Source: a virus. From it: a stretch of DNA of 57,730 nt. The translations under genes were made by a program, and so were the position numbers. Positions 1 to 57,730 of this stretch are shown here, piece after piece. The notes under the pieces are model-generated. The model was not told the DNA's origin, did no database searches, and worked only from the letters and a program-made list of their open reading frames with translations. Every line of letters begins with the position of its first letter. Positions within the stretch are counted from its first letter, which is position 1. The stretch spans positions 1 through 57,730 of the IMG/VR virus record IMGVR_UViG_3300045141_000380; one strand, written 5' to 3'.

Positions 1-2
1 CC

Positions 3-1061
3 GCCGACGAGTTTGCGATCTGCGCATGGTACGAACCGGCGCTTCGCTCACGCGGCGCACATGTGTGCGACGAGATTGCGCTGTCCCGCACGGCGCCGGC
101 GCCCTCGCGCGAGCAGGCGCGCGCCAACCAGTATTGGTATCTGCAGCCCCTCAAGGAGCACGTGCGGTCGTTCAAGCCACAACAGATCGAGATCGAGGTG
201 GCCGACGGCTACGTGGCCACCAACCCCTCGGTGGTCATTCATCTGGGCCGCATCACCGTGCTGGTGCGCGCGGTCAACTACGCCATCACACCGGAAGGAC
301 ACTACGTCGCCCGCAACCCAGACGGCACCGGCGCCGGGCCCGACTGCATACGCACCCGCAACTATCTGACGTGGTGGCGCGATGGCGCGCCGGCATGGCA
401 GCAGGAGCTGGTGCTGCCGGCAAACTGGCCAGAACCGCAGTATCAGCTGGTGCGCGGGTTCGAGGATGGCCGGCTGTTTGTGTGGAATGACAGGCTGTGG
501 ACCTCGTCGTGCGTGCGCGAGCTCACCCCGGAGGGATGGTGCGAACAAATTTTAGCGCCGATCGACCTTGACTTGCGCTCTGGGAACAACTGGAAGCAGA
601 TCCTCCCCGCCGAGCGCCGCCACGAGAAGAACTGGATGCCGTGGGTTCGCGACGGCGAGCTGGTGTTCGTCTATCGGCTCGATACGCTGGTCAACACCGA
701 GGGCGAGGTGATCGCCCATTACGATCTCGACATCGACGTCGGCCACATCAGCGGCGGCTCGCAGGTGATCCGCGTCGCGCCCGACCGCTATCTCGCGCTG
801 GTGCACGAGGCCCGCACCATCCCGGGCCGCAGCAACCGGTACTACCAGCACCGCTTCGTCGCCTTCGATCGCGCCGGCAGGCTGACGCAGATCTCGCGGC
901 CATTCGTGTTTCACGACCGGCAGATCGAGTTTGCGGCGGGCCTGGCGTATTTCCCGGCCGAGAAAGAGCTCATGGTCTCATATGGGATTCGCGACTGCGA
1001 GGCGTGGACTGCCCGGATGAGCCTCGACGAGGTGCTGACGTTCATGGGAGTGCCGCCATGA
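3..1061 (+). CDS. Glycosyltransferase-like protein, C-terminal part (5' end outside window)
   Basis: The reading frame is open from the first complete codon of the window, so the gene starts upstream; the GTG at 63 is internal. The first residues (DEFAICAWYEPALRSRGA) and the following EQARAN/YWYL stretch resemble the TPR-like helical part of TPR-containing family 2 glycosyltransferases. The next ~280 residues look like a five-bladed beta-propeller of GH130/GH43 type: repeated short beta segments with NPSVV, RGFEDGRLFVW, EKNWMPWV and GGSQVI. The likely role is transfer or handling of sugars on the host surface or on the virion. It overlaps the next gene by ATGA. The catalytic domain is not in view, so the specific reaction cannot be assigned. 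Confidence 0.7.
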   Translation, partial: ADEFAICAWYEPALRSRGAHVCDEIALSRTAPAPSREQARANQYWYLQPLKEHVRSFKPQQIEIEVADGYVATNPSVVIHLGRITVLVRAVNYAITPEGHYVARNPDGTGAGPDCIRTRNYLTWWRDGAPAWQQELVLPANWPEPQYQLVRGFEDGRLFVWNDRLWTSSCVRELTPEGWCEQILAPIDLDLRSGNNWKQILPAERRHEKNWMPWVRDGELVFVYRLDTLVNTEGEVIAHYDLDIDVGHISGGSQVIRVAPDRYLALVHEARTIPGRSNRYYQHRFVAFDRAGRLTQISRPFVFHDRQIEFAAGLAYFPAEKELMVSYGIRDCEAWTARMSLDEVLTFMGVPP

Positions 1062-1843
1062 TCGTCGCGGTCACCGGCTTTGTCCCGATCCCAGGGCACC
1101 CGCGCCCGGAAGCGGAGTACCGCGCGCTCGGCGAGCGGCTGCACATGGGGCTGCACATGGGGAGGATGCCCCTCTTCAAGCTCGAGGGCGAGCTGAGCGA
1201 CTGCTGGCTGTCGGACTATCTATGGATGAACACCGACCTGGACGGGTTCGATCATGCGGTGGCGGACAATCCGCGCAAGAACTCGGTCCAATATCACATC
1301 GTGCAGGCGCAGAAGATCGAGTGTCTGGCGCAGGTGATGGAGCGGTTTGCGCTGTCCCCTGCAGCGCAGGTGATCGAGCGGCTTGGGCTGACCCCGAACG
1401 ATGTGATGTGCTGGATCGACTTTGGCATCTTCCACATCCCGGGGGTCACAGAGCAAATCATCCGGGATTTCCTGCAGCGCGCCGCGAACGAGCGCGCCAT
1501 CGCCATCCCGGGATGCTGGGACAAGCAGCCCAACCACGACGACCGGCAGCCCAACTGGCGGTTCTGCGGTGGCGTCGTGGTGGTGCCATGCCGCTATGTC
1601 AGAAAGCTCGATAGCGCCGTCAAAACGGAATACATGCGGTGCCTCAAGGAAGACAAGCTGCTGACCTGGGAGGTCAATATACTTGCACGTGTAGAAAATC
1701 GATATCCTGAGTTACCTATCTGGCAGTATCGCGCCGACGATCACGACGCCAGCATGTTCACCAATTATCCACGGACGGAGGACGCAGATGGCCGCGAAAA
1801 ACAAGGCGCCCCTCTACGAGAACTCGAGGAAAGACCTTGCTGA
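1058..1843 (+). CDS. Putative glycosyltransferase-like protein (HtrL/YibB-like?)
   Basis: 261 aa starting at the ATG of an ATGA overlap with the preceding sugar-related gene, which implies translational coupling. The N-terminus (MIVAVTGFVPIPGHPRP) and the internal MCWIDFGIFHIPGV, with an acidic residue in a D-x-G context, recall HtrL/YibB-type glycosyltransferase-like proteins. WRFCGGVVVVPC and DKLLTWEVN are further conserved-looking blocks. Partnership with the upstream gene suggests a two-gene surface or virion glycosylation unit. The family call is from recall of motif style only. The last 18 codons overlap a small downstream gene. Confidence 0.5.
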   Translation: MIVAVTGFVPIPGHPRPEAEYRALGERLHMGLHMGRMPLFKLEGELSDCWLSDYLWMNTDLDGFDHAVADNPRKNSVQYHIVQAQKIECLAQVMERFALSPAAQVIERLGLTPNDVMCWIDFGIFHIPGVTEQIIRDFLQRAANERAIAIPGCWDKQPNHDDRQPNWRFCGGVVVVPCRYVRKLDSAVKTEYMRCLKEDKLLTWEVNILARVENRYPELPIWQYRADDHDASMFTNYPRTEDADGREKQGAPLRELEERPC

Positions 1844-1958
1844 AGACCGGCGCGGCGCCAGGAAGCTCGGCGTGTCGCTGAAGAAGTACGAAGAAACCGC
1901 GCGGGACAAGGCCGAGGACCGCAAGGGACAGGCCAAAATGGGGCGCGGGAAAAAATGA
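1788..1958 (+). CDS. Small highly charged phage protein (56 aa)
   Basis: ATG preceded by GGAGG at a suitable distance. The product (MAAKNKAPLYENSRKDLAED...) is very rich in Lys/Arg/Glu/Asp and has no membrane segment. It begins inside the end of the previous gene in another frame and finishes 31 bases before the next start. Small basic proteins of this style are frequent between lysis and structural genes in phages. No function can be assigned; the ribosome site and compact spacing are the main support. Confidence 0.5.
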   Translation: MAAKNKAPLYENSRKDLAEDRRGARKLGVSLKKYEETARDKAEDRKGQAKMGRGKK

Positions 1959-1989
1959 CTGATCCCGCCAGCGGAAAGGGAGAAGCGCA

Positions 1990-2289
1990 ATGACCAAGGA
2001 AAAGCACCACGAGACGCATCCGGCCAAGCCCAAGGCCAAGAAGGAGCCTGCGCGCAAACCGCATGCCGAAGAGCAGCCTTATTACGAAGAGCCTCCGGAA
2101 GATCATCCTCATCCGCCGCCGCCCCCACTGCCCACCGGCCAGGAGCCGCAGGCCCCCGCGAAGGCGGGGGAACCGCAGGCCCCCGCAGGCTCTCGATTGG
2201 AGGACGAGCAGAAGGCCGGCCAGGATGCGGTAGCCAAGGCGGAACAAGGCGCGCACAACAAGCCGCCGCCTCACGAGGAAGGAACATGA
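1990..2289 (+). CDS. Proline/lysine-rich low-complexity protein (99 aa)
   Basis: Begins MTKEKHHETHPAKPKAKKEP after a GGAAAGGGAGAAG ribosome site. Residues 1-30 are Lys/Pro/His-rich, residues 33-47 contain the run PEDHPHPPPPPLP, and then PAKAGEPQAPAG follows. That last segment is encoded by an 18-bp GC palindrome (2153-2170) which also occurs in another gene of this window. The stop overlaps the next ATG (ATGA), so it was originally coupled to the amidase gene, now separated from it by an inserted endonuclease gene. Probably intrinsically disordered; function unknown. Confidence 0.6.
   Translation: MTKEKHHETHPAKPKAKKEPARKPHAEEQPYYEEPPEDHPHPPPPPLPTGQEPQAPAKAGEPQAPAGSRLEDEQKAGQDAVAKAEQGAHNKPPPHEEGT
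2153..2170. repeat. GC palindrome, in-frame in a coding gene (copy 1)
   Basis: CCCCCGCGAAGGCGGGGG, an almost perfect inverted repeat. The identical 18 bases recur at 46799-46816, also inside a gene, and shortened or variant copies lie around 53456, 54784 and 54934. Such palindromes are typical dispersed elements of Bradyrhizobium-like chromosomes. Here the element is read as PAKAG. Confidence 0.7.
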
Positions 2290-2855
2290 GCTACGACAAG
2301 ATCGATGTCCTGGTTCTGCCACCCCGGAAATATCTACGCGATTGTTTCACCTACAATCGTCGCACTGGAGAATTATGGTGGAACGAACGTCCCTTGAGCC
2401 ACTTTATCGACAAGTCGTATCAAGACAGGTGGAACAACAGGTATGCCGGAAAAATTGCGGGATATCGCAGCGGCCGCTACTGGGTCGTAAACATCAACAA
2501 GCAACTGTATTATGCATCCCGGATTGTGTGGAAACTCATGAAAGGCGTCGATCCGCATGACACTGTGGATCACAAGAACGGCAATGGCACGGACAACAGG
2601 CTGTTCAATTTGCGGATAGCATCTCAATTAGAGCAGAAATGGAACACGCGTCGTCGTGTGAAAGAAACTGTTTCCGGCGTTAAAGGCGTCAATGTCCATC
2701 GTGGCAGGCTTAGGGTTCGGATTAAAGACAAGGGTGTTGAAAAACATCTCGGGTATTTCGGACTGTCTGAGCTGGCCGCCGCTGCTGCTGCATATGAAGT
2801 AGCTGCTCGCAACCTGCATGGCTCGTTCTATCGGGAGCAAGCCAATGTCATATGA
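2286..2855 (+). CDS. HNH homing endonuclease with AP2-like DNA-binding C-terminus
   Basis: 189 aa. Residues ~14-35 (KYLRDCFTYNRRTGELWWNERP) and the TVDHKNGNGTDNRLFNLRIAS block (~92-112) are the HNH_3-type nuclease core, with the catalytic His in DHKNG. Residues ~120-180 (SGVKGVNVHRGRLRVRIK ... HLGYFGLSELAAAAAYE) form an AP2-like binding domain. It starts with MSYDKI, the same six residues that open the amidase downstream, and uses the strong GAGGAAGGAAC ribosome site that should belong to the amidase. Its stop overlaps the amidase start. This is a freestanding mobile gene inserted at the amidase initiation codons. Confidence 0.9.
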   Translation: MSYDKIDVLVLPPRKYLRDCFTYNRRTGELWWNERPLSHFIDKSYQDRWNNRYAGKIAGYRSGRYWVVNINKQLYYASRIVWKLMKGVDPHDTVDHKNGNGTDNRLFNLRIASQLEQKWNTRRRVKETVSGVKGVNVHRGRLRVRIKDKGVEKHLGYFGLSELAAAAAAYEVAARNLHGSFYREQANVI

Positions 2856-3831
2856 CAAAATCGTAATAAGCTCAGGTCATGGGTTGAAGGTCCGCGGCGC
2901 CGAGGGACCGGAGGCATGGGGTCTCGACGAGGTGGACGAAGCCCGGCGCGTGGTCGACGCCCTCGCCGACGAGCTGACATTGAGCGGCGTCGAGGTGGTC
3001 ACGTATCACGACGACGTGAGCAAGACCCAGAGCGAGAACCTCGACCGCATCGTGGATTTTCATAATTCCAAAAAGCGCGATCTCGACATCAGCGTTCATT
3101 TCAACGCCTACGAACCTACCTCTGGGCCGCGGGGCGTCGAGGTGCTCTACGTGACGCAGGAGAAGCTCGCGGCGCAGCTTTCGGCGGCGATCGCATCGTG
3201 CGGGTTCATCGACCGCGGCGCCAAGTATAACGGCAACCTCGCCTTCCTCAACGGCACCGCAATGCCTGCGGTGCTGATCGAGGTGTGCTTCGTCGACAGC
3301 GAAGCCGACGTCAAGCTGTACGAAGAGAAGTTCGAAGATATCTGCAGCGCCATCGCCGACGTGCTGATCGGCAGCGAGGATGAGGAGGGTGATCGGCCGC
3401 CGCCGCCAACTGCCGGCGTGCTGTTCGAGGCGTCCGGCCGCTGCTCGAGCTTCGGCGGCCCGCAGGACGAGGGAGTGGCGCCCGACGAGGGGCTCGCCTT
3501 CATCTACGACGTCGAGGACGCGCCGCATCTGTTCCTGAAAAGGCAGCCGCCCGGCACCACCGGACTGGCGCGCCGGCTCGATCCATCCGTCCGCTACATC
3601 GCGTGCCGCTGGGACTACGACGTCACCCCGAAGCAGATGCTGCTGAAGGGGGTGGCGCTGGTGCGCGCTAAAAAGACCGGCCGTTCGTTCCTCGCCTACC
3701 CAGCCGACTGGGGCCCGCACCAGGACACCGGGCGCATTGCTGACCTGTCGCCCGGCCTGATGGAAGCCCTCGGCATCGAGACCGACGACGAGGTCGAGGT
3801 TTTCTATCCGTATCATCCGGGCAGACCATGA
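2845..3831 (+). CDS. N-acetylmuramoyl-L-alanine amidase (endolysin) with C-terminal beta-barrel domain
   Basis: 328 aa; ATG at 2845 chosen because CGGGAG lies 7 bases upstream and the next gene family member would start MSYDKI. Residues 1-175 are an Amidase_3 zinc hydrolase: SSGHG near the N-terminus (first zinc His), DISVHFNA (second His), and MPAVLIEVCFVD with the catalytic Glu. It would cleave the MurNAc-L-Ala bond of peptidoglycan during lysis. Residues ~190-328, after an acidic/proline linker, form a separate domain (YIACRWDYDVTPKQ, GRIADLSPGLMEALGI) that may be a double-psi barrel or wall-binding module. No signal peptide is visible, so export would depend on a holin. An ATGA overlap links it to the next membrane protein. 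Confidence 0.88.
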   Translation: MSYDKIVISSGHGLKVRGAEGPEAWGLDEVDEARRVVDALADELTLSGVEVVTYHDDVSKTQSENLDRIVDFHNSKKRDLDISVHFNAYEPTSGPRGVEVLYVTQEKLAAQLSAAIASCGFIDRGAKYNGNLAFLNGTAMPAVLIEVCFVDSEADVKLYEEKFEDICSAIADVLIGSEDEEGDRPPPPTAGVLFEASGRCSSFGGPQDEGVAPDEGLAFIYDVEDAPHLFLKRQPPGTTGLARRLDPSVRYIACRWDYDVTPKQMLLKGVALVRAKKTGRSFLAYPADWGPHQDTGRIADLSPGLMEALGIETDDEVEVFYPYHPGRP

Positions 3832-4052
3832 TGATCGACGCCACCAACGTCGCCACCAGCGCTATCGACGCCATGAAGTCGACGCCGCTGGCGATTGCGC
3901 TCTTGGTGATCAATATCGGATTTCTCGGCTTTGCCGCCTATGTGCTGGGCGAGGTGGCGTCGAACTCCGCGGAGCGCAACAAGGGGCAGCTCGAGCTGAT
4001 CACCAGCCTGGTGCGCGACATCCGCGATTGCCGGCAACCAGCGGCCAAATAG
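3828..4052 (+). CDS. Small membrane protein, holin candidate
   Basis: 74 aa, coupled to the amidase by ATGA. Residues ~18-45 (STPLAIALLVINIGFLGFAA) form one clear transmembrane helix, followed by a short charged cytoplasmic tail with RNKGQLELITSLVRDIRD. One membrane helix with a charged tail directly after an endolysin fits a holin or pinholin. Holin families are too diverse for naming, so this rests on context. Confidence 0.65.
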   Translation: MMIDATNVATSAIDAMKSTPLAIALLVINIGFLGFAAYVLGEVASNSAERNKGQLELITSLVRDIRDCRQPAAK

Positions 4053-4073
4053 GCCAAACAATAGGAGCGTGGC

Positions 4074-4250
4074 ATGACGCGCGGTTTGCTGTTTTGGGTT
4101 ATCTGGGTCATCTGTGTGTTGATCTGGGCTGGTGTCAATTTCGGCGGCTTTGGCGGCAACCTGGGTCACTATGCCGGCGGCGGCGTCATCGAGTTCATCC
4201 TGTTCGGCCTTTTAGGCTGGCAAGTGTTTGGTCCGGTCGTGCATGGCTGA
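4074..4250 (+). CDS. Small two-helix membrane protein (58 aa)
   Basis: ATG preceded by AGGAGCG. The product has two hydrophobic segments: residues ~4-21 (GLLFWVIWVICVLIWAGV) and ~38-55 (VIEFILFGLLGWQVFGPV), separated by a glycine-rich loop (NFGGFGGNLGHYAGGG). It directly follows the amidase and the single-helix membrane protein, so it may be the holin or an antiholin/spanin component. Function is inferred from position only. Confidence 0.6.
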   Translation: MTRGLLFWVIWVICVLIWAGVNFGGFGGNLGHYAGGGVIEFILFGLLGWQVFGPVVHG

Positions 4251-4283
4251 AGCCGCCACGTTGAACATCTGGGAGAAACTCAA

Positions 4284-4649
4284 ATGCCGCTACAGGTCCT
4301 CAATGGCCCTTTCATCCGCGCCGGCCAGTCTCTGTCGGAAGGGCTCGACTGCTCGGCCGGTGAGATCGTGCGGATCACCATGCCGGGCGACTGGACGCCG
4401 GCGGCGCTGAGCTTCCAGTTCTCGACCGACGGCGCAATGTATAACGAACTTTACCACGTCGTCGGCTTCCCGGATTCGTTCGTCGGTTATCCGGTGGTGC
4501 TGACCCGCGTGGTGGCAGGGATCGGGCTGGTGATGCCAGCGAACTTCAGCCGCGGCATCGTGTGGGTGAAGTTCCGCTCCGGCACGCAAGCGGTTCCGGT
4601 CGTCCAGCAGATGGAGCGCGAATTCGCGGTGGCGATCGAGGTTCCGTAA
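4284..4649 (+). CDS. Virion/fibre-associated protein, paralogue of the next gene's N-terminal domain
   Basis: 121 aa with a beta-rich composition. It aligns by eye with the N-terminal ~115 residues of the following gene: AGQSLSEGLDCS versus AGQSLSQGADCG, MPGDWTPAALSFQFS versus MPQDWTPAPITFQLS, and WVKFRSGTQAVPVVQ versus WLKIRSGTRTVPVAQ. It stops where the collagen-like stalk of the paralogue begins. A structural or attachment domain is likely; the family is unrecognised. Confidence 0.65.
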   Translation: MPLQVLNGPFIRAGQSLSEGLDCSAGEIVRITMPGDWTPAALSFQFSTDGAMYNELYHVVGFPDSFVGYPVVLTRVVAGIGLVMPANFSRGIVWVKFRSGTQAVPVVQQMEREFAVAIEVP

Positions 4650-4711
4650 AACATGGCAGCCGGCCGAGCTGATCGGGGGTCTTGGCCGGGCATTCCACTG
4701 AGGAGGTTGCG

Positions 4712-5527
4712 ATGTCGCTCATGAGGGTGCCGTGCCTGTTGCCTGCCGGACAATCGCTGTCGCAGGGAGCAGACTGCGGCGGCAACGGTCGGATTATCCG
4801 CATCAGCATGCCGCAGGACTGGACGCCGGCGCCGATAACGTTCCAGCTGTCGCCGGACGACACGACTTATCGCGATCTTTATCATACCACGCCGGATCAG
4901 TTCAGCATTTTCGAGGTGTCCGTCTCGGCGGTGCCGGGCGCCGTCGTGGTGCTGCCGGCGTCCATGGGTGGTGGGATTTCGTGGCTGAAGATACGTTCGG
5001 GCACTCGTACGGTGCCGGTGGCGCAGGCTGCGGATCGGCAGTTCACCATCACGTTGGATGCGCCGGATGCGGTGGCAGGTGGCGCACCTGGCCCTGCGGG
5101 ACCAGTTGGGCCTGCGGGGCCGATCGGGCCTGCGGGGCCGCAAGGCATCCATGGGGATCCGGCAGCCCCCGCTCTGCTGCAGACGGTCGTGCTCGGGCAT
5201 GCCAAGGGGGTGAACTACAACGTCATCGGCGACACCGCGATCGCGATAGCCGCCGCCAAGTACGCCATTACCCAGCTAGTGACGTTCAACAACGTCGGCG
5301 GTGCGGACAATTACACCGGCTCATTGCGGGATGCACCTAATGGCGCCGGGACCGATCTGGGCGGCTACGCCTATAATACGAACGGCCAGCTCGGCGACTG
5401 GTCGGACTTTCCGGGGCCGCTCCCAGTTATCGCCAATCCGATGCTGTATTTTCACATCGGCACCAAAGAAGGTGCTCCGGCGACGGGCGATCTTTACGTG
5501 ATGGGCTACGACCTGACAGGTTTGTAA
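4712..5527 (+). CDS. Collagen-like fibre protein
   Basis: 271 aa; start at 4712 chosen over an upstream TTG because GAGGAGG precedes it. Residues 1-120 form a beta-rich head or anchor domain shared with the preceding gene. Residues ~123-150 are Gly-X-Y collagen repeats ([19 protein letters not shown]). The C-terminal ~120 residues form a globular tip (VVLGHAKGVNYNVIGDTAIA...). The order anchor, triple-helix stalk, tip is that of trimeric phage fibres. The stop and the next start overlap (TAATG). Confidence 0.75.
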   Translation: MSLMRVPCLLPAGQSLSQGADCGGNGRIIRISMPQDWTPAPITFQLSPDDTTYRDLYHTTPDQFSIFEVSVSAVPGAVVVLPASMGGGISWLKIRSGTRTVPVAQAADRQFTITLDAPDAVAGGAPGPAGPVGPAGPIGPAGPQGIHGDPAAPALLQTVVLGHAKGVNYNVIGDTAIAIAAAKYAITQLVTFNNVGGADNYTGSLRDAPNGAGTDLGGYAYNTNGQLGDWSDFPGPLPVIANPMLYFHIGTKEGAPATGDLYVMGYDLTGL

Positions 5528-5874
5528 TGGCGATCACCAAGCGCATCCGGATCCTGGTACGGGCCCATGCAGACGGTCTTTCGAACTCGTTCAGCTTCGA
5601 TTTGATGTCCGACCCCTATTGGGTCGGCGAAGAGTCGGCGAAGGGCTACGGCGGCCGGATCACCAACTGGTTCGCCGATCCCGATATCAAGCACGGCGCC
5701 CCGCCGATCGGAGTGGTGGTGATCGATGGGGCCATTTCGGCCGCACTCACCAGCACGGCGGCTAGCGACAGGGCCGCTGCGGCACCCCCCGCCAGCGCCA
5801 TAGTAACGGTCGAGGTGCCGGTGCGGCCTGACGGTGCGCTCTACGAGGTGACGCTGGGATTGGTTTTTGCCTAA
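5527..5874 (+). CDS. Hypothetical virion-associated protein (115 aa)
   Basis: Starts on the TAATG overlap with the collagen-like fibre gene. Soluble, with DPYWVGEESAKGYGGRITNWF near residue 30 and the aspartate/glycine-rich VVVIDGAISAALTS at ~60. An alanine-rich linker precedes a C-terminal strand segment (VTVEVPVRPDGALYEVTLGLV). Coupling suggests a fibre-associated or chaperone role. Unrecognised family. Confidence 0.6.
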   Translation: MAITKRIRILVRAHADGLSNSFSFDLMSDPYWVGEESAKGYGGRITNWFADPDIKHGAPPIGVVVIDGAISAALTSTAASDRAAAAPPASAIVTVEVPVRPDGALYEVTLGLVFA

Positions 5875-5907
5875 CGGCTTTGTCGGAGCGCGGCGCATGC
5901 GATAGTA

Positions 5908-5994
5908 TACGCAGTAGCCCGGTAACACCCGGGTGGGCATGGGCGTGCGAGGATTTGTAAGAAAGTCCAGTGGAAGGCTCGCACCTACTGCGTA
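5908..5994 (+). ncRNA. Structured intergenic RNA element (three-way junction)
   Basis: An outer helix pairs TACGCAGTAG (5908-5917) with CTACTGCGTA (5985-5994), 10 perfect pairs. Inside lies a hairpin built on CCCGG (5918-5922)/CCGGG (5929-5933). A second helix pairs GTGCGAG (5945-5951) with CTCGCAC (5978-5984), immediately adjacent to the outer strand. The unit sits 25 bases before the start of the next gene's ATG, in the 5' leader of the scaffold/capsid operon. It matches no class I recognise; a cis-regulatory or processing element is possible. Confidence 0.5.
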
Positions 5995-6019
5995 CCTACA
6001 GCAAAGAGGAGAAAAGACC

Positions 6020-6271
6020 ATGGCAAAGGGTAAGGTCGAGAGCGAGAAGAACGTCGAGTTTGCCGAGGGCGGCCACGACAATCATATGTTCGGCGAAGGC
6101 GACCGCACCACGACGGCCGCGGGCGACGCCGCCGGCGAGCAGACGCCGGGCGGCACCGCGCATAAGCCATCTGGCGGCGGCAAGCAGAAGTTTGCCTCGG
6201 GCGGCTCGGGCAAGATGTTCGGGTTCAGCCCGTCGGTGCCGGCAACCGCTGGCCAAACAGGAGCGCGCTAA
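6020..6271 (+). CDS. Hypothetical glycine-rich protein (83 aa)
   Basis: ATG after AGAGGAGAAAAGACC, an excellent ribosome site. The product is hydrophilic and glycine-rich (FAEGGHDNHMFGEGDRTT, KQKFASGGSGKMFGFS), with no membrane helix. It heads a run of four tiny genes before the scaffold gene. Such proteins occur beside portal/scaffold genes in podovirus-like genomes; their function is not known to me. Confidence 0.65.
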   Translation: MAKGKVESEKNVEFAEGGHDNHMFGEGDRTTTAAGDAAGEQTPGGTAHKPSGGGKQKFASGGSGKMFGFSPSVPATAGQTGAR

Positions 6272-6273
6272 CC

Positions 6274-6468
6274 ATGGCGCGCGGGATGGCGCCGATGATG
6301 CGCCCGCCCAAACCCGTCGATCCGGCCAAGGCTGTGACCAAGCCGCCACGGCTCAAGCCGATCTCGACGCGCGAATACGGCAAGGGCGGCACGCCGCTGT
6401 CGGGCGCGCCCGACTTGGGCGTCCGCGGCGCCGGGATTGGATATGGAGGGCCGAAGGATGGTTTTTAA
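6274..6468 (+). CDS. Small basic proline-rich protein (64 aa)
   Basis: Follows the preceding gene after two bases. Composition is Pro/Lys/Arg/Gly (MARGMAPMMRPPKPVDPAK ... GGTPLSGAPDLGVRGAG). Probably disordered and possibly virion-associated. The tight spacing and uniform reading direction are the support. No recognisable family. Confidence 0.55.
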   Translation: MARGMAPMMRPPKPVDPAKAVTKPPRLKPISTREYGKGGTPLSGAPDLGVRGAGIGYGGPKDGF

Positions 6469-6694
6469 GAAAGACCTGACACCGCTCAGCCGCCACGGCC
6501 GCATCGTCAAGCACCAGGGCAAGGGCTCGTCGCGCTTGGCGCCGGACCCGATGGCGGCCATGACCAATCGCTATCCAGCGGCACCGCAGCCGGTGGCGCC
6601 GCCGACCAGCGCGCCGGCGATGGGCGGTCCGGCGCTGGGCTCAGCACCGCCAGCAGGGCCACCCGGCACAGGAATTCCAGACGACGCCGCATGA
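6458..6694 (+). CDS. Small proline/alanine-rich protein (78 aa)
   Basis: ATG at 6458 chosen over 6437 because GGAGGGCCGAAGG lies just before it. It overlaps the end of the preceding gene by 11 bases and the next gene by ATGA. The N-terminus is basic (MVFKKDLTPLSRHGRIVKHQ) and the C-terminal half is Pro/Ala/Gly-rich and likely disordered. Function unknown. Confidence 0.55.
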   Translation: MVFKKDLTPLSRHGRIVKHQGKGSSRLAPDPMAAMTNRYPAAPQPVAPPTSAPAMGGPALGSAPPAGPPGTGIPDDAA

Positions 6695-6906
6695 GTTCGA
6701 CCAAGGACATTACGGACAACGCGCGCTTTTTGCGCAATGCGTCGCCGCAGGCATTCGATAAATTCATTGTCGCGTTCGCGCAATACACCGCGCAGGCCAC
6801 CGACAACCTGGTCAACACGACCACGGATTTGCCGGTGGCGCAGGGGCGAGCGCAGCAATGCGTGAAAATCCTGCAAGCCCTCCAGGAGGCCAGGGACCAT
6901 GGTTGA
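6691..6906 (+). CDS. Small helical protein (71 aa)
   Basis: ATGA overlap with the preceding gene. Predicted all-helical: NARFLRNASPQAFDKFIVAF ... QARAQQ/QCVKILQALQEARDHG. Located directly upstream of the scaffold gene, overlapping it by eight bases. Probably a small virion-assembly protein of a conserved podovirus cassette; not identifiable further. Confidence 0.6.
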   Translation: MSSTKDITDNARFLRNASPQAFDKFIVAFAQYTAQATDNLVNTTTDLPVAQGRAQQCVKILQALQEARDHG

Positions 6907-7945
6907 CGTGACTGTCGAAGCCAAGCCGATGCCGCATCTGCCGATCGATCCGGACACCATCCCGGAAGCGGTCAGGAAGCGCGCCGCCGCGGTGGATGCG
7001 CTCTACACCGCCCAGCCGGCCCCGCAGGAGGCCCCACCGCCGCCTCCTCCGCCCCTGCCGGAGTCCGCTGCGCCCCCGCCGCCACCCGAGGAAGCCGCCC
7101 CGCCGCCCCCCGCAACCCCTGAAACTCCGCCGCCGCCGGCGCCCGAGGAGGACAGTGCGGAAAACTGGAAGCGGCGCTTCTTGAGGATGCAGGGCCAGTA
7201 CAACGCATCGCAGAAGACGCTCGGCGAAATGCAGGAGCAGATGGCCCAGCTCGGCGGCGAGCTGCTGGCGGTCCAGCAGGCGCAGCCGCGGTCGCCGCCC
7301 CGTCCGCCCACGCCGCCGCCGTCGTATCTGACCGAACAGGATATGCAGAACTACGGTGCCGACTTGGTGGACTTCACGCAGCGCGCCGCCGCGCAGGCCA
7401 TCGCCCCCAAACTCATGGAGATCGAGCAGCAGAACGCCGAGCTGCGCGAGCGCCTGGCGCGCGAAGCCCGCCGCAGCATGGACCAGCGGGTCGAGCAGGC
7501 AGTGCCGAACTTCCGCGAGATCGATCGCGATCCGCGCTGGCATAGCTGGCTCTTGGGTGTTGACCTCCTGTCCGGACGTGTTAGACAGCAATTGTTGAAC
7601 GAGGCTATCGCGTCAGCTGATGCCCCACGCGCAATCTCGTTCTTCAGAGGCTTCCAACAAGAGGAAGTAGCTACAGGCCACAACGAGCCAGCGCCCGTCT
7701 CCCACCAGGCAGCGCCTCCACGGGAACCGGCGATACCACTGGCCTCGCTTGCGGCCCCTGGCAGGGCAAGGCCGGCGACTGGAGGCGATGCCTCGTTGCC
7801 CCCCGAGAAACCCATCTACACGCGCGCCCAGATCGCGCAGCTCTACAGTGCGCACCGAAAGGGTGCGTATGTCGGGCGCGAAGCCGAGTGGGCTCGGCAG
7901 GACGCCGACATCATTGCTGCAGGCCGCGAAGGGCGCATCCGATAA
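6899..7945 (+). CDS. Putative capsid scaffolding protein
   Basis: 348 aa. After ~35 residues there is a long Pro/Ala/Glu-rich disordered part (to ~residue 80). A coiled coil follows (ENWKRRFLRMQGQYNASQKT ... MEQMAQLGGELLAVQQ; later IEQQNAELRERLAREAR). The C-terminus is basic and helical (QIAQLYSAHRKGAYVGREAE ... IAAGREGRIR). Length, coiled coil, low complexity and the position 57 bases ahead of the capsid gene are typical of scaffolding proteins that direct procapsid assembly and then leave. Confidence 0.75.
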   Translation: MVDVTVEAKPMPHLPIDPDTIPEAVRKRAAAVDALYTAQPAPQEAPPPPPPPLPESAAPPPPPEEAAPPPPATPETPPPPAPEEDSAENWKRRFLRMQGQYNASQKTLGEMQEQMAQLGGELLAVQQAQPRSPPRPPTPPPSYLTEQDMQNYGADLVDFTQRAAAQAIAPKLMEIEQQNAELRERLAREARRSMDQRVEQAVPNFREIDRDPRWHSWLLGVDLLSGRVRQQLLNEAIASADAPRAISFFRGFQQEEVATGHNEPAPVSHQAAPPREPAIPLASLAAPGRARPATGGDASLPPEKPIYTRAQIAQLYSAHRKGAYVGREAEWARQDADIIAAGREGRIR

Positions 7946-8002
7946 ACCGGGGGCTGCTCGAGCCAGTGCGCTGACAGTCCCCCAGGCAATGAGGGACTAC
8001 CT

Positions 8003-8404
8003 ATGGCTATCCCCACTGCGGGGTTTGGCGTCGCAACATCCGGCACGACGCCTCCCCTTACCCCCGTCGGCTCTACCGCCAACACGCTGCAATCGACCGG
8101 GTTCATCCCGGAGATATGGAGTGCAAAACTCGTCGAAAAATTTTATGCGAGTACCGTCTTGTCCGCGATATCGAATACCGATTATGAGGGCGAAATCGCG
8201 AATATGAGCGACCGGGTGAAAATCCGGACAAAACCCACGATCACGATCCGACCCTACCTTGCCGACGGTTTGCTTGGGCTTGATCGCCCGTCCGGCGGCT
8301 CGGTCGAGCTGTATATCGGGAACGGCTACTACTTCAGCCTGATCCTCGACGACGTGATGGAGGTGCAGAGCGATCTCAATCTGCTGAGCATGTGGAGTGA
8401 CGAT
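8003..8404 (+). CDS. Major capsid protein, exon 1
   Basis: 134 codons: MAIPTAGFGVATSG... FIPEIWSAKLVEKFYAS... ending LLSMWSDD. The open frame runs on to a stop at 8429-8431 but residues after WSDD do not fit the family. The last six bases (GACGAT) pair with GTCGTC at 8416-8421, placing a U-G wobble at the junction, the hallmark of a group I 5' splice site. Joined to exon 2 the protein reads WSDD-AAQQLKITVDKDVLGG, in frame. The complete three-exon product is 336 aa, a P22-like/HK97-fold coat protein in appearance, and forms the capsid shell. Confidence 0.85.
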
Positions 8405-9480
8405 AATTACGTTGTGTCGTCGGTAAACTAGGTCTAAAAAACTGGAAACCTTTATAAGGTAACCAGAGGGAAGGGATAGCAAGTTGATCTTGAGTGACAA
8501 ATACGCTGCTGGATTTCTTGATGGGGATGGTTCGATTCTTGTCGAGTCAATCAACAATGGTGCTGGAAAACGCCTTGTTTTGGCTTTCCATCAAAAAGAA
8601 TCCAATGGCGGAGTCATCGATCTTCTTGCTCAGCGGTTTTCAGGTGGACTACGGGATGACCGTTCTGGTCGCCGTCGAGGGACTGTAACTCATGCAGCTC
8701 GTCTTCGGTTTACCGGGCAAAAAGCGGTTGATCTGGTGTGCCGGTTGAAACCGTATCTCGTGGCAAAGCGTGTTCGTACTAACCGTATCCTGAGTGAGCT
8801 TGGGTTCACCGAACGGATAGGAACGGACAGCATTCCTGTTTATCCGTCTCGCAATTGGCTGGCGGGTTATTTCGATGCTGATGGTTGTGTGTATGCGCAC
8901 GCGAACAAGCGTACCGCAACTGTCAAACTGTCGATTGATTCCGATGGCCTGGAGAAGGATGGTCTCGTCCTGGTGCAGAAGGCATTTGGCGGGGTCATCC
9001 GGCAGCGAGGCGCGACAGGCAATTGCTGGCGATGGGAAGTTTCTGCGGATGCTGCGTTGGTCCGCAAGTTCTTCGATCCAATCGCGAAGCATCTGACTGT
9101 TAAACGGGAACAGGCGTATTTCATTCTGGGCTGCGCGAGGATGGGACATTTTCGCGACGGTCAGGTGATCGAAGATACGTTGAAGGCCATGAAGACCCAC
9201 CCGCACAGACTAAATGACCTGGCGGCTACTGTGGATGTATCTGCTGTACTTGCTCTAGTGCGTAATGTGCCCGATCCGCAAGGCCGATATTGGCATGCGG
9301 AAGGCGTTTTCTGCCAATGCGGAGGTAAGCCTTACGCTAAAGGCTTGTGCAAGAATTGCTGGCAGAATGAGCGCTATCATAGGCTCAAGCAGCCTACGCG
9401 CCATTATACTAGACGCAAACAGGCAGCGATCCCGGTGGTTGAAGCGATAGTCGGGACGAACGCTTAAAGGCGCTCGTTGG
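8405..9480 (+). ncRNA. Group I intron 1 in the capsid gene, carrying a LAGLIDADG gene
   Basis: 1076 bases between exon 1 and exon 2. P1 is formed by exon GACGAT and internal guide GTCGTC (8416-8421). CTGGAAACC...GGTAACCAG (about 8441-8465) makes the P4/P5 helices. Near the 3' end GAAGCGATAGTCGGG (9441-9455) looks like the S strand of P7. ACGAACGC/GCGCTCGT around TTAAAG makes a P9-like hairpin that contains the stop codon of the endonuclease. The last base, 9480, is G, as required for omega-G. The R strand is less clear; GCGCTATC near 9371 is the best candidate. Confidence 0.75.
8484..9467 (+). CDS. LAGLIDADG homing endonuclease (intron-encoded)
   Basis: 327 aa from a TTG start preceded by AGAGGGAAGGGA. 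Two LAGLIDADG motifs are visible, AAGFLDGDGSI near residue 10 and LAGYFDADGCVY near residue 126, so it is a single-chain double-motif enzyme with the two catalytic acidic residues. A zinc-finger-like CQCGGKPYAKGLCKNC lies near residue 275. It would cleave intronless capsid alleles and promote homing of intron 1; some family members also act as maturases. The last ~30 codons overlap the ribozyme core (P7-P9). Confidence 0.88.
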   Translation: MILSDKYAAGFLDGDGSILVESINNGAGKRLVLAFHQKESNGGVIDLLAQRFSGGLRDDRSGRRRGTVTHAARLRFTGQKAVDLVCRLKPYLVAKRVRTNRILSELGFTERIGTDSIPVYPSRNWLAGYFDADGCVYAHANKRTATVKLSIDSDGLEKDGLVLVQKAFGGVIRQRGATGNCWRWEVSADAALVRKFFDPIAKHLTVKREQAYFILGCARMGHFRDGQVIEDTLKAMKTHPHRLNDLAATVDVSAVLALVRNVPDPQGRYWHAEGVFCQCGGKPYAKGLCKNCWQNERYHRLKQPTRHYTRRKQAAIPVVEAIVGTNA

Positions 9481-10018
9481 GCAGCACAGCAGTTAAAGAT
9501 CACGGTCGACAAGGACGTGCTCGGTGGGATTGTTGCCAAGGCCAACGCGTTCAACATGGGCGCGACGGCGGGCAGCGTTTCCGGCAACCTGAACCTCGGC
9601 ATCAAGGGCACGCCGCTGACGCTTGTGGGGGCGACGCCCACGACCGGGCAGATAACGATCCTGGATTGTCTGCTGCGGATGGGGCAGTGCCTCGACGAGT
9701 TCAACATCCCGGAGATCGGCCGGTGGGTGGTGATGCCGTCCTGGGCCGGGCGGCAGATCAAGCAAAGCGAACTCCGGCAAGCCTATCTGTCGGGCGATCC
9801 GGTGTCGATGCTGCGCAACGGCCGGCTCGGGATGGTGGACCGGTTCACGATCTATATCTCGAACCTGCTGCCGACGTCGGTTCAGGACGCGACGCATTTT
9901 GCGGCCGGCGAATACCCGATCTTCGCAGGGCATGCTCATGCGATCACGTTCGCGTCGCAAATCAGTAAGGTCGAAACATTGCGTTCCGAGCTGACATTTG
10001 GCCAAATCCTCAGAGGGT
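9481..10018 (+). CDS. Major capsid protein, exon 2
   Basis: Begins GCAGCACAGCAG (AAQQ) right after the intron's terminal G and continues LKITVDKDVLGG ... IPEIGRWVVMPSWAGRQIK ... LRNGRLGMVDRFTIYISN ... TLRSELTFGQILRG, plus the first base of a Leu codon. There is no start codon of its own; a GTG at 9517 is internal. The unspliced frame would run to 10116 with unrelated sequence. The final GAGGGT pairs with GCTCTC at 10027-10032, with a U-G wobble, marking the second 5' splice site. Confidence 0.85.
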
Positions 10019-10328
10019 TAAAATTAGCTCTCGTTAAACTCCGTGAATTCGTCTGGGAAGCCCTGAGAGCCGAAGCGACCACAGCACAACCGGTAACGGT
10101 ATATGCGACGGTTTGAAAACATTTCGGATTGGGTAATCAGCAGCCAAGCCGCCCTGGAAGGGGTGGAAGGTTCAACGACTAGGCTGAGTAGTCCAGAACG
10201 GACGAAAAGCCCACGAGCGCGGAGCCTGCGCAAGCAGGAAGATATAGTCTGGTCTGCGGCGAAAGTCGCAGGGGGTCGGATAAAGAGCCGACCGATTGAT
10301 CTGATTGTACAGATCATGAAACACAACG
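10019..10328 (+). ncRNA. Group I intron 2 in the capsid gene (td-like, no ORF)
   Basis: 310 bases. P1 is GAGGGT (exon) with GCTCTC (10027-10032). A Q-like segment AATCAGCAGCCAAGC lies at 10135-10149. TTCAACGACTAG (10171-10182) is the R element and AAGATATAGTC (10239-10249) the S element; GACTA/TAGTC form P7. CTGCGGC-GAAA-GTCGCAG (10254-10271) is a P9 hairpin with a GNRA loop. R, S and P9 resemble the T4 td intron (group IA). The last base, 10328, is G. Splicing gives RGL-QVYGYQVL in frame. Confidence 0.88.
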
Positions 10329-10399
10329 TACAAGTGTATGGGTATCAAGTCCTAGACAACACAGCTTTGGTGCAATCGCAGGTCATTTCTGGCGGGTAA
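10329..10399 (+). CDS. Major capsid protein, exon 3
   Basis: The final 24 residues, starting with the last two bases of the split Leu codon and reading QVYGYQVLDNTALVQSQVIS then GG and stop. It completes the coat protein C-terminus; exon lengths of 402, 538 and 71 bases total 1011, a multiple of three. The surrounding open frame from 10103 includes intron sequence and is not a separate gene. Confidence 0.85.
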
Positions 10400-10400
10400 A

Positions 10401-10454
10401 TCAAGAGGTTAGTAAAATCTCTTGACTGCCAGAACATTAGGTAATATGTTCTGG
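10401..10454 (+). terminator. Two tandem perfect hairpins after the capsid stop
   Basis: TCAAGAG (10401-10407) pairs with CTCTTGA (10419-10425), and CCAGAACAT (10429-10437) pairs with ATGTTCTGG (10446-10454). The second stem has an eight-base loop and is followed by GTTTCC, not a clean T-run. Could be a terminator/attenuator for the very strongly expressed capsid message, or an mRNA-stabilising end. Confidence 0.5.
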
Positions 10455-10476
10455 GTTTCCAGTGGAGACCCAGGAC

Positions 10477-11337
10477 ATGACTTGTGGGATTTACTTTATT
10501 CGGAGTCAGAGCGGAAAGATGTACATCGGCTCCTCGATACGGGTCGAGAAGCGCTGCATGCAGCATTTCAGCAATTTGCGTAAAAACCAGCACCATTCGC
10601 GCCGCTTATCAAAGGCATTTGTGAAGTACCAAGGCAAGGGCTTTGAGTGTGGCATTCTTGAAGAATGCCTTCCTGAAGAGTTGGAAGAGCGGGAACAGTT
10701 TTGGATCGATAAACTAAAGCCTCGATATAACTCACGCATGCAAGCGGATTCAAATAGAGGCTTGCGAATGACGGAGGCGGAGCGCGCTGCTCATGTCTTC
10801 CACATGAAAAATATGATTGCAGGCAGGCCGGAATTTCGTGATCACCTCGTCAACCTGAACAAGATGAATTGGGCTGATCCTGAAAAGAAGGCTGCCCGGG
10901 TTGCCTCTTTGAAGTCTGCGTGGACCCCAAAAAAACGCGCTGAGCAGTCCGAAAAACAGAAAGGCATCGACAACGGGAAGGCAGCTCGCGACGCTCGTTG
11001 GGCCAAACCTGGGGCCGGAGAGCGGCAAAGCAAGCTGACTAACCGGATTTGGGATCGCCGCGGTCGCAAAAACACTCCGGAAGCGGTCCACACCAAGGCG
11101 AGCGAACTCGGCTGGGAGTGCAAAGAGATCGGCCCACCAAGCAAGCCGGGTGCTGTTGATGGCCGTGTCACGATTTACTGTCCCAAGCACGACTACACCG
11201 GCATGCCGACCGTTCAAAAGTTGATGTATCAAGGGCAGGGGTGCCGGTACTGTGGCTTTGAGCGCTCATCTGAGAAGCAGATCGGTCGTCCCAAGCGCTT
11301 CGGGCCCCATGGACGCGCCGTCGCGTCAGGGCTATAA
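10477..11337 (+). CDS. GIY-YIG homing endonuclease
   Basis: 286 aa from ATG 10477 (an in-frame GTG at 10462 is possible). The catalytic GIY-YIG module is at the N-terminus: CGIYFIRSQSGKMYIGSS with the two signature tyrosines, then RVEKRCMQHFSNL with the conserved Arg and EREQFWIDKLKPRYN with the conserved Glu. The middle is basic and helical with repeated KKxA-like segments (NUMOD-type DNA binding). The C-terminus has a zinc-ribbon-like YCPKHDY ... CRYCGFE. It lies just behind the twice-interrupted capsid gene and is probably a freestanding homing gene targeting that locus. Confidence 0.87.
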   Translation: MTCGIYFIRSQSGKMYIGSSIRVEKRCMQHFSNLRKNQHHSRRLSKAFVKYQGKGFECGILEECLPEELEEREQFWIDKLKPRYNSRMQADSNRGLRMTEAERAAHVFHMKNMIAGRPEFRDHLVNLNKMNWADPEKKAARVASLKSAWTPKKRAEQSEKQKGIDNGKAARDARWAKPGAGERQSKLTNRIWDRRGRKNTPEAVHTKASELGWECKEIGPPSKPGAVDGRVTIYCPKHDYTGMPTVQKLMYQGQGCRYCGFERSSEKQIGRPKRFGPHGRAVASGL

Positions 11338-11344
11338 ACGGGGT

Positions 11345-11372
11345 GGAGGGGCGAGCGCCAACCCGCCCCTCC
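11345..11372 (+). terminator. Strong GC hairpin, probable terminator of the capsid/GIY-YIG block
   Basis: GGAGGGGCG (11345-11353) pairs perfectly with CGCCCCTCC (11364-11372) around a ten-base loop, eight bases after the GIY-YIG stop. There is no T-tract, so termination may be Rho-assisted. Confidence 0.55.
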
Positions 11373-11642
11373 GGCTTCACGGCATCAGAACCACCGCACC
11401 AGAATAACCAGCCTAGCGCGGCGTTTCCTGATGGTTACAGAGATCACGACGTGCATCGTGGTCTCTCCCCATTTGGCGGACACGGCACGGCCGCTCATCG
11501 CGCCGGGAGGGGCCTAGTCCTCCCGGTGGCGCCGCTGGCCCGGCGCTTCGCCTCGTGCCCGCCAACCCCCCAGCATAGCCATCGACCGATTAAGATTTTC
11601 TTAACACTTGCCGGGTAGGCTCGGCCCGGCACGAGGGAGCCC
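11373..11642 (+). other. Intergenic region ahead of the connector genes
   Basis: 270 bases with no convincing gene. A small open frame at 11431-11517 lacks a ribosome site. Near the end is the perfect palindrome TTAAGA-TTT-TCTTAA (11590-11604), a possible regulator site or promoter element. GAGGGAGCCC then serves the ATG at 11643. Confidence 0.4.
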
Positions 11643-12089
11643 ATGGCGACGTCGCCGTCCTATTATGGGAACTACAGCGACCGCGACCAGCCGACGCTCA
11701 ACACGGTCGCCGACTACATGGCGGACGCCAGAACGCTGCTGCAGGACATCATCCAGCCCTATCGCTACGACGATCCTTCCCTGATCACCGCGCTGAACAT
11801 CACCCTGCTCGAAGCCCGCCGGCTGCGCCCCGACCTTTTTGTTTTCAACCTGGAGACCAAGGGGCAGACCCAGTCCTTCACGGAAGTCGACGAAACCTAC
11901 GTCGCCATGGAGCCGCAGTTCCGGCTGGCCATCCTGCACGGGCTGTGCGCTCACGCGCTCGAGCGTGATCAGGAGGACGTGCAGGACGTGCGGGCGTCGT
12001 CGCTCATGGCGCAGTTCAACGCCGGGCTGGTCGGCCGCACGCTCGGCGGCGTGGCCGGCGGCTCCGGTCCGGGGAGGCCTGGACAATGA
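11643..12089 (+). CDS. Putative head-tail adaptor protein
   Basis: 148 aa, mainly helical: NTVADYMADARTLLQDIIQP, DPSLITALNITLLEARRLRP, then EPQFRLAILHGLCAHALERDQED. A glycine-rich tail (GGVAGGSGPGRPGQ) ends it. Position immediately after the capsid block and the pattern of an N-terminal helix pair with aromatic/aspartate turns fit phage adaptor proteins that extend the portal. ATGA overlap with the next gene. The specific family is not certain. Confidence 0.6.
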   Translation: MATSPSYYGNYSDRDQPTLNTVADYMADARTLLQDIIQPYRYDDPSLITALNITLLEARRLRPDLFVFNLETKGQTQSFTEVDETYVAMEPQFRLAILHGLCAHALERDQEDVQDVRASSLMAQFNAGLVGRTLGGVAGGSGPGRPGQ

Positions 12090-12733
12090 GCCGGCACGAT
12101 CAGGACCAATACTGGGCCAAGCTCATCGGCCAAGCCAACGTGGCGCTGTCAGGCGCGTCGCGCGCCGCGATCCAGGTGCAGCTGTTCGACGTTCTGCAGG
12201 AATTCTTCGACCGCTCGAATTGCTGGCAGGAAGCCATCAACTTCACGGTCATTCCCAATACCCTCGAATATCCGCTGCGTCCCGTGACAGGCCGCATCCT
12301 GCGGCTTTACGGGGTGGTTGATCAGAACAATGTGGCGCAGCAGGCCGTCATGCCGGTGATCGGGACGGTGCGGTTTCTGTATCCCTACACCAACACGCAG
12401 CCGATGACCGCAATGGTCGTCAAGAACGTGGCCGATCCGTTCGAATGCTATCCGCCGCATATCCCCGAATGGGTATTGCCGGCGCACGGCATTGGAATTC
12501 TGGATGGCATCCTCGGCAACATGATGCTGCAACCGGGGTTCGGCTACTCCAATGTGGGGCTGGCGCAGTTTCATCTGGCAAAATTCGCGGCTGCGATCGC
12601 CAAGGCGCGGACCGCCATGACGCGCGCCAATACGGTGGGGTCGCAGAACTGGGCCTTCCCGCAGCAGTTCCGGACCCACGGCCAGCGCGGCGGCGTGAGC
12701 ACGGCCAACGTCAACCCGAACACGCTGCGATAG
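12086..12733 (+). CDS. Putative head-tail connector / neck protein
   Basis: 215 aa. The N-terminus has a helical SRAAIQVQLFDVLQEFFDRS followed by the beta segment INFTVIPNTLEYPLRPVTGR and then YGVVDQ/RFLYPYTN, the same architecture as adaptor proteins of podoviruses. C-terminal helix LAQFHLAKFAAAIAKARTAM. Translationally coupled to the adaptor candidate. Role inferred from neighbours and fold style. Confidence 0.6.
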   Translation: MSRHDQDQYWAKLIGQANVALSGASRAAIQVQLFDVLQEFFDRSNCWQEAINFTVIPNTLEYPLRPVTGRILRLYGVVDQNNVAQQAVMPVIGTVRFLYPYTNTQPMTAMVVKNVADPFECYPPHIPEWVLPAHGIGILDGILGNMMLQPGFGYSNVGLAQFHLAKFAAAIAKARTAMTRANTVGSQNWAFPQQFRTHGQRGGVSTANVNPNTLR

Positions 12734-12735
12734 TC

Positions 12736-13128
12736 ATGAACCAGATGGCCACATGGAGCAGGCACAGCGTCACGTCGGCGAAGTACGACACGGCGGTCGA
12801 TAATAACGGCAGCTGGTCGGAGGCGTTCCAGTTTGGTGATCCGGACGATTTGAGCTGGACGCTGGCGGGATGCAGTTTCGAATTGGATGTCCAGCGCAAT
12901 CCGTACGACACCGTGCCGTTGCTACAGCTGAACACCGGTAACGGACGGATCATCGTCGATGATGTCGTGCAGCGGGTGATTCATTTCGATGTTCTGGCTG
13001 CCGATATCCAGCTCGCGCTGCAGCCTGGCACTTACGTGTACGATCTCGTCATGATCGACAGCTCCGGCAAACGGACGCCTTTGATGCACGGGACTTTGGA
13101 GATCCAACAGGGTGTAACGTATCCCTAG
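12736..13128 (+). CDS. Hypothetical beta-rich virion protein (130 aa)
   Basis: ATG two bases after the connector stop. A compact beta protein: LSWTLAGCSFELDVQRNPYD, LLQLNTGNGRIIVDDVV, QLALQPGTYVYDLVMIDSSG, MHGTLEIQQGVT. The pattern GxYxYDLxxxDxxGxRxxLMxGxxxIxxGVT is common in phage proteins that sit beside collagen-like fibre genes. Possibly a fibre-base or baseplate module. It precedes the first large collagen-like gene by 12 bases. Confidence 0.6.
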   Translation: MNQMATWSRHSVTSAKYDTAVDNNGSWSEAFQFGDPDDLSWTLAGCSFELDVQRNPYDTVPLLQLNTGNGRIIVDDVVQRVIHFDVLAADIQLALQPGTYVYDLVMIDSSGKRTPLMHGTLEIQQGVTYP

Positions 13129-13140
13129 GGCGAGAGGCTC

Positions 13141-13998
13141 ATGCCGCTTCGTACAAATGAGCCAGCTCCTATTGCCACCAGGCCGGTCGTGGTGGTTGGC
13201 GGTCATACCGGACCGCCTGGTGGGCCGAGTGGACCGACTGGGCCGACGGGTGCGACCGGAATAGCGTCTACCGGACCCACGGGCGCCGGCGCATTCACCG
13301 GGCCGACGGGGTTTACCGGTCCGACCGGGCCGGGGGCAATCACGGGCCCGACCGGATCGACTGGGATGACGGGTCCGGTAGCTGCCGGGCTTCCTGGCCC
13401 GACGGGTGCGACAGGTCCCAGCGGAGCCGGGCCGACTGGACTTACGGGCCCGACCGGAGCGCCCGGCACCGCCTCGGGCACTGGGGCGACGGGTCCGACC
13501 GGACGGGTGGGTCAGACCGGTCCGACCGGTGTCCCAGGATCTGCCGTCAATACTGGCGCGACCGGGCCGACCGGCCAGGCTGGCTCTGCCGGGGCTGTAG
13601 GGGCTACTGGAGCGATCGGTCCGACCGGGCCGACCGGCATAGGGCCGACCGGTCCAGCGGGCCCAGCGGGCTCCGGCACGGGTGGCACGGGCGGGTTCGG
13701 CGCCACTGGGCCGACCGGTCCGACTGGTGGCGGTGGAAGCGGCGGTGGCGGGTACACGGCCTCGAGCACGCCGCCGTCGTCTCCGGTCGCCGGCGACTTC
13801 TGGTACGATCTTTCGACCGGCATTCTGGCGATCTGGATTGATGACGGCACGTCTTCGCAATGGGTGCAGGTGGCGCCGCCGTTGATTGGAAGCGGTGGCG
13901 GTGGTGGCGGCGCGATGACGTTGCTCTATCCGGGAGGGTTGTTGTCGGGCCCGGTCGGGGGTGATGTGACGCTGCTTTATCCGGGGGGGTTGGTGTGA
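13141..13998 (+). CDS. Collagen-like fibre protein
   Basis: 285 aa. Residues 1-20 ([14 protein letters not shown]) form a short anchor seen again at the start of two later genes. Residues ~22-200 are Gly-X-Y triplets dominated by GPTG and GATG. The last ~85 residues contain a small folded unit ([18 protein letters not shown] ... [12 protein letters not shown]) and two copies of TLLYPGGL. Predicted trimeric stalk on the virion. The repetitive DNA makes long false frames on the other strand. GTGA overlap to the next gene. Confidence 0.8.
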
Positions 13999-14687
13999 GC
14001 ATCAATTTCCCATCGAGTCCGTCCGTTGGCCAGGTCTATACCTACGCTGGGGTGACCTACACCTATTCGCCGCAGGGTGTGTGGGTGGTCAACATGGCAG
14101 CGGCAGGCTCGGGGCCGACAGGTAGCACGGGCCCGACCGGTTCGGCAGGTGTTGATGGCACTGGCGGCACCGGGTCGACAGGTCCGACCGGAGCGGTCGG
14201 TCCGACAGGTAGCGGTGGGTCCGGGACAGGTGGCGTAGGCGGAACGGGACCGACCGGCGCGACTGGGGCCGGGTCGACAGGTCCGACCGGATCGACCGGA
14301 TCGACCGGTGCGGGCGGTTCGGCAGGTGGTGCAGGGGCAGTGGGTCCGACCGGGCCGTCGGGCTCGACCGGACCGGCCGGGACGATCGGAGGTGCCGGGT
14401 TTACGGGTCCGACCGGATCGACGGGCGCTGCTGGATCGGCTGGTGGGGCCGGAAGTCCTGGCGCGCCGGGAAGCACGGGCCCGACTGGATCGACAGGTGC
14501 TGTCGGATCGGCCGGTGGTGCTGGTGCGCCCGGATCGACAGGGCCGACCGGATCGACCGGCACTGCAGGATCGGCTGGTGGTGCTGGATCGACGGGACCA
14601 ACCGGTATGACTGGAGCTGGCGGCGCCGGACCGACTGGGCCGACGGGACCGTATTCGACCATGCTGATTGCGGGAGGGCTGTTCTGA
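13995..14687 (+). CDS. Collagen-like fibre protein
   Basis: 230 aa from a GTG start overlapping the previous stop. N-terminal 35 residues ([20 protein letters not shown], then [11 protein letters not shown]) resemble short tail-protein modules of the form SPxxGxxxTxxGxTYxYxxxxGxWxx. The remainder is Gly-X-Y repeats, including [10 protein letters not shown] blocks with near-identical 40-50 bp units repeated several times. It ends TMLIAGGLF, similar to the LLYPGGL endings of the preceding gene, suggesting a common C-terminal cap. Confidence 0.78.
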
Positions 14688-14688
14688 A

Positions 14689-17052
14689 ATGGCCTATTAC
14701 GATCTCGTTTGGTATTGCAACGCGGGCGACCAGTCGACGACTGGTTATTACGCAGTATCCAAGCGGCCGCAGAACGCTGCTGTCGCTGCCGGTCAGCTGG
14801 TCCGCCAATTCACCGCACCGACGGTCGGCAACGAGCGGGTGTTCGTTTGCATCGTTGCCGGCACCACAGCCAACGTCACCGACGCGACCTGGGTACTGAC
14901 ACGCGGGGCCAAGACCACGGACAACACCGTGACCTGGATGGAAGTCACGGGCATTGCGGCGGTCAACGGCGACGCAACCAACACGGTGACGTGGAGTGCT
15001 GCCAGGGTCATCAACACAAGTGCCACGCTCGGCACGATCATCAAGCGCAACAACGGGGCCAGCTACTGGATTTGCACCACCGCTGGATCGCTGGGAACAA
15101 GCGAGCCAGCATGGCCGAACGACACAGCGGGGACCACGCAAGCTGACGGGACGACGACGTGGACTTGCCTTGGGGTGGTGGGCAATTTCACCGGAGGGCA
15201 GGCGCCGCACGCGCGGCTTGCCAACGTTTTTGGGACGAGCTGGTTTGCGATTGGCAACACGGTCTATGTCGGCGACAATCATGCCGAGTCGCAGGCGTCG
15301 GCGATCACGATCACACCCATATCTGCTGCTACTCCATATCAGACCAACAGCATAATATGTCATAATCATTCCGGTCCTTATCCTCCTACGTCGCCGACTA
15401 CGGGCGCGACCGTCACGGCGACTGCTTCCTCGAATGTCACCATAAGCCAGACTGGCGGCTGCACTTATGTTTATGGGATTGCTTTTTCGTCTGCGAATTA
15501 TCTTAGTTTGGCGCAAGGAGCTAGCAACTGGTCTTACTACGACAATTGCGTTTTCAAGGAGACAGGTTCTGGCCAGTATATTCTATTGAGCAGCAACAGC
15601 GTCAACGCTCTCATCTGGAACAACTGCAAGGTCTTTTTCGGCGGCACTTCGAACTATATAGATACCCAGAATTTGCAGCAATTCATCTGGCAGAACACTG
15701 GACCGATCCTGGCGGCCGGGTCGGCCGTGCCCACGGCTTTGTTAGGAGCGGACACCGGCAACCGTTTGAATAATGTGACGCTGGAGGCGCTAGACCTGAG
15801 CCAGCTCACCGGGAATCTTCTTGGATATCCTGTTACGTATCAGTTCGCCAACATAGTGGTGAAGGATTGCAAGTTGAATGCCGCGATGACGATCGGTCCT
15901 CCGCAGGCTTTCGGGCAGATCGCCCAGCTTGTTCGCTCCGACAGCAGTGGCACTGGTTACAAGTCTGCGCGCTACCTCTACGAAGGCACCGAGACCACGG
16001 AGACCGCGATCACGCGGGTCGGCGGCGCGGTCGATCCGACCGGGCAGGCGCAGTCGCGCAAGATCGTCACCACCGCCAATATAAACTGGCTCCGCCCGTT
16101 CAAGGCCGAGCCCTACGCGATCTGGAATCCGACGACAGCTGCCAACGTCACGGTGACGGTCTACGGCACCATCAACGCTGGCGCGCTGCCGAACAATGAC
16201 GACATCTGGCTGGAGGTGGAGTATCTCGGATCGTCGGCAAGCCCGCTCGGTACGTTCGTCACTACGACTAAAGCCAACGTGCTGGCGGCCAACGCCGCAG
16301 TGGCGTCGGACGGCTCGACGTGGAACGGTGCCAGTACGTCATTTGCGACATTGGACCCGGCGTCAACGCTCAATGCCGCTTTGTCGAATGGAAATTTAAC
16401 AACAACATATAACGGGTCTGGCACTAACGGCGGTGCCCGCAATACTACGTTCAGAAGCTCCGGCAAATATTATTTCGAAGTCACGGTAGGACAGCACAAT
16501 TCTTCTAACGGCAGCGATACTTTTGGAGTTTTGCTGTCCACTGGCACCATTAACGATTTGGCTGGTAGCGGCAATTGCACTTCGGTTGTTTTTAATTTCG
16601 GCGGGGCGATATGGACGAATAACACTACGAGCGGAAAAACCTTGGGTTCGATTGTCACCGGCGATGTTGTCGGTGCCGCTATTGATCTTGATAATCGCAA
16701 AGCATGGTTCCGCAAGAACGGCGGCAACTGGAATGGCTTGGCCATTGGCTCCGAGAATCCTGCGACCAACACTGGTGGCGTGACGATTGTCAGCGGAAGT
16801 TTTGCCCCTGCCGTCGCATTCAATTGGGCAAACGGCGATGCCATGACGGCCAATTTCGGCGCAATTACTTTTGCAGCCGCTGCACCGAGTGGGTTTACGA
16901 CTTGGCCTACGTCCACGTCCTGGCTCCCCTTCAAGCTGACCACCACGCTGTCCTCGCCGCAGCCGGGATTGGCTGGCTACCTGCATGCGCGGGTGCGGGC
17001 CGCTAAGCCTTCTACGACCTATTATCTGGATCCTCAAATCACGCTGAGCTGA
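14689..17052 (+). CDS. Large fibre/tailspike-like protein with SPRY domain
   Basis: 787 aa. The N-terminal ~200 residues hold two copies of a WxxxTGxT module ([40 protein letters not shown]). The middle (~200-420) is rich in short Asn/Ser/Gly strands ([20 protein letters not shown]), consistent with a right-handed beta-helix. Residues ~553-740 look like a SPRY/B30.2 domain ([38 protein letters not shown]). SPRY domains bind protein or glycan ligands, so this is a receptor-binding candidate within the fibre cluster. Confidence 0.75.
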
Positions 17053-17056
17053 ATCT

Positions 17057-17797
17057 ATGGCAACACAATCCAGTGTCCCTGCTCCGATCATGGCTCAGCC
17101 GGTTGTCGTTATTGGCGGACCGACCGGGCCTTCAGGAGGACCGACAGGACCGACCGGGCCAATGGGCTCGGCTTCAATCACGGGAGCGACGGGACCGGCA
17201 GGCTCGCTTGGGCCGACAGGACTTACGGGCCCGACCGGGACCCCGGGCGCTGGTGCGTTCACGGGCCCGACTGGCATGACGGGGCCGCCGGGGGCAGGTG
17301 GTCCTGGCCCTGCTGGACCGACTGGTCCTGCTGGGGTCGATGGGGCTGTCGGTCCGACGGGGGCGGGAGGCGCTGGAGCGCCGAATAAGTTATCGACTTA
17401 TTTTGCTTCTCCGACCGGGAACGTATCCACGACCGAGAAAGCGATGGGGTTTGGCGCTTCTTTTCGGCTTACCCCGAATTCGTCCGGGGCTGTGCTCGTC
17501 CTGTTCACCGGCATGGTGGCGAACGCGTCCGCTGCCGGGGATGGCGTCACGATCACGGGCCGTTATGGGACCGGAACGGCTCCAGTCAATGGCGCGACCT
17601 CTGGGTTGGGCACGCAGATGGGCGCGCCGCAGAATTTTGTCGCCTCGACTACGGCGGGACGGCAGGGGTTCAGCGTGCAGACTATCCTGGGCGGTCTCAC
17701 GCTGGGGACTCCATGGTGGTTCGATCTTTCGATCGTTGCCGTCACTGCGGGAGGTGCGACAATCTATGATGTGAACTGTTCGGCATTTGAATTATGA
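17057..17797 (+). CDS. Collagen-like fibre protein with globular C-terminal head
   Basis: 246 aa. Anchor [18 protein letters not shown] at the N-terminus (compare the gene at 13141), Gly-X-Y stalk to about residue 110, then a ~135-residue beta-rich head ([20 protein letters not shown] ... [17 protein letters not shown] ... [11 protein letters not shown]). Stalk plus trimeric head resembles collagen-headed viral fibres. ATGA-type overlap with the next gene. Confidence 0.8.
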
Positions 17798-19128
17798 CCA
17801 GCCCGGCCCCCGCAGCTCCGGTGATGACGCGCCCGGTAGTGGTGACGTCGGGGCCTGCGGGTCCGCCTGGTTCTGCTGGACCACCTGGTCCAACCGGACC
17901 GGCTGGCGGTCCGACCGGATCTGCGGGCCCGACGGGTCCGCAAGGTGCGTTGGGCAATGTGGGTCCGATCGGACCGACCGGAGCCCCTGGTGTCGCGTCG
18001 TCCACTGGGGCCACAGGACCGGCCGGGTCGGCGGGAGTTACGGGTCCGACCGGCACCCCGGGTCAGGCTGCGGCCGCGGGTGCGACCGGGCCGACCGGGT
18101 CACAAGGGCCGCAAGGTCCGGTAGGGTTCGTCGGCGCCAACGGACCGCCAGGGGCGACCGGATCCACCGGGTCGGCGGGCGCGGTTGGAGCGACAGGGCC
18201 GTCGGGCTCTCCGGGCGTTGCGGGTTCGATCGGTCCGACTGGGCCGTTGGGCTTGGCAGGGGCGCCGGGATCAACCGGGCCGACCGGCGCGCTCGGGCCG
18301 TCAGGATTGACCGGTGCTGTCGGGCATACGGGGGCAACGGGGCCGACGGGCTTCGGGGCGACCGGTCCGGCTGGATTTGCGTCGACCACCGGAGCGACGG
18401 GTCCGACTGGTCCCGGAGTTGGGGCGACGGGGCCGACCGGCGCCGAGGGCTACAACGGTGTCGACGGACCGACCGGACAGACTGGGCCGACGGGTTTGCG
18501 GGGGGCGACAGGGCTGTCGGGCCAGGCAGGTCCAACAGGGCCGATCGGGATGACAGGCCCATTCGGTGTAGGTCCAACAGGTTTTGGCGCCACGGGTCCG
18601 CAAGGTTCTACTGGTGTAACCGGCTCGGTTGGACCGACTGGGCCGACCGGTACGACCGGACCGGCTGGTGTGACTGGATCGACCGGCATCACCGGGCCGA
18701 CCGGTGCGCCGCCGCCCGTCAAGGATGCGTTCCGCGCCAAAATGGCGTCGAACCAGACCGGCATTCCGGACAGCGTTAACACCAAGCTGAAATTCACCAC
18801 CAAAGTTTTTGACATCAACAACAAGTATGATGCGACCAACTCGCGCTGGACGCCCGCTGCCGGGATTGTGCATCTGGGCGCTGGGCTGTTCTTTTCGGCA
18901 GGCGTGCGGAACAACGTGTTTCCGCAGGTTATGATCTTCAAGAACGGCGCCTGCGTCGTGCAGAACGGCGCGCAGTCGACGTCGAACTCGGCATACACCC
19001 AGGTGGATACCGTCGATGAGGCCAATGGCACAGACTACTACGAGTGCTATTGCTATTCGCCGTCCAGCACCACCACGACGGTGCAGGCGATCAATTTCGT
19101 CACCACATTTTACGGAGCATTGCTGTGA
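17794..19128 (+). CDS. Collagen-like fibre protein with C1q-like head
   Basis: 444 aa. N-terminal anchor [15 protein letters not shown], then about 290 residues of Gly-X-Y repeats, the longest stalk here. The C-terminal ~135 residues ([65 protein letters not shown]) are strongly C1q/TNF-like. C1q-like trimeric heads commonly recognise ligands. It overlaps the next tiny gene by GTGA. Confidence 0.82.
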
Positions 19129-19229
19129 GCGATACGATCGTGGTGCCGGAGGAGAACCGGGTCGTGGTGGTCGTCGAGGATGAACGGACGATTTGTGTAC
19201 CTGGAGAAATTCGAGAGATTGAGGTTTAG
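19125..19229 (+). CDS. Tiny beta-repeat protein (34 aa)
   Basis: GTG start overlapping the stop of the C1q-like fibre gene. The product [20 protein letters not shown] then [13 protein letters not shown] has a repeating VVPEE-NRV-VVxxExRT pattern typical of very small phage proteins located between fibre and tail genes. It is followed two bases later by another gene start. Small size makes the call tentative, but overlap and pattern argue for translation. Confidence 0.55.
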
Positions 19230-19231
19230 TT

Positions 19232-19510
19232 ATGCTTCTTGGATCGAAGCAACACACGGTCGGCGACACCAAGCGCTGGACGGTCGACTATGACCAATGG
19301 CTGGCCAATACAGCCACCATCGCGCAGATCGACGTGCAGTCGAGTTCGATCACCTGTACGGTCGGCAACGTTTCGATCCTGGGACACAGCATCGTTTTCT
19401 ACCTGACCGGCGGAACGCTGAACGAGCAATTGACGGTGTCGTTGACGATGACCGACGACCTCGGCAACATCAAGAACGACACGATAGCATTTACTTGTGT
19501 TGCTCCATAG
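19232..19510 (+). CDS. Small beta-sandwich-like structural protein (fibre-tail adaptor candidate)
   Basis: 92 aa: KQHTVGDTKRWTVDYDQWLA, IDVQSSSITCTVGN, LTVSLTMTDDLGNIKNDTIA. The pattern KRYxVDYxxWLxxxxTI followed by an Ig-like fold and a final DDLGxxKxDTIxFxV is that of small phage proteins proposed to join fibres to the tail. GAGG precedes the ATG. Neighbouring fibre and tail-nozzle genes agree with this. Confidence 0.55.
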   Translation: MLLGSKQHTVGDTKRWTVDYDQWLANTATIAQIDVQSSSITCTVGNVSILGHSIVFYLTGGTLNEQLTVSLTMTDDLGNIKNDTIAFTCVAP

Positions 19511-19519
19511 GAGGTCGAC

Positions 19520-20017
19520 ATGGCGGCAGATGCGGAGTCCGTGCTCAAGGTTAAGGAGAGGCTCGCCAATCTCCGCGCCGAGACGGAGCGATCCGAGCGC
19601 GAGCAGGCCGAGGCCAAGGCCAAGCAAAAGATCGTTGAAGACCAGAAGCATCAGGAGGCGCGCCAGGCTGCGGCCGAGGCCGATATCGAGCGTGTCACCC
19701 GCTCGGTGACCGATATCAAGACGCGCGAGCAGCTGCTCGAACACATACGGCAAATGCGGGAGGAGAAGCCGACCGAGGTCATTCCGGTGCCGCACCGAAC
19801 TCCTCGCCAGATGGAGGAGTACAACGCCGAGATGGAAGTGGGGCGCGCTGCAGTCGCCAAGGCCGAGGCCCAGATGGCTTATAACCGCGAGGTGCAGCGC
19901 AAGATCGCGGAGGAGCAGGCGGCGAGGGAAGGAACGATGGAGACGGTGCATCGCCATAACCCGTCGCAGACCGAACAGTTCACCGCGACCGGCGCAACCC
20001 TGGGCAAGAGGCGATGA
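19520..20017 (+). CDS. Coiled-coil protein (165 aa)
   Basis: GGAGG ribosome site. Nearly all of residues 1-145 is charged heptad-like helix (VLKVKERLANLRAETERSER ... RVTRSVTDIKTREQLLEHIR ... VGRAAVAKAEAQMAYNREVQ). No membrane segments. Coiled-coil proteins in this place can be fibre-network or tail-assembly components. ATGA overlap with the large nozzle-like gene. Confidence 0.6.
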   Translation: MAADAESVLKVKERLANLRAETERSEREQAEAKAKQKIVEDQKHQEARQAAAEADIERVTRSVTDIKTREQLLEHIRQMREEKPTEVIPVPHRTPRQMEEYNAEMEVGRAAVAKAEAQMAYNREVQRKIAEEQAAREGTMETVHRHNPSQTEQFTATGATLGKRR

Positions 20018-22281
20018 CCGCCATTAAGTTAGACAAATTCGGCGGGCAGCTCCCCGCCTGGAACGATCGGTTGCTCCCTGATGGCCAAGCTGCCTTCTCG
20101 CTCAACTGTTACTTGTTCAGCGGCGCTCTGATCGGCTGGCGACAACCCAAGCTGCTTCATGCCTTGAAAAACAGCGCCTCTCGGTACGCCTATCGGATCC
20201 CGAGCGTGGCCACCAACAACACCGTGATCACGGCGCCCGACTCGTTCTGGATGGAATTCACCGATCCCGACACGACGGTCATGCGCAGCCCGGTGGTGCA
20301 GGACAGCTTCAACCGGCATTACTGGGCGTCGCCGAGTAACCTGCCGCGCTACAACACTTACGACCGCATCCTCAACGGCGACCCTTCGTGGATCCTCGGG
20401 GTGCCGGCATCGGGGTGCGCGCCGGGCGTCACGGTGGACGGTGGCGGCGACACCATCCAGGTCGGGGACGCTGTGGTCCTGCCGAACGCCGTCGGGGCGG
20501 GCGCCGACTATCGGCCCGGCAACGAGGTCTTCCTCATGCCGATCGTGCCGAATGGCACGCTGCTGATCCAGGATGTGAGCTTCGTTCCGGCCTCGAGCGA
20601 TGGCGCCTTGAATTTCATGGCTGTCGTGTACTCCGATCTCAATGGCCATCCGGATCGATTGATCGGGGTCGGCGACGAGGTCACCGGCATCTCGGCCGGC
20701 GCGACGGCGGTCGGCACGTTCACCAACGCCGTAAGCGTGATCAGCAACACGACCTACTGGATTGGGATCGCGCACGACAACCCGTTCTACCTGACGGTCG
20801 CCGACACCAGCGTCAGCACGGGTGCCTCCGGCTCCAATACTTTCTCCAACGGACCACCCGATCCAATCGCGGCCTCGCTCGGACATCCGGTCTGGCAGAT
20901 GTGGACCGATCTCATCGGCGCCTCGGTGTTCACGGCGCGGGCGTACACCTACACCTGGGTGACGGCCTATGGCGAGGAGGGCCCGCCAAGCGTGCCGTCG
21001 GTGGTGAACGGCTGGTCGAACGCGACCTGGACCGTGAGCCTGTTCACGCCAGAGCCGAGCGACATGGGGGTGGACCGCAACATCACCAAGACCAGGCTCT
21101 ACCGCTCGATCTCCAACCAGTCCGGGCAGGGCACCTATTTCCTGGTTGCGGAGTTTCCGGTCACGCAGGCGACCTATGTGGACACCATCGACGACGCCAC
21201 GGTGGCGCTCAATGCGCAGCTGGTGTCGTTGTACTGGTTCGCGCCTCCCACCGACCTCCAGGGCATCGTGCCGTTCCCGAACGGCATCGCGGTCGGGTGG
21301 CGGTCGAACGAGGTTTGGTTCTCGGAGGCTTACCGGCCGCACGCATGGCCGCCCGGCTACGTGCTGACGACGGAGTTCCCCATCGTCGGCATCGGGGTGT
21401 GCGGGCAGTCGATCGTAGTCTGCACGCAGAGCTCGCCCTACCTGATCAGCGGCATCAACCCGTCCGCGATGGCGCTGACGAAGATCAATTTGCCGGAGCC
21501 GTGTCTCCACAGAGGATCGATTATAAGTACGGACACCACAGTTTTGTACACATCCCGCAACGGCCTGATCCAGATCAGCCAGTCGGGGGCGGGCAGCAAC
21601 ATCACGGAAGGATGGGTCACGCGCGAAAAATGGCAAGCGCTGACACCTCAGCAGCACATCCGCGCGATCAAGCTCGCTACGAATTATATGGCGTTCGGTA
21701 CAGTTTCGGGCGGCGACAATTCGGTGGCGCAGCAGGGCTACACGGTCGAGCTGTCGACGGAGGACCAAACCAGTTTCACTGTGTGGCCACAGCCGGGCGG
21801 CCACCGTCTAGGATTTGGCCAGCTGTCGGCGCCGAATGAGGTCGACATCGACAACGTGCTGACTGATCCTTGGACAGGTGTAGGGCTATTAATTCAAAAT
21901 AGCGGAGTGTATTACTGGGACTTTTCGGACCAGGAGCCTGTGATCGTACCCTATCGGTGGAAAAGTAAGACCTACCAATTTCAATCAAGGAAAAATCTAT
22001 CCGCGATGAAGGTTTGGTTCAACGTACCACCGGGTACGCCAGCACAAGGCGACAGAAATACAGCGGAACCGCAACCAGTACTAAGCGATAACCAGTATGG
22101 CATTCTGCGCATTTTTGCCGATGACCAACTCTATCAAACTAGAGAGTTGCGCTCCTCAGGCGAGCTGCTGCGCATTCAGTCCAGCAGCAAATATGAGTCT
22201 TGGGCCTTTGAAATTGAGGGCAGAGTGTCCGTCAGCAACGTGCAGGTTGCGAGTTCCGTAAAAGAATTGGGTCTCGTGTAA
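20014..22281 (+). CDS. Large tail protein, nozzle-like (755 aa)
   Basis: Begins TAIKLDKFGGQLPAWNDRLL PDGQAAFSLN, a start style seen in podovirus tubular/nozzle proteins (xxINxFxGxxPxxDxRLLPxxxAxxAxN). The middle contains a fibronectin-like YTYTWVTAYGEEGPPSVPS repeated-strand region. The C-terminus has WKSKTYQFQSRKNLSAMKVW and RIFADDQLYQTRELRSSGE, also typical of such proteins. It would line the tail tip through which DNA exits. Its last 50 bases are overlapped on the opposite strand by an HNH endonuclease gene. Confidence 0.7.
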   Translation: MTAIKLDKFGGQLPAWNDRLLPDGQAAFSLNCYLFSGALIGWRQPKLLHALKNSASRYAYRIPSVATNNTVITAPDSFWMEFTDPDTTVMRSPVVQDSFNRHYWASPSNLPRYNTYDRILNGDPSWILGVPASGCAPGVTVDGGGDTIQVGDAVVLPNAVGAGADYRPGNEVFLMPIVPNGTLLIQDVSFVPASSDGALNFMAVVYSDLNGHPDRLIGVGDEVTGISAGATAVGTFTNAVSVISNTTYWIGIAHDNPFYLTVADTSVSTGASGSNTFSNGPPDPIAASLGHPVWQMWTDLIGASVFTARAYTYTWVTAYGEEGPPSVPSVVNGWSNATWTVSLFTPEPSDMGVDRNITKTRLYRSISNQSGQGTYFLVAEFPVTQATYVDTIDDATVALNAQLVSLYWFAPPTDLQGIVPFPNGIAVGWRSNEVWFSEAYRPHAWPPGYVLTTEFPIVGIGVCGQSIVVCTQSSPYLISGINPSAMALTKINLPEPCLHRGSIISTDTTVLYTSRNGLIQISQSGAGSNITEGWVTREKWQALTPQQHIRAIKLATNYMAFGTVSGGDNSVAQQGYTVELSTEDQTSFTVWPQPGGHRLGFGQLSAPNEVDIDNVLTDPWTGVGLLIQNSGVYYWDFSDQEPVIVPYRWKSKTYQFQSRKNLSAMKVWFNVPPGTPAQGDRNTAEPQPVLSDNQYGILRIFADDQLYQTRELRSSGELLRIQSSSKYESWAFEIEGRVSVSNVQVASSVKELGLV

Positions 22282-22783
22282 TTGTTTTCTTTTGTCCAGG
22301 AAGACGGCTATTTAGACGCTGTTGAGACCTTGTAGCCCAACGAATATTATTTGGTTCATAGTTGCCATCGTTATTAATGCGGTCGATGGTAAGGCCGGGC
22401 GGCCGCTCTCCGATGGAGAGAAAGATATCATTCATGAAGACACCATAGTCATTCCATCGCTCGCACACTTTTATTCCACGGCCACCATAATCTTTGTACT
22501 GTTTACTGTTTGGGTCGTTGCAACGATTACGCATATTTTTCCACGTAGTATAAAGGTGGTCTTTTCTAAATTCTTCACTGTGTCCATGGCGCCAAACTGG
22601 ATGTGCGCATTTGCAAGAAGCAACTTTGCCGGATCTTAGGTCGAGGCCGGTGGTAATGTGTTCGCGCCCGCAATCGCAGCGGCAAAGCCAACGTACGTGA
22701 TTGTTGGCGTTGTTCGGGTGGACGCGCTTGACCGCGACCAATTTACCAAAACGCTGGCCTGTGATATCTTTGAACTTGGCCAC
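22232..22783 (-). CDS. HNH-type endonuclease (freestanding homing gene)
   Basis: 183 aa; GTG at 22783 chosen because GGAGG precedes it by five bases, although the frame is open to 22837. N-terminal zinc region DITGQRFGKLVAVKRV ... RWLCRCDCGREH, then RCNDPNSKQYKDYGGRGIKV, and LTIDRINNDGNYEPNNIRWA. The conserved DRIxNDGNYxPxNIRWAT block is typical of phage HNH/NUMOD-like endonucleases. It lies antisense to the whole structural operon, between the nozzle gene and a three-gene paralogue set. The last ~16 codons run into the nozzle gene. Confidence 0.8.
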   Translation of the reverse strand: MAKFKDITGQRFGKLVAVKRVHPNNANNHVRWLCRCDCGREHITTGLDLRSGKVASCKCAHPVWRHGHSEEFRKDHLYTTWKNMRNRCNDPNSKQYKDYGGRGIKVCERWNDYGVFMNDIFLSIGERPPGLTIDRINNDGNYEPNNIRWATRSQQRLNSRLPGQKKTITRDPILLRNSQPARC

Positions 22784-22873
22784 GATGGCCTCCGCAGAAG
22801 GTTGTTGCGGCAAGTGGCGAGGCCGGTGCATCAACACTGGCTTCGCTGCGCACTATAGCAGAAGGCACTTCAT

Positions 22874-23284
22874 ATGAGCAACGGGAACGGCAGCGTTGCC
22901 CCGGTCTGCCCGATCAGCCGCGGTCAAACACCGCCCGGCATGGCGCCTCCTTCGGTGCCGCAGATCCCGCAGGCCACCGATCTGCCTTCGGCCATTGCGG
23001 CGCTCGCGCAGATGATCCTCGCCCGGCAGCTGCCGCAGGTCTCGGCCAACAACGTGGCTCCGCCATATGCCGCGCCCCGTCCTGGCGCCGGTACGACCGG
23101 CAGCGGCACCAGCAAGAAGCCGGGCTGGGAGGAGATCGGCCGCGGTCTGGAGCCGCACAGGATCCACAATCCGGACGACGACAGCACCTACGTCGAATTG
23201 AACCGCATCACCTTCCTTCTGTTTCAGGAGCGCAAGACCCAGGTAACGCTCGAATGGGATTTAGGATATGGCCAGATCGACTAG
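22874..23284 (+). CDS. Virion-associated protein, paralogue 1 of 3
   Basis: 136 aa. Opens with NGSVAPVCPISRGQTPPGM, shared with the next gene (NGSVAPVCPISRSQTPPGM) and in shortened form with the third (NAPVCPVSRSQPIAAM). After a helical segment (LPSAIAALAQMILARQLPQV) and linker, the C-terminal part has a beta strand pattern (THVELNRITFLLFQE-like). It overlaps the next gene by 17 bases. A tandem gene triplication within the tail region; function unknown. Confidence 0.6.
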   Translation: MSNGNGSVAPVCPISRGQTPPGMAPPSVPQIPQATDLPSAIAALAQMILARQLPQVSANNVAPPYAAPRPGAGTTGSGTSKKPGWEEIGRGLEPHRIHNPDDDSTYVELNRITFLLFQERKTQVTLEWDLGYGQID

Positions 23285-23798
23285 AGCGATCAACGGGAGC
23301 GTGGCCCCGGTCTGTCCGATCTCGCGTTCGCAGACGCCGCCCGGCATGCCGGCCAATATCTTCGCCTACGTGCCGAAACCGATCGATCTCCCCTCGGCCA
23401 TCGCGGCAGCCAATCAACTCGCTCAGGTCATGCAGCCGCTCGCCGGCCTCGGGGCGGCCACCAACAACGTGTTTCCGCCCTTCATGCCGGTGCCGAGCGT
23501 TCGTGGTCCGATTGCCGGTTTGCTGAAGAAGACACAACGCTGGTCCGAGAAGGAACGGCAGACCGCGACCATCCGGTTCTATCCCAAGGACAACAACGGC
23601 AAGGAGGACAAGGAGCAGTGGATCGAGGTCAAGCGCATCGTTCACATCGTATGGCACGACACGGTTCAAGGGCTCGATCTCACGGTTGACTGGCCATACG
23701 ACCATCAGGTGGAGGGTGGCAGGCTGATGAAGATGGAGCCGCCTCCCCCGAAGGACAGCTATTATGCGCAGATAATCAGAAATCCGGATGATACATGA
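23268..23798 (+). CDS. Virion-associated protein, paralogue 2 of 3
   Basis: 176 aa. Shares the N-terminal APVCPISR motif and the helix LPSAIAAANQLAQVMQPLAG with paralogue 1. The C-terminal domain (ATIRFYPKDNNGKEDKEQWI, EVKRIVHIVWHD) is shared with paralogue 3 (VRIYHKDDNGKKDEAMFVDV). ATGA overlap with the next gene. Probably a small virion component present in several versions. Confidence 0.62.
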   Translation: MARSTRAINGSVAPVCPISRSQTPPGMPANIFAYVPKPIDLPSAIAAANQLAQVMQPLAGLGAATNNVFPPFMPVPSVRGPIAGLLKKTQRWSEKERQTATIRFYPKDNNGKEDKEQWIEVKRIVHIVWHDTVQGLDLTVDWPYDHQVEGGRLMKMEPPPPKDSYYAQIIRNPDDT

Positions 23799-24214
23799 AC
23801 GCGCCCGTTTGCCCTGTCAGCCGCAGCCAGCCGATCGCCGCGATGCCGGGGCGGCAGATGCCGATCGTGCCGCGCGCGGTGGACTTGAATTCGCTCATCG
23901 CCGCCGTCAATGCGCTCCGGCAGCAGCTGCAGGGTGTTTTGGGGCCGGGAGCTCCGGTCAATAACATGCCGCTGCATGTGCCGAACCTGCAGCCGCGCGG
24001 CGCCATCGTGGTGGTTCGGTCGAACTGGTACGAGGTGGACCGCACCACGAAGAAAGTGCGCATCTATCACAAGGACGATAATGGCAAAAAAGACGAGGCC
24101 ATGTTCGTCGATGTCATCCGGCTGCAGGAACTCATGTTCTGGGACGATTTCGGCGGGGATGACGACTTTCATTGGGTGCAGAAGACAACTCCGAACCAGC
24201 CGGACGATCAGTGA
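23795..24214 (+). CDS. Virion-associated protein, paralogue 3 of 3
   Basis: 139 aa with the same order as paralogue 2: APVCPVSRSQ motif, helix LNSLIAAVNALRQQLQGVLG, then the strand/turn unit VRIYHKDDNGKKDEAMFVDV IRLQELMFWDD. It ends in an acidic, Asp/Gln-rich tail. TGATG overlap with the downstream propeller-like protein links all four products. Confidence 0.62.
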   Translation: MNAPVCPVSRSQPIAAMPGRQMPIVPRAVDLNSLIAAVNALRQQLQGVLGPGAPVNNMPLHVPNLQPRGAIVVVRSNWYEVDRTTKKVRIYHKDDNGKKDEAMFVDVIRLQELMFWDDFGGDDDFHWVQKTTPNQPDDQ

Positions 24215-25251
24215 TGCCGACCAATCTCCCGTACGAGGAGGATTTTTTCCAGCGCATCGTCAACGTGAATTGGACGACAGCAGGTGTGGTGTTCGTCTGC
24301 GGCGGCGTCAAAGGCGACGTTCATTATATCAAGGTCGACAAAGACCCGAAAAATCCTCAAATTATCAGCGCAAATTTGCCTGGGGCAGCCGAGATCATCG
24401 GCGGTTCTTACGGTTCAAAAGACGCTCCGGCGTTTGTGCTCATGGGCGTCAGCGGCAACCATGGCGATGGTTTGAATTCAGCTCCAACGACTGTTGTTTG
24501 GCGTTCCACCGATGGTTTGAAATGGAGCCAGGTATTTAACGACGTAGGTTCTAACGTCGTGCCGTTTTCATATCCGTGCGCCGTTACCTACGATCATGAT
24601 GCGCGTTCATTTTTTGGCGCGCTGATGAACGGCGGCAACCCCGATACCGGGGAGGAGGCCACGTTCTATTCCAGAATTATCAGCTCGCAAGACGGCATTG
24701 GATGGGCGGTAGTCGGTGGCGGCCTTATCGGTGGCGACCCGAGCAGTTACGTATCGTCTTTTCCTTCCCAGCACTGCAAGGAGCACGATTGCTTCGATCA
24801 GTTGAATCAGCATGTTCCCGGCGGGATCATGAGCGATAAAGTTGAAAAACCTGCAATTTCCAAGATAATGATGCGCCCCAAAGGACCACCTACTATTCTT
24901 TATGGAACTGGTCAGTTTACATTTTATGCCGGCACGTCGGGCGGCAGTCCTGACGATAGTATGCTCGATGATCCGTTTGTCGGGAAGAATGTCGAAATAT
25001 TTGCTCCAGGGGGGGCGGGCGGATCGTCTGTGGAGATTCCTTGTGCTGTCTGTTTTTGCGTGGCTGGATTTGGTGAGATTTGGTTGGCAGGCGGTTGGTC
25101 TGCGGGGGATTGGACCTCCGCCAAAGGCGTACTGATGTACTCATCCGATGCCGGTAAGACCTGGAAGGTGATCGGCACTGCTGGTTCTGGGATTGTGTGC
25201 GTGTCGGCTGCCCCATTGAAAGACATCGTCAAGAGCAGCAAAAGTCGCTAG
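24214..25251 (+). CDS. BNR/Asp-box beta-propeller-like protein
   Basis: 345 aa; ATG at 24214 overlaps the previous stop. Asp-box-like repeats are spaced through the chain: WRSTDGLKWSQVF (~92), SRIISSQDGIGWAVV (~150) and MYSSDAGKTWKVIG (~310), the last matching SxDxGxTW exactly. Sialidase-like propellers use such repeats, but the sialidase arginine triad is not evident, so a structural or binding propeller on the tail is more likely than an enzyme. Confidence 0.6.
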   Translation: MPTNLPYEEDFFQRIVNVNWTTAGVVFVCGGVKGDVHYIKVDKDPKNPQIISANLPGAAEIIGGSYGSKDAPAFVLMGVSGNHGDGLNSAPTTVVWRSTDGLKWSQVFNDVGSNVVPFSYPCAVTYDHDARSFFGALMNGGNPDTGEEATFYSRIISSQDGIGWAVVGGGLIGGDPSSYVSSFPSQHCKEHDCFDQLNQHVPGGIMSDKVEKPAISKIMMRPKGPPTILYGTGQFTFYAGTSGGSPDDSMLDDPFVGKNVEIFAPGGAGGSSVEIPCAVCFCVAGFGEIWLAGGWSAGDWTSAKGVLMYSSDAGKTWKVIGTAGSGIVCVSAAPLKDIVKSSKSR

Positions 25252-25298
25252 GCTGAGGCGAACCGGAAAAGTCAAGGTCTTTTTAGGAGTTGGCTCTC

Positions 25299-26303
25299 AT
25301 GGCAGTTCTCCCTGTCCCCTATTACTCGCCCTACATGGGGCAGAGCCAGTCGGAGAGCACGCAAGGTTCGACCAGCGCCAGCCAATCCGGCTCGTTCATC
25401 CCCAATTACTCCGAAACCCCGATCCTGGAGAACATCGCCAACTACTCCGCCGCGATGGCCCCGCAGGTCTATCAGTGGGGTATGCAGCAATACGCCAACA
25501 ACCAGGGCAACATCGACGCCCTGATGCGGAATGCGCTGACTTATGCGAGCCCGCAGCGCCAAGCGGTCGACATGGGGATGGCGGAGTCCGGGGTAGCGCA
25601 GGGGGCGGAGGCCGGCCGGCAGAGCGCGATCAGCGACCTGCAGAGCTACGGCATCGACCCTTCGGCTGGACGCTATGCGGCGCTCGATCAGGCCTCGCGG
25701 GTGACGTCCGGGGCCGCGGCAGCGGGGGCCGGCAACCAGCAGCGCATGGCCGACATCGCCCAGGGCAACGCCATGCAGCAGCAGGCGATCTCGGCGAGCC
25801 TGCAGAATGTCCAGACCGGCTACGGGGCCGCCAATGCGGCAAATCAGTTTGCCGGCACCGCCATGAATTTGAAATATTCGCCATTGGGCACGCAGTCGAC
25901 ATCGACCGGTCAGAGCTCCGGCCAGACCAGCGCCGAGAGCACGACCCCGGGCAGCGGAAGTGGCGGCGGCGGCAGCAGCATGTTTAATACTGCTTATGGC
26001 GGGGCGGTGGAGCGGGGGGATGCTTCCCTGTCGTCTTTCCGCGGGTATCAAGCGGGCGGCGAGGTGCCGGAAGACGATGCCACGACCGGCGGGTTCGTGT
26101 CGCAGGATCTCAGCCCGTCCGACGGCGCGCGGGTGGATGACGTGCCAGCGCAGCTGAATGCAAATGAATTTGTTGTGCCCCGCGATGTGTCCTTATGGAA
26201 GGGCCAGGAGTTCTTCTACAAATTGATGGCGCAGGCACGCAAGGATCGCGCGATGGCCGGGAACGGCGGCGGCCAGCAGCAAGTCGGCTATGGAGCATCA
26301 TGA
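25299..26303 (+). CDS. Putative internal virion protein (334 aa)
   Basis: AGGAG lies nine bases before the ATG at 25299. A Ser/Gln-rich start (GQSQSESTQGSTSASQSGSF) is followed by alanine-rich helices (ENIANYSAAMAPQVYQWGMQ ... AAGAGNQQRMADIAQGNAMQ), then a Gly/Ser linker. The C-terminus has DLSPSDGARVDDVPAQLNAN EFVVPRDV, a motif recurrent in phage ejection-type proteins. Overlaps the 904-aa gene by ATGA. Confidence 0.6.
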   Translation: MAVLPVPYYSPYMGQSQSESTQGSTSASQSGSFIPNYSETPILENIANYSAAMAPQVYQWGMQQYANNQGNIDALMRNALTYASPQRQAVDMGMAESGVAQGAEAGRQSAISDLQSYGIDPSAGRYAALDQASRVTSGAAAAGAGNQQRMADIAQGNAMQQQAISASLQNVQTGYGAANAANQFAGTAMNLKYSPLGTQSTSTGQSSGQTSAESTTPGSGSGGGGSSMFNTAYGGAVERGDASLSSFRGYQAGGEVPEDDATTGGFVSQDLSPSDGARVDDVPAQLNANEFVVPRDVSLWKGQEFFYKLMAQARKDRAMAGNGGGQQQVGYGAS

Positions 26304-29014
26304 TGGCACGAGCCAGACGCCAGCGGGCCCAAAAACCACAGGGCTCGAAGCCCCAGAGATCGCAAGCGCAGAGCGCAAGAGCGCCGAATCCGCAAACCTC
26401 GACCGGTTATTACGAGCAGCCGGCGGGTTCTCCTTCGGGATTCACCCCTGTCGCCCATCCGTTCTCGCCGCCCTATCCGTCGGTCTCCAACTCGTTCGTG
26501 CCCGGGATGGGCTATCTGGGCGACCCGCCGCCGCGCATCGACAATCCGTCCGCTATCCCTGCCACCAATACGTTGGCACCTGATAGTGGTGGTCAGTCCC
26601 CCGCCGCGCAGCCGCCGACCGGATACCGGGCCGGCGGAGGCCCGCCGGTCGGATTTGCGCGCGGCGGTGCGGTCAAACCGATCCATCATGTGCTCAACCA
26701 TACGCGCAGGATGTTTGGTCTTCATAGGATCGGCCAGCCGGCGCCTCGCGTCGGATACCAGGGGGGCGGCGAGGTTTTGCCCTATGACGAGGATCCGGCA
26801 CAGTATGCGCCGGAGCCGACGTATGGGCCCCAACTTCCTCTGGAGCCCCCTGCTGCGGTCCCTGATATCCAGCTCGCCGCTCAACAGGATCCTGCGCTCG
26901 CCGAGCAATTACGACGGCGCTATCGCGCTTCGCCCGAGCTGCCGCCAGAGGGACCGGTGACAGCCGAGAGCGGCATCAGGTCCGTATTGGGCGCCGCGAA
27001 GGACAAGCTCCTCGGTGCCGGCGCATCGGCGATACAGCGTGGCGCCGAGACTGCCGCGGGCGCCGGCGGGGGCGCTTACGGCTCGACGAAGCAGGCACTC
27101 GCCGACTACGTCAACGGCGCGAACGCGCTGACGGCCGATGCCCTGCAGGCTCATATACAGAACACCGCCAACGCCAACCAGAACTCAAGCTCAGCCGCGA
27201 TCATCGAGCAGGCGGCCACCGGTTCGCAGGACATGGATCAGAACGCAGCCGTGACGGCCGGATTGCGCAAGCAGTTCGACGGTGCGATGGCCATCGCCAA
27301 GGCCGCGGACGCGCATGGTCATCTGGACAATTCGCTGAAAGCAGCCGCTGCCGCCTATGATCGTCTGCCGGACGGTCAGAGCCTGTCGCTGCAGCGAACC
27401 GCCGACGGCAATGTCCTATCCATGGTCCAGGATGCCGACGGGAACGCCGTCAGTTCTCATGTCATGACGCCGGACCAGTATCGGCATTATCTGGACAACG
27501 CCACATTCGACCATCTTGCGGACAACGGCATCGTCAGGCACCTGGATGGCGCATCGAGTCTTCCCACAACGTCAGGCGCCGCAGCTCCTGCTGCTGCCGC
27601 AGCTCCACCACCTACGGTCAACGATCTCGCCGGGACGGGAACATACACCGTACCGGCCGCCGCTCAGGCCGCCATGGCTCCTCCCGGTGCCCCGGCCGCG
27701 GCTCCCGCCGCTGCGCCGGCGACCGGATATGCGGGCGAAGACCCATCGCGATATGTTGGGAAAGACTCCCCCATTTCCCGGCCGTACCAAGGCAGTCAGC
27801 AGATCACGTATGAGCGGCCCGGAGGATCTCATTCGACCGTCGGCGGGAAGCTGCAGACGCAGACCATAACCGGTCAAAAAACTATAACTGCCGGCCTTCC
27901 ACAAGAATTGAGAGGGGTCAGGCCTGACGGCAGCTTCCGTGTCCCGACAGGAACCGATATGCGGGTTCCGACCGGTTACGATGTCATTCCTTCCGAGGAT
28001 ATATCTCTCGGCAAGATAGCCGTTCCGACCGGGACGGCCATCGGAACCAAGGACGTCGTGAAATACGATGCGGCTGGAAATCCAGTGCCGTTGCGGATCC
28101 CCAGCGTCTGGGATCCGACCAAGATCAGGTACGAAGGCTATGGGAAGGAAAGGTCCGGTCGCGCTCTGTACGACAATCCGCCGCCAGGCAGCGCTCAGCC
28201 CGATCTGAGTGCAGTAATGCCCCGATTGCGCGGCGGCACAGGGTTCGGCGCGCCAGGCGATGAACGAGGCGCACAATACGCAACGACACCTTACGGCTCG
28301 GCGCCGGTATTCAGCGCGACCCCACCTGCACAGACGCTATTTACGCCGACGTACGGCCGCGGCACCGCAAGCGTACCGCCTTCCGCCGGCGACACCTCGG
28401 CCGCAGCCGAGGCGGCTCGGCTGCACCCGGGCACGTCGGAAGCGCAAGCGCGCGCCGGTTATGTGGCGAAAGCCAATCAGGAGGCACAGAAGGAAGCCGG
28501 CAAAGCCGCAGTGGAAGAGAAGAAGCAGACTGCGGTCGAAAAACGTGTGACCGATTTGGAAAATCTGAGGCAAAGCGGGCGAAGAGATATCGAAGGGATA
28601 CGACAGGGTGGTCTGTCCGAGCGCTCGAGAAACAGGCTCGACCAGATGGATCGGCATCTTGATTTCTTGCGGGACAAAACTGTTCAAACGCTCGCGCAGC
28701 AACGTCTGACCGCTGGGGAGAACCAGGCGATCCGATTGTATGACGATGCACTAACCAACGGTCGCGAGCCTCCACCCAACGCTGCAGCGGCTGTGAAGAA
28801 ATTGTTTGGTGAGGCCGCCAGGCAAGGCATGGCGACGCCTGCGGCGCTGCCTCCGGTCACATCTGCGCCCGCTGCCGCACCAGCTCGGCAGTCCGCTCCC
28901 GCAGCGAATATCCCCCCCGGCGCGATCGAGGCCCTGCGGGCAAATCCGGCCCGGCGCGACGAGTTCGATCGCTACTACGGCCCCGGGTCGGCCGCGCGGG
29001 CTCTCGGTCAGTGA
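26300..29014 (+). CDS. Very large low-complexity internal virion protein (904 aa)
   Basis: ATG at 26300 (ATGA overlap; an in-frame ATG follows at once). Residues 1-40 are strongly basic (ARARRQRAQKPQGSKPQRSQ). Residues ~130-175 carry three ARGG/AGG-type turns (YRAGGGPPVGFARGGAVKPI; YQGGGEVLPYDEDPAQY). A helical core spans ~230-380 and Ala/Pro-rich linkers occur near 430-490. Helical, Lys/Glu-rich segments follow at ~735-800. Size, position and composition fit an ejection/internal core protein of a podovirus, which would enter the host with the DNA. No enzymatic motif is visible. Confidence 0.6.
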   Translation: MMARARRQRAQKPQGSKPQRSQAQSARAPNPQTSTGYYEQPAGSPSGFTPVAHPFSPPYPSVSNSFVPGMGYLGDPPPRIDNPSAIPATNTLAPDSGGQSPAAQPPTGYRAGGGPPVGFARGGAVKPIHHVLNHTRRMFGLHRIGQPAPRVGYQGGGEVLPYDEDPAQYAPEPTYGPQLPLEPPAAVPDIQLAAQQDPALAEQLRRRYRASPELPPEGPVTAESGIRSVLGAAKDKLLGAGASAIQRGAETAAGAGGGAYGSTKQALADYVNGANALTADALQAHIQNTANANQNSSSAAIIEQAATGSQDMDQNAAVTAGLRKQFDGAMAIAKAADAHGHLDNSLKAAAAAYDRLPDGQSLSLQRTADGNVLSMVQDADGNAVSSHVMTPDQYRHYLDNATFDHLADNGIVRHLDGASSLPTTSGAAAPAAAAAPPPTVNDLAGTGTYTVPAAAQAAMAPPGAPAAAPAAAPATGYAGEDPSRYVGKDSPISRPYQGSQQITYERPGGSHSTVGGKLQTQTITGQKTITAGLPQELRGVRPDGSFRVPTGTDMRVPTGYDVIPSEDISLGKIAVPTGTAIGTKDVVKYDAAGNPVPLRIPSVWDPTKIRYEGYGKERSGRALYDNPPPGSAQPDLSAVMPRLRGGTGFGAPGDERGAQYATTPYGSAPVFSATPPAQTLFTPTYGRGTASVPPSAGDTSAAAEAARLHPGTSEAQARAGYVAKANQEAQKEAGKAAVEEKKQTAVEKRVTDLENLRQSGRRDIEGIRQGGLSERSRNRLDQMDRHLDFLRDKTVQTLAQQRLTAGENQAIRLYDDALTNGREPPPNAAAAVKKLFGEAARQGMATPAALPPVTSAPAAAPARQSAPAANIPPGAIEALRANPARRDEFDRYYGPGSAARALGQ

Positions 29015-29020
29015 CCGGCC

Positions 29021-32000
29021 ATGGCGGACGACGAAACCAATCTTGTCGATCAGTCCGCTCCCCCGGAGCAGAATTATTTTGCGCAATTCGGCGCTCCTCA
29101 TGCTGTGCCGCAGGAGGATAACTATTTCGCGCAATTTGGTGCTCCTCCTGCGGCACAGCAGGAAACCAACTATTTCGCCCGCTTTGCCCCTCCGCTCGCT
29201 ACTGGCGAGAAGCAACAGGACGCGCAGCCGAAGGAGCCTGAGGCCGAAGGCACGCTCGGCACTATCGCCCGCAAGGTCGTCCACAACGTGCTGCCGACAG
29301 CCGCTGCCATCGGCACCGGGGTGCTCACGGCGCCCGCCGGACCATGGGTGGCGATCCCGGCCGGCATCGGGGCTTTCTGGGGCACATCGGAGCTGCAGGA
29401 GAAAGGGCTCAAGGCGCTGGGCTACGGCGACGAGCACCAGCGGGCCGCCAACGCCCAGGCCAACCCCAAGGCCGATATCGCCGCTGACGTCTTGTCGGCC
29501 GCCATCCCGTTCGGTGTTGGGCCCAAGCTCGCGTTGGCGCAGCGTGCGCTCGGCGGCGGCATCGGGGTGGGCCTGGAAGGGGTTAGCCAGCTGCGGCAGG
29601 GCGAATTCGACCTCACCCGTTTGGGTGTTGCAGGAGCCACGGGCTTCACGTTCAACCAGCCGAGAGCCGGCACCGCGGCGTTCGAGCGTGGTGTAGCAGC
29701 GCTGGGTGCGCGGGCCGTGCCCCACGGCTCGCCCGGAGCGGAAGCAGCCGCCGGCACCGCCGAGGCAAAGCCGGCGCCAACCGAAGCCGGCGGTGCACCG
29801 CAGCCGGTCAACACCAACAATTATGGCAAGGCCGAGCCGAGACCTGCGTCGGCAGAAGAGGCCGCCGGTGGCGTCAACCTCGGGTCCGATCCGACCATCG
29901 AGGCGGCGCTGCGGGCCAAGATGCAGCCCGAAGGCGGGGCGGAGCCCGCTGCAGAGCCGCCGACAGCCTTCGGGCAGAAGCTGGATGCGGAGTTTCCCAG
30001 AATTCCCGATGCCGCCGCACAGGCTCGGCCGCTCGTCGAAGAGCGTGCAGCGCCGCCGGCACCTGCCGCTCCGCCCGAATACAGGGTCACCAATGACACC
30101 GAGACCAACCGGCATCTGCTGTTCCGCGACGGCGAGGAGATCGGCGACTTCGCCAACCGCGGCGAGGCCATGAAGGCGCGCAATCTCGCGCTCATCAAAG
30201 ACACCGCCGCACGCCGGCAACAAGCTGCGCCAGCCGCACCAGCCGCACCAGAACCAGCACGTGCGCCACCACCGCCTGAAGCGACCGCGCAGCGCGCCCC
30301 GGGCGGGGCTGCCGAGCCGGAAGGGACACCCAGGCCGCTCGGCGCAGCGCCATCCCCGCCGCCTAGTGCCCCCCCTGGCGCACCACCTGCGCCGTCACTG
30401 ATGGGCCGGTTGAGCGATTCCCTGCGCACGGCAGCCAGCAAAATCACGGACATCGGTAGCGACCTTCAAATGAAAGTCGCTCCGCTAGCGCGCGGCACAA
30501 AAGAATCCATGGTGGCCGCCAAGGACTGGGCCGACGCGAAAAGGCGCATCAGCTACGAATGGGGCGAGCGTGATCGGCAAATTACAAAGCAGTTCACCCC
30601 CGAACAGCGCAAGCGCGTGTGGGACGCCATGGACGAAGAAAGCGTCATGCGTCAACGCGGCGAGAAGAGCGAGCACATGGGGATAGCCACGCTCACCCCA
30701 GAGGAGCACGCCCTCGCCGAGACGACCCAGGAATGGGCCCGAGATACCTGGGGGCGCATGCGCGACGTCGGCATGGTCGAGGGCGAGGGACTGCCGTACT
30801 GGACGCCGCGCAAGCTGATCAACGCTGCCACCTCGGCGGCTGAAGAAGGTGGGCGCTCCATCAACCGCATCGGCAGCAACCTGAGCACCACGGCTCCGTC
30901 GCTGAAACGCCGCAAGTATCTGGAGGCAGAGCAAACCGAGGAAGCTGCGCGAGCGAGGTTCGGCGAGCAGGCCGAGATCGCGCGCGACATCCGCGCCCTG
31001 CCGCTCGCGCTCGCAGAAATGGAGCATGCAATCGCTGGCCGGCAGATGATGAATGCCATCCGTGAAGCGGGCAAGCGCACTGGGCAGGAGACCGTGGCAG
31101 TAGGCGCGAAGCCGACCGACTCCGAGCACACATGGTTCACCGTCGACCACCCGGCGTTCTACACATGGCGTCCGAAGCTCGAGGAAGCCGACACCGCGGC
31201 CTATCGCGCGGCGGTCGAGCAGACCGGCGGCATCAAGGTGCCGCCAGCCAAGATCCCGCTCATGGATCGCAATGGGGAACCGGTTTTCGAAAAAGTGCCG
31301 CTCTACGTGCGCGGAGATTTTGAAGGGCCACTGCGGGCCACGCTCTCTGAGCCGTCGGGCCTTGCCTACAAGACCGCGATGGACCTCAAAGGCAAGACCA
31401 TGGGGCTGATCATGAACTCGCCCCTGATTCACAACGCGGTGGAGTGGGGCCGCGCCTTGGCGGCAATGCCGGGCAAGGTCTTGACGTTCAAGGTCTATTT
31501 CGACGGCTACAAGGCCAGACAACCGCCCCCTGGCATGGTCGGCGCCAGCCCTACGATGGTCGAAGCGGTCAATGGCGGCATGGCGCCTATCGGTCCGCGC
31601 GGGTTTCACCAAGACATCCACGCCATCATGGAAGAGCCTAACATGGCTCCTGGCCGCTCATGGACCGCCAAGGTGACAGCCGCGATCCCGGGGTTGTTCG
31701 ACAAGAATGCCGGTGATGCCGTGAAGCGTTGGGTCGATAAGGCCGGCGACTTCTGGCACAACACCCTGCTATGGGACCGCGTCGCCGATCTGCAGGCAGG
31801 GCTCTATGTCAACTTCCGCGACAAATACATAGCGAAGGGCCACGATCCACAAGTGGCCATTCGCATGGCCGCGCACGAGGCTAACCGCTTCGCGGGCGCG
31901 CTTCCACAGGAGGCCATGTCGAACGAGGCGCGCAAGTTCGCCAATCTCGTGCTGTTCTCGCGCTCGTTCACGCTGGGCAATCTTGGCGTCATGAAGGATA

Positions 32001-33025
32001 TGCTCAACGGCATGCCGCGCGCCACACTGGCTCAGATAGAGCGCGACATTGGCGCCACTCCGGAGCAGCTGGGCCATATCAAATCGGAGGCCAGGCGCAG
32101 GGCCATCAGTGTTGTCATGCTAGACATGGGCCTGATGTACGCGGGCAACTCGCTATTGCAGAGTGGTCTCAACGTCATGAAAGGCGACAAGACGTTCGAC
32201 GACGAGGCACGTGGCTACGCGGATCGCCTGCACGGCATGATGAAGAACGTGGGCGAGAATCCGATGTCGCTGCTGCAGCCGCTCAAGCTCGCAGAGAAGC
32301 TGTCGTCGACCTCTGAGAACGAGCCTGGCAAGCACGACCGCATCCTGATCGGGCACGCCAAGGACGGCACCGCCATTTATATGCGCAACCCAATCGGCAA
32401 GATCGGCGAGGAGTTCGCCGGCTGGGCCAGCGGTCCGCTCGACATGATCAGGCGCAAGCTCGGCACGGTGGCACGCCCAGCGTGGCAGGTTCTCAGTAAC
32501 GACAAGGGGTTTGGCCGCAAGGTCTACGATCCGAACGCCGATACGCTTGGGGGATACGTGAAGAACATGGGGCGCATTGTGGCGCACTTTTTAACCGCAC
32601 AGGGGCCGGAGGGTCAAATCGGCGCCGCCGCCGATCTCGCCACCGGCCAGGGCGACCCGAAAGTCGCCGCCGCCCAGGCCCTCGGTCCGATCGCTGGCGT
32701 GACGTTCTCGCGTGGGGCCCCAGGCGGGCCTGCTGCCGGCGAACTCTACAAGGCCAGTGAAGAGCATCAATTCAAGGTCAACGAGGCACTCCCGGACATC
32801 CGGCGCATGATCCAGGGCGGCGATGAACAGGGGGCCCGGCAGCGCATGCGCGAGCTCGGCATCCCGCCTGGACTGCAGAACAAATATGTACGCACCACCA
32901 ACAATCCGCAGCTCCGGTTGTCGCCGCGGGCAGTGCGTGATTTCAATCAGTATGCGCCGCCCGAGGTGCGCGCCAGGTTCCAGCGTGACCTGGAACGGCA
33001 ACGGCAACAGCAGGGAGAACCTTAA
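29021..33025 (+). CDS. Giant internal virion / ejection protein (1334 aa)
   Basis: The N-terminus carries three imperfect repeats, QNYFAQFGAP, DNYFAQFGAP and TNYFARFAPP, within ~60 residues, perhaps capsid-binding tags. A hydrophobic Gly/Ala segment lies at ~95-125 (VLPTAAAIGTGVLTAPAG). A long Pro/Ala disordered region runs to ~470 and a helical polyvalent region from ~480 onward (SYEWGERDRQITKQFTPEQR, ANLVLFSRSFTLGNLGVMKD). The C-terminal style resembles large polyvalent proteins of phages. The largest gene here; expected to be ejected and to help DNA translocation. Confidence 0.65.
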   Translation: MADDETNLVDQSAPPEQNYFAQFGAPHAVPQEDNYFAQFGAPPAAQQETNYFARFAPPLATGEKQQDAQPKEPEAEGTLGTIARKVVHNVLPTAAAIGTGVLTAPAGPWVAIPAGIGAFWGTSELQEKGLKALGYGDEHQRAANAQANPKADIAADVLSAAIPFGVGPKLALAQRALGGGIGVGLEGVSQLRQGEFDLTRLGVAGATGFTFNQPRAGTAAFERGVAALGARAVPHGSPGAEAAAGTAEAKPAPTEAGGAPQPVNTNNYGKAEPRPASAEEAAGGVNLGSDPTIEAALRAKMQPEGGAEPAAEPPTAFGQKLDAEFPRIPDAAAQARPLVEERAAPPAPAAPPEYRVTNDTETNRHLLFRDGEEIGDFANRGEAMKARNLALIKDTAARRQQAAPAAPAAPEPARAPPPPEATAQRAPGGAAEPEGTPRPLGAAPSPPPSAPPGAPPAPSLMGRLSDSLRTAASKITDIGSDLQMKVAPLARGTKESMVAAKDWADAKRRISYEWGERDRQITKQFTPEQRKRVWDAMDEESVMRQRGEKSEHMGIATLTPEEHALAETTQEWARDTWGRMRDVGMVEGEGLPYWTPRKLINAATSAAEEGGRSINRIGSNLSTTAPSLKRRKYLEAEQTEEAARARFGEQAEIARDIRALPLALAEMEHAIAGRQMMNAIREAGKRTGQETVAVGAKPTDSEHTWFTVDHPAFYTWRPKLEEADTAAYRAAVEQTGGIKVPPAKIPLMDRNGEPVFEKVPLYVRGDFEGPLRATLSEPSGLAYKTAMDLKGKTMGLIMNSPLIHNAVEWGRALAAMPGKVLTFKVYFDGYKARQPPPGMVGASPTMVEAVNGGMAPIGPRGFHQDIHAIMEEPNMAPGRSWTAKVTAAIPGLFDKNAGDAVKRWVDKAGDFWHNTLLWDRVADLQAGLYVNFRDKYIAKGHDPQVAIRMAAHEANRFAGALPQEAMSNEARKFANLVLFSRSFTLGNLGVMKDMLNGMPRATLAQIERDIGATPEQLGHIKSEARRRAISVVMLDMGLMYAGNSLLQSGLNVMKGDKTFDDEARGYADRLHGMMKNVGENPMSLLQPLKLAEKLSSTSENEPGKHDRILIGHAKDGTAIYMRNPIGKIGEEFAGWASGPLDMIRRKLGTVARPAWQVLSNDKGFGRKVYDPNADTLGGYVKNMGRIVAHFLTAQGPEGQIGAAADLATGQGDPKVAAAQALGPIAGVTFSRGAPGGPAAGELYKASEEHQFKVNEALPDIRRMIQGGDEQGARQRMRELGIPPGLQNKYVRTTNNPQLRLSPRAVRDFNQYAPPEVRARFQRDLERQRQQQGEP

Positions 33026-33029
33026 TCAA

Positions 33030-33197
33030 ATGCCGCTCAAGAAGGGGACCAGCAAGGCGACGGTCTCGGCCAACATCCGCGAGATGAAGGCTGCCGGCTA
33101 TCCGCAGAAGCAGGCCGTTGCGGCCTCGCTCGATACCGCCCGGCGATCTGGTGCTAAGCTGCCGCCCAGACCAGCGAAGAAAGGAGAACAACGATGA
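33030..33197 (+). CDS. Small conserved phage protein (55 aa)
   Basis: The product PLKKGTSKATVSANIREMKA AGYPQKQAVAASLDTARRSG follows the widespread phage pattern MPLxKGxSxxxISxNIxxxxxxGxPxKQAxAIAxxxAxK. Highly basic, one short helical hairpin. It starts five bases after the giant gene and overlaps the next start by four bases. Exact role unknown, but the family is common next to virion genes. Confidence 0.7.
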   Translation: MPLKKGTSKATVSANIREMKAAGYPQKQAVAASLDTARRSGAKLPPRPAKKGEQR

Positions 33198-33406
33198 AAG
33201 CGATCCTAAAGGGTACTGGACCGGTCGACGCCGCTTTTGCGATCGGCGGCCCCGGCGACACCTCGCGCTCGCGCTTCATGAAGGTTCCGGACCCGTTCCG
33301 GACCGACATAGAAAAACAAGACTATGCCAAAACCGGCAAGGGGGGAGAACTATCGGAAATGAGCGGCGACACCAAGAGCAAGCAGCCCATCAAGCCCCGG
33401 AGCTGA
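33194..33406 (+). CDS. Small hydrophilic protein, last gene of the late operon (70 aa)
   Basis: ATGA overlap with the preceding gene and AAAGGAG upstream. Sequence KAILKGTGPVDAAFAIGGPG then RSRFMKVPDPFRTDIEKQDY; no membrane helix, no known motif. It ends 24 bases before the end of the convergent helicase gene, so it is the final gene of the 1-33 kb plus-strand block. Confidence 0.6.
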   Translation: MKAILKGTGPVDAAFAIGGPGDTSRSRFMKVPDPFRTDIEKQDYAKTGKGGELSEMSGDTKSKQPIKPRS

Positions 33407-33430
33407 AAGCGGACCTGACAGCCAGCACGG

Positions 33431-34978
33431 TCATTCCTCCCGCGCGAGGCCTGCCGTCTGGATGAGGTCCTCCACCGCGCGCTGGTATTTCAACACGCGG
33501 AGTTCGAGGACGTAGTGGGCTATGCCCCGCTTCATATTATCGGTGTAGACGCCGTCCATCTTTCGGGTCAGCTTTACCTTGCCCCTAAAAAACTTCTTCA
33601 ATCCGCCCACCATCTTCTTGGTGGCAGCTAAATCGTCATGCAGATAAGCGCGCAGCGCCCGTCTTTCGATGATGATTTTGCGGTCATCCCTGATGATGTG
33701 AACAAAGATCGTCTGCCCAGGCGACGGCCGGCGCAAGATCATGACCTCCCCTTTCATTTGGAATCCCCACTGCGATCGGTCCGTCACCAGGGCGTTGCCG
33801 GTTTTCAGGCAGCGGTTCAGGAAATCGACCAGCTCCTGCTCGACCTTGAGATAGTCCATGCCGCCGTCCCGTGCGCCCGCACGATTGGCCACGAACGTCT
33901 TTGCCAGGAAGGCTTCCATCGCCGGCACATCGAGGTCGGCGCCCAGCCGCCGCGCCAGCGTAGCACCGGCCAGCAGCACACCGCAGATGCTCCACCAATA
34001 GCTCTCGTCCGACGTGGCGTGCACTTTGTCGGCGAACCGGTCCATCGTCTCGGCCACCATCGTCTCGATCGCCTTGTGCTCGCACGCGAGCATCCGGGCG
34101 TATTGCGCACCGACGAGGCCGTAGTTGTGATCCAGCTCGGCGAAGGTGCGGCTGGCCACCAGCCGATTTACCAGGCCTGGCTCGTGCTCGCGCTTGGCAA
34201 GCTTGAACTCGAACACGCGCAGCAGGGCCGCGCTGATCGAATCCTTTTTAGCGCTCAGAAAGCGCGCAAAACTCGGATTACTGCAGACGCAAAACAGTGT
34301 CTGCCATTCTCCCTTTGCCCTATAGTTGCTGTTGGGCCTGACCTTGCCGCCCTCGGAGCCCCTGGCAACAACGAACATCGTCTGGAACAACTTGTCCTGA
34401 TGCACCTTGGTCTGGATGTCGTCCCAGTATGCCGCCAGATTGCATGTGACCCCGAGCCGCCCCTGCACTGCCTTCAGCGTCGAATAGAAACTCTCGCGGG
34501 TCTGCTTGGGATGACCCCACACCGCTGCCGCCACGTTCTGGGCCGAGGTCTTGCCCGTCCCCGACTCGCCCCAGACGCTGAGGATCGCGCCGTAGGTAGA
34601 GCCCGTAAACGTCATCAGCGGCGCCGCGAAGGCGGTTGCTATCAGCACGTCGAGTTCCGGCCGCCGGCGATCGGTCAAAAGCTTGCACGCCCGCAGCCAG
34701 ACGTCCGGATCACCGACCGGGACGTACCACGGTCTCAGCTCGTCATTGTGCGCGATTGCCAGCGGCTCCTCGGTGCCGTCCTCGCGATAGAGAACATTCC
34801 CGCAGGCAAACCCGATGCGCTTGCCGCCCTGCCAGCGCCAGCCCATGGCGCCGGTATCGTGCATCCCGGCAAACACCCTGTCGGCGACCGGACCGGCGAA
34901 ACCGGTGGTCGCCTCCACCCCAGGGAGCTTGATTGCGCGCATCCTCTCCAACCAGGACATGCCAAATTTCTGTTCCAT
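33431..34978 (-). CDS. DUF927-type replicative helicase/ATPase
   Basis: 515 aa. Walker A is GESGTGKTSAQ (~145-155), with the Walker B-like AAYWDDIQ (~188-195) and sensor-like TLFCVCSNPSF (~235). The preceding FTGSTYGAILSVWGESGTGK is characteristic of the DUF927 domain found in primase-helicases of mobile elements. The N-terminus lacks a primase (Toprim or AEP) domain, so the protein is either helicase-only or has lost its primase part. It would unwind or load at the phage origin. Divergent in direction from the late operon; upstream lie tiny minus-strand genes. Confidence 0.72.
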   Translation of the reverse strand: MEQKFGMSWLERMRAIKLPGVEATTGFAGPVADRVFAGMHDTGAMGWRWQGGKRIGFACGNVLYREDGTEEPLAIAHNDELRPWYVPVGDPDVWLRACKLLTDRRRPELDVLIATAFAAPLMTFTGSTYGAILSVWGESGTGKTSAQNVAAAVWGHPKQTRESFYSTLKAVQGRLGVTCNLAAYWDDIQTKVHQDKLFQTMFVVARGSEGGKVRPNSNYRAKGEWQTLFCVCSNPSFARFLSAKKDSISAALLRVFEFKLAKREHEPGLVNRLVASRTFAELDHNYGLVGAQYARMLACEHKAIETMVAETMDRFADKVHATSDESYWWSICGVLLAGATLARRLGADLDVPAMEAFLAKTFVANRAGARDGGMDYLKVEQELVDFLNRCLKTGNALVTDRSQWGFQMKGEVMILRRPSPGQTIFVHIIRDDRKIIIERRALRAYLHDDLAATKKMVGGLKKFFRGKVKLTRKMDGVYTDNMKRGIAHYVLELRVLKYQRAVEDLIQTAGLAREE

Positions 34979-35038
34979 TTGAGTGGTCTCACGCGATGAT
35001 TCGTTCTAATCGCCTATCGTCGCTTAACGATTTGTCAA

Positions 35039-35054
35039 TGCTTCACGTGAAACA
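35039..35054 (+). other. parS-like ParB-binding site
   Basis: TGCTTCACGTGAAACA matches 15 of 16 positions of the chromosomal parS consensus TGTTTCACGTGAAACA and retains the perfect TTCACGTGAA core. It overlaps the stop codon of the small zinc-ribbon gene and lies 61 bases upstream of the helicase start. A host ParB could nucleate here. Confidence 0.6.
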
Positions 35055-35168
35055 TTCCGGGAACAGCTCATATCCTCCATCGATTTGCATGTCGTGACCC
35101 ACTAAGAAATTCGAACGCACTGACGATCTGAATCCACAGTGCCAGCATTTCCATTCGTCAGTCATCAT
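35043..35168 (-). CDS. Tiny zinc-ribbon protein (41 aa)
   Basis: MMTDEWKCWHCGFRSSVRSN followed by FLVGHDMQIDGGYELFPECF: a CxxC knuckle near residue 8 with a further His/Cys pair later, consistent with one zinc site. Its ATG overlaps the stop of the upstream gene (ATGA), strong evidence for translation. The stop codon is within the parS-like site. Function unknown. Confidence 0.55.
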   Translation of the reverse strand: MMTDEWKCWHCGFRSSVRSNFLVGHDMQIDGGYELFPECFT

Positions 35169-35389
35169 GGCCTTCCCGGTCGCTCCCGGACTTCAGGCGT
35201 TGGTGCCATCCTGGCGATCTCGTCGACGCGCAGCGGCCTCCGATAATGCACCGCCACAGCGCGCATCCCGATCTCGCGCGTCATCTCCTCAGTCAACCAC
35301 GGCTCGTCCGTTCCGACGCCGCGCATGATGCGGTCACGCAGAGCTTCGGCCTTCCGCCACTTGGTCGGGCTCCAACGGAGCACCGGCAC
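35165..35389 (-). CDS. Hypothetical small basic protein (74 aa)
   Basis: GTG start with AGGA five bases upstream. The product is Arg-rich and helical (TKWRKAEALRDRIMRGVGTD ... REIGMRAVAVHYRRPLRVDE) with no recognised domain. It is coupled by ATGA to the zinc-ribbon gene. A palindrome (35401-35415) lies just upstream, so expression may be regulated there. Confidence 0.5.
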   Translation of the reverse strand: MPVLRWSPTKWRKAEALRDRIMRGVGTDEPWLTEEMTREIGMRAVAVHYRRPLRVDEIARMAPTPEVRERPGRP

Positions 35390-35400
35390 CGGTCCTAACC

Positions 35401-35415
35401 TATCGTGATACGATA
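35401..35415. promoter_or_regulatory. Palindrome, possible operator
   Basis: TATCGT-GAT-ACGATA, a perfect inverted repeat in the leader between the genes ending at 35456 and starting at 35389 on the minus strand. A dimeric regulator could bind here; nothing else identifies it. Confidence 0.4.
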
Positions 35416-35455
35416 AGCTGAGCTGCCAAAGAGGGCGCCCGCCGGCGTAGACGGT

Positions 35456-35587
35456 TCATTCCATGCCGATGTTGCAAGTGAGGCCCGCCGAGATACGCGG
35501 CTCGGCCAGCCAGAAAAACCTCTGCGTGATCTGCACATCCGGGTCGAATACCGGATGTGCAAGCGCGATTTCAACGTGGGGGTTCAT
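35456..35587 (-). CDS. Tiny hypothetical protein (43 aa)
   Basis: ATG preceded by AAAGGAGAGACGA, one of the best ribosome sites in the window. Product: NPHVEIALAHPVFDPDVQIT QRFFWLAEPRISAG... It is soluble, with no known motif. It sits in a minus-strand chain of similarly small genes between the att site and the helicase. Confidence 0.6.
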   Translation of the reverse strand: MNPHVEIALAHPVFDPDVQITQRFFWLAEPRISAGLTCNIGME

Positions 35588-35601
35588 TCGTCTCTCCTTT
35601 C

Positions 35602-35811
35602 TCATATCCAGGTTTCCACGATGACCGAGTCGTCGGTTGCATGCCGGGGCAAGCAGACAAGGCCGGCATCGAGCATCATCTCACGCAACACCTCGATATC
35701 AGGATGCGCGTAGGCCTCAGCGGTCGGACTCTCGCCAACAAACTTGCGCACGACAAAAGCGTCTGGCCGATCTTTGGGATGGTCGTAGATCGTCCACGTG
35801 ACGAGGGTCAT
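35602..35811 (-). CDS. Hypothetical protein (69 aa)
   Basis: GAGGAG precedes the ATG. Sequence TLVTWTIYDHPKDRPDAFVV RKFV ... HPDIEVLREMMLDAGLVCLP looks like a compact alpha/beta domain. The pattern WTIYDHPxDxPxxFVxRxF is frequent in small proteobacterial phage proteins of unknown role. The start overlaps the stop of a possible upstream frame. Confidence 0.6.
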   Translation of the reverse strand: MTLVTWTIYDHPKDRPDAFVVRKFVGESPTAEAYAHPDIEVLREMMLDAGLVCLPRHATDDSVIVETWI

Positions 35812-35945
35812 TGACGCTCCTCTTGCTGCCGCTCAAGTTCTTCTTTCTCGTGCTTCATCCAACTTTCGATCTCGTCCTGGATCGCCTGCGCAAGATTTGA
35901 GATGAGTTGATTGCTTGCCGCGCCGCCAAGAAAGTGCCGAGCCAA
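35808..35945 (-). CDS. Possible small helical protein (45 aa, TTG start)
   Basis: A frame ending ...AIQDEIESWMKHEKEELERQ QEERQ stops exactly on the next gene's ATG (ATGA). The C-terminal half is a credible charged helix. An in-frame stop just upstream leaves TTG at 35945 as the only reasonable start, without a clear ribosome site. It may be real or the remnant of a longer gene damaged near the att region. Confidence 0.3.
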   Translation of the reverse strand: MARHFLGGAASNQLISNLAQAIQDEIESWMKHEKEELERQQEERQ

Positions 35946-36170
35946 ATCGCGGCATTCCCATCAAGCCATCCTCCCTCGTGAAACATCGAGCCGCCCCCGG
36001 AGTCCGTGGCAGTCCCCGGGAGCGGCCGTCCCCGCACTGGCGCCTGCTTTGATTCGCCAGCAAGGGAAGCCCGTAGGCGCGATTTCGGGCGCCAGGGTGG
36101 GATAGTGGCGCCCAGGTGCGGGCGACGCATGGGCGGTGCCTTTGGCGAAGGCTGGGCACCCCGGTGGTGG

Positions 36171-36257
36171 CTCCGGTGGCGGGCCTGATTCGTCCCCTAG
36201 AACGCCCGGAGAACGCCCGGAGGGCTCCGGTGGTGGCTCCGGTGGTGGCTCCGGTGG
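36171..36257 (+). repeat. CTCCGGTGG direct repeats, left of att core (arm-type site candidates)
   Basis: Copies at 36171, 36225, 36237 and 36249 (start positions); the last three are spaced exactly 12 bp. The final copy is followed by TTTGTGTC. A partial copy CCGGTGG lies at 36161. Same orientation as the right-hand copies, as expected for integrase arm sites. Confidence 0.6.
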
Positions 36258-36362
36258 TTTGTGTCACCGAATACGTCAAAACACCCCCTTTTTGCCCCCT
36301 GTTCGTGCTTTCGCGAGAATAGGTGGCGACTGGGTAAAACCTTTGATTTGTTGAGGTTTTTC

Positions 36363-36407
36363 TGGTCGGAGCGCCGAGATTTGAACTCGGGACCCCCAGT
36401 CCCCCAG
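36363..36407 (-). other. Phage attachment core: 3' half of tRNA-Pro(GGG)
   Basis: On the minus strand this reads as the tRNA 3' half: anticodon loop CTGGGGG with 3' stem ACTGG, variable bases, T-arm CCGAG-TTCAAAT-CTCGG, acceptor strand CGCTCCGA and CCA. No 5' half is present (the base pairing already breaks in the 5' anticodon stem), so it is not a functional tRNA gene but a site that restores one after integration. Integrase starts ~300 bases away, as usual. Confidence 0.78.
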
Positions 36408-36470
36408 AATGGCGTCCTAAATCGAAGATCATGCTGTGCCCCAGCGGTTCATGCAAGCTTCGCCCGGCGG

Positions 36471-36491
36471 CTCCGGTGGAAACTCCGGTGG
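36471..36491 (+). repeat. CTCCGGTGG direct repeats, right of att core
   Basis: Two copies, at 36471 and 36483, again 12 bp apart; the last is followed by TTTTTGTC, similar to the base context after the last left-hand copy. Supports an intact attP with both arms. Confidence 0.6.
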
Positions 36492-36499
36492 TTTTTGTC

Positions 36500-36730
36500 T
36501 CAGACTCCGTCGACCGCGAAGTGTTTGGCGTCGTACTTTGCATCGATGCGCCGTGCGAACCGCACCAGCGATCTGATCGCCTCAGGTTCGAGCGCGATCC
36601 AATGCTCGGCGCCGTCGCGCGGCGTCGACAGGGTGATGTCGTAGCCGTTGAAGGTGGCGGTGACGCCGTCGCCGAGCCAGCATTCATCATCGGATGTCGT
36701 GCCCTCGGGCCTGTCACTTCGATCTCGCAT
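36500..36730 (-). CDS. Hypothetical protein downstream of integrase (76 aa)
   Basis: Overlaps the integrase end by 17 bases. Sequence ECWLGDGVTATFNGYDITLS TPRDGAEHWIALEPEAIRSL then VRFARRIDAKYDAKHF. A small beta-then-helix protein of unknown role. Position between integrase and att suggests co-expression with integrase. Confidence 0.55.
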   Translation of the reverse strand: MRDRSDRPEGTTSDDECWLGDGVTATFNGYDITLSTPRDGAEHWIALEPEAIRSLVRFARRIDAKYDAKHFAVDGV

Positions 36731-37859
36731 TGCGTGCTCCGGTGACGCGCGCGGACTTGCGCTGCCCGGCCAGCTTATCGATCACATCGGCGACGCCCTG
36801 TTCGTTGGCGGCGCCATAAATGTTGAGCGTGGTCGCCACGTCGGCGTGGTCGAGCATCTTCTGGACGATCGGGAAGCCCTCGGCGGTGCCGATCGCCTTC
36901 AGGGCCTTCCTGGCGGTGTCGTGCCGCAGATCGTGGAAGCGCACCCGGTCGGCGCCGACCAGCAGGCCGGCCTCGGCCCGGATGCCGTTCCACACCTTGC
37001 GCAAGCCATCCCTGGTGATCGGGTAGCGCCGACCCTCGACCCGGCCGTCACGGGTGCGCTGCGCCACGTAGGTGAACACCCGGGTGGGATGGTGCCCGCG
37101 TAACGGCCACAGGATCTCACGGATGGTGTCATTGATCTTGATGGTGCTGATCTTGCCGCCGGCCCGGCCCTTGGTCCGCATCGTGATGGTGCGGGTGTCC
37201 CAATTCACGCTACCCCATTCGAGCGTCAGGCTCTCGATCTTGCGCTTCGCGGTGGCGCGGCAGAATTCGAACAGCGGCTCGTAATCCTCGCGCTGGTTTG
37301 CGATCGCGGCTTCGAGGCGGCGCGTCTCGTCGGGGCCGAGCTCGCGGGCAGGGCGCTTCGGCTCGTCGAGCCACAGGTCCCGCCACTTCGGTTCGTTCGG
37401 AAACCGGACGCTCGGCCGCAGGTAGGTGAACAGCTTCTTCAACTGCTCGATGGTGTCGTTGACGGTGTAAGCCGAGACCGGGCGCGGCGGTGTCCCGTAT
37501 GTGTGGCCGAGCCGCCAGCGCCGCAGCTTGAGCACGTCGTCGTGCGTGATCGCGGTGATAAGCTTGGTTGCCCCGAAGTAATCGACCAGCAGGACGCAAA
37601 GCCGAAGCGTGTTGTCGGCGCCGGCATGACGCTCGCCGACGTCCTTCATGTAGCGCACCGTCACCGGATCGAGCGCGAGCGATGTGTCCCCGTCGCTCTG
37701 CGCAGCCAATGCGGCGCGCAGCTCGGCCTCTAGCTCCCCGGCGCGTTTTTCCGCCTCGCGGCGACTCGTGCATCCCGTAGATCGTGAATACTTGCGGCCG
37801 TCGATCCAGATGTCGGCCGTGAGGTTCTTCGACTTCTTGTCCTTGTAGACGCTCGACAT
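36714..37859 (-). CDS. int: Tyrosine integrase
   Basis: 381 aa, full length for the family. The N-terminal arm-binding part has SSVYKDKKSKNLTADIWIDG RKYSRST. The core-binding domain spans ~70-180. The catalytic domain shows the Arg of TAKRKIESLTLEW, the HDLRHD box (His-x-x-Arg), then MLDHADVATTLNIYG with the second His and nucleophilic Tyr. It would recombine the tRNA-Pro-derived core with the bacterial tRNA gene. Preceded by an excisionase-like gene that overlaps its start by 130 bases in another frame. Confidence 0.93.
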   Translation of the reverse strand: MSSVYKDKKSKNLTADIWIDGRKYSRSTGCTSRREAEKRAGELEAELRAALAAQSDGDTSLALDPVTVRYMKDVGERHAGADNTLRLCVLLVDYFGATKLITAITHDDVLKLRRWRLGHTYGTPPRPVSAYTVNDTIEQLKKLFTYLRPSVRFPNEPKWRDLWLDEPKRPARELGPDETRRLEAAIANQREDYEPLFEFCRATAKRKIESLTLEWGSVNWDTRTITMRTKGRAGGKISTIKINDTIREILWPLRGHHPTRVFTYVAQRTRDGRVEGRRYPITRDGLRKVWNGIRAEAGLLVGADRVRFHDLRHDTARKALKAIGTAEGFPIVQKMLDHADVATTLNIYGAANEQGVADVIDKLAGQRKSARVTGARNARSK

Positions 37860-38047
37860 GGTTTTCTCTTCTTGCGCTGGCGGATGAATTCGTCGATGTC
37901 AGCGGGCTCGAAAGCTCGGCGTTCACGCTTCTTGCCGCGGCCGATGTTGACGTAAACCAGGTCGCCATCGGCCACATAGCCGTCGAGAGTGTCGAGCGAA
38001 ACGCTAAGCGCTGCGGCGGCTTCCTTCGGGGTCAGTAGGTTGCTCAC
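37730..38047 (-). CDS. Excisionase-like / MerR-type HTH protein
   Basis: 105 aa. Residues 1-63 (LLTPKEAAAALSVSLDTLDG YVADGDLVYVNIG ... FEPADIDEFIRQRKKRK) are a compact winged-helix DNA-binding domain of the excisionase/HTH_17 type. The last ~42 residues are Arg/Ser-rich and encoded in the stretch that also encodes the integrase N-terminus; this tail may be of little functional value. Adjacent location implies control of integrase direction or transcription. Confidence 0.75.
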   Translation of the reverse strand: MSNLLTPKEAAAALSVSLDTLDGYVADGDLVYVNIGRGKKRERRAFEPADIDEFIRQRKKRKPCRASTRTRSRRTSRPTSGSTAASIHDLRDARVAARRKNAPGS

Positions 38048-38056
38048 TTGTGACTC

Positions 38057-38359
38057 CTATAACATGAGAATCTCATTCGCGACCTCGAACAGCTTCTCTT
38101 CGGCGTCCACAAAGCGCCGGCTGAGGTCGGCCGGAATGCCCTGGTCCTCATGCGGCACGGTGTCGACGCAACGCAGGAACGCCGCGCGGGCGTCGCGCCA
38201 TTCGAGCAGCGCGGCCGCGATCGCAGCCAAGATGTCGATCCGCCGCTTGGCGTCGCTCGCATCGATCTTGCCGATCTCGATCCAGTGCGGGTACAGCCGC
38301 CGGCGCATTTTCAGCTCGCGCTCGACCTCCCGCAGCTTATCCTCGGTGGTGAACATCAT
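38057..38359 (-). CDS. Hypothetical helical protein (100 aa)
   Basis: MMFTTEDKLREVERELKMRR RLYPHWIEIGKIDASDAKRR, then DILAAIAAALLEWRDARA. The pattern KxxEvxRELxxRxRVYPxxV-x-GKixxxxAxRxIxImxAI is a widespread phage family of unknown function. It lies nine bases before the excisionase gene, same strand. Confidence 0.65.
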   Translation of the reverse strand: MMFTTEDKLREVERELKMRRRLYPHWIEIGKIDASDAKRRIDILAAIAAALLEWRDARAAFLRCVDTVPHEDQGIPADLSRRFVDAEEKLFEVANEILML

Positions 38360-38366
38360 GTTCTAA

Positions 38367-38567
38367 TTATTCCGTACTTTTGCGGCGGCGTTCCTCGCCG
38401 GGGGCGAAGAGCCAGTTTAGAATTTTCGTCAGCGTATCAGAGTCACATTTCTCGCCTCGTTCGAAGCGATTGAGTGTCGGATGCGATATTCCGATCTCCC
38501 TGGCAAGCTCGCGGACGCCAACCCGATTCGCCCAGCGGTAATCTGCAATGACGTTGCCAAGGCGCAC
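38367..38567 (-). CDS. XRE-family HTH regulator (66 aa)
   Basis: GTG start with GGAGG six bases upstream. Residues 5-60 form an XRE helix-turn-helix: VIADYRWANRVGVRELAREI GISHPTLNRFERGEKCDSDT. It is only the DNA-binding domain, Cro-sized. Member of the left early operon just upstream of excision/integration genes, so a local switch is possible. Confidence 0.78.
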   Translation of the reverse strand: MRLGNVIADYRWANRVGVRELAREIGISHPTLNRFERGEKCDSDTLTKILNWLFAPGEERRRKSTE

Positions 38568-38645
38568 GTTTCATCCTCCTTGGTGATCACCACGACTTGC
38601 CAACCTTCTCGATAGCTGCCCGTGCGATCTCGCGGGGTCCTCAGA

Positions 38646-39188
38646 TCAAATCCCCATATGCTCGCGCATCACGCGGACCCATTGGGCCGGCGTCGCGTCC
38701 TCGGGCATGCCGTCCGCGGCGACGTCGAGCACGGGCGCTAGCTTGCGTATGGCGTGCAGCACCGTCGTATGATCGAAGCCGCCGGCTCGCCGGCCGATCT
38801 CCGGCATGCTCTTGCGCGTCAAATGTCGCGCGAGCGCGAAGGTCACCGATCGCGGCGCTACTATCACGGCGGTGCGGCAGCGCCCGAATAGTTCATGTCG
38901 CGTAATGTGGAATTCGTCGCATACCGCTTTAACGATGTGCTCGAATCGCGAGAGCGGATGGCGCAACATCGCGGCGAATTTTACGGGCAGCTCCACCGGA
39001 TCATCTGGCGCAGGCGGCGGCTCGGGCAGCTTCGGGCGGTGGCGGCGCGGCGGGCGAACTGTTTCAGGCGGCGGAGGTGGCGCAGGCATGAGCTGTTGCC
39101 AAAATGCCGAATGAATAGCCCGGTATCTCGCCAGCATTTCCTCGGCGCTCGAATAATCCGACACGTCTGCAGCGGGGGTGACCTTCAT
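38646..39188 (-). CDS. DnaA domain IV-like replication protein
   Basis: 180 aa. Residues ~78-165 (LSRFEHIVKAVCDEFHITRH ... APRSVTFALARHLTRKSMPE IGRRAGGFDHTTVLHAIRKL) match the DnaA C-terminal DnaA-box-binding domain, including the signature GxRxHTTVxxA-like segment FDHTTVLHA. It lacks the AAA+ domain. The N-terminal ~75 residues are Pro-rich and disordered. It could recruit the host machinery to DnaA boxes or compete with host DnaA. Overlaps the next gene by four bases. Confidence 0.82.
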   Translation of the reverse strand: MKVTPAADVSDYSSAEEMLARYRAIHSAFWQQLMPAPPPPPETVRPPRRHRPKLPEPPPAPDDPVELPVKFAAMLRHPLSRFEHIVKAVCDEFHITRHELFGRCRTAVIVAPRSVTFALARHLTRKSMPEIGRRAGGFDHTTVLHAIRKLAPVLDVAADGMPEDATPAQWVRVMREHMGI

Positions 39189-39391
39189 TGCAGAGCATCC
39201 CGTTCACCACTTTCGATCTCGGCGACGCGCGCCATCAGGCTCGTTATCGCAACGTCTCGATCCGCATCGTGATGATGGAGAAACCACGCAATCATGGTCG
39301 CAAGCATGCCCTCGCGGCCGTCATCGTTGAACGGTGTCAAGATGTTGCACATGGCGTCGAGATCGCGACGCACCTCCGATTCGGATTTCAT
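39185..39391 (-). CDS. Small hypothetical protein (68 aa)
   Basis: ATG at 39391 chosen because it overlaps the RecT stop (ATGA) and GGAG lies eight bases upstream. Mostly helical (EVRRDLDAMCNILTPFNDDG, MLATMIAWFLHHHDADRDV). No known domain. Position between RecT and the DnaA-like gene places it in the recombination/replication operon. Confidence 0.6.
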   Translation of the reverse strand: MKSESEVRRDLDAMCNILTPFNDDGREGMLATMIAWFLHHHDADRDVAITSLMARVAEIESGERDALQ

Positions 39392-40539
39392 TGGCGCATC
39401 TCCGCGATCGCGTCCTGAACCTCCTTCGCCATCTCGGCGGTGTCTCCGACAGTCATCTGGGCGCCATTGCGCATCGCGCGCGCGTTGGGCCCGCTCCACC
39501 ACGAGTCGAGCATCGCGGCATCCTCGGGTTTTGCGGCGGCGATCATCTGGCGGGTCAGCAGCTTGAACGTCTCAGGGTCTTTCGGCGGATGCCTCTGCGC
39601 CATGCCGATCAGCTCGCCCATGGTCATCTCGGGCGCGTCCTGCGATACCTCGCCGGTGTCGGCGTCGTGCTCGATCGCGGTGTCGTCGCCGGGCCGTGGG
39701 TCGCCTGGATCATTATCCTGGGCTGGTTCGTTATCACCGCTTTCGCCCTTGCTGCCGGCCCACTTCTCAAGCGCCGCCATGGCACTTACGGGCTGGCGCT
39801 TGGTGACCTCCTTGCCGCGCTCTTTCGCGCCTTGCATGTCGTAGAGCTCGTCGTCTCGGTGCAGCACAGTATCCAGGTCGCTGGACATGGGGAGCGACTT
39901 GCAATGGCGCCTTACGCAGGTCTTGCGCACCATTTCGGGGTAGGTGACCGGATCGTTCCAGGGGCCCTTACGGGCGCGCGAAAACTTCTGGCGAATTTCC
40001 TCGACCTCGGAAATCGACATCACCTCGTATGAGGTCCCGCCATCCTTGAACTTGGCAATCGAGTAAACGGCGATCGGCTTGGCGCCGCGCGGGCGGGCTA
40101 GCGCCGGCTTGTGTTTGACATATGGCTCGTCGCCTAATTGAAAATCAAACTCGTCGCCCTCGAAAACAACATGAGCATAAAGATCGACAAGCTCGCCGGA
40201 GTTTCTTGCTTTTTTTCGAAGGCCGGCGACCATGGGCAGGTAAGTGGCCTGATCACTCTTCTTCTGGCCCTCCTCGTTCTCTCCAAAGGGAACGATTGCA
40301 GCCTCGCGGCCGTCCGGGAGCAATCCGTCTTGCGCGCATTTCATACATGAATTGAAAATCGATTGCCGCGTACAGGCGAGCAATTTTGGATTGTTCTGGA
40401 TCGCGGTCATCACGACTCTCGTGAAGCGCTCGACCGGTATATGAGCAGGTAGCGCATATGCAAACTGCGGCCCCATTTTTTCGAGGTCGCGCCGGAATTG
40501 ATCGATCACCGATAGCTGCTGTTTGGTGTTGACGTTCAT
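39388..40539 (-). CDS. recT: RecT-family single-strand annealing protein
   Basis: 383 aa. The RecT domain spans ~15-245: RFTRVVMTAIQNNPKLLACT, SIFNSCMKCAQDGLLPDGRE AAIVPF, YLPMVAGLRKKARNSGELV, and PEMVRKTCVRRHCKSLPMSS. The C-terminal ~130 residues are acidic/proline-rich and variable. It pairs with the YqaJ-type exonuclease two genes upstream to form a two-component recombination system used in replication, repair and mosaicism. Confidence 0.92.
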   Translation of the reverse strand: MNVNTKQQLSVIDQFRRDLEKMGPQFAYALPAHIPVERFTRVVMTAIQNNPKLLACTRQSIFNSCMKCAQDGLLPDGREAAIVPFGENEEGQKKSDQATYLPMVAGLRKKARNSGELVDLYAHVVFEGDEFDFQLGDEPYVKHKPALARPRGAKPIAVYSIAKFKDGGTSYEVMSISEVEEIRQKFSRARKGPWNDPVTYPEMVRKTCVRRHCKSLPMSSDLDTVLHRDDELYDMQGAKERGKEVTKRQPVSAMAALEKWAGSKGESGDNEPAQDNDPGDPRPGDDTAIEHDADTGEVSQDAPEMTMGELIGMAQRHPPKDPETFKLLTRQMIAAAKPEDAAMLDSWWSGPNARAMRNGAQMTVGDTAEMAKEVQDAIAEMRQ

Positions 40540-40552
40540 GATTTGCCTCCGC

Positions 40553-40888
40553 TCAAGATCGTGCTTGGCGCGCCCAACGGGCCATATGACTTGGGAAATT
40601 AGCGGCCTCCAACGTCGTCGCGTCCTTGAATAGTTCGGCGGCGAAATCGATCAGTTCGAGATAGGTCATCTTGTCGATGATGCACGCGATGGCCCGCTGG
40701 CGATGGCCGGTCGTGGTCATCAGGTCGACCATGCGCCGATGGTCTTCGTGTTCTTGGCGCGCCTCACGTTTCACAGCGACCATTTCGACGATCGATGCAT
40801 TAGGGGCAGGTCTACTCCAATCGAGGGAGCGCGGTTCGCTCAGTTCGTCCGCCAGTGCGGCCAGGGCGTTGTGATGGTTCTCGGTCAT
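40553..40888 (-). CDS. Hypothetical helical protein between exonuclease and RecT (111 aa)
   Basis: ATG at 40888 overlaps the exonuclease stop (ATGA). Composition charged and helical: TENHHNALAALADELSEPRS ... VEMVAVKREARQEHEDHRRM ... YLELIDFAAELFKD. No motif recognised. Being lodged inside the exonuclease-recT pair suggests an accessory recombination factor or a nuclease inhibitor. Confidence 0.6.
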   Translation of the reverse strand: MTENHHNALAALADELSEPRSLDWSRPAPNASIVEMVAVKREARQEHEDHRRMVDLMTTTGHRQRAIACIIDKMTYLELIDFAAELFKDATTLEAANFPSHMARWARQARS

Positions 40889-41829
40889 GCATCCTCCTCG
40901 ATCCTGCTCGTTCGCAGCACGCGAAAGCTGACGTGTTTCGCGGGTTTTGGCTCTTGCTCGTATTCGGTGGTGCGCAGCGAGACTTTCCAACCGGGAACGA
41001 TGGCGATCTCGGCGTCGCCCATCTTGGCGCGCATCTCGGTCTCGGACGCGTCCTTGGCCGCCTTGGCGGCCTTGATGATGGCGGCGTTGCGCTCGCGGAT
41101 TTCGCACAGCTCCTGGACGCGGTTGTCGCCGCGTAGGTCGATGATTTTTCCTTCGGCCGTGCGCGGGTACATGAGGCGCACCAGATCGCTGTCGCGGTCA
41201 TAATCGATCGTCGGCACCTGGCCGGCTTCGAGCGCTTGCCAGAAGCTGTGAACCGCGACGCGTATCTTGTGTTCGGCGTCCTTGTGGCGAGGCACCTCGA
41301 TCACCAGGCAATCAAATTGGAAGTCGCCGATGACCAGCACGCCGATGGCGCCGAATGCGGCGTCCGCCAGCATAACCTCGGTCGCGTTCTGCAGGATGAT
41401 CCACATCGGCGCGGTGGGCTCTTCGCCGTAGTCGCCGGCCCAATATTTCTTGAATTGCCAGGCGCCGATCGTTTTGGTCTGCAGCACGCCAAGCCCGCGC
41501 GGGTCGCCATCGATCCAGAAGTCGGCCGTGGCGCCGATGCGGGCGTGCGCGTCACGCAGATAGTCGGTGTTCTTGGTGATGCGCCACTCGGGCCGAAGCT
41601 TGGCCACCTCTTGCGCTACCACGCTTTCCAGCGCATTGCCGCGCCTGATCACGCTCAATTCCGGGTCGGGCGCCGGCAGCTCCAAGCCGCACTTCTCGCC
41701 GTGCAAGCCCGCTATCGTCTGCCAGGGATGAACGCCGAACAGCGCGCCGATCACGGACGCCGTGACGTCCTGCCGGCGCAGGTTTAACCACTGTTCACGA
41801 CCGGTAATTGGAATGCGCTCGACCGGCAT
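40885..41829 (-). CDS. YqaJ-type phage recombination exonuclease
   Basis: 314 aa from ATG 41829. YqaJ-like features: QWLNLRRQDVTASVIGALFG (the RxxxIgaSd-like start), RRGNALESVVAQEVAK (the conserved GxxxE), ATADFWIDGDPRGLGVLQTK TIG with the Asp and the E/Q-x-K of the PD-(D/E)XK site, and WIILQNATEVMLADA with the Gln motif. The usual E-x-K reads Q-T-K here, worth noting. It degrades double-strand ends to feed the annealase RecT. Confidence 0.83.
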   Translation of the reverse strand: MPVERIPITGREQWLNLRRQDVTASVIGALFGVHPWQTIAGLHGEKCGLELPAPDPELSVIRRGNALESVVAQEVAKLRPEWRITKNTDYLRDAHARIGATADFWIDGDPRGLGVLQTKTIGAWQFKKYWAGDYGEEPTAPMWIILQNATEVMLADAAFGAIGVLVIGDFQFDCLVIEVPRHKDAEHKIRVAVHSFWQALEAGQVPTIDYDRDSDLVRLMYPRTAEGKIIDLRGDNRVQELCEIRERNAAIIKAAKAAKDASETEMRAKMGDAEIAIVPGWKVSLRTTEYEQEPKPAKHVSFRVLRTSRIEEDA

Positions 41830-41842
41830 GCGGGCTTTCCGC

Positions 41843-42079
41843 TCAAGAGGACGGGCGAAACAGAAGCGCAACTATGATGCAGAACACGTAAAACCCCAGG
41901 CCCTGGATCATCGACTGCCATCCACCGGTTTCCCAGTAGTAGCCAGCCAGCGCCACGCCGAACAAGGCGAGAACGACATCGAAACGTCGCACATCGATGC
42001 GTCCACAGACGGGTGTATTCATCCAAGCGTCCGGCTTGGCGATTATCCTGATCAGCACGCTCGGTATTCGTATCTGCAT
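41843..42079 (-). CDS. Small membrane protein (78 aa)
   Basis: Two hydrophobic stretches: residues ~34-48 (DVVLALFGVALAGYYW) and ~57-75 (MIQGLGFYVFCIIVALLF). Stop lies 12 bases before the exonuclease ATG. The ribosome site is weak (GAG). Unknown function; may have travelled with the adjacent secreted-protein genes. Confidence 0.5.
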   Translation of the reverse strand: MQIRIPSVLIRIIAKPDAWMNTPVCGRIDVRRFDVVLALFGVALAGYYWETGGWQSMIQGLGFYVFCIIVALLFRPSS

Positions 42080-42095
42080 GACGGTTACTCAAATA

Positions 42096-42137
42096 GCCCG
42101 CCCGGGGAGGACAGTTGCGGCTACCTTCCGGGCGGGC
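42096..42137 (-). terminator. GC-rich inverted repeat after the VPLPA-CTERM genes
   Basis: GCCCGCCCGG (42096-42105) and CCGGGCGGGC (42128-42137) are perfect complements, 22 bases apart. It lies downstream of the second secreted-protein gene on the minus strand. No T-run; may weaken read-through into the recombination genes. Confidence 0.5.
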
Positions 42138-42198
42138 CTGCGGGCCGGGCGGCTGCGATTTACGGTGCTAGGAACACCAAGCCGCCGGCCTACCTGGG

Positions 42199-42870
42199 TT
42201 ACGCGATACTGCCCAGCCGGTTCTTCCTGCGCTTCAGGAACAAGCCACCGAGCGCCAACGCACCACCGAACAGCGGCAGCGTGGCGGGGAGCGGCACGGC
42301 GGATAGCGTCGCGTCGAAGTTTGTCAAGAGCACATTGCCGTTGCACCCTGCGCCGCAGGCCCCAGGTCCGCCGCCGAAGTAGAAGAAGTTGTAGTTGTCG
42401 AAGCCGCCGGCGAGAGTGTGGAAGCCCTCGTCGTTTGTGCCGCTGCTCTGGGCAAGCAGGGTAAGGGTAAACGGCGAGCCGTCCTCAGACCCATACACCG
42501 CCCAGCCTTCACCTTGGGTCGTCGAGCCCATCTGGAACGAGAACCCGCCCGCAGCCAGCGAGCTTCTGATACCATCCAGGTTGACCTGGACGAAGTTGCC
42601 CGCGGTGATTTCATGGTCGCCGGAAGGGTCGTTGTTGAGGCCGAGGCCGTTCTCGTCGCCGCCGCCGGTCTTACCGAACAGGGCAGTTCCAACGTCGCCC
42701 GGCGTGAAGCCGCGGGCAGTGAGGTTGAACCCACCCGCGGTGAAGGTTTGAGTTGTACCAAGCACACCGAGATGGTCCTGGAAGTTCCAGTCGAGCACAG
42801 TGGCCGAAGCCACGGTAGTGCCTGCGGCGAGCGCACCCAACATGGTGCCCGCTAGTAGTAACTGTCTCAT
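42199..42870 (-). CDS. Secreted VPLPA-CTERM protein 2
   Basis: 223 aa. Signal peptide at 1-23 (RQLLLAGTMLGALAAGTTVA). The body is a beta-rich secreted domain (LDWNFQDHLGVLGTTQTFTA, GFNLTARGFTPGDVGTALFG, ITAGNFVQVNLDGI, FSFQMGSTTQGEGWAVYGSE). The C-terminus shows the sorting signal VPLPATLPLFGGALALGG plus RRKNR: short motif, membrane helix, basic tail, as in VPLPA/PEP-CTERM substrates of an exosortase-like (archaeosortase/exosortase) system. The ribosome site AAAAAGGAAC resembles that of its neighbour. Very unusual cargo for a phage; a host-surface modification in lysogens is inferred. Confidence 0.85.
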   Translation of the reverse strand: MRQLLLAGTMLGALAAGTTVASATVLDWNFQDHLGVLGTTQTFTAGGFNLTARGFTPGDVGTALFGKTGGGDENGLGLNNDPSGDHEITAGNFVQVNLDGIRSSLAAGGFSFQMGSTTQGEGWAVYGSEDGSPFTLTLLAQSSGTNDEGFHTLAGGFDNYNFFYFGGGPGACGAGCNGNVLLTNFDATLSAVPLPATLPLFGGALALGGLFLKRRKNRLGSIA

Positions 42871-42915
42871 TTTGTAAAGTTCCTTTTTGTGATTTCAGCT
42901 TGAATCGTTTTCCGT

Positions 42916-43575
42916 TTACGCCCCCGCGCAAGCGGAGGTGTCTCCCAGCCGGTTCTTCCTGCGCCTCAGGAACAAGCCACCGAGCGCCAGCGCACCGCCG
43001 AATAGTGGCAGCGTGGCGGGGAGCGGCACGGCGGCGGCCGCAGCGACGTCGATGCGGTAGTGCTCGAAGTCGGTGATGTTGCCGAGCCCGGCATCGACCA
43101 ATCTGAAGTGGTCGATGGTCTCGCCGTTGATGGCCGTCAGGGTGAACCCGGACTGTGCGTTCGGGCTGATGTTGCCGAGATCGAACGTGAACAGCTTGAA
43201 GGTGCCGTCGGTTTCTTTTGCTGTTACGAACGCCGTCACGTCGCCCGTGCCTTTCAGCGAGAAGACGTCCGTAGCAGTCTGCATCACCTGGGTGCCGGCC
43301 GTGTTGAATACCTGGACTTGCAGATTGTTGGTGTTCTGGATTTTGATGTCGTTGCCGTTGGCGGCCCCGATGAAGTTCGGGTTGATCGACAGGTCGGTGA
43401 AGTCGACCAACCCCTGGTGCTGGCCGTTGAAAGAACCAACGGCGAGGTTGCCGAACAAGCTTTGGAAGATCACGTTGTCGCCGGTGCCACTCAGGTGGTT
43501 GTCGAGGATAACGTCCGCGCTTGCGGGTACGGCCAGCACACAAAGCGCAGTGGCCGTCAGAAGTAGCTTTTTCAT
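42916..43575 (-). CDS. Secreted VPLPA-CTERM protein 1
   Basis: 219 aa. Signal peptide KKLLLTATALCVLAVPASA. The mature part is beta-rich (LDNHLSGTGDNVIFQSLFGN, LSINPNFIGAANGNDIKIQN, VMQTATDVFSLKGTGDVTAF, FTLTAINGETIDHFRLVDAG). C-terminal VPLPATLPLFGGALALGG with basic RRRKNR, identical in this region to the neighbouring protein, while the bodies differ. The leader AAAAGGAAATTCCAACA is similar to that of its partner. The pair looks like a duplication with divergence of the exposed domain. Confidence 0.86.
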   Translation of the reverse strand: MKKLLLTATALCVLAVPASADVILDNHLSGTGDNVIFQSLFGNLAVGSFNGQHQGLVDFTDLSINPNFIGAANGNDIKIQNTNNLQVQVFNTAGTQVMQTATDVFSLKGTGDVTAFVTAKETDGTFKLFTFDLGNISPNAQSGFTLTAINGETIDHFRLVDAGLGNITDFEHYRIDVAAAAAVPLPATLPLFGGALALGGLFLRRRKNRLGDTSACAGA

Positions 43576-43647
43576 TGTTGGAATTTCCTTTTATGATCTC
43601 AGTTTTGGATTGTTTTCAGTCCTGGTCTTGCAATTATTCCCTTCTCA

Positions 43648-43779
43648 TCATCCGCCCTCCTGCGTTAGCCGCGCCGCAATCCAGTCAAAACAATCCATCA
43701 CCAGCACCACCGCGATCGCTGTCACTTGAACGCCGATCACGCCTGCGCAGATCGAGGCCGCGAACTGCTCGACGCTCAT
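43648..43779 (-). CDS. Tiny membrane protein (43 aa)
   Basis: Start overlaps the upstream gene's stop (ATGA). SVEQFAASICAGVIGVQVTA IAVVLVMDCF contains one transmembrane helix (residues ~10-30), followed by WIAARLTQEGG. It precedes the VPLPA-CTERM pair. Function unknown. Confidence 0.55.
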   Translation of the reverse strand: MSVEQFAASICAGVIGVQVTAIAVVLVMDCFDWIAARLTQEGG

Positions 43780-44105
43780 GATGCACCTCGGAGCGCGCCG
43801 GCGACCTCGGCCAGCAGATCGGCCGGCGGCTCGCTGCGATCAGAAAATAAATGTATGAAATCCCTGCCATGCCGTGCCCGGCCACGCCTCGCCCGGCCCC
43901 GCCCTGCCAGGCCCCGCCAGGCCGTGCCTGGCCCGGCCAGATCGATGTATCCGCGCACTTCATCCAGCAAATCGGCCGGTGGCGGGTGGCGATCAAATGA
44001 GGTGAGTTCCCACCATTTCTGCCGCACCGGCAACGGCAGACAGAACCAGTCCTCGCGCGTGTACGGCCAGTGACGGTCGCGGCTGATCTGGATGGTGGGC
44101 GGCAT
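43776..44105 (-). CDS. First gene of the left operon; protein with an internal GC-rich repeat (109 aa)
   Basis: ATG at 44105 chosen for GGGGAG upstream and its location directly behind the left promoter. N-terminus PPTIQISRDRHWPYTREDWF CLPLPVRQKWWELTSFD; then PPADLLDEVRGYI, an Arg/Gly tract (RGLAGRGRARRGRARHGRD) and a second PPADLLAEVAGAL. The tract corresponds to a GC-rich repeat (43868-43940) that appears to have expanded or inserted between two copies of the PPADLL-EV motif. Role unknown. Confidence 0.6.
   Translation of the reverse strand: MPPTIQISRDRHWPYTREDWFCLPLPVRQKWWELTSFDRHPPPADLLDEVRGYIDLAGPGTAWRGLAGRGRARRGRARHGRDFIHLFSDRSEPPADLLAEVAGALRGAS
43868..43940. repeat. GC-rich imperfect repeat inside a coding gene
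   Basis: Repeating units of the type TGCC(C/A)GGCC and CGCC(C/T)(C/T)GCC over ~70 bases, rich in short palindromes. Read in frame as Arg/Gly. Sequence character is unlike the surrounding gene. Confidence 0.55.
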
Positions 44106-44131
44106 GAGGCTCCCCGGGTGAACGGAGAGCA

Positions 44132-44160
44132 CATGTAACCGACGCGGTCACATTGGTCAA
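44132..44160 (-). promoter_or_regulatory. Left early promoter (pL) with operator in its spacer
   Basis: On the minus strand: -35 TTGACC (44160-44155), 17-base spacer, -10 TACATG (44137-44132). The region 44133-44153 is the inverted repeat ATGTGACCG / CGGTTACAT (three bases between half-sites), so a repressor bound here would cover the promoter. Same design as the right promoter. Confidence 0.72.
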
Positions 44161-44187
44161 TGGGGCCAAAGAAAAAAGTATCCGGCA

Positions 44188-44216
44188 CGGTCACACGTTA
44201 AAATTATGTGTGACCG
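44188..44216. promoter_or_regulatory. Operator-like inverted repeat near the repressor 3' end
   Basis: CGGTCACAC (44188-44196) and GTGTGACCG (44208-44216) are perfect inverted repeats separated by 11 AT-rich bases. Same GGTCACA half-site as pL and pR. Possible second binding site for cooperative repression. Confidence 0.65.
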
Positions 44217-44239
44217 CAGTAACTTGCCGGCAGGAAGGG

Positions 44240-44563
44240 TTAGTTTTTGATGCCGCTGGCTAGCCGCCGAACAATATCGGTGGCCATTTCTTGCACGTCC
44301 CTCGGGGCGGATTTGATCATTGCATCAAGAGACGGCAGGTCGCTTGGTAGGCGCCAGAGTGCTTCCGGTTCAATTCCCAACGCGTCCGCATAGGCCGCCT
44401 GCCCGTCACCCTTAAGACGCCACCATTCTCTTTCCAGGCGATGCAAGCTCTCCCGCTCAATGCCGAGCCGACCGGCCATTACGTCCGGTCTCACACCTTT
44501 TGCCTTGCGGTTTTCCCGCAGGAAGAGGCGTTTTTTGGCTGAAGAATGAATCTTGGTAACCAT
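44240..44563 (-). CDS. cI-like repressor (XRE family)
   Basis: 107 aa from ATG 44563 (an in-frame ATG at 44608 is alternative). The N-terminal ~60 residues include an HTH: FLRENRKAKGVRPDVMAGRL GIERESLHRLEREWWRLKGD. The remainder (ALGIEPEALWRLPSDLPSLD AMIKSAPRDVQEMATDIVRR) is helical and may mediate dimerisation. It is short, with no LexA/S24 protease domain, so induction by RecA self-cleavage is unlikely. It lies between two clusters of GGTCACA operators, the position of a phage repressor. Confidence 0.72.
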   Translation of the reverse strand: MVTKIHSSAKKRLFLRENRKAKGVRPDVMAGRLGIERESLHRLEREWWRLKGDGQAAYADALGIEPEALWRLPSDLPSLDAMIKSAPRDVQEMATDIVRRLASGIKN

Positions 44564-44609
44564 CGTGGATACGGTACACGGCGGTCCCCAACGCGTTGAG
44601 GACTGCATC

Positions 44610-44653
44610 GGTCACATCGCAATCTTGACGGATGTGACCGCACGGGTTACATC
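44610..44653 (+). promoter_or_regulatory. Right early promoter (pR) with operators
   Basis: -35 TTGACG (44625-44630), 17-base spacer, -10 TACATC (44648-44653). The spacer holds GATGTGACC (44631-44639) facing GGTTACATC (44645-44653); an additional half-site GGTCACATC is at 44610-44618. The expected transcript start is near 44660, at the cro-like ATG, so that mRNA would be leaderless. Confidence 0.75.
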
Positions 44654-44659
44654 GTGGGC

Positions 44660-44917
44660 ATGGGTAATCTCCACCCACTGAAAGCCTATCGCGACGCCCA
44701 AGACCCACCGCTTTCTCAGGAGCGATTGGCGGACCTCTTGGGCGTGGCGCGTACCACGGTTGCGCGTTGGGAGACGGGCACCCGCAAGGTGGATCAAGAA
44801 CTACTCTTGAAGATCGCCGAGGCGACTGGCATCGCCCCGGCCGATTTGCGACCGGATTTGGCGGCACTTTTGTCTATGAACGCTCCCGCGCCACCACTAA
44901 CAGAGACCGCCGGATGA
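44660..44917 (+). CDS. Cro-like XRE regulator
   Basis: 85 aa; ATG at 44660 has no ribosome site and lies seven bases after the -10 box, suggesting leaderless translation (an in-frame GTG at 44654 lies inside the -10 region). HTH: AQDPPLSQERLADLLGVART TVARWETGTRKVDQELLLKI AEATGI. Divergent from the cI-like gene, first of the right operon, so the natural counterpart of the repressor. Confidence 0.8.
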   Translation: MGNLHPLKAYRDAQDPPLSQERLADLLGVARTTVARWETGTRKVDQELLLKIAEATGIAPADLRPDLAALLSMNAPAPPLTETAG

Positions 44918-45002
44918 TCTCGTTTCTCTCCTGCCACGGCGCCTGCAAGCGCCCGCGTGCTTCGCGTCAACCGCAAGCAATCTGGCAGTGGAGGGTTTCA
45001 AA

Positions 45003-45374
45003 ATGTCGGAGAAGTGTTCCGGAGGCGCGATGCGTGAACTCATAGCGGCGGTCGCCGGCCCGCGGCAGTGGGGTGACACACGAGAAAGTTGGTTAGCGCG
45101 AGCCGCACGGCGAGCTGGCGTTTCGCATCGGCAGGCAAAAGCCTTGTTCTATGGCGAGATCATCGATGCCGACCACAAAACCGCACGACGAATGCGAGAA
45201 GCCGCTGGCCAACACGAGGCCGAGCATCTGGCACAACGGTTTGAGGCATTGGCTGATTCATTGCAAGCACGCGATCAGGATTTCCATTGCTCGGACATTG
45301 CTGCGCTGGTCGACGCGGCTCGCGCGCTGCGCGGTCTGGGTCGCTCCAGAACTGGTGGCGGGGAGCAAGGGTGA
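45003..45374 (+). CDS. HTH-like regulator of the right operon (123 aa)
   Basis: GGAGG eight bases before the ATG. Residues ~35-75 (SWLARAARRAGVSHRQAKAL FYGEIIDADHKTARRMREAA) resemble a helix-turn-helix often seen in phage regulators. C-terminal helices EHLAQRFEALADSLQARDQD and IAALVDAARALRGLG. Likely DNA binding; could act as a CII-like or early regulator. Confidence 0.62.
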   Translation: MSEKCSGGAMRELIAAVAGPRQWGDTRESWLARAARRAGVSHRQAKALFYGEIIDADHKTARRMREAAGQHEAEHLAQRFEALADSLQARDQDFHCSDIAALVDAARALRGLGRSRTGGGEQG

Positions 45375-45383
45375 GCGCCGGCC

Positions 45384-45989
45384 ATGAGTGGTATGCTCGT
45401 CAGATACGACACCATGTGCCGCGCGATCGACGCCGCCCACAAGGTCGATGAAGTCAAGGACATCCGCGACAAGGCGGTAGCCCTGGAACACTACGCGCGC
45501 CAGGCGCAGAACACCGACGCCGAGCGGCATGCCGCCGAAATCAGGTTGCGGGCCGAGCGCAAGGCCGGGCAACTGTTGGGCAAAATTGAAAAAGCCAATG
45601 GTGGGCGTCCTTCGAAAACTCATTCCCCAGAGGAACAAGTTTCCAAAGGTACCGTGCTTGAAGAGCTGGGTATTTCCCGCAAACAATCCGCGGAATGGGA
45701 AAAGCTCGGTGCGATGACGCAGCGGGATTTCGATCTTGCGATCGGAGCCAGCGTCTCGCCGCCAAGCACCAAAGGCATCTTGCGATCCGTCGAGCCGCCG
45801 CGCCAGCGGGTTGCCGCACCCGAAGCGCTTTGGCTCTGGGGCCGTCTCCTCGATTTCGAGCGCAACGATATGCTCGGCAGAGAACCGGCCGCAGTTCTCG
45901 AATCCATGACGGAGGAAATGCTCGACGATACTCATCGGCTGGCGCCGAAAGTTGCGGCGTGGCTGAAACGGATAGGAGCTACGCGATGA
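45384..45989 (+). CDS. Conserved mobile-element protein of unknown function (201 aa)
   Basis: N-terminal half strongly helical: YDTMCRAIDAAHKVDEVKDI RDKAVALEHYARQAQNTDAE RHAAEIRLRAERKAGQLL, a pattern common to proteins encoded near ParB-like or methylase genes in proteobacterial phages and plasmids. Middle LEELGISRKQSAEWEKLGAM looks like a second HTH-type unit. ATGA overlap with the next gene. Possible DNA-binding accessory protein. Confidence 0.62.
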   Translation: MSGMLVRYDTMCRAIDAAHKVDEVKDIRDKAVALEHYARQAQNTDAERHAAEIRLRAERKAGQLLGKIEKANGGRPSKTHSPEEQVSKGTVLEELGISRKQSAEWEKLGAMTQRDFDLAIGASVSPPSTKGILRSVEPPRQRVAAPEALWLWGRLLDFERNDMLGREPAAVLESMTEEMLDDTHRLAPKVAAWLKRIGATR

Positions 45990-46429
45990 CGAAAGAGGAA
46001 AGTCAACTTGCAGAAATCGTGGCGCGTATCATCGACATTCGTCGTGCGCAAGTAAAAATCAACCCGACCTGGATTGCGACCGAAGCGCTCAAGGAAATTG
46101 ATCCGGCGAGCCGCTCTATTGCCCTCGTGCGCACCGGCTGTCATTTGCAATTGCGGCAGATAGCGCGAGAGCAGTGCCGGAAACTTTTCGAAGACGACGA
46201 GGACGAGGCGCAGCCGCGATTCCCCGCCATTGAAGGATTGCAGTGGCGATATCCTACCCAGCGCACAAAGGATGAGCATGAGCCACAATACGTTTTGCGC
46301 GAGCTCATGAGCGACGGCGATGTTGCCTACAACGTCGCGCGCCTGCGCTCCGAAGCAGAAGCAAAGCTCGCTCATGCCGACGCTCTTGAGGCATGGGGGC
46401 TGAGCAGAAAGCGGTTACGCCGCCTGTAG
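45986..46429 (+). CDS. Hypothetical helical protein (147 aa)
   Basis: Coupled to the preceding gene by ATGA. Sequence KEESQLAEIVARIIDIRRAQ VKINPTWIATEALKEID ... GCHLQLRQIAREQCRKLFED ... LQWRYPTQRTKDEHEPQYVL. Helical, soluble. The C-terminal part (RxxAxxLLxHADALExW-like) is common in alphaproteobacterial phage genes of unknown function. Confidence 0.6.
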   Translation: MTKEESQLAEIVARIIDIRRAQVKINPTWIATEALKEIDPASRSIALVRTGCHLQLRQIAREQCRKLFEDDEDEAQPRFPAIEGLQWRYPTQRTKDEHEPQYVLRELMSDGDVAYNVARLRSEAEAKLAHADALEAWGLSRKRLRRL

Positions 46430-46443
46430 AAAGGATTCCACCG

Positions 46444-46908
46444 ATGGACACCGCGCAAAGCAACGATCTGGCGACGAAGGCGGAGACCTACCTTCGGCTG
46501 ATCGAGGAAATCGACGAGGAACTGGATTCCGAAAAGGTCGCGTACATGAGCAGGTGCGGCGTCCTGCGCGATAGGCGCAAGGACGTGTTCGGCGCCGCCA
46601 AGGACGACGGCATCCAGGTCAAGCCGCTCAAGGCGATCGTGAAGCGGCGCAAGCTGGAAAACAAGATTGCCGGGCTCCCGAGTGAATTCGAGATCGACGA
46701 GGCGGCTCAGTATGAGGCGCTGGCAGCCGCGTTCGCCGGCACGCCGTTTGGCGACTTCGCGGCCTCGCGCGCGGACAACGGTGCCGCGGCAGAGCCTGCC
46801 CCCGCGAAGGCGGGGGGCGCGCGCCCCAACGAAGACCACGTGGCAGCATTGCGCGCGCGACTTACCAGGATAGGGCTCGATCCGGTCGACACTCTCGCCG
46901 ATCACTGA
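46444..46908 (+). CDS. GapR/DUF2312-like protein with palindrome-encoded insert (154 aa)
   Basis: ATG at 46444 preceded by AAAGGA. Residues ~8-75 (ATKAETYLRLIEEIDEELDS EKVAYMSRCGVLRDRRKDVF GAAKDDGIQVKPLKAIVKRR) have the layout of the DUF2312/GapR family, small helical DNA-binding proteins of alphaproteobacteria. Near residue 120 the PAKAGG segment is encoded by an 18-bp palindrome identical to one at 2153. Role in phage DNA architecture is possible. Confidence 0.55.
   Translation: MDTAQSNDLATKAETYLRLIEEIDEELDSEKVAYMSRCGVLRDRRKDVFGAAKDDGIQVKPLKAIVKRRKLENKIAGLPSEFEIDEAAQYEALAAAFAGTPFGDFAASRADNGAAAEPAPAKAGGARPNEDHVAALRARLTRIGLDPVDTLADH
46799..46816. repeat. GC palindrome, in-frame in a coding gene (copy 2)
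   Basis: CCCCCGCGAAGGCGGGGG, identical to 2153-2170 and in the same codon phase (PAKAG). It lies in the disordered linker of a DUF2312-like protein. Confidence 0.7.
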
Positions 46909-46960
46909 TCCCCAAGAACAAGACCAAAGCCCCGCAGGCGCAGCGGGGGAGGCTGCGCAA

Positions 46961-47386
46961 ATGATCACCGGCAAGCAGCTTTCGCTGTTCAAGGGCAAAC
47001 GTCAGCGGGGCGTCGCGCCGCCGCCACCGCTCGAGTTCCATCTGCATGTGACGTTGGCCGACATCTGCCGGCGCTGGATAAACCCGCGCTGGCGATTTAG
47101 CCATCTTCCCTTCGGAGAGAAACGCGACGTCGCAACGGGCGCTCGATTGAAGAGGCTCGGAGTAACCCCCGGATGGCCCGATTTTCTCTTTGTCGGCCCC
47201 GGCGCGCAAGTGTTCTGGCTTGAGCTGAAACGGCCCAAGAGCGGGCGCCTGTCGGAAGCCCAGGGCAACATCATCGGGCACCTCGTCGCCTGCGGATTCG
47301 GCGTGCTCGTCACCACCTCGATCGACGACGCGGTCGCGACGCTCAAGCAGGCCGGGATTTTGCGAGCGAACGTGGAGGTGGTGTGA
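46961..47386 (+). CDS. VRR-NUC-type nuclease
   Basis: 141 aa. Core motifs: HLPFGEKRDVATGARLKRLG VTPGWPDFLFV with the catalytic Asp in GWPDF, FWLELKRPKSGRLSEAQ with E-x-K, and LVACGFGVLVTTSIDDAV. This is the VRR-NUC/PD-(D/E)XK fold used by phage structure-specific nucleases (Holliday-junction resolvase-like). Likely acts in phage recombination or replication. TGATG coupling to the methylase. Confidence 0.82.
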   Translation: MITGKQLSLFKGKRQRGVAPPPPLEFHLHVTLADICRRWINPRWRFSHLPFGEKRDVATGARLKRLGVTPGWPDFLFVGPGAQVFWLELKRPKSGRLSEAQGNIIGHLVACGFGVLVTTSIDDAVATLKQAGILRANVEVV

Positions 47387-48438
47387 TGACCCCAGAAGAT
47401 GCAGAAGAATTCACTCAATCCCTTGGTCAAATCATTGGCGGGTCCTGGCGCCAGATCGCGCTCGCCAAGCGGCTCGGTGTGCCGAAGGCGCTCGGGCTCG
47501 ATACTGAGAAATGGGTGCGCGAGCGACTCGGCGGCTATATCAAGCTGTCCGTCGACGAACGGCGAGAGGCTGCACATGAACTGTCCAGTTCTGGCCACGG
47601 TGTCCGCGAAGTCGGCGAAATTCTCGGCATAAGCAAGAGTCAGGCTGCTGAAGATGTCCGGAACTGGACGCCGCTCGACGCGGTGGCAACGCTGGCGGCC
47701 GATGAGAAGGTGGTGCGCGCCATAAAGGCAGAAGAGCGTCGGCAAGAGCAGCAACAAACGCGGGATGGCCAACACGTGGAGGATGGCTGCACGGTCGATG
47801 ATTTGCAAACTTTGATCGCCAGAGGCAGAAAATTCGGTGTGATCTACGCGGATCCTCCTTGGGTCTTCAAGGTTTACAGCGGCAAGGGCAAGGCTCGTTC
47901 CGCCGATCGGCATTATAAGCAAGACGACAAGACCGGCGAACGCACGCTTTCTATTGAAGACCTTAAAGCGCTGCCGATTTCCGAACTCGCGGCGACAGAT
48001 TCCGCCCTGCTGTTGTGGGCCGTCATGCCTGAACTGCCTGGCGCGCTCGAGGTCATGAAGGCGTGGGGCTTCACATACAAAACTACGGCGTTCGTCTGGG
48101 TGAAGACGACGGAAAACGCAGGAGGAATCCTCCGCGACGGCGCCGGACTCCATTGGGGGATGGGATACTGGACCCGTGCCAACGCTGAAGTCTGTCTGCT
48201 TGGAACTCGCGGCAAACCTAAACGAAAAGCCAAAGACGTTCACCAGATTATCGTGTCGCCAGTCGGTGAGCACAGCCGCAAGCCAGAACAGACAAATGCG
48301 CGCATCGAGCGCCTGCTGAACGGACCTTATCTGGAACTCTTTGCGCGGCGCCCAATGCATGGCTGGAGCGTATGGGGCAACGACATTACCCGCGGACTCT
48401 TTCATCTAACAATACCAGAATTGGAGGCGGCCGAATGA
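47386..48438 (+). CDS. MT-A70-type adenine methyltransferase with N-terminal HTH
   Basis: 350 aa. ATG at 47386 chosen because GGAGG is seven bases upstream. N-terminal ~90 residues include a recognition helix (HGVREVGEILGISKSQAAED VRNW). Catalytic domain: FGVIYADPPWVFKVYSG with DPPW, then LLLWAVMPELPGALEVMKAW GFTYKTTAFVWVK and LLGTRGKPKRK, a Gly-rich stretch and HSRKPEQTNARIERLL, all typical of MT-A70/IME4-like phage methylases. It would produce N6-methyladenine, protecting phage DNA or controlling expression. Confidence 0.88.
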   Translation: MTPEDAEEFTQSLGQIIGGSWRQIALAKRLGVPKALGLDTEKWVRERLGGYIKLSVDERREAAHELSSSGHGVREVGEILGISKSQAAEDVRNWTPLDAVATLAADEKVVRAIKAEERRQEQQQTRDGQHVEDGCTVDDLQTLIARGRKFGVIYADPPWVFKVYSGKGKARSADRHYKQDDKTGERTLSIEDLKALPISELAATDSALLLWAVMPELPGALEVMKAWGFTYKTTAFVWVKTTENAGGILRDGAGLHWGMGYWTRANAEVCLLGTRGKPKRKAKDVHQIIVSPVGEHSRKPEQTNARIERLLNGPYLELFARRPMHGWSVWGNDITRGLFHLTIPELEAAE

Positions 48439-48968
48439 GCAACGGATTGTTTCCGCCTGACCCGCCGCAAGATCCGTTCGAGCAATTCGAACAGAAGCGT
48501 CAGGGCCAAGAATCAAACATTGCCGGAAAACTTCTTGAGGAGGCAATTGAAAACGCTTTCAAGCGACGCGGAATTTTGGTGACGAGTTATCAGAGCATCG
48601 GTGAGGGTTTGGATCTGTTTGAAAAGCGCATGCTGATACGCAATGCTCCCTACAAATCGATCTACGGCGCCAGGTCGTTTAGCGAATTCCAATATCGCCA
48701 CGCTAATTTGAGGGTTCGCATCGAATGCCGATCCCAGCAGGTTGCCGGGTCCGTTGATGAGAAATTCCCTTATTTGCTGATGAATGCACAGGCCGCGATG
48801 CCAGAAGCGTTTGTCTGGTTTGTACTTGAGGGAATTGGGGCGCGGGCAAAAGCGATCGCGTGGCTCAAGCACCAAGCTATTCAAACCAGAGCGAAAACGA
48901 TTCGCGTGCTTACCCTCGCCGAGGCTCAACGTGCCATTAAGCACCTCGTCGAGCGAGGCGCCGCATGA
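48435..48968 (+). CDS. PD-(D/E)XK-like nuclease with unusual catalytic residue
   Basis: 177 aa; ATGA overlap. IECRSQQVAGSVDEKFPYLL MNAQAAMPEAFVWFVLEG is a pattern seen in phage restriction-like nucleases where E-C-K-x-Q-Q is normal; here it is E-C-R. Preceding acidic residue in GEGLDLFEKR could be the metal ligand. AKAIAWLKHQAIQTRA ends the fold. Association with a methylase suggests a restriction-modification-like or resolution pair. The K-to-R change may impair cutting. Confidence 0.65.
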   Translation: MSNGLFPPDPPQDPFEQFEQKRQGQESNIAGKLLEEAIENAFKRRGILVTSYQSIGEGLDLFEKRMLIRNAPYKSIYGARSFSEFQYRHANLRVRIECRSQQVAGSVDEKFPYLLMNAQAAMPEAFVWFVLEGIGARAKAIAWLKHQAIQTRAKTIRVLTLAEAQRAIKHLVERGAA

Positions 48969-49303
48969 GGCGCGTCGTGCTCGAAAGCCCGTATCACGGT
49001 GGCCTGTTTCGCCGCTGGCTCAACGTGCGTTTCGCGCGCGCCTGCATGCGCGACTGCCTCATGCGCGGCGAGGCGCCACTGTGCAGTCACCTCTTGTACG
49101 CGCAACGCGGTGTGCTGCGCGACGACGTGCCCGACGAGCGCCAGCTCGGCATCGACGCCGGTCACGCTTGGATTTCAAGCGCCGAGGCAATGGTGGTCTA
49201 CCTTTCGCCCAGCGGCCGCATCACGCCCGGCATGGACGTCGGCATCAAGCGCGCCAAGGCGATCGGCATCCCGGTCGAGTTCCGACGGCTGGAAGGGGCG
49301 TGA
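48965..49303 (+). CDS. DUF4406/DUF7768-like (nucleoside deoxyribosyltransferase-like fold)
   Basis: 112 aa. RRVVLESPYHGGLFRRWLNV RFARACMRDCLMRGEAPLCS HLLYAQRGVLRDDVPDERQL is the well-known phage pattern xVVIESPxAGdx..NxxYARxCMRDCLxRGEAPfASHLLYtQ. The fold is related to nucleoside 2-deoxyribosyltransferases; the substrate is not known. Continues the nuclease/modification cluster by an ATGA overlap. Confidence 0.8.
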   Translation: MRRVVLESPYHGGLFRRWLNVRFARACMRDCLMRGEAPLCSHLLYAQRGVLRDDVPDERQLGIDAGHAWISSAEAMVVYLSPSGRITPGMDVGIKRAKAIGIPVEFRRLEGA

Positions 49304-49307
49304 AGCT

Positions 49308-49877
49308 ATGGTCTGGATCGAGCACAAGATCGTCGATCGATTCAAGTTCAATGGCGGTCGCGAGCTTGTCTGCGATCGTATCGAGTATGAGGAAACCTTC
49401 CCCCGTGAACCGACAAAGCAGGGTATCGACCTCGATCGCTTGTGGCGTCTCGCAGAAACGCGCGCATGGCTCACGCCACATTGCGAGAGCCCGATCGAGA
49501 TCACGCTCGGCGCACATCTGTTCGTATTCATGCAGGACAACGGTTTCAGTCCGAAGCTCTGCCTGAGTTGCGAAGCGCCCACACGTCCGGCCAACGAAGT
49601 GCTGTTGATCCCGCAATTCCGATGGGAACGCTACCGCGGCGATTTCGTGATTCGCATTCCGGGGACGCCGCGACAGCTGCTGTTCATCGAATGCGATGGC
49701 CGCGACTTCCATCGTGCTACGACGCAACAGATCGAGCGCGATCGCGGCCGCGACCAGGAAATGATCGATGTCGGTCATAAGGTTTTTCGTTTCACCGGGA
49801 GCCAGATCAACCGCTATCCGGCTTCCTGCGCGCTCGCGGTGCTGGGCAGGCAAAAACGACCGGAGAATCCGGCATGA
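49308..49877 (+). CDS. DUF559/Vsr-like PD-(D/E)XK endonuclease
   Basis: 189 aa. CESPIEITLGAHLFVF near residue 60, then IPQFRWERYRGDFVIRIPG with the catalytic Asp, LLFIECDGRDFHRATTQQIE RDRGRDQEMI with E-x-D and His, and GHKVFRFTGSQI. The order SPIExxL, YRxDF, ECDGxxFH, KDRxRDxxxxxxGxxVxRFTGxxI is the DUF559/very-short-patch fold. Likely acts on phage or host DNA. Stop overlaps the next gene (ATGA). Confidence 0.78.
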   Translation: MVWIEHKIVDRFKFNGGRELVCDRIEYEETFPREPTKQGIDLDRLWRLAETRAWLTPHCESPIEITLGAHLFVFMQDNGFSPKLCLSCEAPTRPANEVLLIPQFRWERYRGDFVIRIPGTPRQLLFIECDGRDFHRATTQQIERDRGRDQEMIDVGHKVFRFTGSQINRYPASCALAVLGRQKRPENPA

Positions 49878-50671
49878 CAGCGACGCCATGGGGCAAGTTT
49901 TTTTGGGCCGACTGGCTCGCCGATCCGGGCTTGCGGGCGTGCTCGGCTACCGCCCGCGGCATCTGGATGGACATGCTCTGCGTCGCCGCGTCCCACGAAC
50001 CGCCGGGATACGTCGCAATCGGCGGCAGAGCCATGACGGTCGAGGAAATAGCGAGGTTGACCGGCGTCGAAACCGCCGTGGCCGACCACCTGGTGAACGA
50101 GCTCAAAACCAAAAACGTCTGCAGCCGAACCGAGGACGGAACCCTCTACTCGAGGCGCATGATCCGCGATCATGAAAACGCCGGCCGAAAGAGCATGTGC
50201 GAGCAATGCGGCAAGCTATACGTGCCGCAGCGATCGGACTCGCGATACTGCTCGAACGGGTGCAAACAGCGGGCTTACCGTAACAGAACCAACACTAACC
50301 GTAACGGTAACGCTAACAGTAACGTATCCGTAACGCTATCAGTCTCAAACGTTACCGATAACGAGACTGATAAAGCCAAAAAAGACAAGCAAAATCAATC
50401 GTGTTACGGATCGCCTCGCGCGGGCGCGCGGGCACCATCTGCCAGAAAGAAAGTAAGAAAGCTTCCTTTCTTCGCTGAGAGTGAGAGCGCACCACAAGCA
50501 AGCAAGATCAACGCACCCCAACAGCCGACCAGCGGGCCGGCTACGGCGCTACCTGACGGGCGCGCCGGCCCGCCGTCGTCCGACAGCGAAGCAAGCAAGC
50601 GACCCCACGAACTCACCAAGGCCGAGTTCGAGGCAAAGCTCGACGCCAAACGCAAAACCGGAGAACCCTGA
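49874..50671 (+). CDS. Phage replication initiation-type protein containing an iteron-like DNA cluster
   Basis: 265 aa. Residues 1-95 (KFFWADWLADPGLRACSATA RGIWMDMLCVAASH ... EEIARLTGVETAVADHLVNE L) are a DUF1376-like winged-helix replication domain as in lambda O-type proteins. Then a zinc ribbon MCEQCGKLYVPQRSDSRYCS NGCKQRA. Residues ~135-165 (NTNRNGNANSNVSVTLSVSN) are low-complexity because the DNA there contains GTAACG repeats. C-terminal part basic/proline-rich. By analogy with lambda O, the protein likely binds an origin inside its own gene. Confidence 0.72.
   Translation: MTATPWGKFFWADWLADPGLRACSATARGIWMDMLCVAASHEPPGYVAIGGRAMTVEEIARLTGVETAVADHLVNELKTKNVCSRTEDGTLYSRRMIRDHENAGRKSMCEQCGKLYVPQRSDSRYCSNGCKQRAYRNRTNTNRNGNANSNVSVTLSVSNVTDNETDKAKKDKQNQSCYGSPRAGARAPSARKKVRKLPFFAESESAPQASKINAPQQPTSGPATALPDGRAGPPSSDSEASKRPHELTKAEFEAKLDAKRKTGEP
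50276..50370. other. Candidate replication origin (GTAACG iterons and inverted repeat)
   Basis: GTAAC(G) direct copies at 50280, 50301, 50307, 50319 and 50330, an inverted CGTTAC at 50350, plus ACTAAC/GCTAAC variants. CAGTCTC (50340-50346) and GAGACTG (50363-50369) make a perfect inverted repeat bracketing the last copies. AT content rises here relative to the surroundings. Position inside the replication gene is that of lambdoid origins. Confidence 0.55.
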
Positions 50672-50964
50672 TGGCCCGCCAACCAGACCTCTTCGCAAAA
50701 CCGCGCCCGACCATCGACGAGCTCCGCGCCAAGCACGGCCCGACCTGGGGTTTGAAAACTACCGCCGACCTCGAACGCGACGAAGCCCGCACCGCCGACG
50801 ACCGCCGCCAGCGCGAAACCCGCGACCGCCACGTCCTCGCCGAATACGCAAAACTCGGCCTCGATCCCGTCCACGCCAGCGACGGAACCCTCGTCTCGCC
50901 AGCACTGCTGCGAGCCCTCAATCGCTTGCCCGCAAAACCACCGCACAACGGGGAAACCCAATGA
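50671..50964 (+). CDS. Hypothetical basic protein (97 aa)
   Basis: Start overlaps the replication gene stop (TGATG). Lys/Arg-rich helical: PTIDELRAKHGPTWGLKTTA DLERDEARTADDRRQRETRD. Small proteins following replication genes may be loaders or unrelated. ATGA overlap with the next gene supports it as part of the operon. Confidence 0.58.
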   Translation: MARQPDLFAKPRPTIDELRAKHGPTWGLKTTADLERDEARTADDRRQRETRDRHVLAEYAKLGLDPVHASDGTLVSPALLRALNRLPAKPPHNGETQ

Positions 50965-51305
50965 AACTCACCCTCACCCTCACCGTCACGCCGTCCCGCA
51001 ACCCAGACGGCAGACGCGCATACTCGAACCGCGGCCAACTCTTCGACGCCGCCATCGACGACACCATCGTCGTCCGCCGCTCAACCCAGCCCTTCCTCGA
51101 CGGATGCCGAACCCTCATCGCAGCAGGCGCCGACCCTGACACCCCGGTCGCCATGCGCCACGCCGGGTCCGACCACGACGCCCTGACCTCCACCGTCGGG
51201 GCAGCCGCAAAGCTCACCGTCGAGGAAGGCGATAGAGCACCATACTTCCGCCAGTGGGAGCCGTCGCCACGTGCGGCGGTAAATCCGCCCAGCGATTTTC
51301 CATAG
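50961..51305 (+). CDS. Hypothetical protein (114 aa)
   Basis: ATGA coupled. Sequence KLTLTLTVTPSRNPDGRRAY SNRGQLFDAAIDDTIVVRRS TQPFLDGCRTLIAAGADPDT, a small alpha/beta protein with a typical GAAAKLTVEE ending, common in phages of alphaproteobacteria. Codon use is GC-rich with many C-ending codons. Last gene before a long control region. Confidence 0.6.
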   Translation: MKLTLTLTVTPSRNPDGRRAYSNRGQLFDAAIDDTIVVRRSTQPFLDGCRTLIAAGADPDTPVAMRHAGSDHDALTSTVGAAAKLTVEEGDRAPYFRQWEPSPRAAVNPPSDFP

Positions 51306-51960
51306 CCCCAAGCTAGGGGGGGGGCTGACCAGGAGGAAAACGCACCCACGGGCTTCCGCCAACGCAACAGGATAAGTGGTACACAAATACCAAATTGGTT
51401 TTCCGCAAACCCATATGCCGGGGACACGTATAAGAGCTCGGATGGGGGGTGGCCTGTCCAGGGTGGGGGTGGGGTAGGCCTGGGGTGGCTGTCTCATTAG
51501 CGGTCTCATTGGCAGTCTTGTTACGTTCCAAAGCGCAACTTCCCTTGTAGGGAACTCGCATCATTGAAAGCATTGGGTTATCGGCGCCAGTGTCCAGTCC
51601 GTGTCCGAAACAGATGCGGGCGGAAGCAGGCCATATGTGACCGTTCTGTCACATGTGGCTAAGCCCGTTCCATACAGTGGAACATTAGGTCAGCCTTCCT
51701 GACCTATTGGGGCGGAAACAGACATAATCAGATACTTGGTCTTAAAACCAGGTGTTAAACCATTTAGGACCATCTCCGCCCATCCCGATACTGTTTTCCC
51801 TACATTTACGCTTATTAAGACCGCGGTCTTTTGACAATCGTTGCCGCAACTATTAACAAAACTATTAATGACTGGTTTGCAAACCGCGGCATGTTTGTTT
51901 ATTCTAATTAGACCGGATGCAGCGACATTCGGCGACAAACAAACTGCAAGGACAAACCCA
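51306..51960 (+). promoter_or_regulatory. 650-bp control region: operator, hairpins, promoter
   Basis: No gene seen. Notable sites: ATGTGAC / GTCACAT inverted repeat at 51635-51654, the same half-site family as the repressor operators 7 kb away; GTTCCA-TACAG-TGGAAC (51667-51683); TAGGTCAG-CCTTC-CTGACCTA (51686-51706). TTGACA at 51831-51836 is a consensus -35 with an AT-rich TATTAACAA downstream, the likely promoter for the gene array starting at 51961. Regions up to 51600 are G-rich with no visible structure. Confidence 0.6.
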
Positions 51961-52461
51961 ATGGCCACGATTACCAAGACTGATATTGCGGCGATCCGAT
52001 CCGCTGATAGGCTTTGCGTGCATTTGAATAAGAACAACTCTACGGGTCTTGTCAGGCTCATTAAGGGCCGCGACCGCGACAAGCCGTTCTCGGAGGATCA
52101 GGAATACGTATTGCCGTGCTCCGTTGAATTGCATGGTTATAACCATCGGAATGCGATTGAGAATGGCGCGCAATGTTTTGCGCATGTGTATTTGTTTCAT
52201 TCGCAGCATATTCCCGCGTCGTGCATCATGCGAACGTTGCGGGCTGGCGACGAGGTAACGTTTGTCTTTTACCCGGACGCCCATTCCAATGGTTATCTGG
52301 CGAAGGCCGGTTTGCATGGTGATGCGCTTTACATGCATGTAAGGCGTGGCGACAAGCGCTACGAATGGAACCTGCAAACGTCGACTTGCCCTGAGAACAG
52401 CGCGCGGATGTGCCGCGGCGTTCCGCCGTCTCAATCCTATCTGGACAGCGCAGCGGCGTGA
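51961..52461 (+). CDS. Hypothetical protein, first gene of the leader-repeat array (166 aa)
   Basis: ATG preceded by GCAAGGACAAACCCA. Soluble, beta-rich: IRSADRLCVHLNKNNSTGLV RLIKGRDRDKPFSEDQEYVL, VTFVFYPDAHSNGYLAKAGL HGDALYMHVRRGDKRYEWNL. AT-richer than its neighbours, suggesting separate origin. No family recognised, but length and ribosome site make it secure as a gene. Confidence 0.65.
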   Translation: MATITKTDIAAIRSADRLCVHLNKNNSTGLVRLIKGRDRDKPFSEDQEYVLPCSVELHGYNHRNAIENGAQCFAHVYLFHSQHIPASCIMRTLRAGDEVTFVFYPDAHSNGYLAKAGLHGDALYMHVRRGDKRYEWNLQTSTCPENSARMCRGVPPSQSYLDSAAA

Positions 52462-52462
52462 T

Positions 52463-52556
52463 GCGCGACGGTGACCGCTGCATGCGGTCACTATCGGGCT
52501 TCAAGCCTGGGCTTGCCAGCAAGCAAGCCTTAATGAGACTGAAAGGACAAACCAAA
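52463..52556 (+). promoter_or_regulatory. Structured leader element, copy A
   Basis: GCGCGACGGTG (52463-52473), then stem GTGACCGC-TGCAT-GCGGTCAC (52471-52491), CTATCGGGC, an AAGC-CTGG-GCTT hairpin, and GAAAGGACA just before the ATG at 52557. The same parts recur in copies B-D. Confidence 0.65.
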
Positions 52557-52757
52557 ATGTACGATCTTTCGCAGCCCAATGACGAGCCTGGCGAGTGCTG
52601 CAAATGCCGCGGCACTGGCATCTATCGTTGGGGCATGAATGGTTCCAAGGAGGGCCTGTGCTTCTCATGTGGAGGCGCTGGCAAGCAAACCCGATCTGAC
52701 ATTGGCCGCAATTGCGCTTACAACCGGCACAAGATTGCACGGATTGCGAGGCTGTGA
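52557..52757 (+). CDS. Small DnaJ-type zinc-finger protein (66 aa)
   Basis: Two CxxCxGxG motifs, CKCRGTGIYRWG and CFSCGGAGKQ, forming one DnaJ-like zinc-binding unit; the preceding GECCKC adds a Cys. C-terminus SDIGRNCAYNRHKIARIARL. Proteins with only this zinc finger are common phage small proteins; possibly RNA/protein binding. Ribosome site GAAAGGACA. Confidence 0.7.
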   Translation: MYDLSQPNDEPGECCKCRGTGIYRWGMNGSKEGLCFSCGGAGKQTRSDIGRNCAYNRHKIARIARL

Positions 52758-52758
52758 C

Positions 52759-52850
52759 GCGCGACGGTGGCCCGCGTGACGGGCCACTATCGGGCGGCAA
52801 GCCCAAAGGGAACGGCAGCAACCGTTCTCGACATTGGAAAGGACAACGAA
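52759..52850 (+). promoter_or_regulatory. Structured leader element, copy B
   Basis: GCGCGACGGTG (52759-52769); stem GTGGCCCG-CGTGA-CGGGCCAC (52767-52787), a fully compensated variant of copy A; CTATCGGGC again; AACGG...CCGTT hairpin; GAAAGGACA before the ATG at 52852. Confidence 0.65.
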
Positions 52851-52851
52851 G

Positions 52852-53190
52852 ATGACAAAACGAATAGCAGATGAGTTGAAAGTTGGGGACGTGATTATGC
52901 CGCCGCCGCGGGAGCTTCAATTGTGGATGCGCCGCGACATAGCCAAACGCGGTTTGCCTGAATCGGCTTTGCACCTGACGATAACCAATATCGTGTGGGG
53001 CACCCCTGATAAGCGGGGCCGTTGGTTACTAGTGACGGCCGATCATGCCATTGAATGGCACGCTGGGCGCAAGCCTTATCCAATCAAGTTCAAGGTGCGG
53101 CCTGAGACGCCTTGGGAAGTGGTGTCCGCCGCGGATGCGTCCGACCCAATGGACGACTTCAATTACGTCGGCTCGAAGCACCACTATTGA
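52852..53190 (+). CDS. Hypothetical protein (112 aa)
   Basis: KRIADELKVGDVIMPPPREL QLWMRRDI ... LTITNIVWGTPDKRGRWLLV TADHAIEWHAGRKPYPIKF. A beta-barrel-like small protein with an ADELKVGDVI start common in phage proteins of SH3-like appearance. Located in the leader-repeat array. Function unknown. Confidence 0.62.
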   Translation: MTKRIADELKVGDVIMPPPRELQLWMRRDIAKRGLPESALHLTITNIVWGTPDKRGRWLLVTADHAIEWHAGRKPYPIKFKVRPETPWEVVSAADASDPMDDFNYVGSKHHY

Positions 53191-53198
53191 TATCTGCC

Positions 53199-53250
53199 GC
53201 GCGACGGTGCGGGCAGCAACCCGCACCTCCTTCAAACCGAAAGGACAAGA
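53199..53250 (+). promoter_or_regulatory. Structured leader element, copy C (short)
   Basis: GCGCGACGGTG (53199-53209) followed by GGTGCGGG-CAGCAA-CCCGCACC (53206-53227), a third, again different but perfectly paired stem. Then CCGAAAGGACAAGACC and the ATG at 53254. Confidence 0.62.
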
Positions 53251-53253
53251 CCA

Positions 53254-53391
53254 ATGAGTGATTCCACAGTAGCTGTTTTGGTGACGATTATCGGTATTGT
53301 ATTTTTTTTGCTCGGCTATTGCGGCGGTGGATACCGAACCTATGAAGCGACCGGAGAATCTGGCGAACTTCCGTATTCAGACCAACGCTGA
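53254..53391 (+). CDS. Tiny membrane protein (45 aa)
   Basis: SDSTVAVLVTIIGIVFFLLG YCGGGYRTYEATGE: one transmembrane helix (residues ~6-25) with a short outside or inside tail. Strong GAAAGGACA ribosome site. AT-rich compared with neighbours. Function unknown. Confidence 0.6.
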   Translation: MSDSTVAVLVTIIGIVFFLLGYCGGGYRTYEATGESGELPYSDQR

Positions 53392-53406
53392 TACATGATC
53401 GCAGCC

Positions 53407-53513
53407 CATGGCGCTCCCTTTCACGGGGGCGCCATGACCGGCGATCCCGCCGAGCCCCGCCTGCGCGGGGGCAAGCTCTGGGCCAGCAAGCCCGGACACC
53501 CTGAAAGGACAGT
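53407..53513 (+). promoter_or_regulatory. Structured leader element, copy D
   Basis: CATGGCGCTCCC (53407-53418) pairs over 12 bases with GGGGGCGCCATG (53425-53436), with one T-G pair. It is followed by a GCCCCGCCTGCGCGGGGGC palindrome (about 53454-53472), then GGCCAGCAAGCCCGGACACC and TGAAAGGACA. The last two pieces recur at 54396-54427. Confidence 0.6.
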
Positions 53514-53518
53514 ATCCG

Positions 53519-53869
53519 ATGAAACTAAAGACCGTCGCTATTAGTTGCGCTTTAATAGCATCGATAATGCCAGCCGATGCCGGAATACTCGATTGGTTCA
53601 CGACGCCGTCGGCTTTTCCTAGCCGTGGTTATTACGAGGCATTTCTTGCCGGCGGCAAGAAAGGTTGTTTGAAAGAGATAGCGGCAGTCGTGGCAAATTC
53701 TGCAAATTACGACGCCTACTGCCAATGCTATGCGGTGGCTATCGCTGGGCACATAACCAGAATAGATTTGGAGATAGCAGAACGAACTAAGCTAACACCG
53801 TACGACTATGAAGACCGTCTTGCCATGCCGGCTCACGTTGCGTGTGTAGCAAAAGCCCCACGGCAGTAG
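53519..53869 (+). CDS. Secreted/periplasmic small protein (116 aa)
   Basis: Signal peptide KLKTVAISCALIASIMPADA. The mature part holds four cysteines (GGKKGCLKEIAAVVA, YDAYCQCYAVAIAGHITRI, HVACVAKAP), suggesting disulfides in the periplasm. Helical. Could be an exclusion or inhibitor protein; no family recognised. GAAAGGACA ribosome site. Confidence 0.62.
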   Translation: MKLKTVAISCALIASIMPADAGILDWFTTPSAFPSRGYYEAFLAGGKKGCLKEIAAVVANSANYDAYCQCYAVAIAGHITRIDLEIAERTKLTPYDYEDRLAMPAHVACVAKAPRQ

Positions 53870-53920
53870 CTGACGGAGGGGGCGCGCGAATGCGCCCTTC
53901 TCTCACGAGAGGGAACCGTG

Positions 53921-54088
53921 ATGACTATTGAAGAAAAGATTGAAGGCCAATTGACCGGGATTGATCACCGTCTAGCGGCGATCGATGGGCGGCTTGCGCG
54001 TATTCAAACCAACGGAACTTGGTTGTTTGCGGGGTTGTTGGCCTCTTTTGCTGCGGTCCTTGCTGTTGCGCTGCGCGTCACGCACTGA
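53921..54088 (+). CDS. Small coiled-coil plus membrane-helix protein (55 aa)
   Basis: TIEEKIEGQLTGIDHRLAAI DGRLARIQTNGTWLFAGLLA: an amphipathic N-terminal helix followed by one transmembrane segment (GTWLFAGLLASFAAVLAVAL). The layout is that of XhlA-like or small phage membrane accessory proteins. GAGAGGGAACC upstream; an inverted repeat GGGGGCGC/GCGCCC lies before it. Confidence 0.55.
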   Translation: MTIEEKIEGQLTGIDHRLAAIDGRLARIQTNGTWLFAGLLASFAAVLAVALRVTH

Positions 54089-54101
54089 CGGGACGGGCCA
54101 G

Positions 54102-54596
54102 ATGAATATCCCCGCAGGAAGCTATGTGCTCGCCACCAAATACCAGGATGGCGATCCCGGCGATGCCTGGGCGGTTGGCTTGTATCGTGGCCCGACGGGC
54201 GACGGGCGCCATTTGGTGGAGAACCCAGACGGCACGCTCATTTACGGACCGAACGGGTTTCGCCGTGTCCGTGCTGGCCTGCGCGCGGATGTAGGCCGGT
54301 GGCTTCTCGCGAATGCCGATGCCTTGGAGCGTTCACCGCCCGGGACGGTAAACCTCTGGACCATGCTAACCGATAAAGCGTTTGAAGAGAATGGCGGGGC
54401 CAGCAAGCCCGGACACCTGAAAGGACAAGACCATGAAGCTTCGTTACGTTCTACTGGCCTGCGCGCTACTGAGTGTTGCCCCGCTTGTGGTGGCGAAGGT
54501 CGCGACTTGCGCGGCCACCCCAACGATCCACATCCCAAAGATTACGGGATTTGCCCGGTTTGTGCAGGGCAGCGCTCGATAGAGGTGGGGGATTGA
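54102..54596 (+). CDS. Composite protein with C-terminal zinc ribbon (164 aa)
   Basis: N-terminal ~100 residues: NIPAGSYVLATKYQDGDPGD AWAVGLYRG ... NGFRRVRAGLRADVGRWLLA, a beta-rich small domain typical of phages. At residues ~100-115 the frame (ASKPGHLKGQDHEASL) is read through a copy of the leader element (54396-54432). The C-terminal CPACGGEGRDLRGHPNDPHP KDYGICPVCAGQ is a clear four-cysteine ribbon. It may be a fusion created by recombination at the repeated leader. Confidence 0.6.
   Translation: MNIPAGSYVLATKYQDGDPGDAWAVGLYRGPTGDGRHLVENPDGTLIYGPNGFRRVRAGLRADVGRWLLANADALERSPPGTVNLWTMLTDKAFEENGGASKPGHLKGQDHEASLRSTGLRATECCPACGGEGRDLRGHPNDPHPKDYGICPVCAGQRSIEVGD
54433..54582 (+). CDS. Possible signal-peptide protein overlapping in another frame (49 aa)
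   Basis: ATG placed exactly after the conserved GAAAGGACAAGACC. The first 28 residues (KLRYVLLACALLSVAPLVVA) are a convincing signal peptide, as in the gene at 53519. The remainder overlaps the zinc-ribbon frame and looks less natural. Either a true overprinted gene or the start of a former secreted-protein gene truncated by fusion. Confidence 0.35.
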   Translation: MKLRYVLLACALLSVAPLVVAKVATCAATPTIHIPKITGFARFVQGSAR

Positions 54597-54602
54597 TCCA
54601 AG

Positions 54603-54782
54603 ATGGCGCCAAACGAAGCCCCTGAATGCCCGCGCTGTGCTGAATTGCGAGGCCGCTCCGTCAAGATGAGCACAGTAAAGAATGGACCGCGCAACATAGC
54701 CACCGCATACGAGTGTCCGAGTTGTGATTATGTGATTCCACTCGCAAATTTTACGCCCTTCTCGGAACGCCGAGGCGTGTGA
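54603..54782 (+). CDS. Small zinc-ribbon protein (59 aa)
   Basis: APNEAPECPRCAELRGRSVK ... TAYECPSCDYVIPLANFTPF: two CxxC knuckles forming a zinc ribbon. Just below common gene-finder size limits. Follows the previous gene by six bases. Ribosome site weak (CCAAG). Confidence 0.58.
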   Translation: MAPNEAPECPRCAELRGRSVKMSTVKNGPRNIATAYECPSCDYVIPLANFTPFSERRGV

Positions 54783-54783
54783 T

Positions 54784-54953
54784 AAGCATGCCCTCGCGTA
54801 GGCGGGGGCATCCCGTGCTGGTACGATGGCGGTTGTTTCCGAGGGGCCGTTTGTCCTTCGGTCCCTCCTCGCGAAGGCGGGGAACGACTGTTCATCCAGG
54901 CTCTCCGGGATTGCTGTCCCGGGGAGCCGACCCCCGCCTGCGCGGGGGCAAGC
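54784..54953. repeat. Two GC palindromes of the dispersed family
   Basis: GCATGCCCTCGCGTAGGCGG begins the first copy (about 54786-54813, ending GGGGCATCCCG); CCCCCGCCTGCGCGGGGG (about 54931-54948) is the second. The space between them holds Arg/Pro-rich false frames but no gene. Same family as 2153, 46799 and 53456. Confidence 0.55.
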
Positions 54954-54974
54954 TTTTGGGGAAAAGGCGCGCTG

Positions 54975-55460
54975 ATGACCGAGGAGGCTCATGAGATTGC
55001 GATCCGGCTTGCGGACGAGGGCGTTCCTCTTGGTGCGATTGCGCGCTCGGTGCAACTACCTTCCGAAGAGCTGCGCCGGCATCTGTGTCTGGCGCGCGAC
55101 GCTGGGCGGCTGATATCGCTTCCGCGTCCTGACTGGCCACCCGGTTATCCGCGCGAGGAACGTGCGGTTGAGCTGTCGCGGCAGATTGTGAGCGACCGCG
55201 AGGCGTTGGCGATGGCGGCCAGGCAGATGTTCGATTTGACTCCTATTGAGGCCGATTTGTTCCTGCTGCTGCTGCAGCCCGGCATGATCCGGCGCGACGT
55301 TATGACCTCGACCCGGACGACGCATGTTCACGTGCATCGTCTGCGCAAGCATCTCTCCCCCTTTGGACTTCACATCGGCACTTTATATGGCGCCGGCTAC
55401 AAGCTGTATCCCGACCGCCGGCGCGCGATGGATTTGCTGCTGGGGCGGGAGGCGGCCTGA
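54975..55460 (+). CDS. Winged-helix regulator (OmpR C-terminal-like), late-control candidate
   Basis: 161 aa. N-terminal HTH-like AHEIAIRLADEGVPLGAIAR SVQLPSEELRRHL; C-terminal winged helix FDLTPIEADLFLLLLQPGMI RRDVMTSTRTTHVHVHRLRK HLSPFGLHIGTLYGAGYKL, very close in pattern to OmpR/CtrA-type DNA-binding domains (xLTxxExxLL...VHVHRLRxKL...I.TxxGxGYxL). No receiver domain. Could activate late genes or mimic a host regulator such as CtrA. Confidence 0.75.
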   Translation: MTEEAHEIAIRLADEGVPLGAIARSVQLPSEELRRHLCLARDAGRLISLPRPDWPPGYPREERAVELSRQIVSDREALAMAARQMFDLTPIEADLFLLLLQPGMIRRDVMTSTRTTHVHVHRLRKHLSPFGLHIGTLYGAGYKLYPDRRRAMDLLLGREAA

Positions 55461-55464
55461 CCAC

Positions 55465-55785
55465 ATGGCTCACAGGCATCCGACGAAGCGTTGCGACAGC
55501 TGCGCATTCTGGGCACGGGGCGCTGAATGGCCGTTCGATGAAAGGCGTCATCCCGACGACCGGACGGCATCCTGTCGCCGATACGCGCCGCGCTCGTCGA
55601 CAGGCGAATTCGAATACCAGGTGCTGAACCTGTTATCCACGATTGCATGGCAAGTCGGCGATCGTGGCGAAAAGAACCAGTTGGAGCACGGCGACTGGGA
55701 AGAAGCCGCTGTCCATGTGTCATGCTGGCCCTCTACGCACGGGTGCGATTGGTGTGGCGAGTGGAAGCCGCAGGACGTCATATGA
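55465..55785 (+). CDS. Cysteine-rich small protein (106 aa)
   Basis: AHRHPTKRCDSCAFWARGAE, ASCRRYAPRSSTGEFEYQVL, CWPSTHGCDWCGEWKP: paired Cys as CDSC and CDWC plus SCRRY, probably a zinc or Fe-S binding fold. The C-terminal W(P)xTxxxDWCGEWxP is recurrent in small phage/bacterial proteins. Five bases after the regulator gene. Confidence 0.65.
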   Translation: MAHRHPTKRCDSCAFWARGAEWPFDERRHPDDRTASCRRYAPRSSTGEFEYQVLNLLSTIAWQVGDRGEKNQLEHGDWEEAAVHVSCWPSTHGCDWCGEWKPQDVI

Positions 55786-55839
55786 TCGACGCGCCCCACG
55801 TGCTATCAAGCAGCCAACAGACAACAAGGAGACGAAGCC

Positions 55840-56298
55840 ATGCAAGGCTATCTGGCGATGATCATTCCGGTCGGCGGCGGCGGTCCCGTCGATCCGGGCT
55901 ATGGGCACCCTGGCGCCGACGGCGGCGGCAAGCCCATCTTCCACCCTGGCCACCCGGACCATGGCCTCCCGAGCGGCCCCGGCCATGTCTCCCCGCCGAT
56001 CTGGCATCCTGGGCACCCCGACCACGGGCTTCCCAGCTCACCGGGGCATCCGGCCAACCGTCCCCCAGGCAGCTACCCCGGCCGGCCGGATCAGGGCTTG
56101 CCGTGGGCACCGGGACATCCCGACGCGGGCCTGCCGGTTCCTCCCGGCATCACGCTCCCCGCCCCGCCCGCCGATCTTGCGAGCAAGCTGATCGTCCTCT
56201 GGCACGTTCCCGGCCAGACTGAGTGGCACGGCAAGGCGTTCGAGCCCGGCCACCCCGACGCTGGTCTGCCGCCTTCGGAAGCCCAGCCCAAGGCGTAA
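55840..56298 (+). CDS. Pro/Gly/His repeat protein (152 aa)
   Basis: Good site AAGGAGACG before the ATG. Imperfect repeats of the form HPGHPDHGLPS: at residues ~35, 56, 74, 86 and 137 (PGHPDAGLP). A hydrophobic strand stretch LASKLIVLWHVPGQTEWHG interrupts. Such PGHPDxGLP repeat proteins occur widely in alphaproteobacterial phages; no role is known. A surface or virion decoration function is possible. Confidence 0.7.
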   Translation: MQGYLAMIIPVGGGGPVDPGYGHPGADGGGKPIFHPGHPDHGLPSGPGHVSPPIWHPGHPDHGLPSSPGHPANRPPGSYPGRPDQGLPWAPGHPDAGLPVPPGITLPAPPADLASKLIVLWHVPGQTEWHGKAFEPGHPDAGLPPSEAQPKA

Positions 56299-56352
56299 CT
56301 CCCGACCCCTTCTGTGAGACAATGAACCGATACGTGAGCATGAAGATCATAC

Positions 56353-56375
56353 GCATGCGGGTAGCGCCCGCATGC
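56353..56375 (+). terminator. Perfect hairpin in the leader of the next gene
   Basis: GCATGCGGG (56353-56361) and CCCGCATGC (56367-56375) with a five-base loop. It sits between the repeat protein and the gene at 56389, whose ribosome site GGAG follows directly. May be a terminator or translational control hairpin. Confidence 0.45.
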
Positions 56376-56388
56376 ATGGAGATCAATC

Positions 56389-56634
56389 ATGCGAAGTCGA
56401 GCATTTAGACGTCACCAGGTCAGCAGACACATGTGGCGTCGGCTGAAGGAAGATCGGAACCAGCATTACGATCAGTTGAATTGTCCTTGCTGGACCAATC
56501 GCAAGGCGATGGCAAGGTTCAAAGAGCAGCCGCAGGTTTGCAGCGGCGATTGTTGCGGAAATCAGCGACATGCCTTCGGTCGCAAAAACCCGACGATGCA
56601 GGAACGTCGGTTTATAACCAGCTATTCACTGTAA
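56389..56634 (+). CDS. Small Cys-rich phage protein (81 aa)
   Basis: GGAG seven bases before the ATG. RRHQVSRHMWRRLKEDRNQH ... NRKAMARFKEQPQVCSGDCC GNQRHAFGRKNPTMQERRF matches a frequent phage pattern (CSCxxCGNPRxxFxxxTxQERR). Basic with a zinc-like CSGDCCGN. Converges with the minus-strand genes behind terminase, overlapping by nine bases. Confidence 0.65.
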   Translation: MRSRAFRRHQVSRHMWRRLKEDRNQHYDQLNCPCWTNRKAMARFKEQPQVCSGDCCGNQRHAFGRKNPTMQERRFITSYSL

Positions 56635-56868
56635 GTGTCCGTGCCGTTCGTGGCTTTCGAGTTCTTCGGCAAGCTCATCCTGCACCCGGCGGGTGGCGTC
56701 GATCGCCACCTGCTTGATGGCGTTGATTGTCGCCAGATCGTCCTTGGTCAGGGTGCCATTGGTTGCCTTGCTCTTGAAGAGCGCGACCGCTTCTTTCACC
56801 TTCAGCTTGATCTCATGCAGCTTTTCCTGGGCATCGATGACCGCGATGTGAGGGTCCTTGGTGGGCAT
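56626..56868 (-). CDS. Helical hypothetical protein (80 aa)
   Basis: ATG at 56868 chosen for GGAG upstream; the frame is open a further ten codons. PTKDPHIAVIDAQEKLHEIK LKVKEAVALFKSKATNGTLT KDDLATINAIKQVAIDATRR: a two-helix coiled coil. Located downstream of terL and a tiny gene; unknown role. Confidence 0.55.
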   Translation of the reverse strand: MPTKDPHIAVIDAQEKLHEIKLKVKEAVALFKSKATNGTLTKDDLATINAIKQVAIDATRRVQDELAEELESHERHGHLQ

Positions 56869-56872
56869 GGGA

Positions 56873-57016
56873 TCACTCCGAGGGCCGTTTTCTGGCATTC
56901 CGTTCAGCTTCTATGGCAGTTTTGAGTTTTTCGTATGCGGCCCACATATCACCGCTCGGACATTCGTACGCTATTTGATTAGCGAGCAAAGCCAACGCTT
57001 GATCCACATTTTCCAT
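56873..57016 (-). CDS. Tiny hypothetical protein downstream of terminase (47 aa)
   Basis: MENVDQALALLANQIAYECP SGDMWAAYEKLKTAIEAERN, helical and acidic. AAAGAAGAAG precedes the ATG at moderate distance; stop lies five bases before the next start. The tight terL - 47 aa - 80 aa chain supports it. Confidence 0.55.
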   Translation of the reverse strand: MENVDQALALLANQIAYECPSGDMWAAYEKLKTAIEAERNARKRPSE

Positions 57017-57041
57017 ATGCTTTACTTCTTCTTTCGCGCGA

Positions 57042-57730
57042 TTACGTCCACCCTGCTGCGCTCACCCGTGGCCGCTCCTGCCTTCTGGTCCGCGGCACCA
57101 GCCGGCGCGCCAGCTCCTGCACCAGGCCGCCGCTGACGATCAAAGAGGCGTATTGCAAGTCATCGCAAACGTGTGAGAAGCCCTCCACGTCGAACTTCTC
57201 GGGAACAGCGCGTAGCGCGCCCTCGCGGTGCCGCTTGAACCGGTAGCCCCCGTTCATGGCGCGCACCAGCATGGGGCACCCCGCGCCGTTGATCACCAGC
57301 GCCGGACCGCCATTGACTTGGCGCCCCAGCAGTTGCTCCACAGCCCGCAGCCGCTTGTCAATGTCGTTGGTCGGCGCCGGAAACGCCGGCAGCCCAAGCC
57401 GCTTTAAGGCATCGAAGCAGCTCTCCTCCGAGATGGTTCCCTTGGCGACCCCTGACGGATCGCCGACCACCACGAACTTCGCGCCTGAATACTTTCCCGA
57501 ATAAAGCCGCGGCCGCACGTTCTGCTCGATGTGCTTTTCCAATCCGATATTGGTGGCGGCGATCTCCTCGTGCACCAGCAGCCTTCCGAGATGGTCGACC
57601 TGACAGATCAGCGTCCACGGATTGCGGCCGAAGTCCTGGGCCAGAATCAGATTGTAGCCCGGCACCACCATGGTTTCCCGCACGTGGAACGCCCGATTGA
57701 AGGTGGCCCGGAACACCGCCTCGCCCGATG
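57042..57730 (-). CDS. terL: Terminase large subunit, C-terminal nuclease part (5' end outside window)
   Basis: 229 codons up to the right edge, in frame (SGEAVFRATFNRAFHVRE at the truncated end). The RNase H-like nuclease: Asp in LILAQDFGRNPWT, second Asp in FVVVGDPSGVAKG, third acidic pair in FSHVCDDLQYASLIV, the classical three-metal-ligand pattern. The ATPase lies beyond the window. It packages DNA into the prohead. It is on the minus strand while scaffold/capsid are on plus, an unusual split of the packaging and head genes. Confidence 0.9.
   Translation of the reverse strand, partial: SGEAVFRATFNRAFHVRETMVVPGYNLILAQDFGRNPWTLICQVDHLGRLLVHEEIAATNIGLEKHIEQNVRPRLYSGKYSGAKFVVVGDPSGVAKGTISEESCFDALKRLGLPAFPAPTNDIDKRLRAVEQLLGRQVNGGPALVINGAGCPMLVRAMNGGYRFKRHREGALRAVPEKFDVEGFSHVCDDLQYASLIVSGGLVQELARRLVPRTRRQERPRVSAAGWT

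Follow-up and report, generated by a model that had tools for sequence, protein, structure and literature searches.

How can a phage with a single major capsid gene, broken into three pieces, make its coat protein, and what are the two inserts that break it? This question is raised by a 57,730-nucleotide stretch of soil phage DNA (IMG/VR record IMGVR_UViG_3300045141_000380, positions 1 to 57,730; hereafter the window), for which a preliminary description had proposed a capsid gene split by two group I introns. The exon coordinates given there proved exact (Table 1): exons of 402, 538 and 71 nt join in frame to encode 336 residues plus a stop codon. The proposed identity as a coat protein also held, as the joined product matches PHROG 267, the major head protein family, from end to end (E=3e-45), and its residues 5–332 align unbroken to the intronless capsid protein of Rhizobium phage RHph_TM29 (L001) with 64% identity. 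An alignment to coat homologues agreed with both splice junctions, which are crossed gap-free in 50 uninterrupted homologues, reading SMWSDDAAQQLKI and ILRGLQVYGY. A search of the whole record found no other capsid gene. Judged from sequence and covariation, the window's major capsid gene is interrupted by two group I introns, the removal of which restores a conserved capsid protein.

We are highly confident in an arrangement of three exons and two probably self-splicing group I introns, of which intron 1 would be mobile by means of a LAGLIDADG endonuclease and intron 2 is probably carried by a GIY-YIG endonuclease. Both introns most likely splice themselves from the mRNA, so that one 336-residue capsid protein would be made.

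Table 1. Coordinates of the capsid locus in the window, and of the micro-insertions in related loci.
Feature	Position	Strand	Basis
Capsid exon 1 (aa 1–134)	8003..8404	+	in-frame join, homologues
P1 5' strand of intron 1, GACGAT, pairing with GTCGTC 8416–8421, U.G at splice site	8399..8404	+	sequence; P1 changes with site in L009, L011
Intron 1, group I, 1076 nt, with LAGLIDADG ORF	8405..9480	+	P1/P10 guide, covarying core
P10 guide GTTGT, pairing with GCAGC at exon 2 start (9481–9485)	8411..8415	+	sequence
P3 5' strand TAGGTC, pairing with GACCTG 9216–9221	8429..8434	+	covariation
P4 (CTGG/CCAG) and P5 (CC/GG)	8442..8466	+	covariation of P4
P6 and P6a 5' strands GGGAAGGG; likely also Shine-Dalgarno of the ORF	8468..8475	+	covariation with 9196–9202
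Two-motif LAGLIDADG homing endonuclease with C-terminal zinc ribbon, 327 aa, TTG start	8484..9467	+	Pfam PF00961, PF14528; profile match to I-MsoI, I-CvuI
P6a', P6', J6/7, P7 5' strand (GACTA 9208–9212), J7/3 and P3', inside ORF	9196..9221	+	sequence, comparison
Probable P8 (GCTACTG/CGGTGGT), zinc-ribbon coding sequence in loop	9225..9439	+	hand pairing, compact P8 in L134
P7 3' strand TAGTC, inside ORF	9448..9452	+	A-U to G-C covariation
P9 hairpin, ORF stop codon in loop	9456..9478	+	sequence
Capsid exon 2	9481..10018	+	in-frame join, homologues
P1 of intron 2, GAGGGT/GCTCTC with U.G	10013..10032	+	sequence
Intron 2, ORF-less group I (IA-type), 310 nt	10019..10328	+	RF00028, folding z
Capsid exon 3 with stop codon	10329..10399	+	in-frame join, homologues
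Long hairpin burying Shine-Dalgarno and start codon of GIY-YIG ORF	10445..10480	+	z=-5.15
Free-standing GIY-YIG endonuclease behind capsid gene, possible partner of intron 2	10477..11337	+	Pfam PF01541; co-occurrence
Micro-insertions at codon 36	L017:3417-3456, L021:2252-2285, L074:2908-2942, L102:1759-1793, L112:2880-2908		
Micro-insertions at codon 42	L028:303-335, L053:2277-2309, L080:2526-2558, L134:632-661		

At both 5' splice sites we recovered the six-base guide pairings of the preliminary description (GACGAT/GTCGTC and GAGGGT/GCTCTC, each with U.G as its terminal pair), and the final base of each intron is G, as it had said, intron 1 having the sequence ...TTGG there. The Rfam search that it had suggested was positive for intron 2 and failed for intron 1, which had no group I match even at E≤10; a compact ORF-less relative likewise had none at E≤1. 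Due to this, comparative evidence in the form of covariation takes the place of a model match for intron 1, an Rfam model being a tool for detecting group I introns and not a feature that defines them. The helices P1, P10, P3–P6a, P7, P8 and P9 were first paired by hand, and for P8 and P9 this hand pairing is the basis; coding loops interrupt the core, which is without P2 and P7.1/P7.2. Relatives of the intron 1 ORF were fetched from IMG/VR, and a 16-base core motif then gave at least 119 loci. Over 21 pairs in 32 distinct cores, 100% of the cells were paired, compared with 77.8% in shuffled sets and 34–45% with slid partners, and compensatory double changes were seen in 13 of the 21 pairs (132 such cells vs 38.9 in shuffles), with P3, P4, P6, P6a and P7 as the covarying helices. 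Because pairing in P3, P4, P6 and the final pair of P7 had been among the criteria for choosing this set, the extraction was repeated on anchors alone, which gave 45 cores; in these P3 was 97% paired (69% with partners swapped between sequences) and P6a, the pairing of which was a selection criterion in neither set, was 94% paired (44% when swapped). P1 also tracks the insertion site: the introns in L009 and L011 lie six bases further on than that of the window and have new matching guides, GCTGCT/GGCAGC and GCCGCT/GGCGGC, respectively. On this comparative evidence intron 1 is a group I intron.

The ORF of intron 1, on which the preliminary description was silent, as it was on the GIY-YIG ORF behind the gene, encodes a protein with two LAGLIDADG motifs, AAGFLDGDGS and LAGYFDADGC, which have acidic catalytic residues and are conserved in A1; its zinc ribbon was assigned by eye from a CxC...CxxC spacing. 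This ORF follows the path P6a-P7-P3-P8-P7'-P9, and because it starts just past the 5' strand of P6a and ends in the loop of P9, the strand P6', both strands of P7, P3' and P8 lie inside it. The P6a loop thus codes for the nuclease and the P8 loop for the zinc ribbon, and the core strands code for a linker (HPHRLND) and the tail. We picture a compact ribozyme (~150 nt in ORF-less relatives) that would host both domains in these loops, linked by one frame running through P6', P7, P3', P8 and P7' into P9, and whose LAGLIDADG protein would cut intronless capsid genes and so bring about homing of intron 1. When codons within the ORF were tested for constraint at the RNA level, one of six pairs fell below 0.05, a trend that we rejected as evidence. 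AlphaFold modelled the endonuclease poorly (mean pLDDT 58), and its model was usable only for the order of helices and strands. A search of 85,000 bacterial and archaeal genomes identified no relatives of the endonuclease, and among phage isolates the sole relative was that of Pseudoalteromonas phage J2-1 (27% identity). In L011 the relative's endonuclease ORF does not stop at the 3' splice site but continues into capsid exon 2 (L011:2745-2821).

The same RNA also occurs without an ORF. In L134 it forms an intron of 152 nt whose P8 loop has four bases, and its flanks are nearly those of the ORF-bearing L011, at the same site, which neighbours that of the window. A second compact ORF-less copy is found in L053, where the minimum-energy fold shows P1, P3, P4, P6 and P8, P7 being a pseudoknot that the program cannot show. 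With ORF-less and ORF-bearing copies at one site, this family offers a way to study how the endonuclease is gained and lost.

Intron 2 by contrast matched the Rfam model RF00028 (55.6 bits, gathering score 50, positions 9983–10271, model positions 1–253 of 253), and it folds better than shuffled sequences (z=-4.4). Relative to the model it has a 34-nt insertion between the 5' strand of P7 and the 3' strand of P3 (P7.1/P7.2), an insertion that is usual in this place for group IA introns. Its likeness to the T4 td intron, which the preliminary description had drawn from R, S and P9 elements, stands as far as this group IA-type core with a long insertion and no further. Its DNA matches stretches of Pseudomonas, Staphylococcus and other phages, one of which is annotated Intron_gpI, and by sequence intron 2 is a standard group I intron. 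Introns of this type (297–311 nt, at codon 313) and the GIY-YIG gene are found together in three lineages, those of the window, the L002 type and the L017 type, the capsid genes of which are ~20% apart; 84 related capsid loci have neither, L020 has the GIY-YIG gene and not the intron, and 13 loci with a different intron of roughly 254 nt at codon 318 have no GIY-YIG gene. The hairpin over the start of the GIY-YIG ORF recurs in L017 and L020 with the same layout and a different sequence, and it is as in T4 homing endonucleases. The GIY-YIG gene shares its C-terminal codons (PHGRAVASGL) with a short native ORF in L012. The co-occurrence is consistent with, and no proof of, collaborative homing, in which the free-standing GIY-YIG endonuclease would probably carry the ORF-less intron 2 along.

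Endonuclease genes do split phage genes, and insert 1, being mostly ORF and without an Rfam match, could be taken for a free endonuclease gene whose arrival inactivated the capsid gene by splitting it, or turned its product into a two-chain protein. This we consider very improbable given that excision restores the frame exactly, that P1 and P10 guides and a covarying core are present, that ORF-less copies of the same RNA occur at a neighbouring site, and that the record holds only one capsid gene. Splicing of intron 1 may instead depend on its own LAGLIDADG protein acting as a maturase, or on another factor, because the core is small and twice interrupted by coding sequence; the core is also without P2 and P7.1/P7.2, and LAGLIDADG maturases are known, e.g., for the 23S intron of Thermotoga neapolitana (PMC3984707). 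We regard this dependence as rather unlikely, as ORF-less versions persist in L134 and L053, though the protein of another intron could serve them. The partnership proposed for intron 2 faces a stronger competitor, namely that this intron moves by itself or is inherited vertically and that its co-occurrence with the GIY-YIG gene reflects shared descent only. Capsid genes ~20% apart share both elements and 84 related loci have neither, which speaks for the partnership, and yet there are just three intron-2 lineages, all in one capsid family, and L020 has the gene alone; we give shared descent a substantial chance of being correct, somewhat short of even.

Returning to intron 1 as a putatively mobile group I intron, we found the endonuclease ORF in 100 of the at least 119 motif loci, and in 96 of these 100 (a non-dereplicated set) a capsid gene adjoins it. 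For the other four no capsid gene was found; the contig or fetched stretch ends nearby, at less than 500 bases in three, and the fourth, L195, shares its contig (IMGVR_UViG_3300046780_000585) with L054, which does hold a capsid gene. Thus wherever a member of this tight group could be read, it lies in a capsid gene, and some of these genes are very divergent. A distant relative, an unannotated intron of the intron 1 type, was identified in the terminase gene of the isolate J2-1 (L236:1140-2075), which takes the wider family beyond capsid genes. The annotated terminase of J2-1 starts only after most of this intron.

The preliminary description had called two introns in such a gene rare, which needs qualifying: at least one insertion of more than 90 nt was present in 33 of the 85 fetched capsid loci of this lineage (non-dereplicated), and single capsid introns have been published (PMC3706429). 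The insertion sites, placed partly by reading, include codons about 36, 44, 50, 59, 63, 73, 133–136, 313 and 318. The capsid gene of L053 (L053:2140-4860) has by our reading five insertions, i.e., a micro-insertion of 33 nt, a compact intron of ~163 nt, a LAGLIDADG intron of ~1000 nt and two ORF-less Rfam-type introns of 249 and ~260 nt. The capsid gene of these related phages is an insertion hotspot for such introns. Probing the contigs of heavily interrupted relatives with exon 2 DNA identified no second intact capsid gene. In metagenomes a fragmented capsid gene is easy to misinterpret, and annotating such introns makes several "split" capsid genes intact.

The micro-insertions, which are absent from the window, are 29–40 nt long, start after U, end in G and break the frame of the relatives' capsid genes, and when they are removed FIPEIWSxKL is restored (for L112, both the insert and its frame by visual reading). 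They have P1 guides (AUCCCU/GGGGAU or AUUUGGU/GCCAAAU) and a P10 partner, and no catalytic core. Most have a hairpin across the 3' site, L017 excepted; six fold with z of -1.2 to -3.2, and L017 no better than shuffles (+0.6). The next full intron lies 22–24 nt downstream in eight of the nine, and ~80 nt in L017 (by eye). Further copies exist beyond the nine, the sequences of which form few related groups, so that the independent cases are fewer than nine. Ribosomal bypassing was rejected after reading L102 and L053, as take-off and landing codons mismatch. We tentatively suggest, as an idea not quite as probable as its opposite, that these are core-less micro-introns that a neighbouring intron's ribozyme excises, and as such natural parasitic substrates; the main alternative is degeneration in dead genes. 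Removal in trans by a group I ribozyme, as the suggestion requires, is what spliceozymes reportedly do (PMC4094466), although those are engineered; our searches turned up no natural case.

Introns in capsid genes are not new in themselves, and Tuc2009 reportedly has one. In mycobacteriophage LittleE (Cluster J) an 819-bp group I-like intron interrupts the major capsid gene, with splicing demonstrated by RT-PCR and protein sequence, and as in the window it holds a LAGLIDADG-like frame (PMC3706429). LittleE however has one intron, its frame is on the bottom strand, and it has no described core of the intron 1 type. The T4 td intron carries the I-TevI ORF in a loop, the 3' end of that ORF supplies core nucleotides, and a hairpin holds back translation so that the intron can fold (PMC2988022). 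Overlap of endonuclease ORF and core is thus known, though the published accounts concern the 3' end of the frame or stay general (PMC2988022, PMC3984707). I-TevI is a GIY-YIG enzyme, whereas the LAGLIDADG frame of the window crosses P3', P8 and the two P7 strands before it stops in the loop of P9, so that half of the ribozyme doubles as coding sequence. The natural enzymes of solved structure that best matched the intron 1 protein in profile searches were I-MsoI and I-CvuI, whose chains of ~160–170 residues each match one half, whereas the intron 1 protein has both halves in a single chain together with a zinc ribbon. Several group I introns per gene, up to three, are found in orf142 of Twort and in polymerase and terminase genes of Bastillevirinae (PMC11878797), but these are other genes with mostly other endonuclease types, and a relative of the window has five insertions in one capsid gene. 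While capsid introns, multiple introns per phage gene and partial overlap of ORF and core were therefore already known, the capsid hotspot, an ORF threaded through two loops and a family invisible to Rfam are new; the preliminary finding was right and somewhat larger than first stated, and it defines a compact type of group I intron that the standard RNA model misses and that resides almost exclusively in phage capsid genes.
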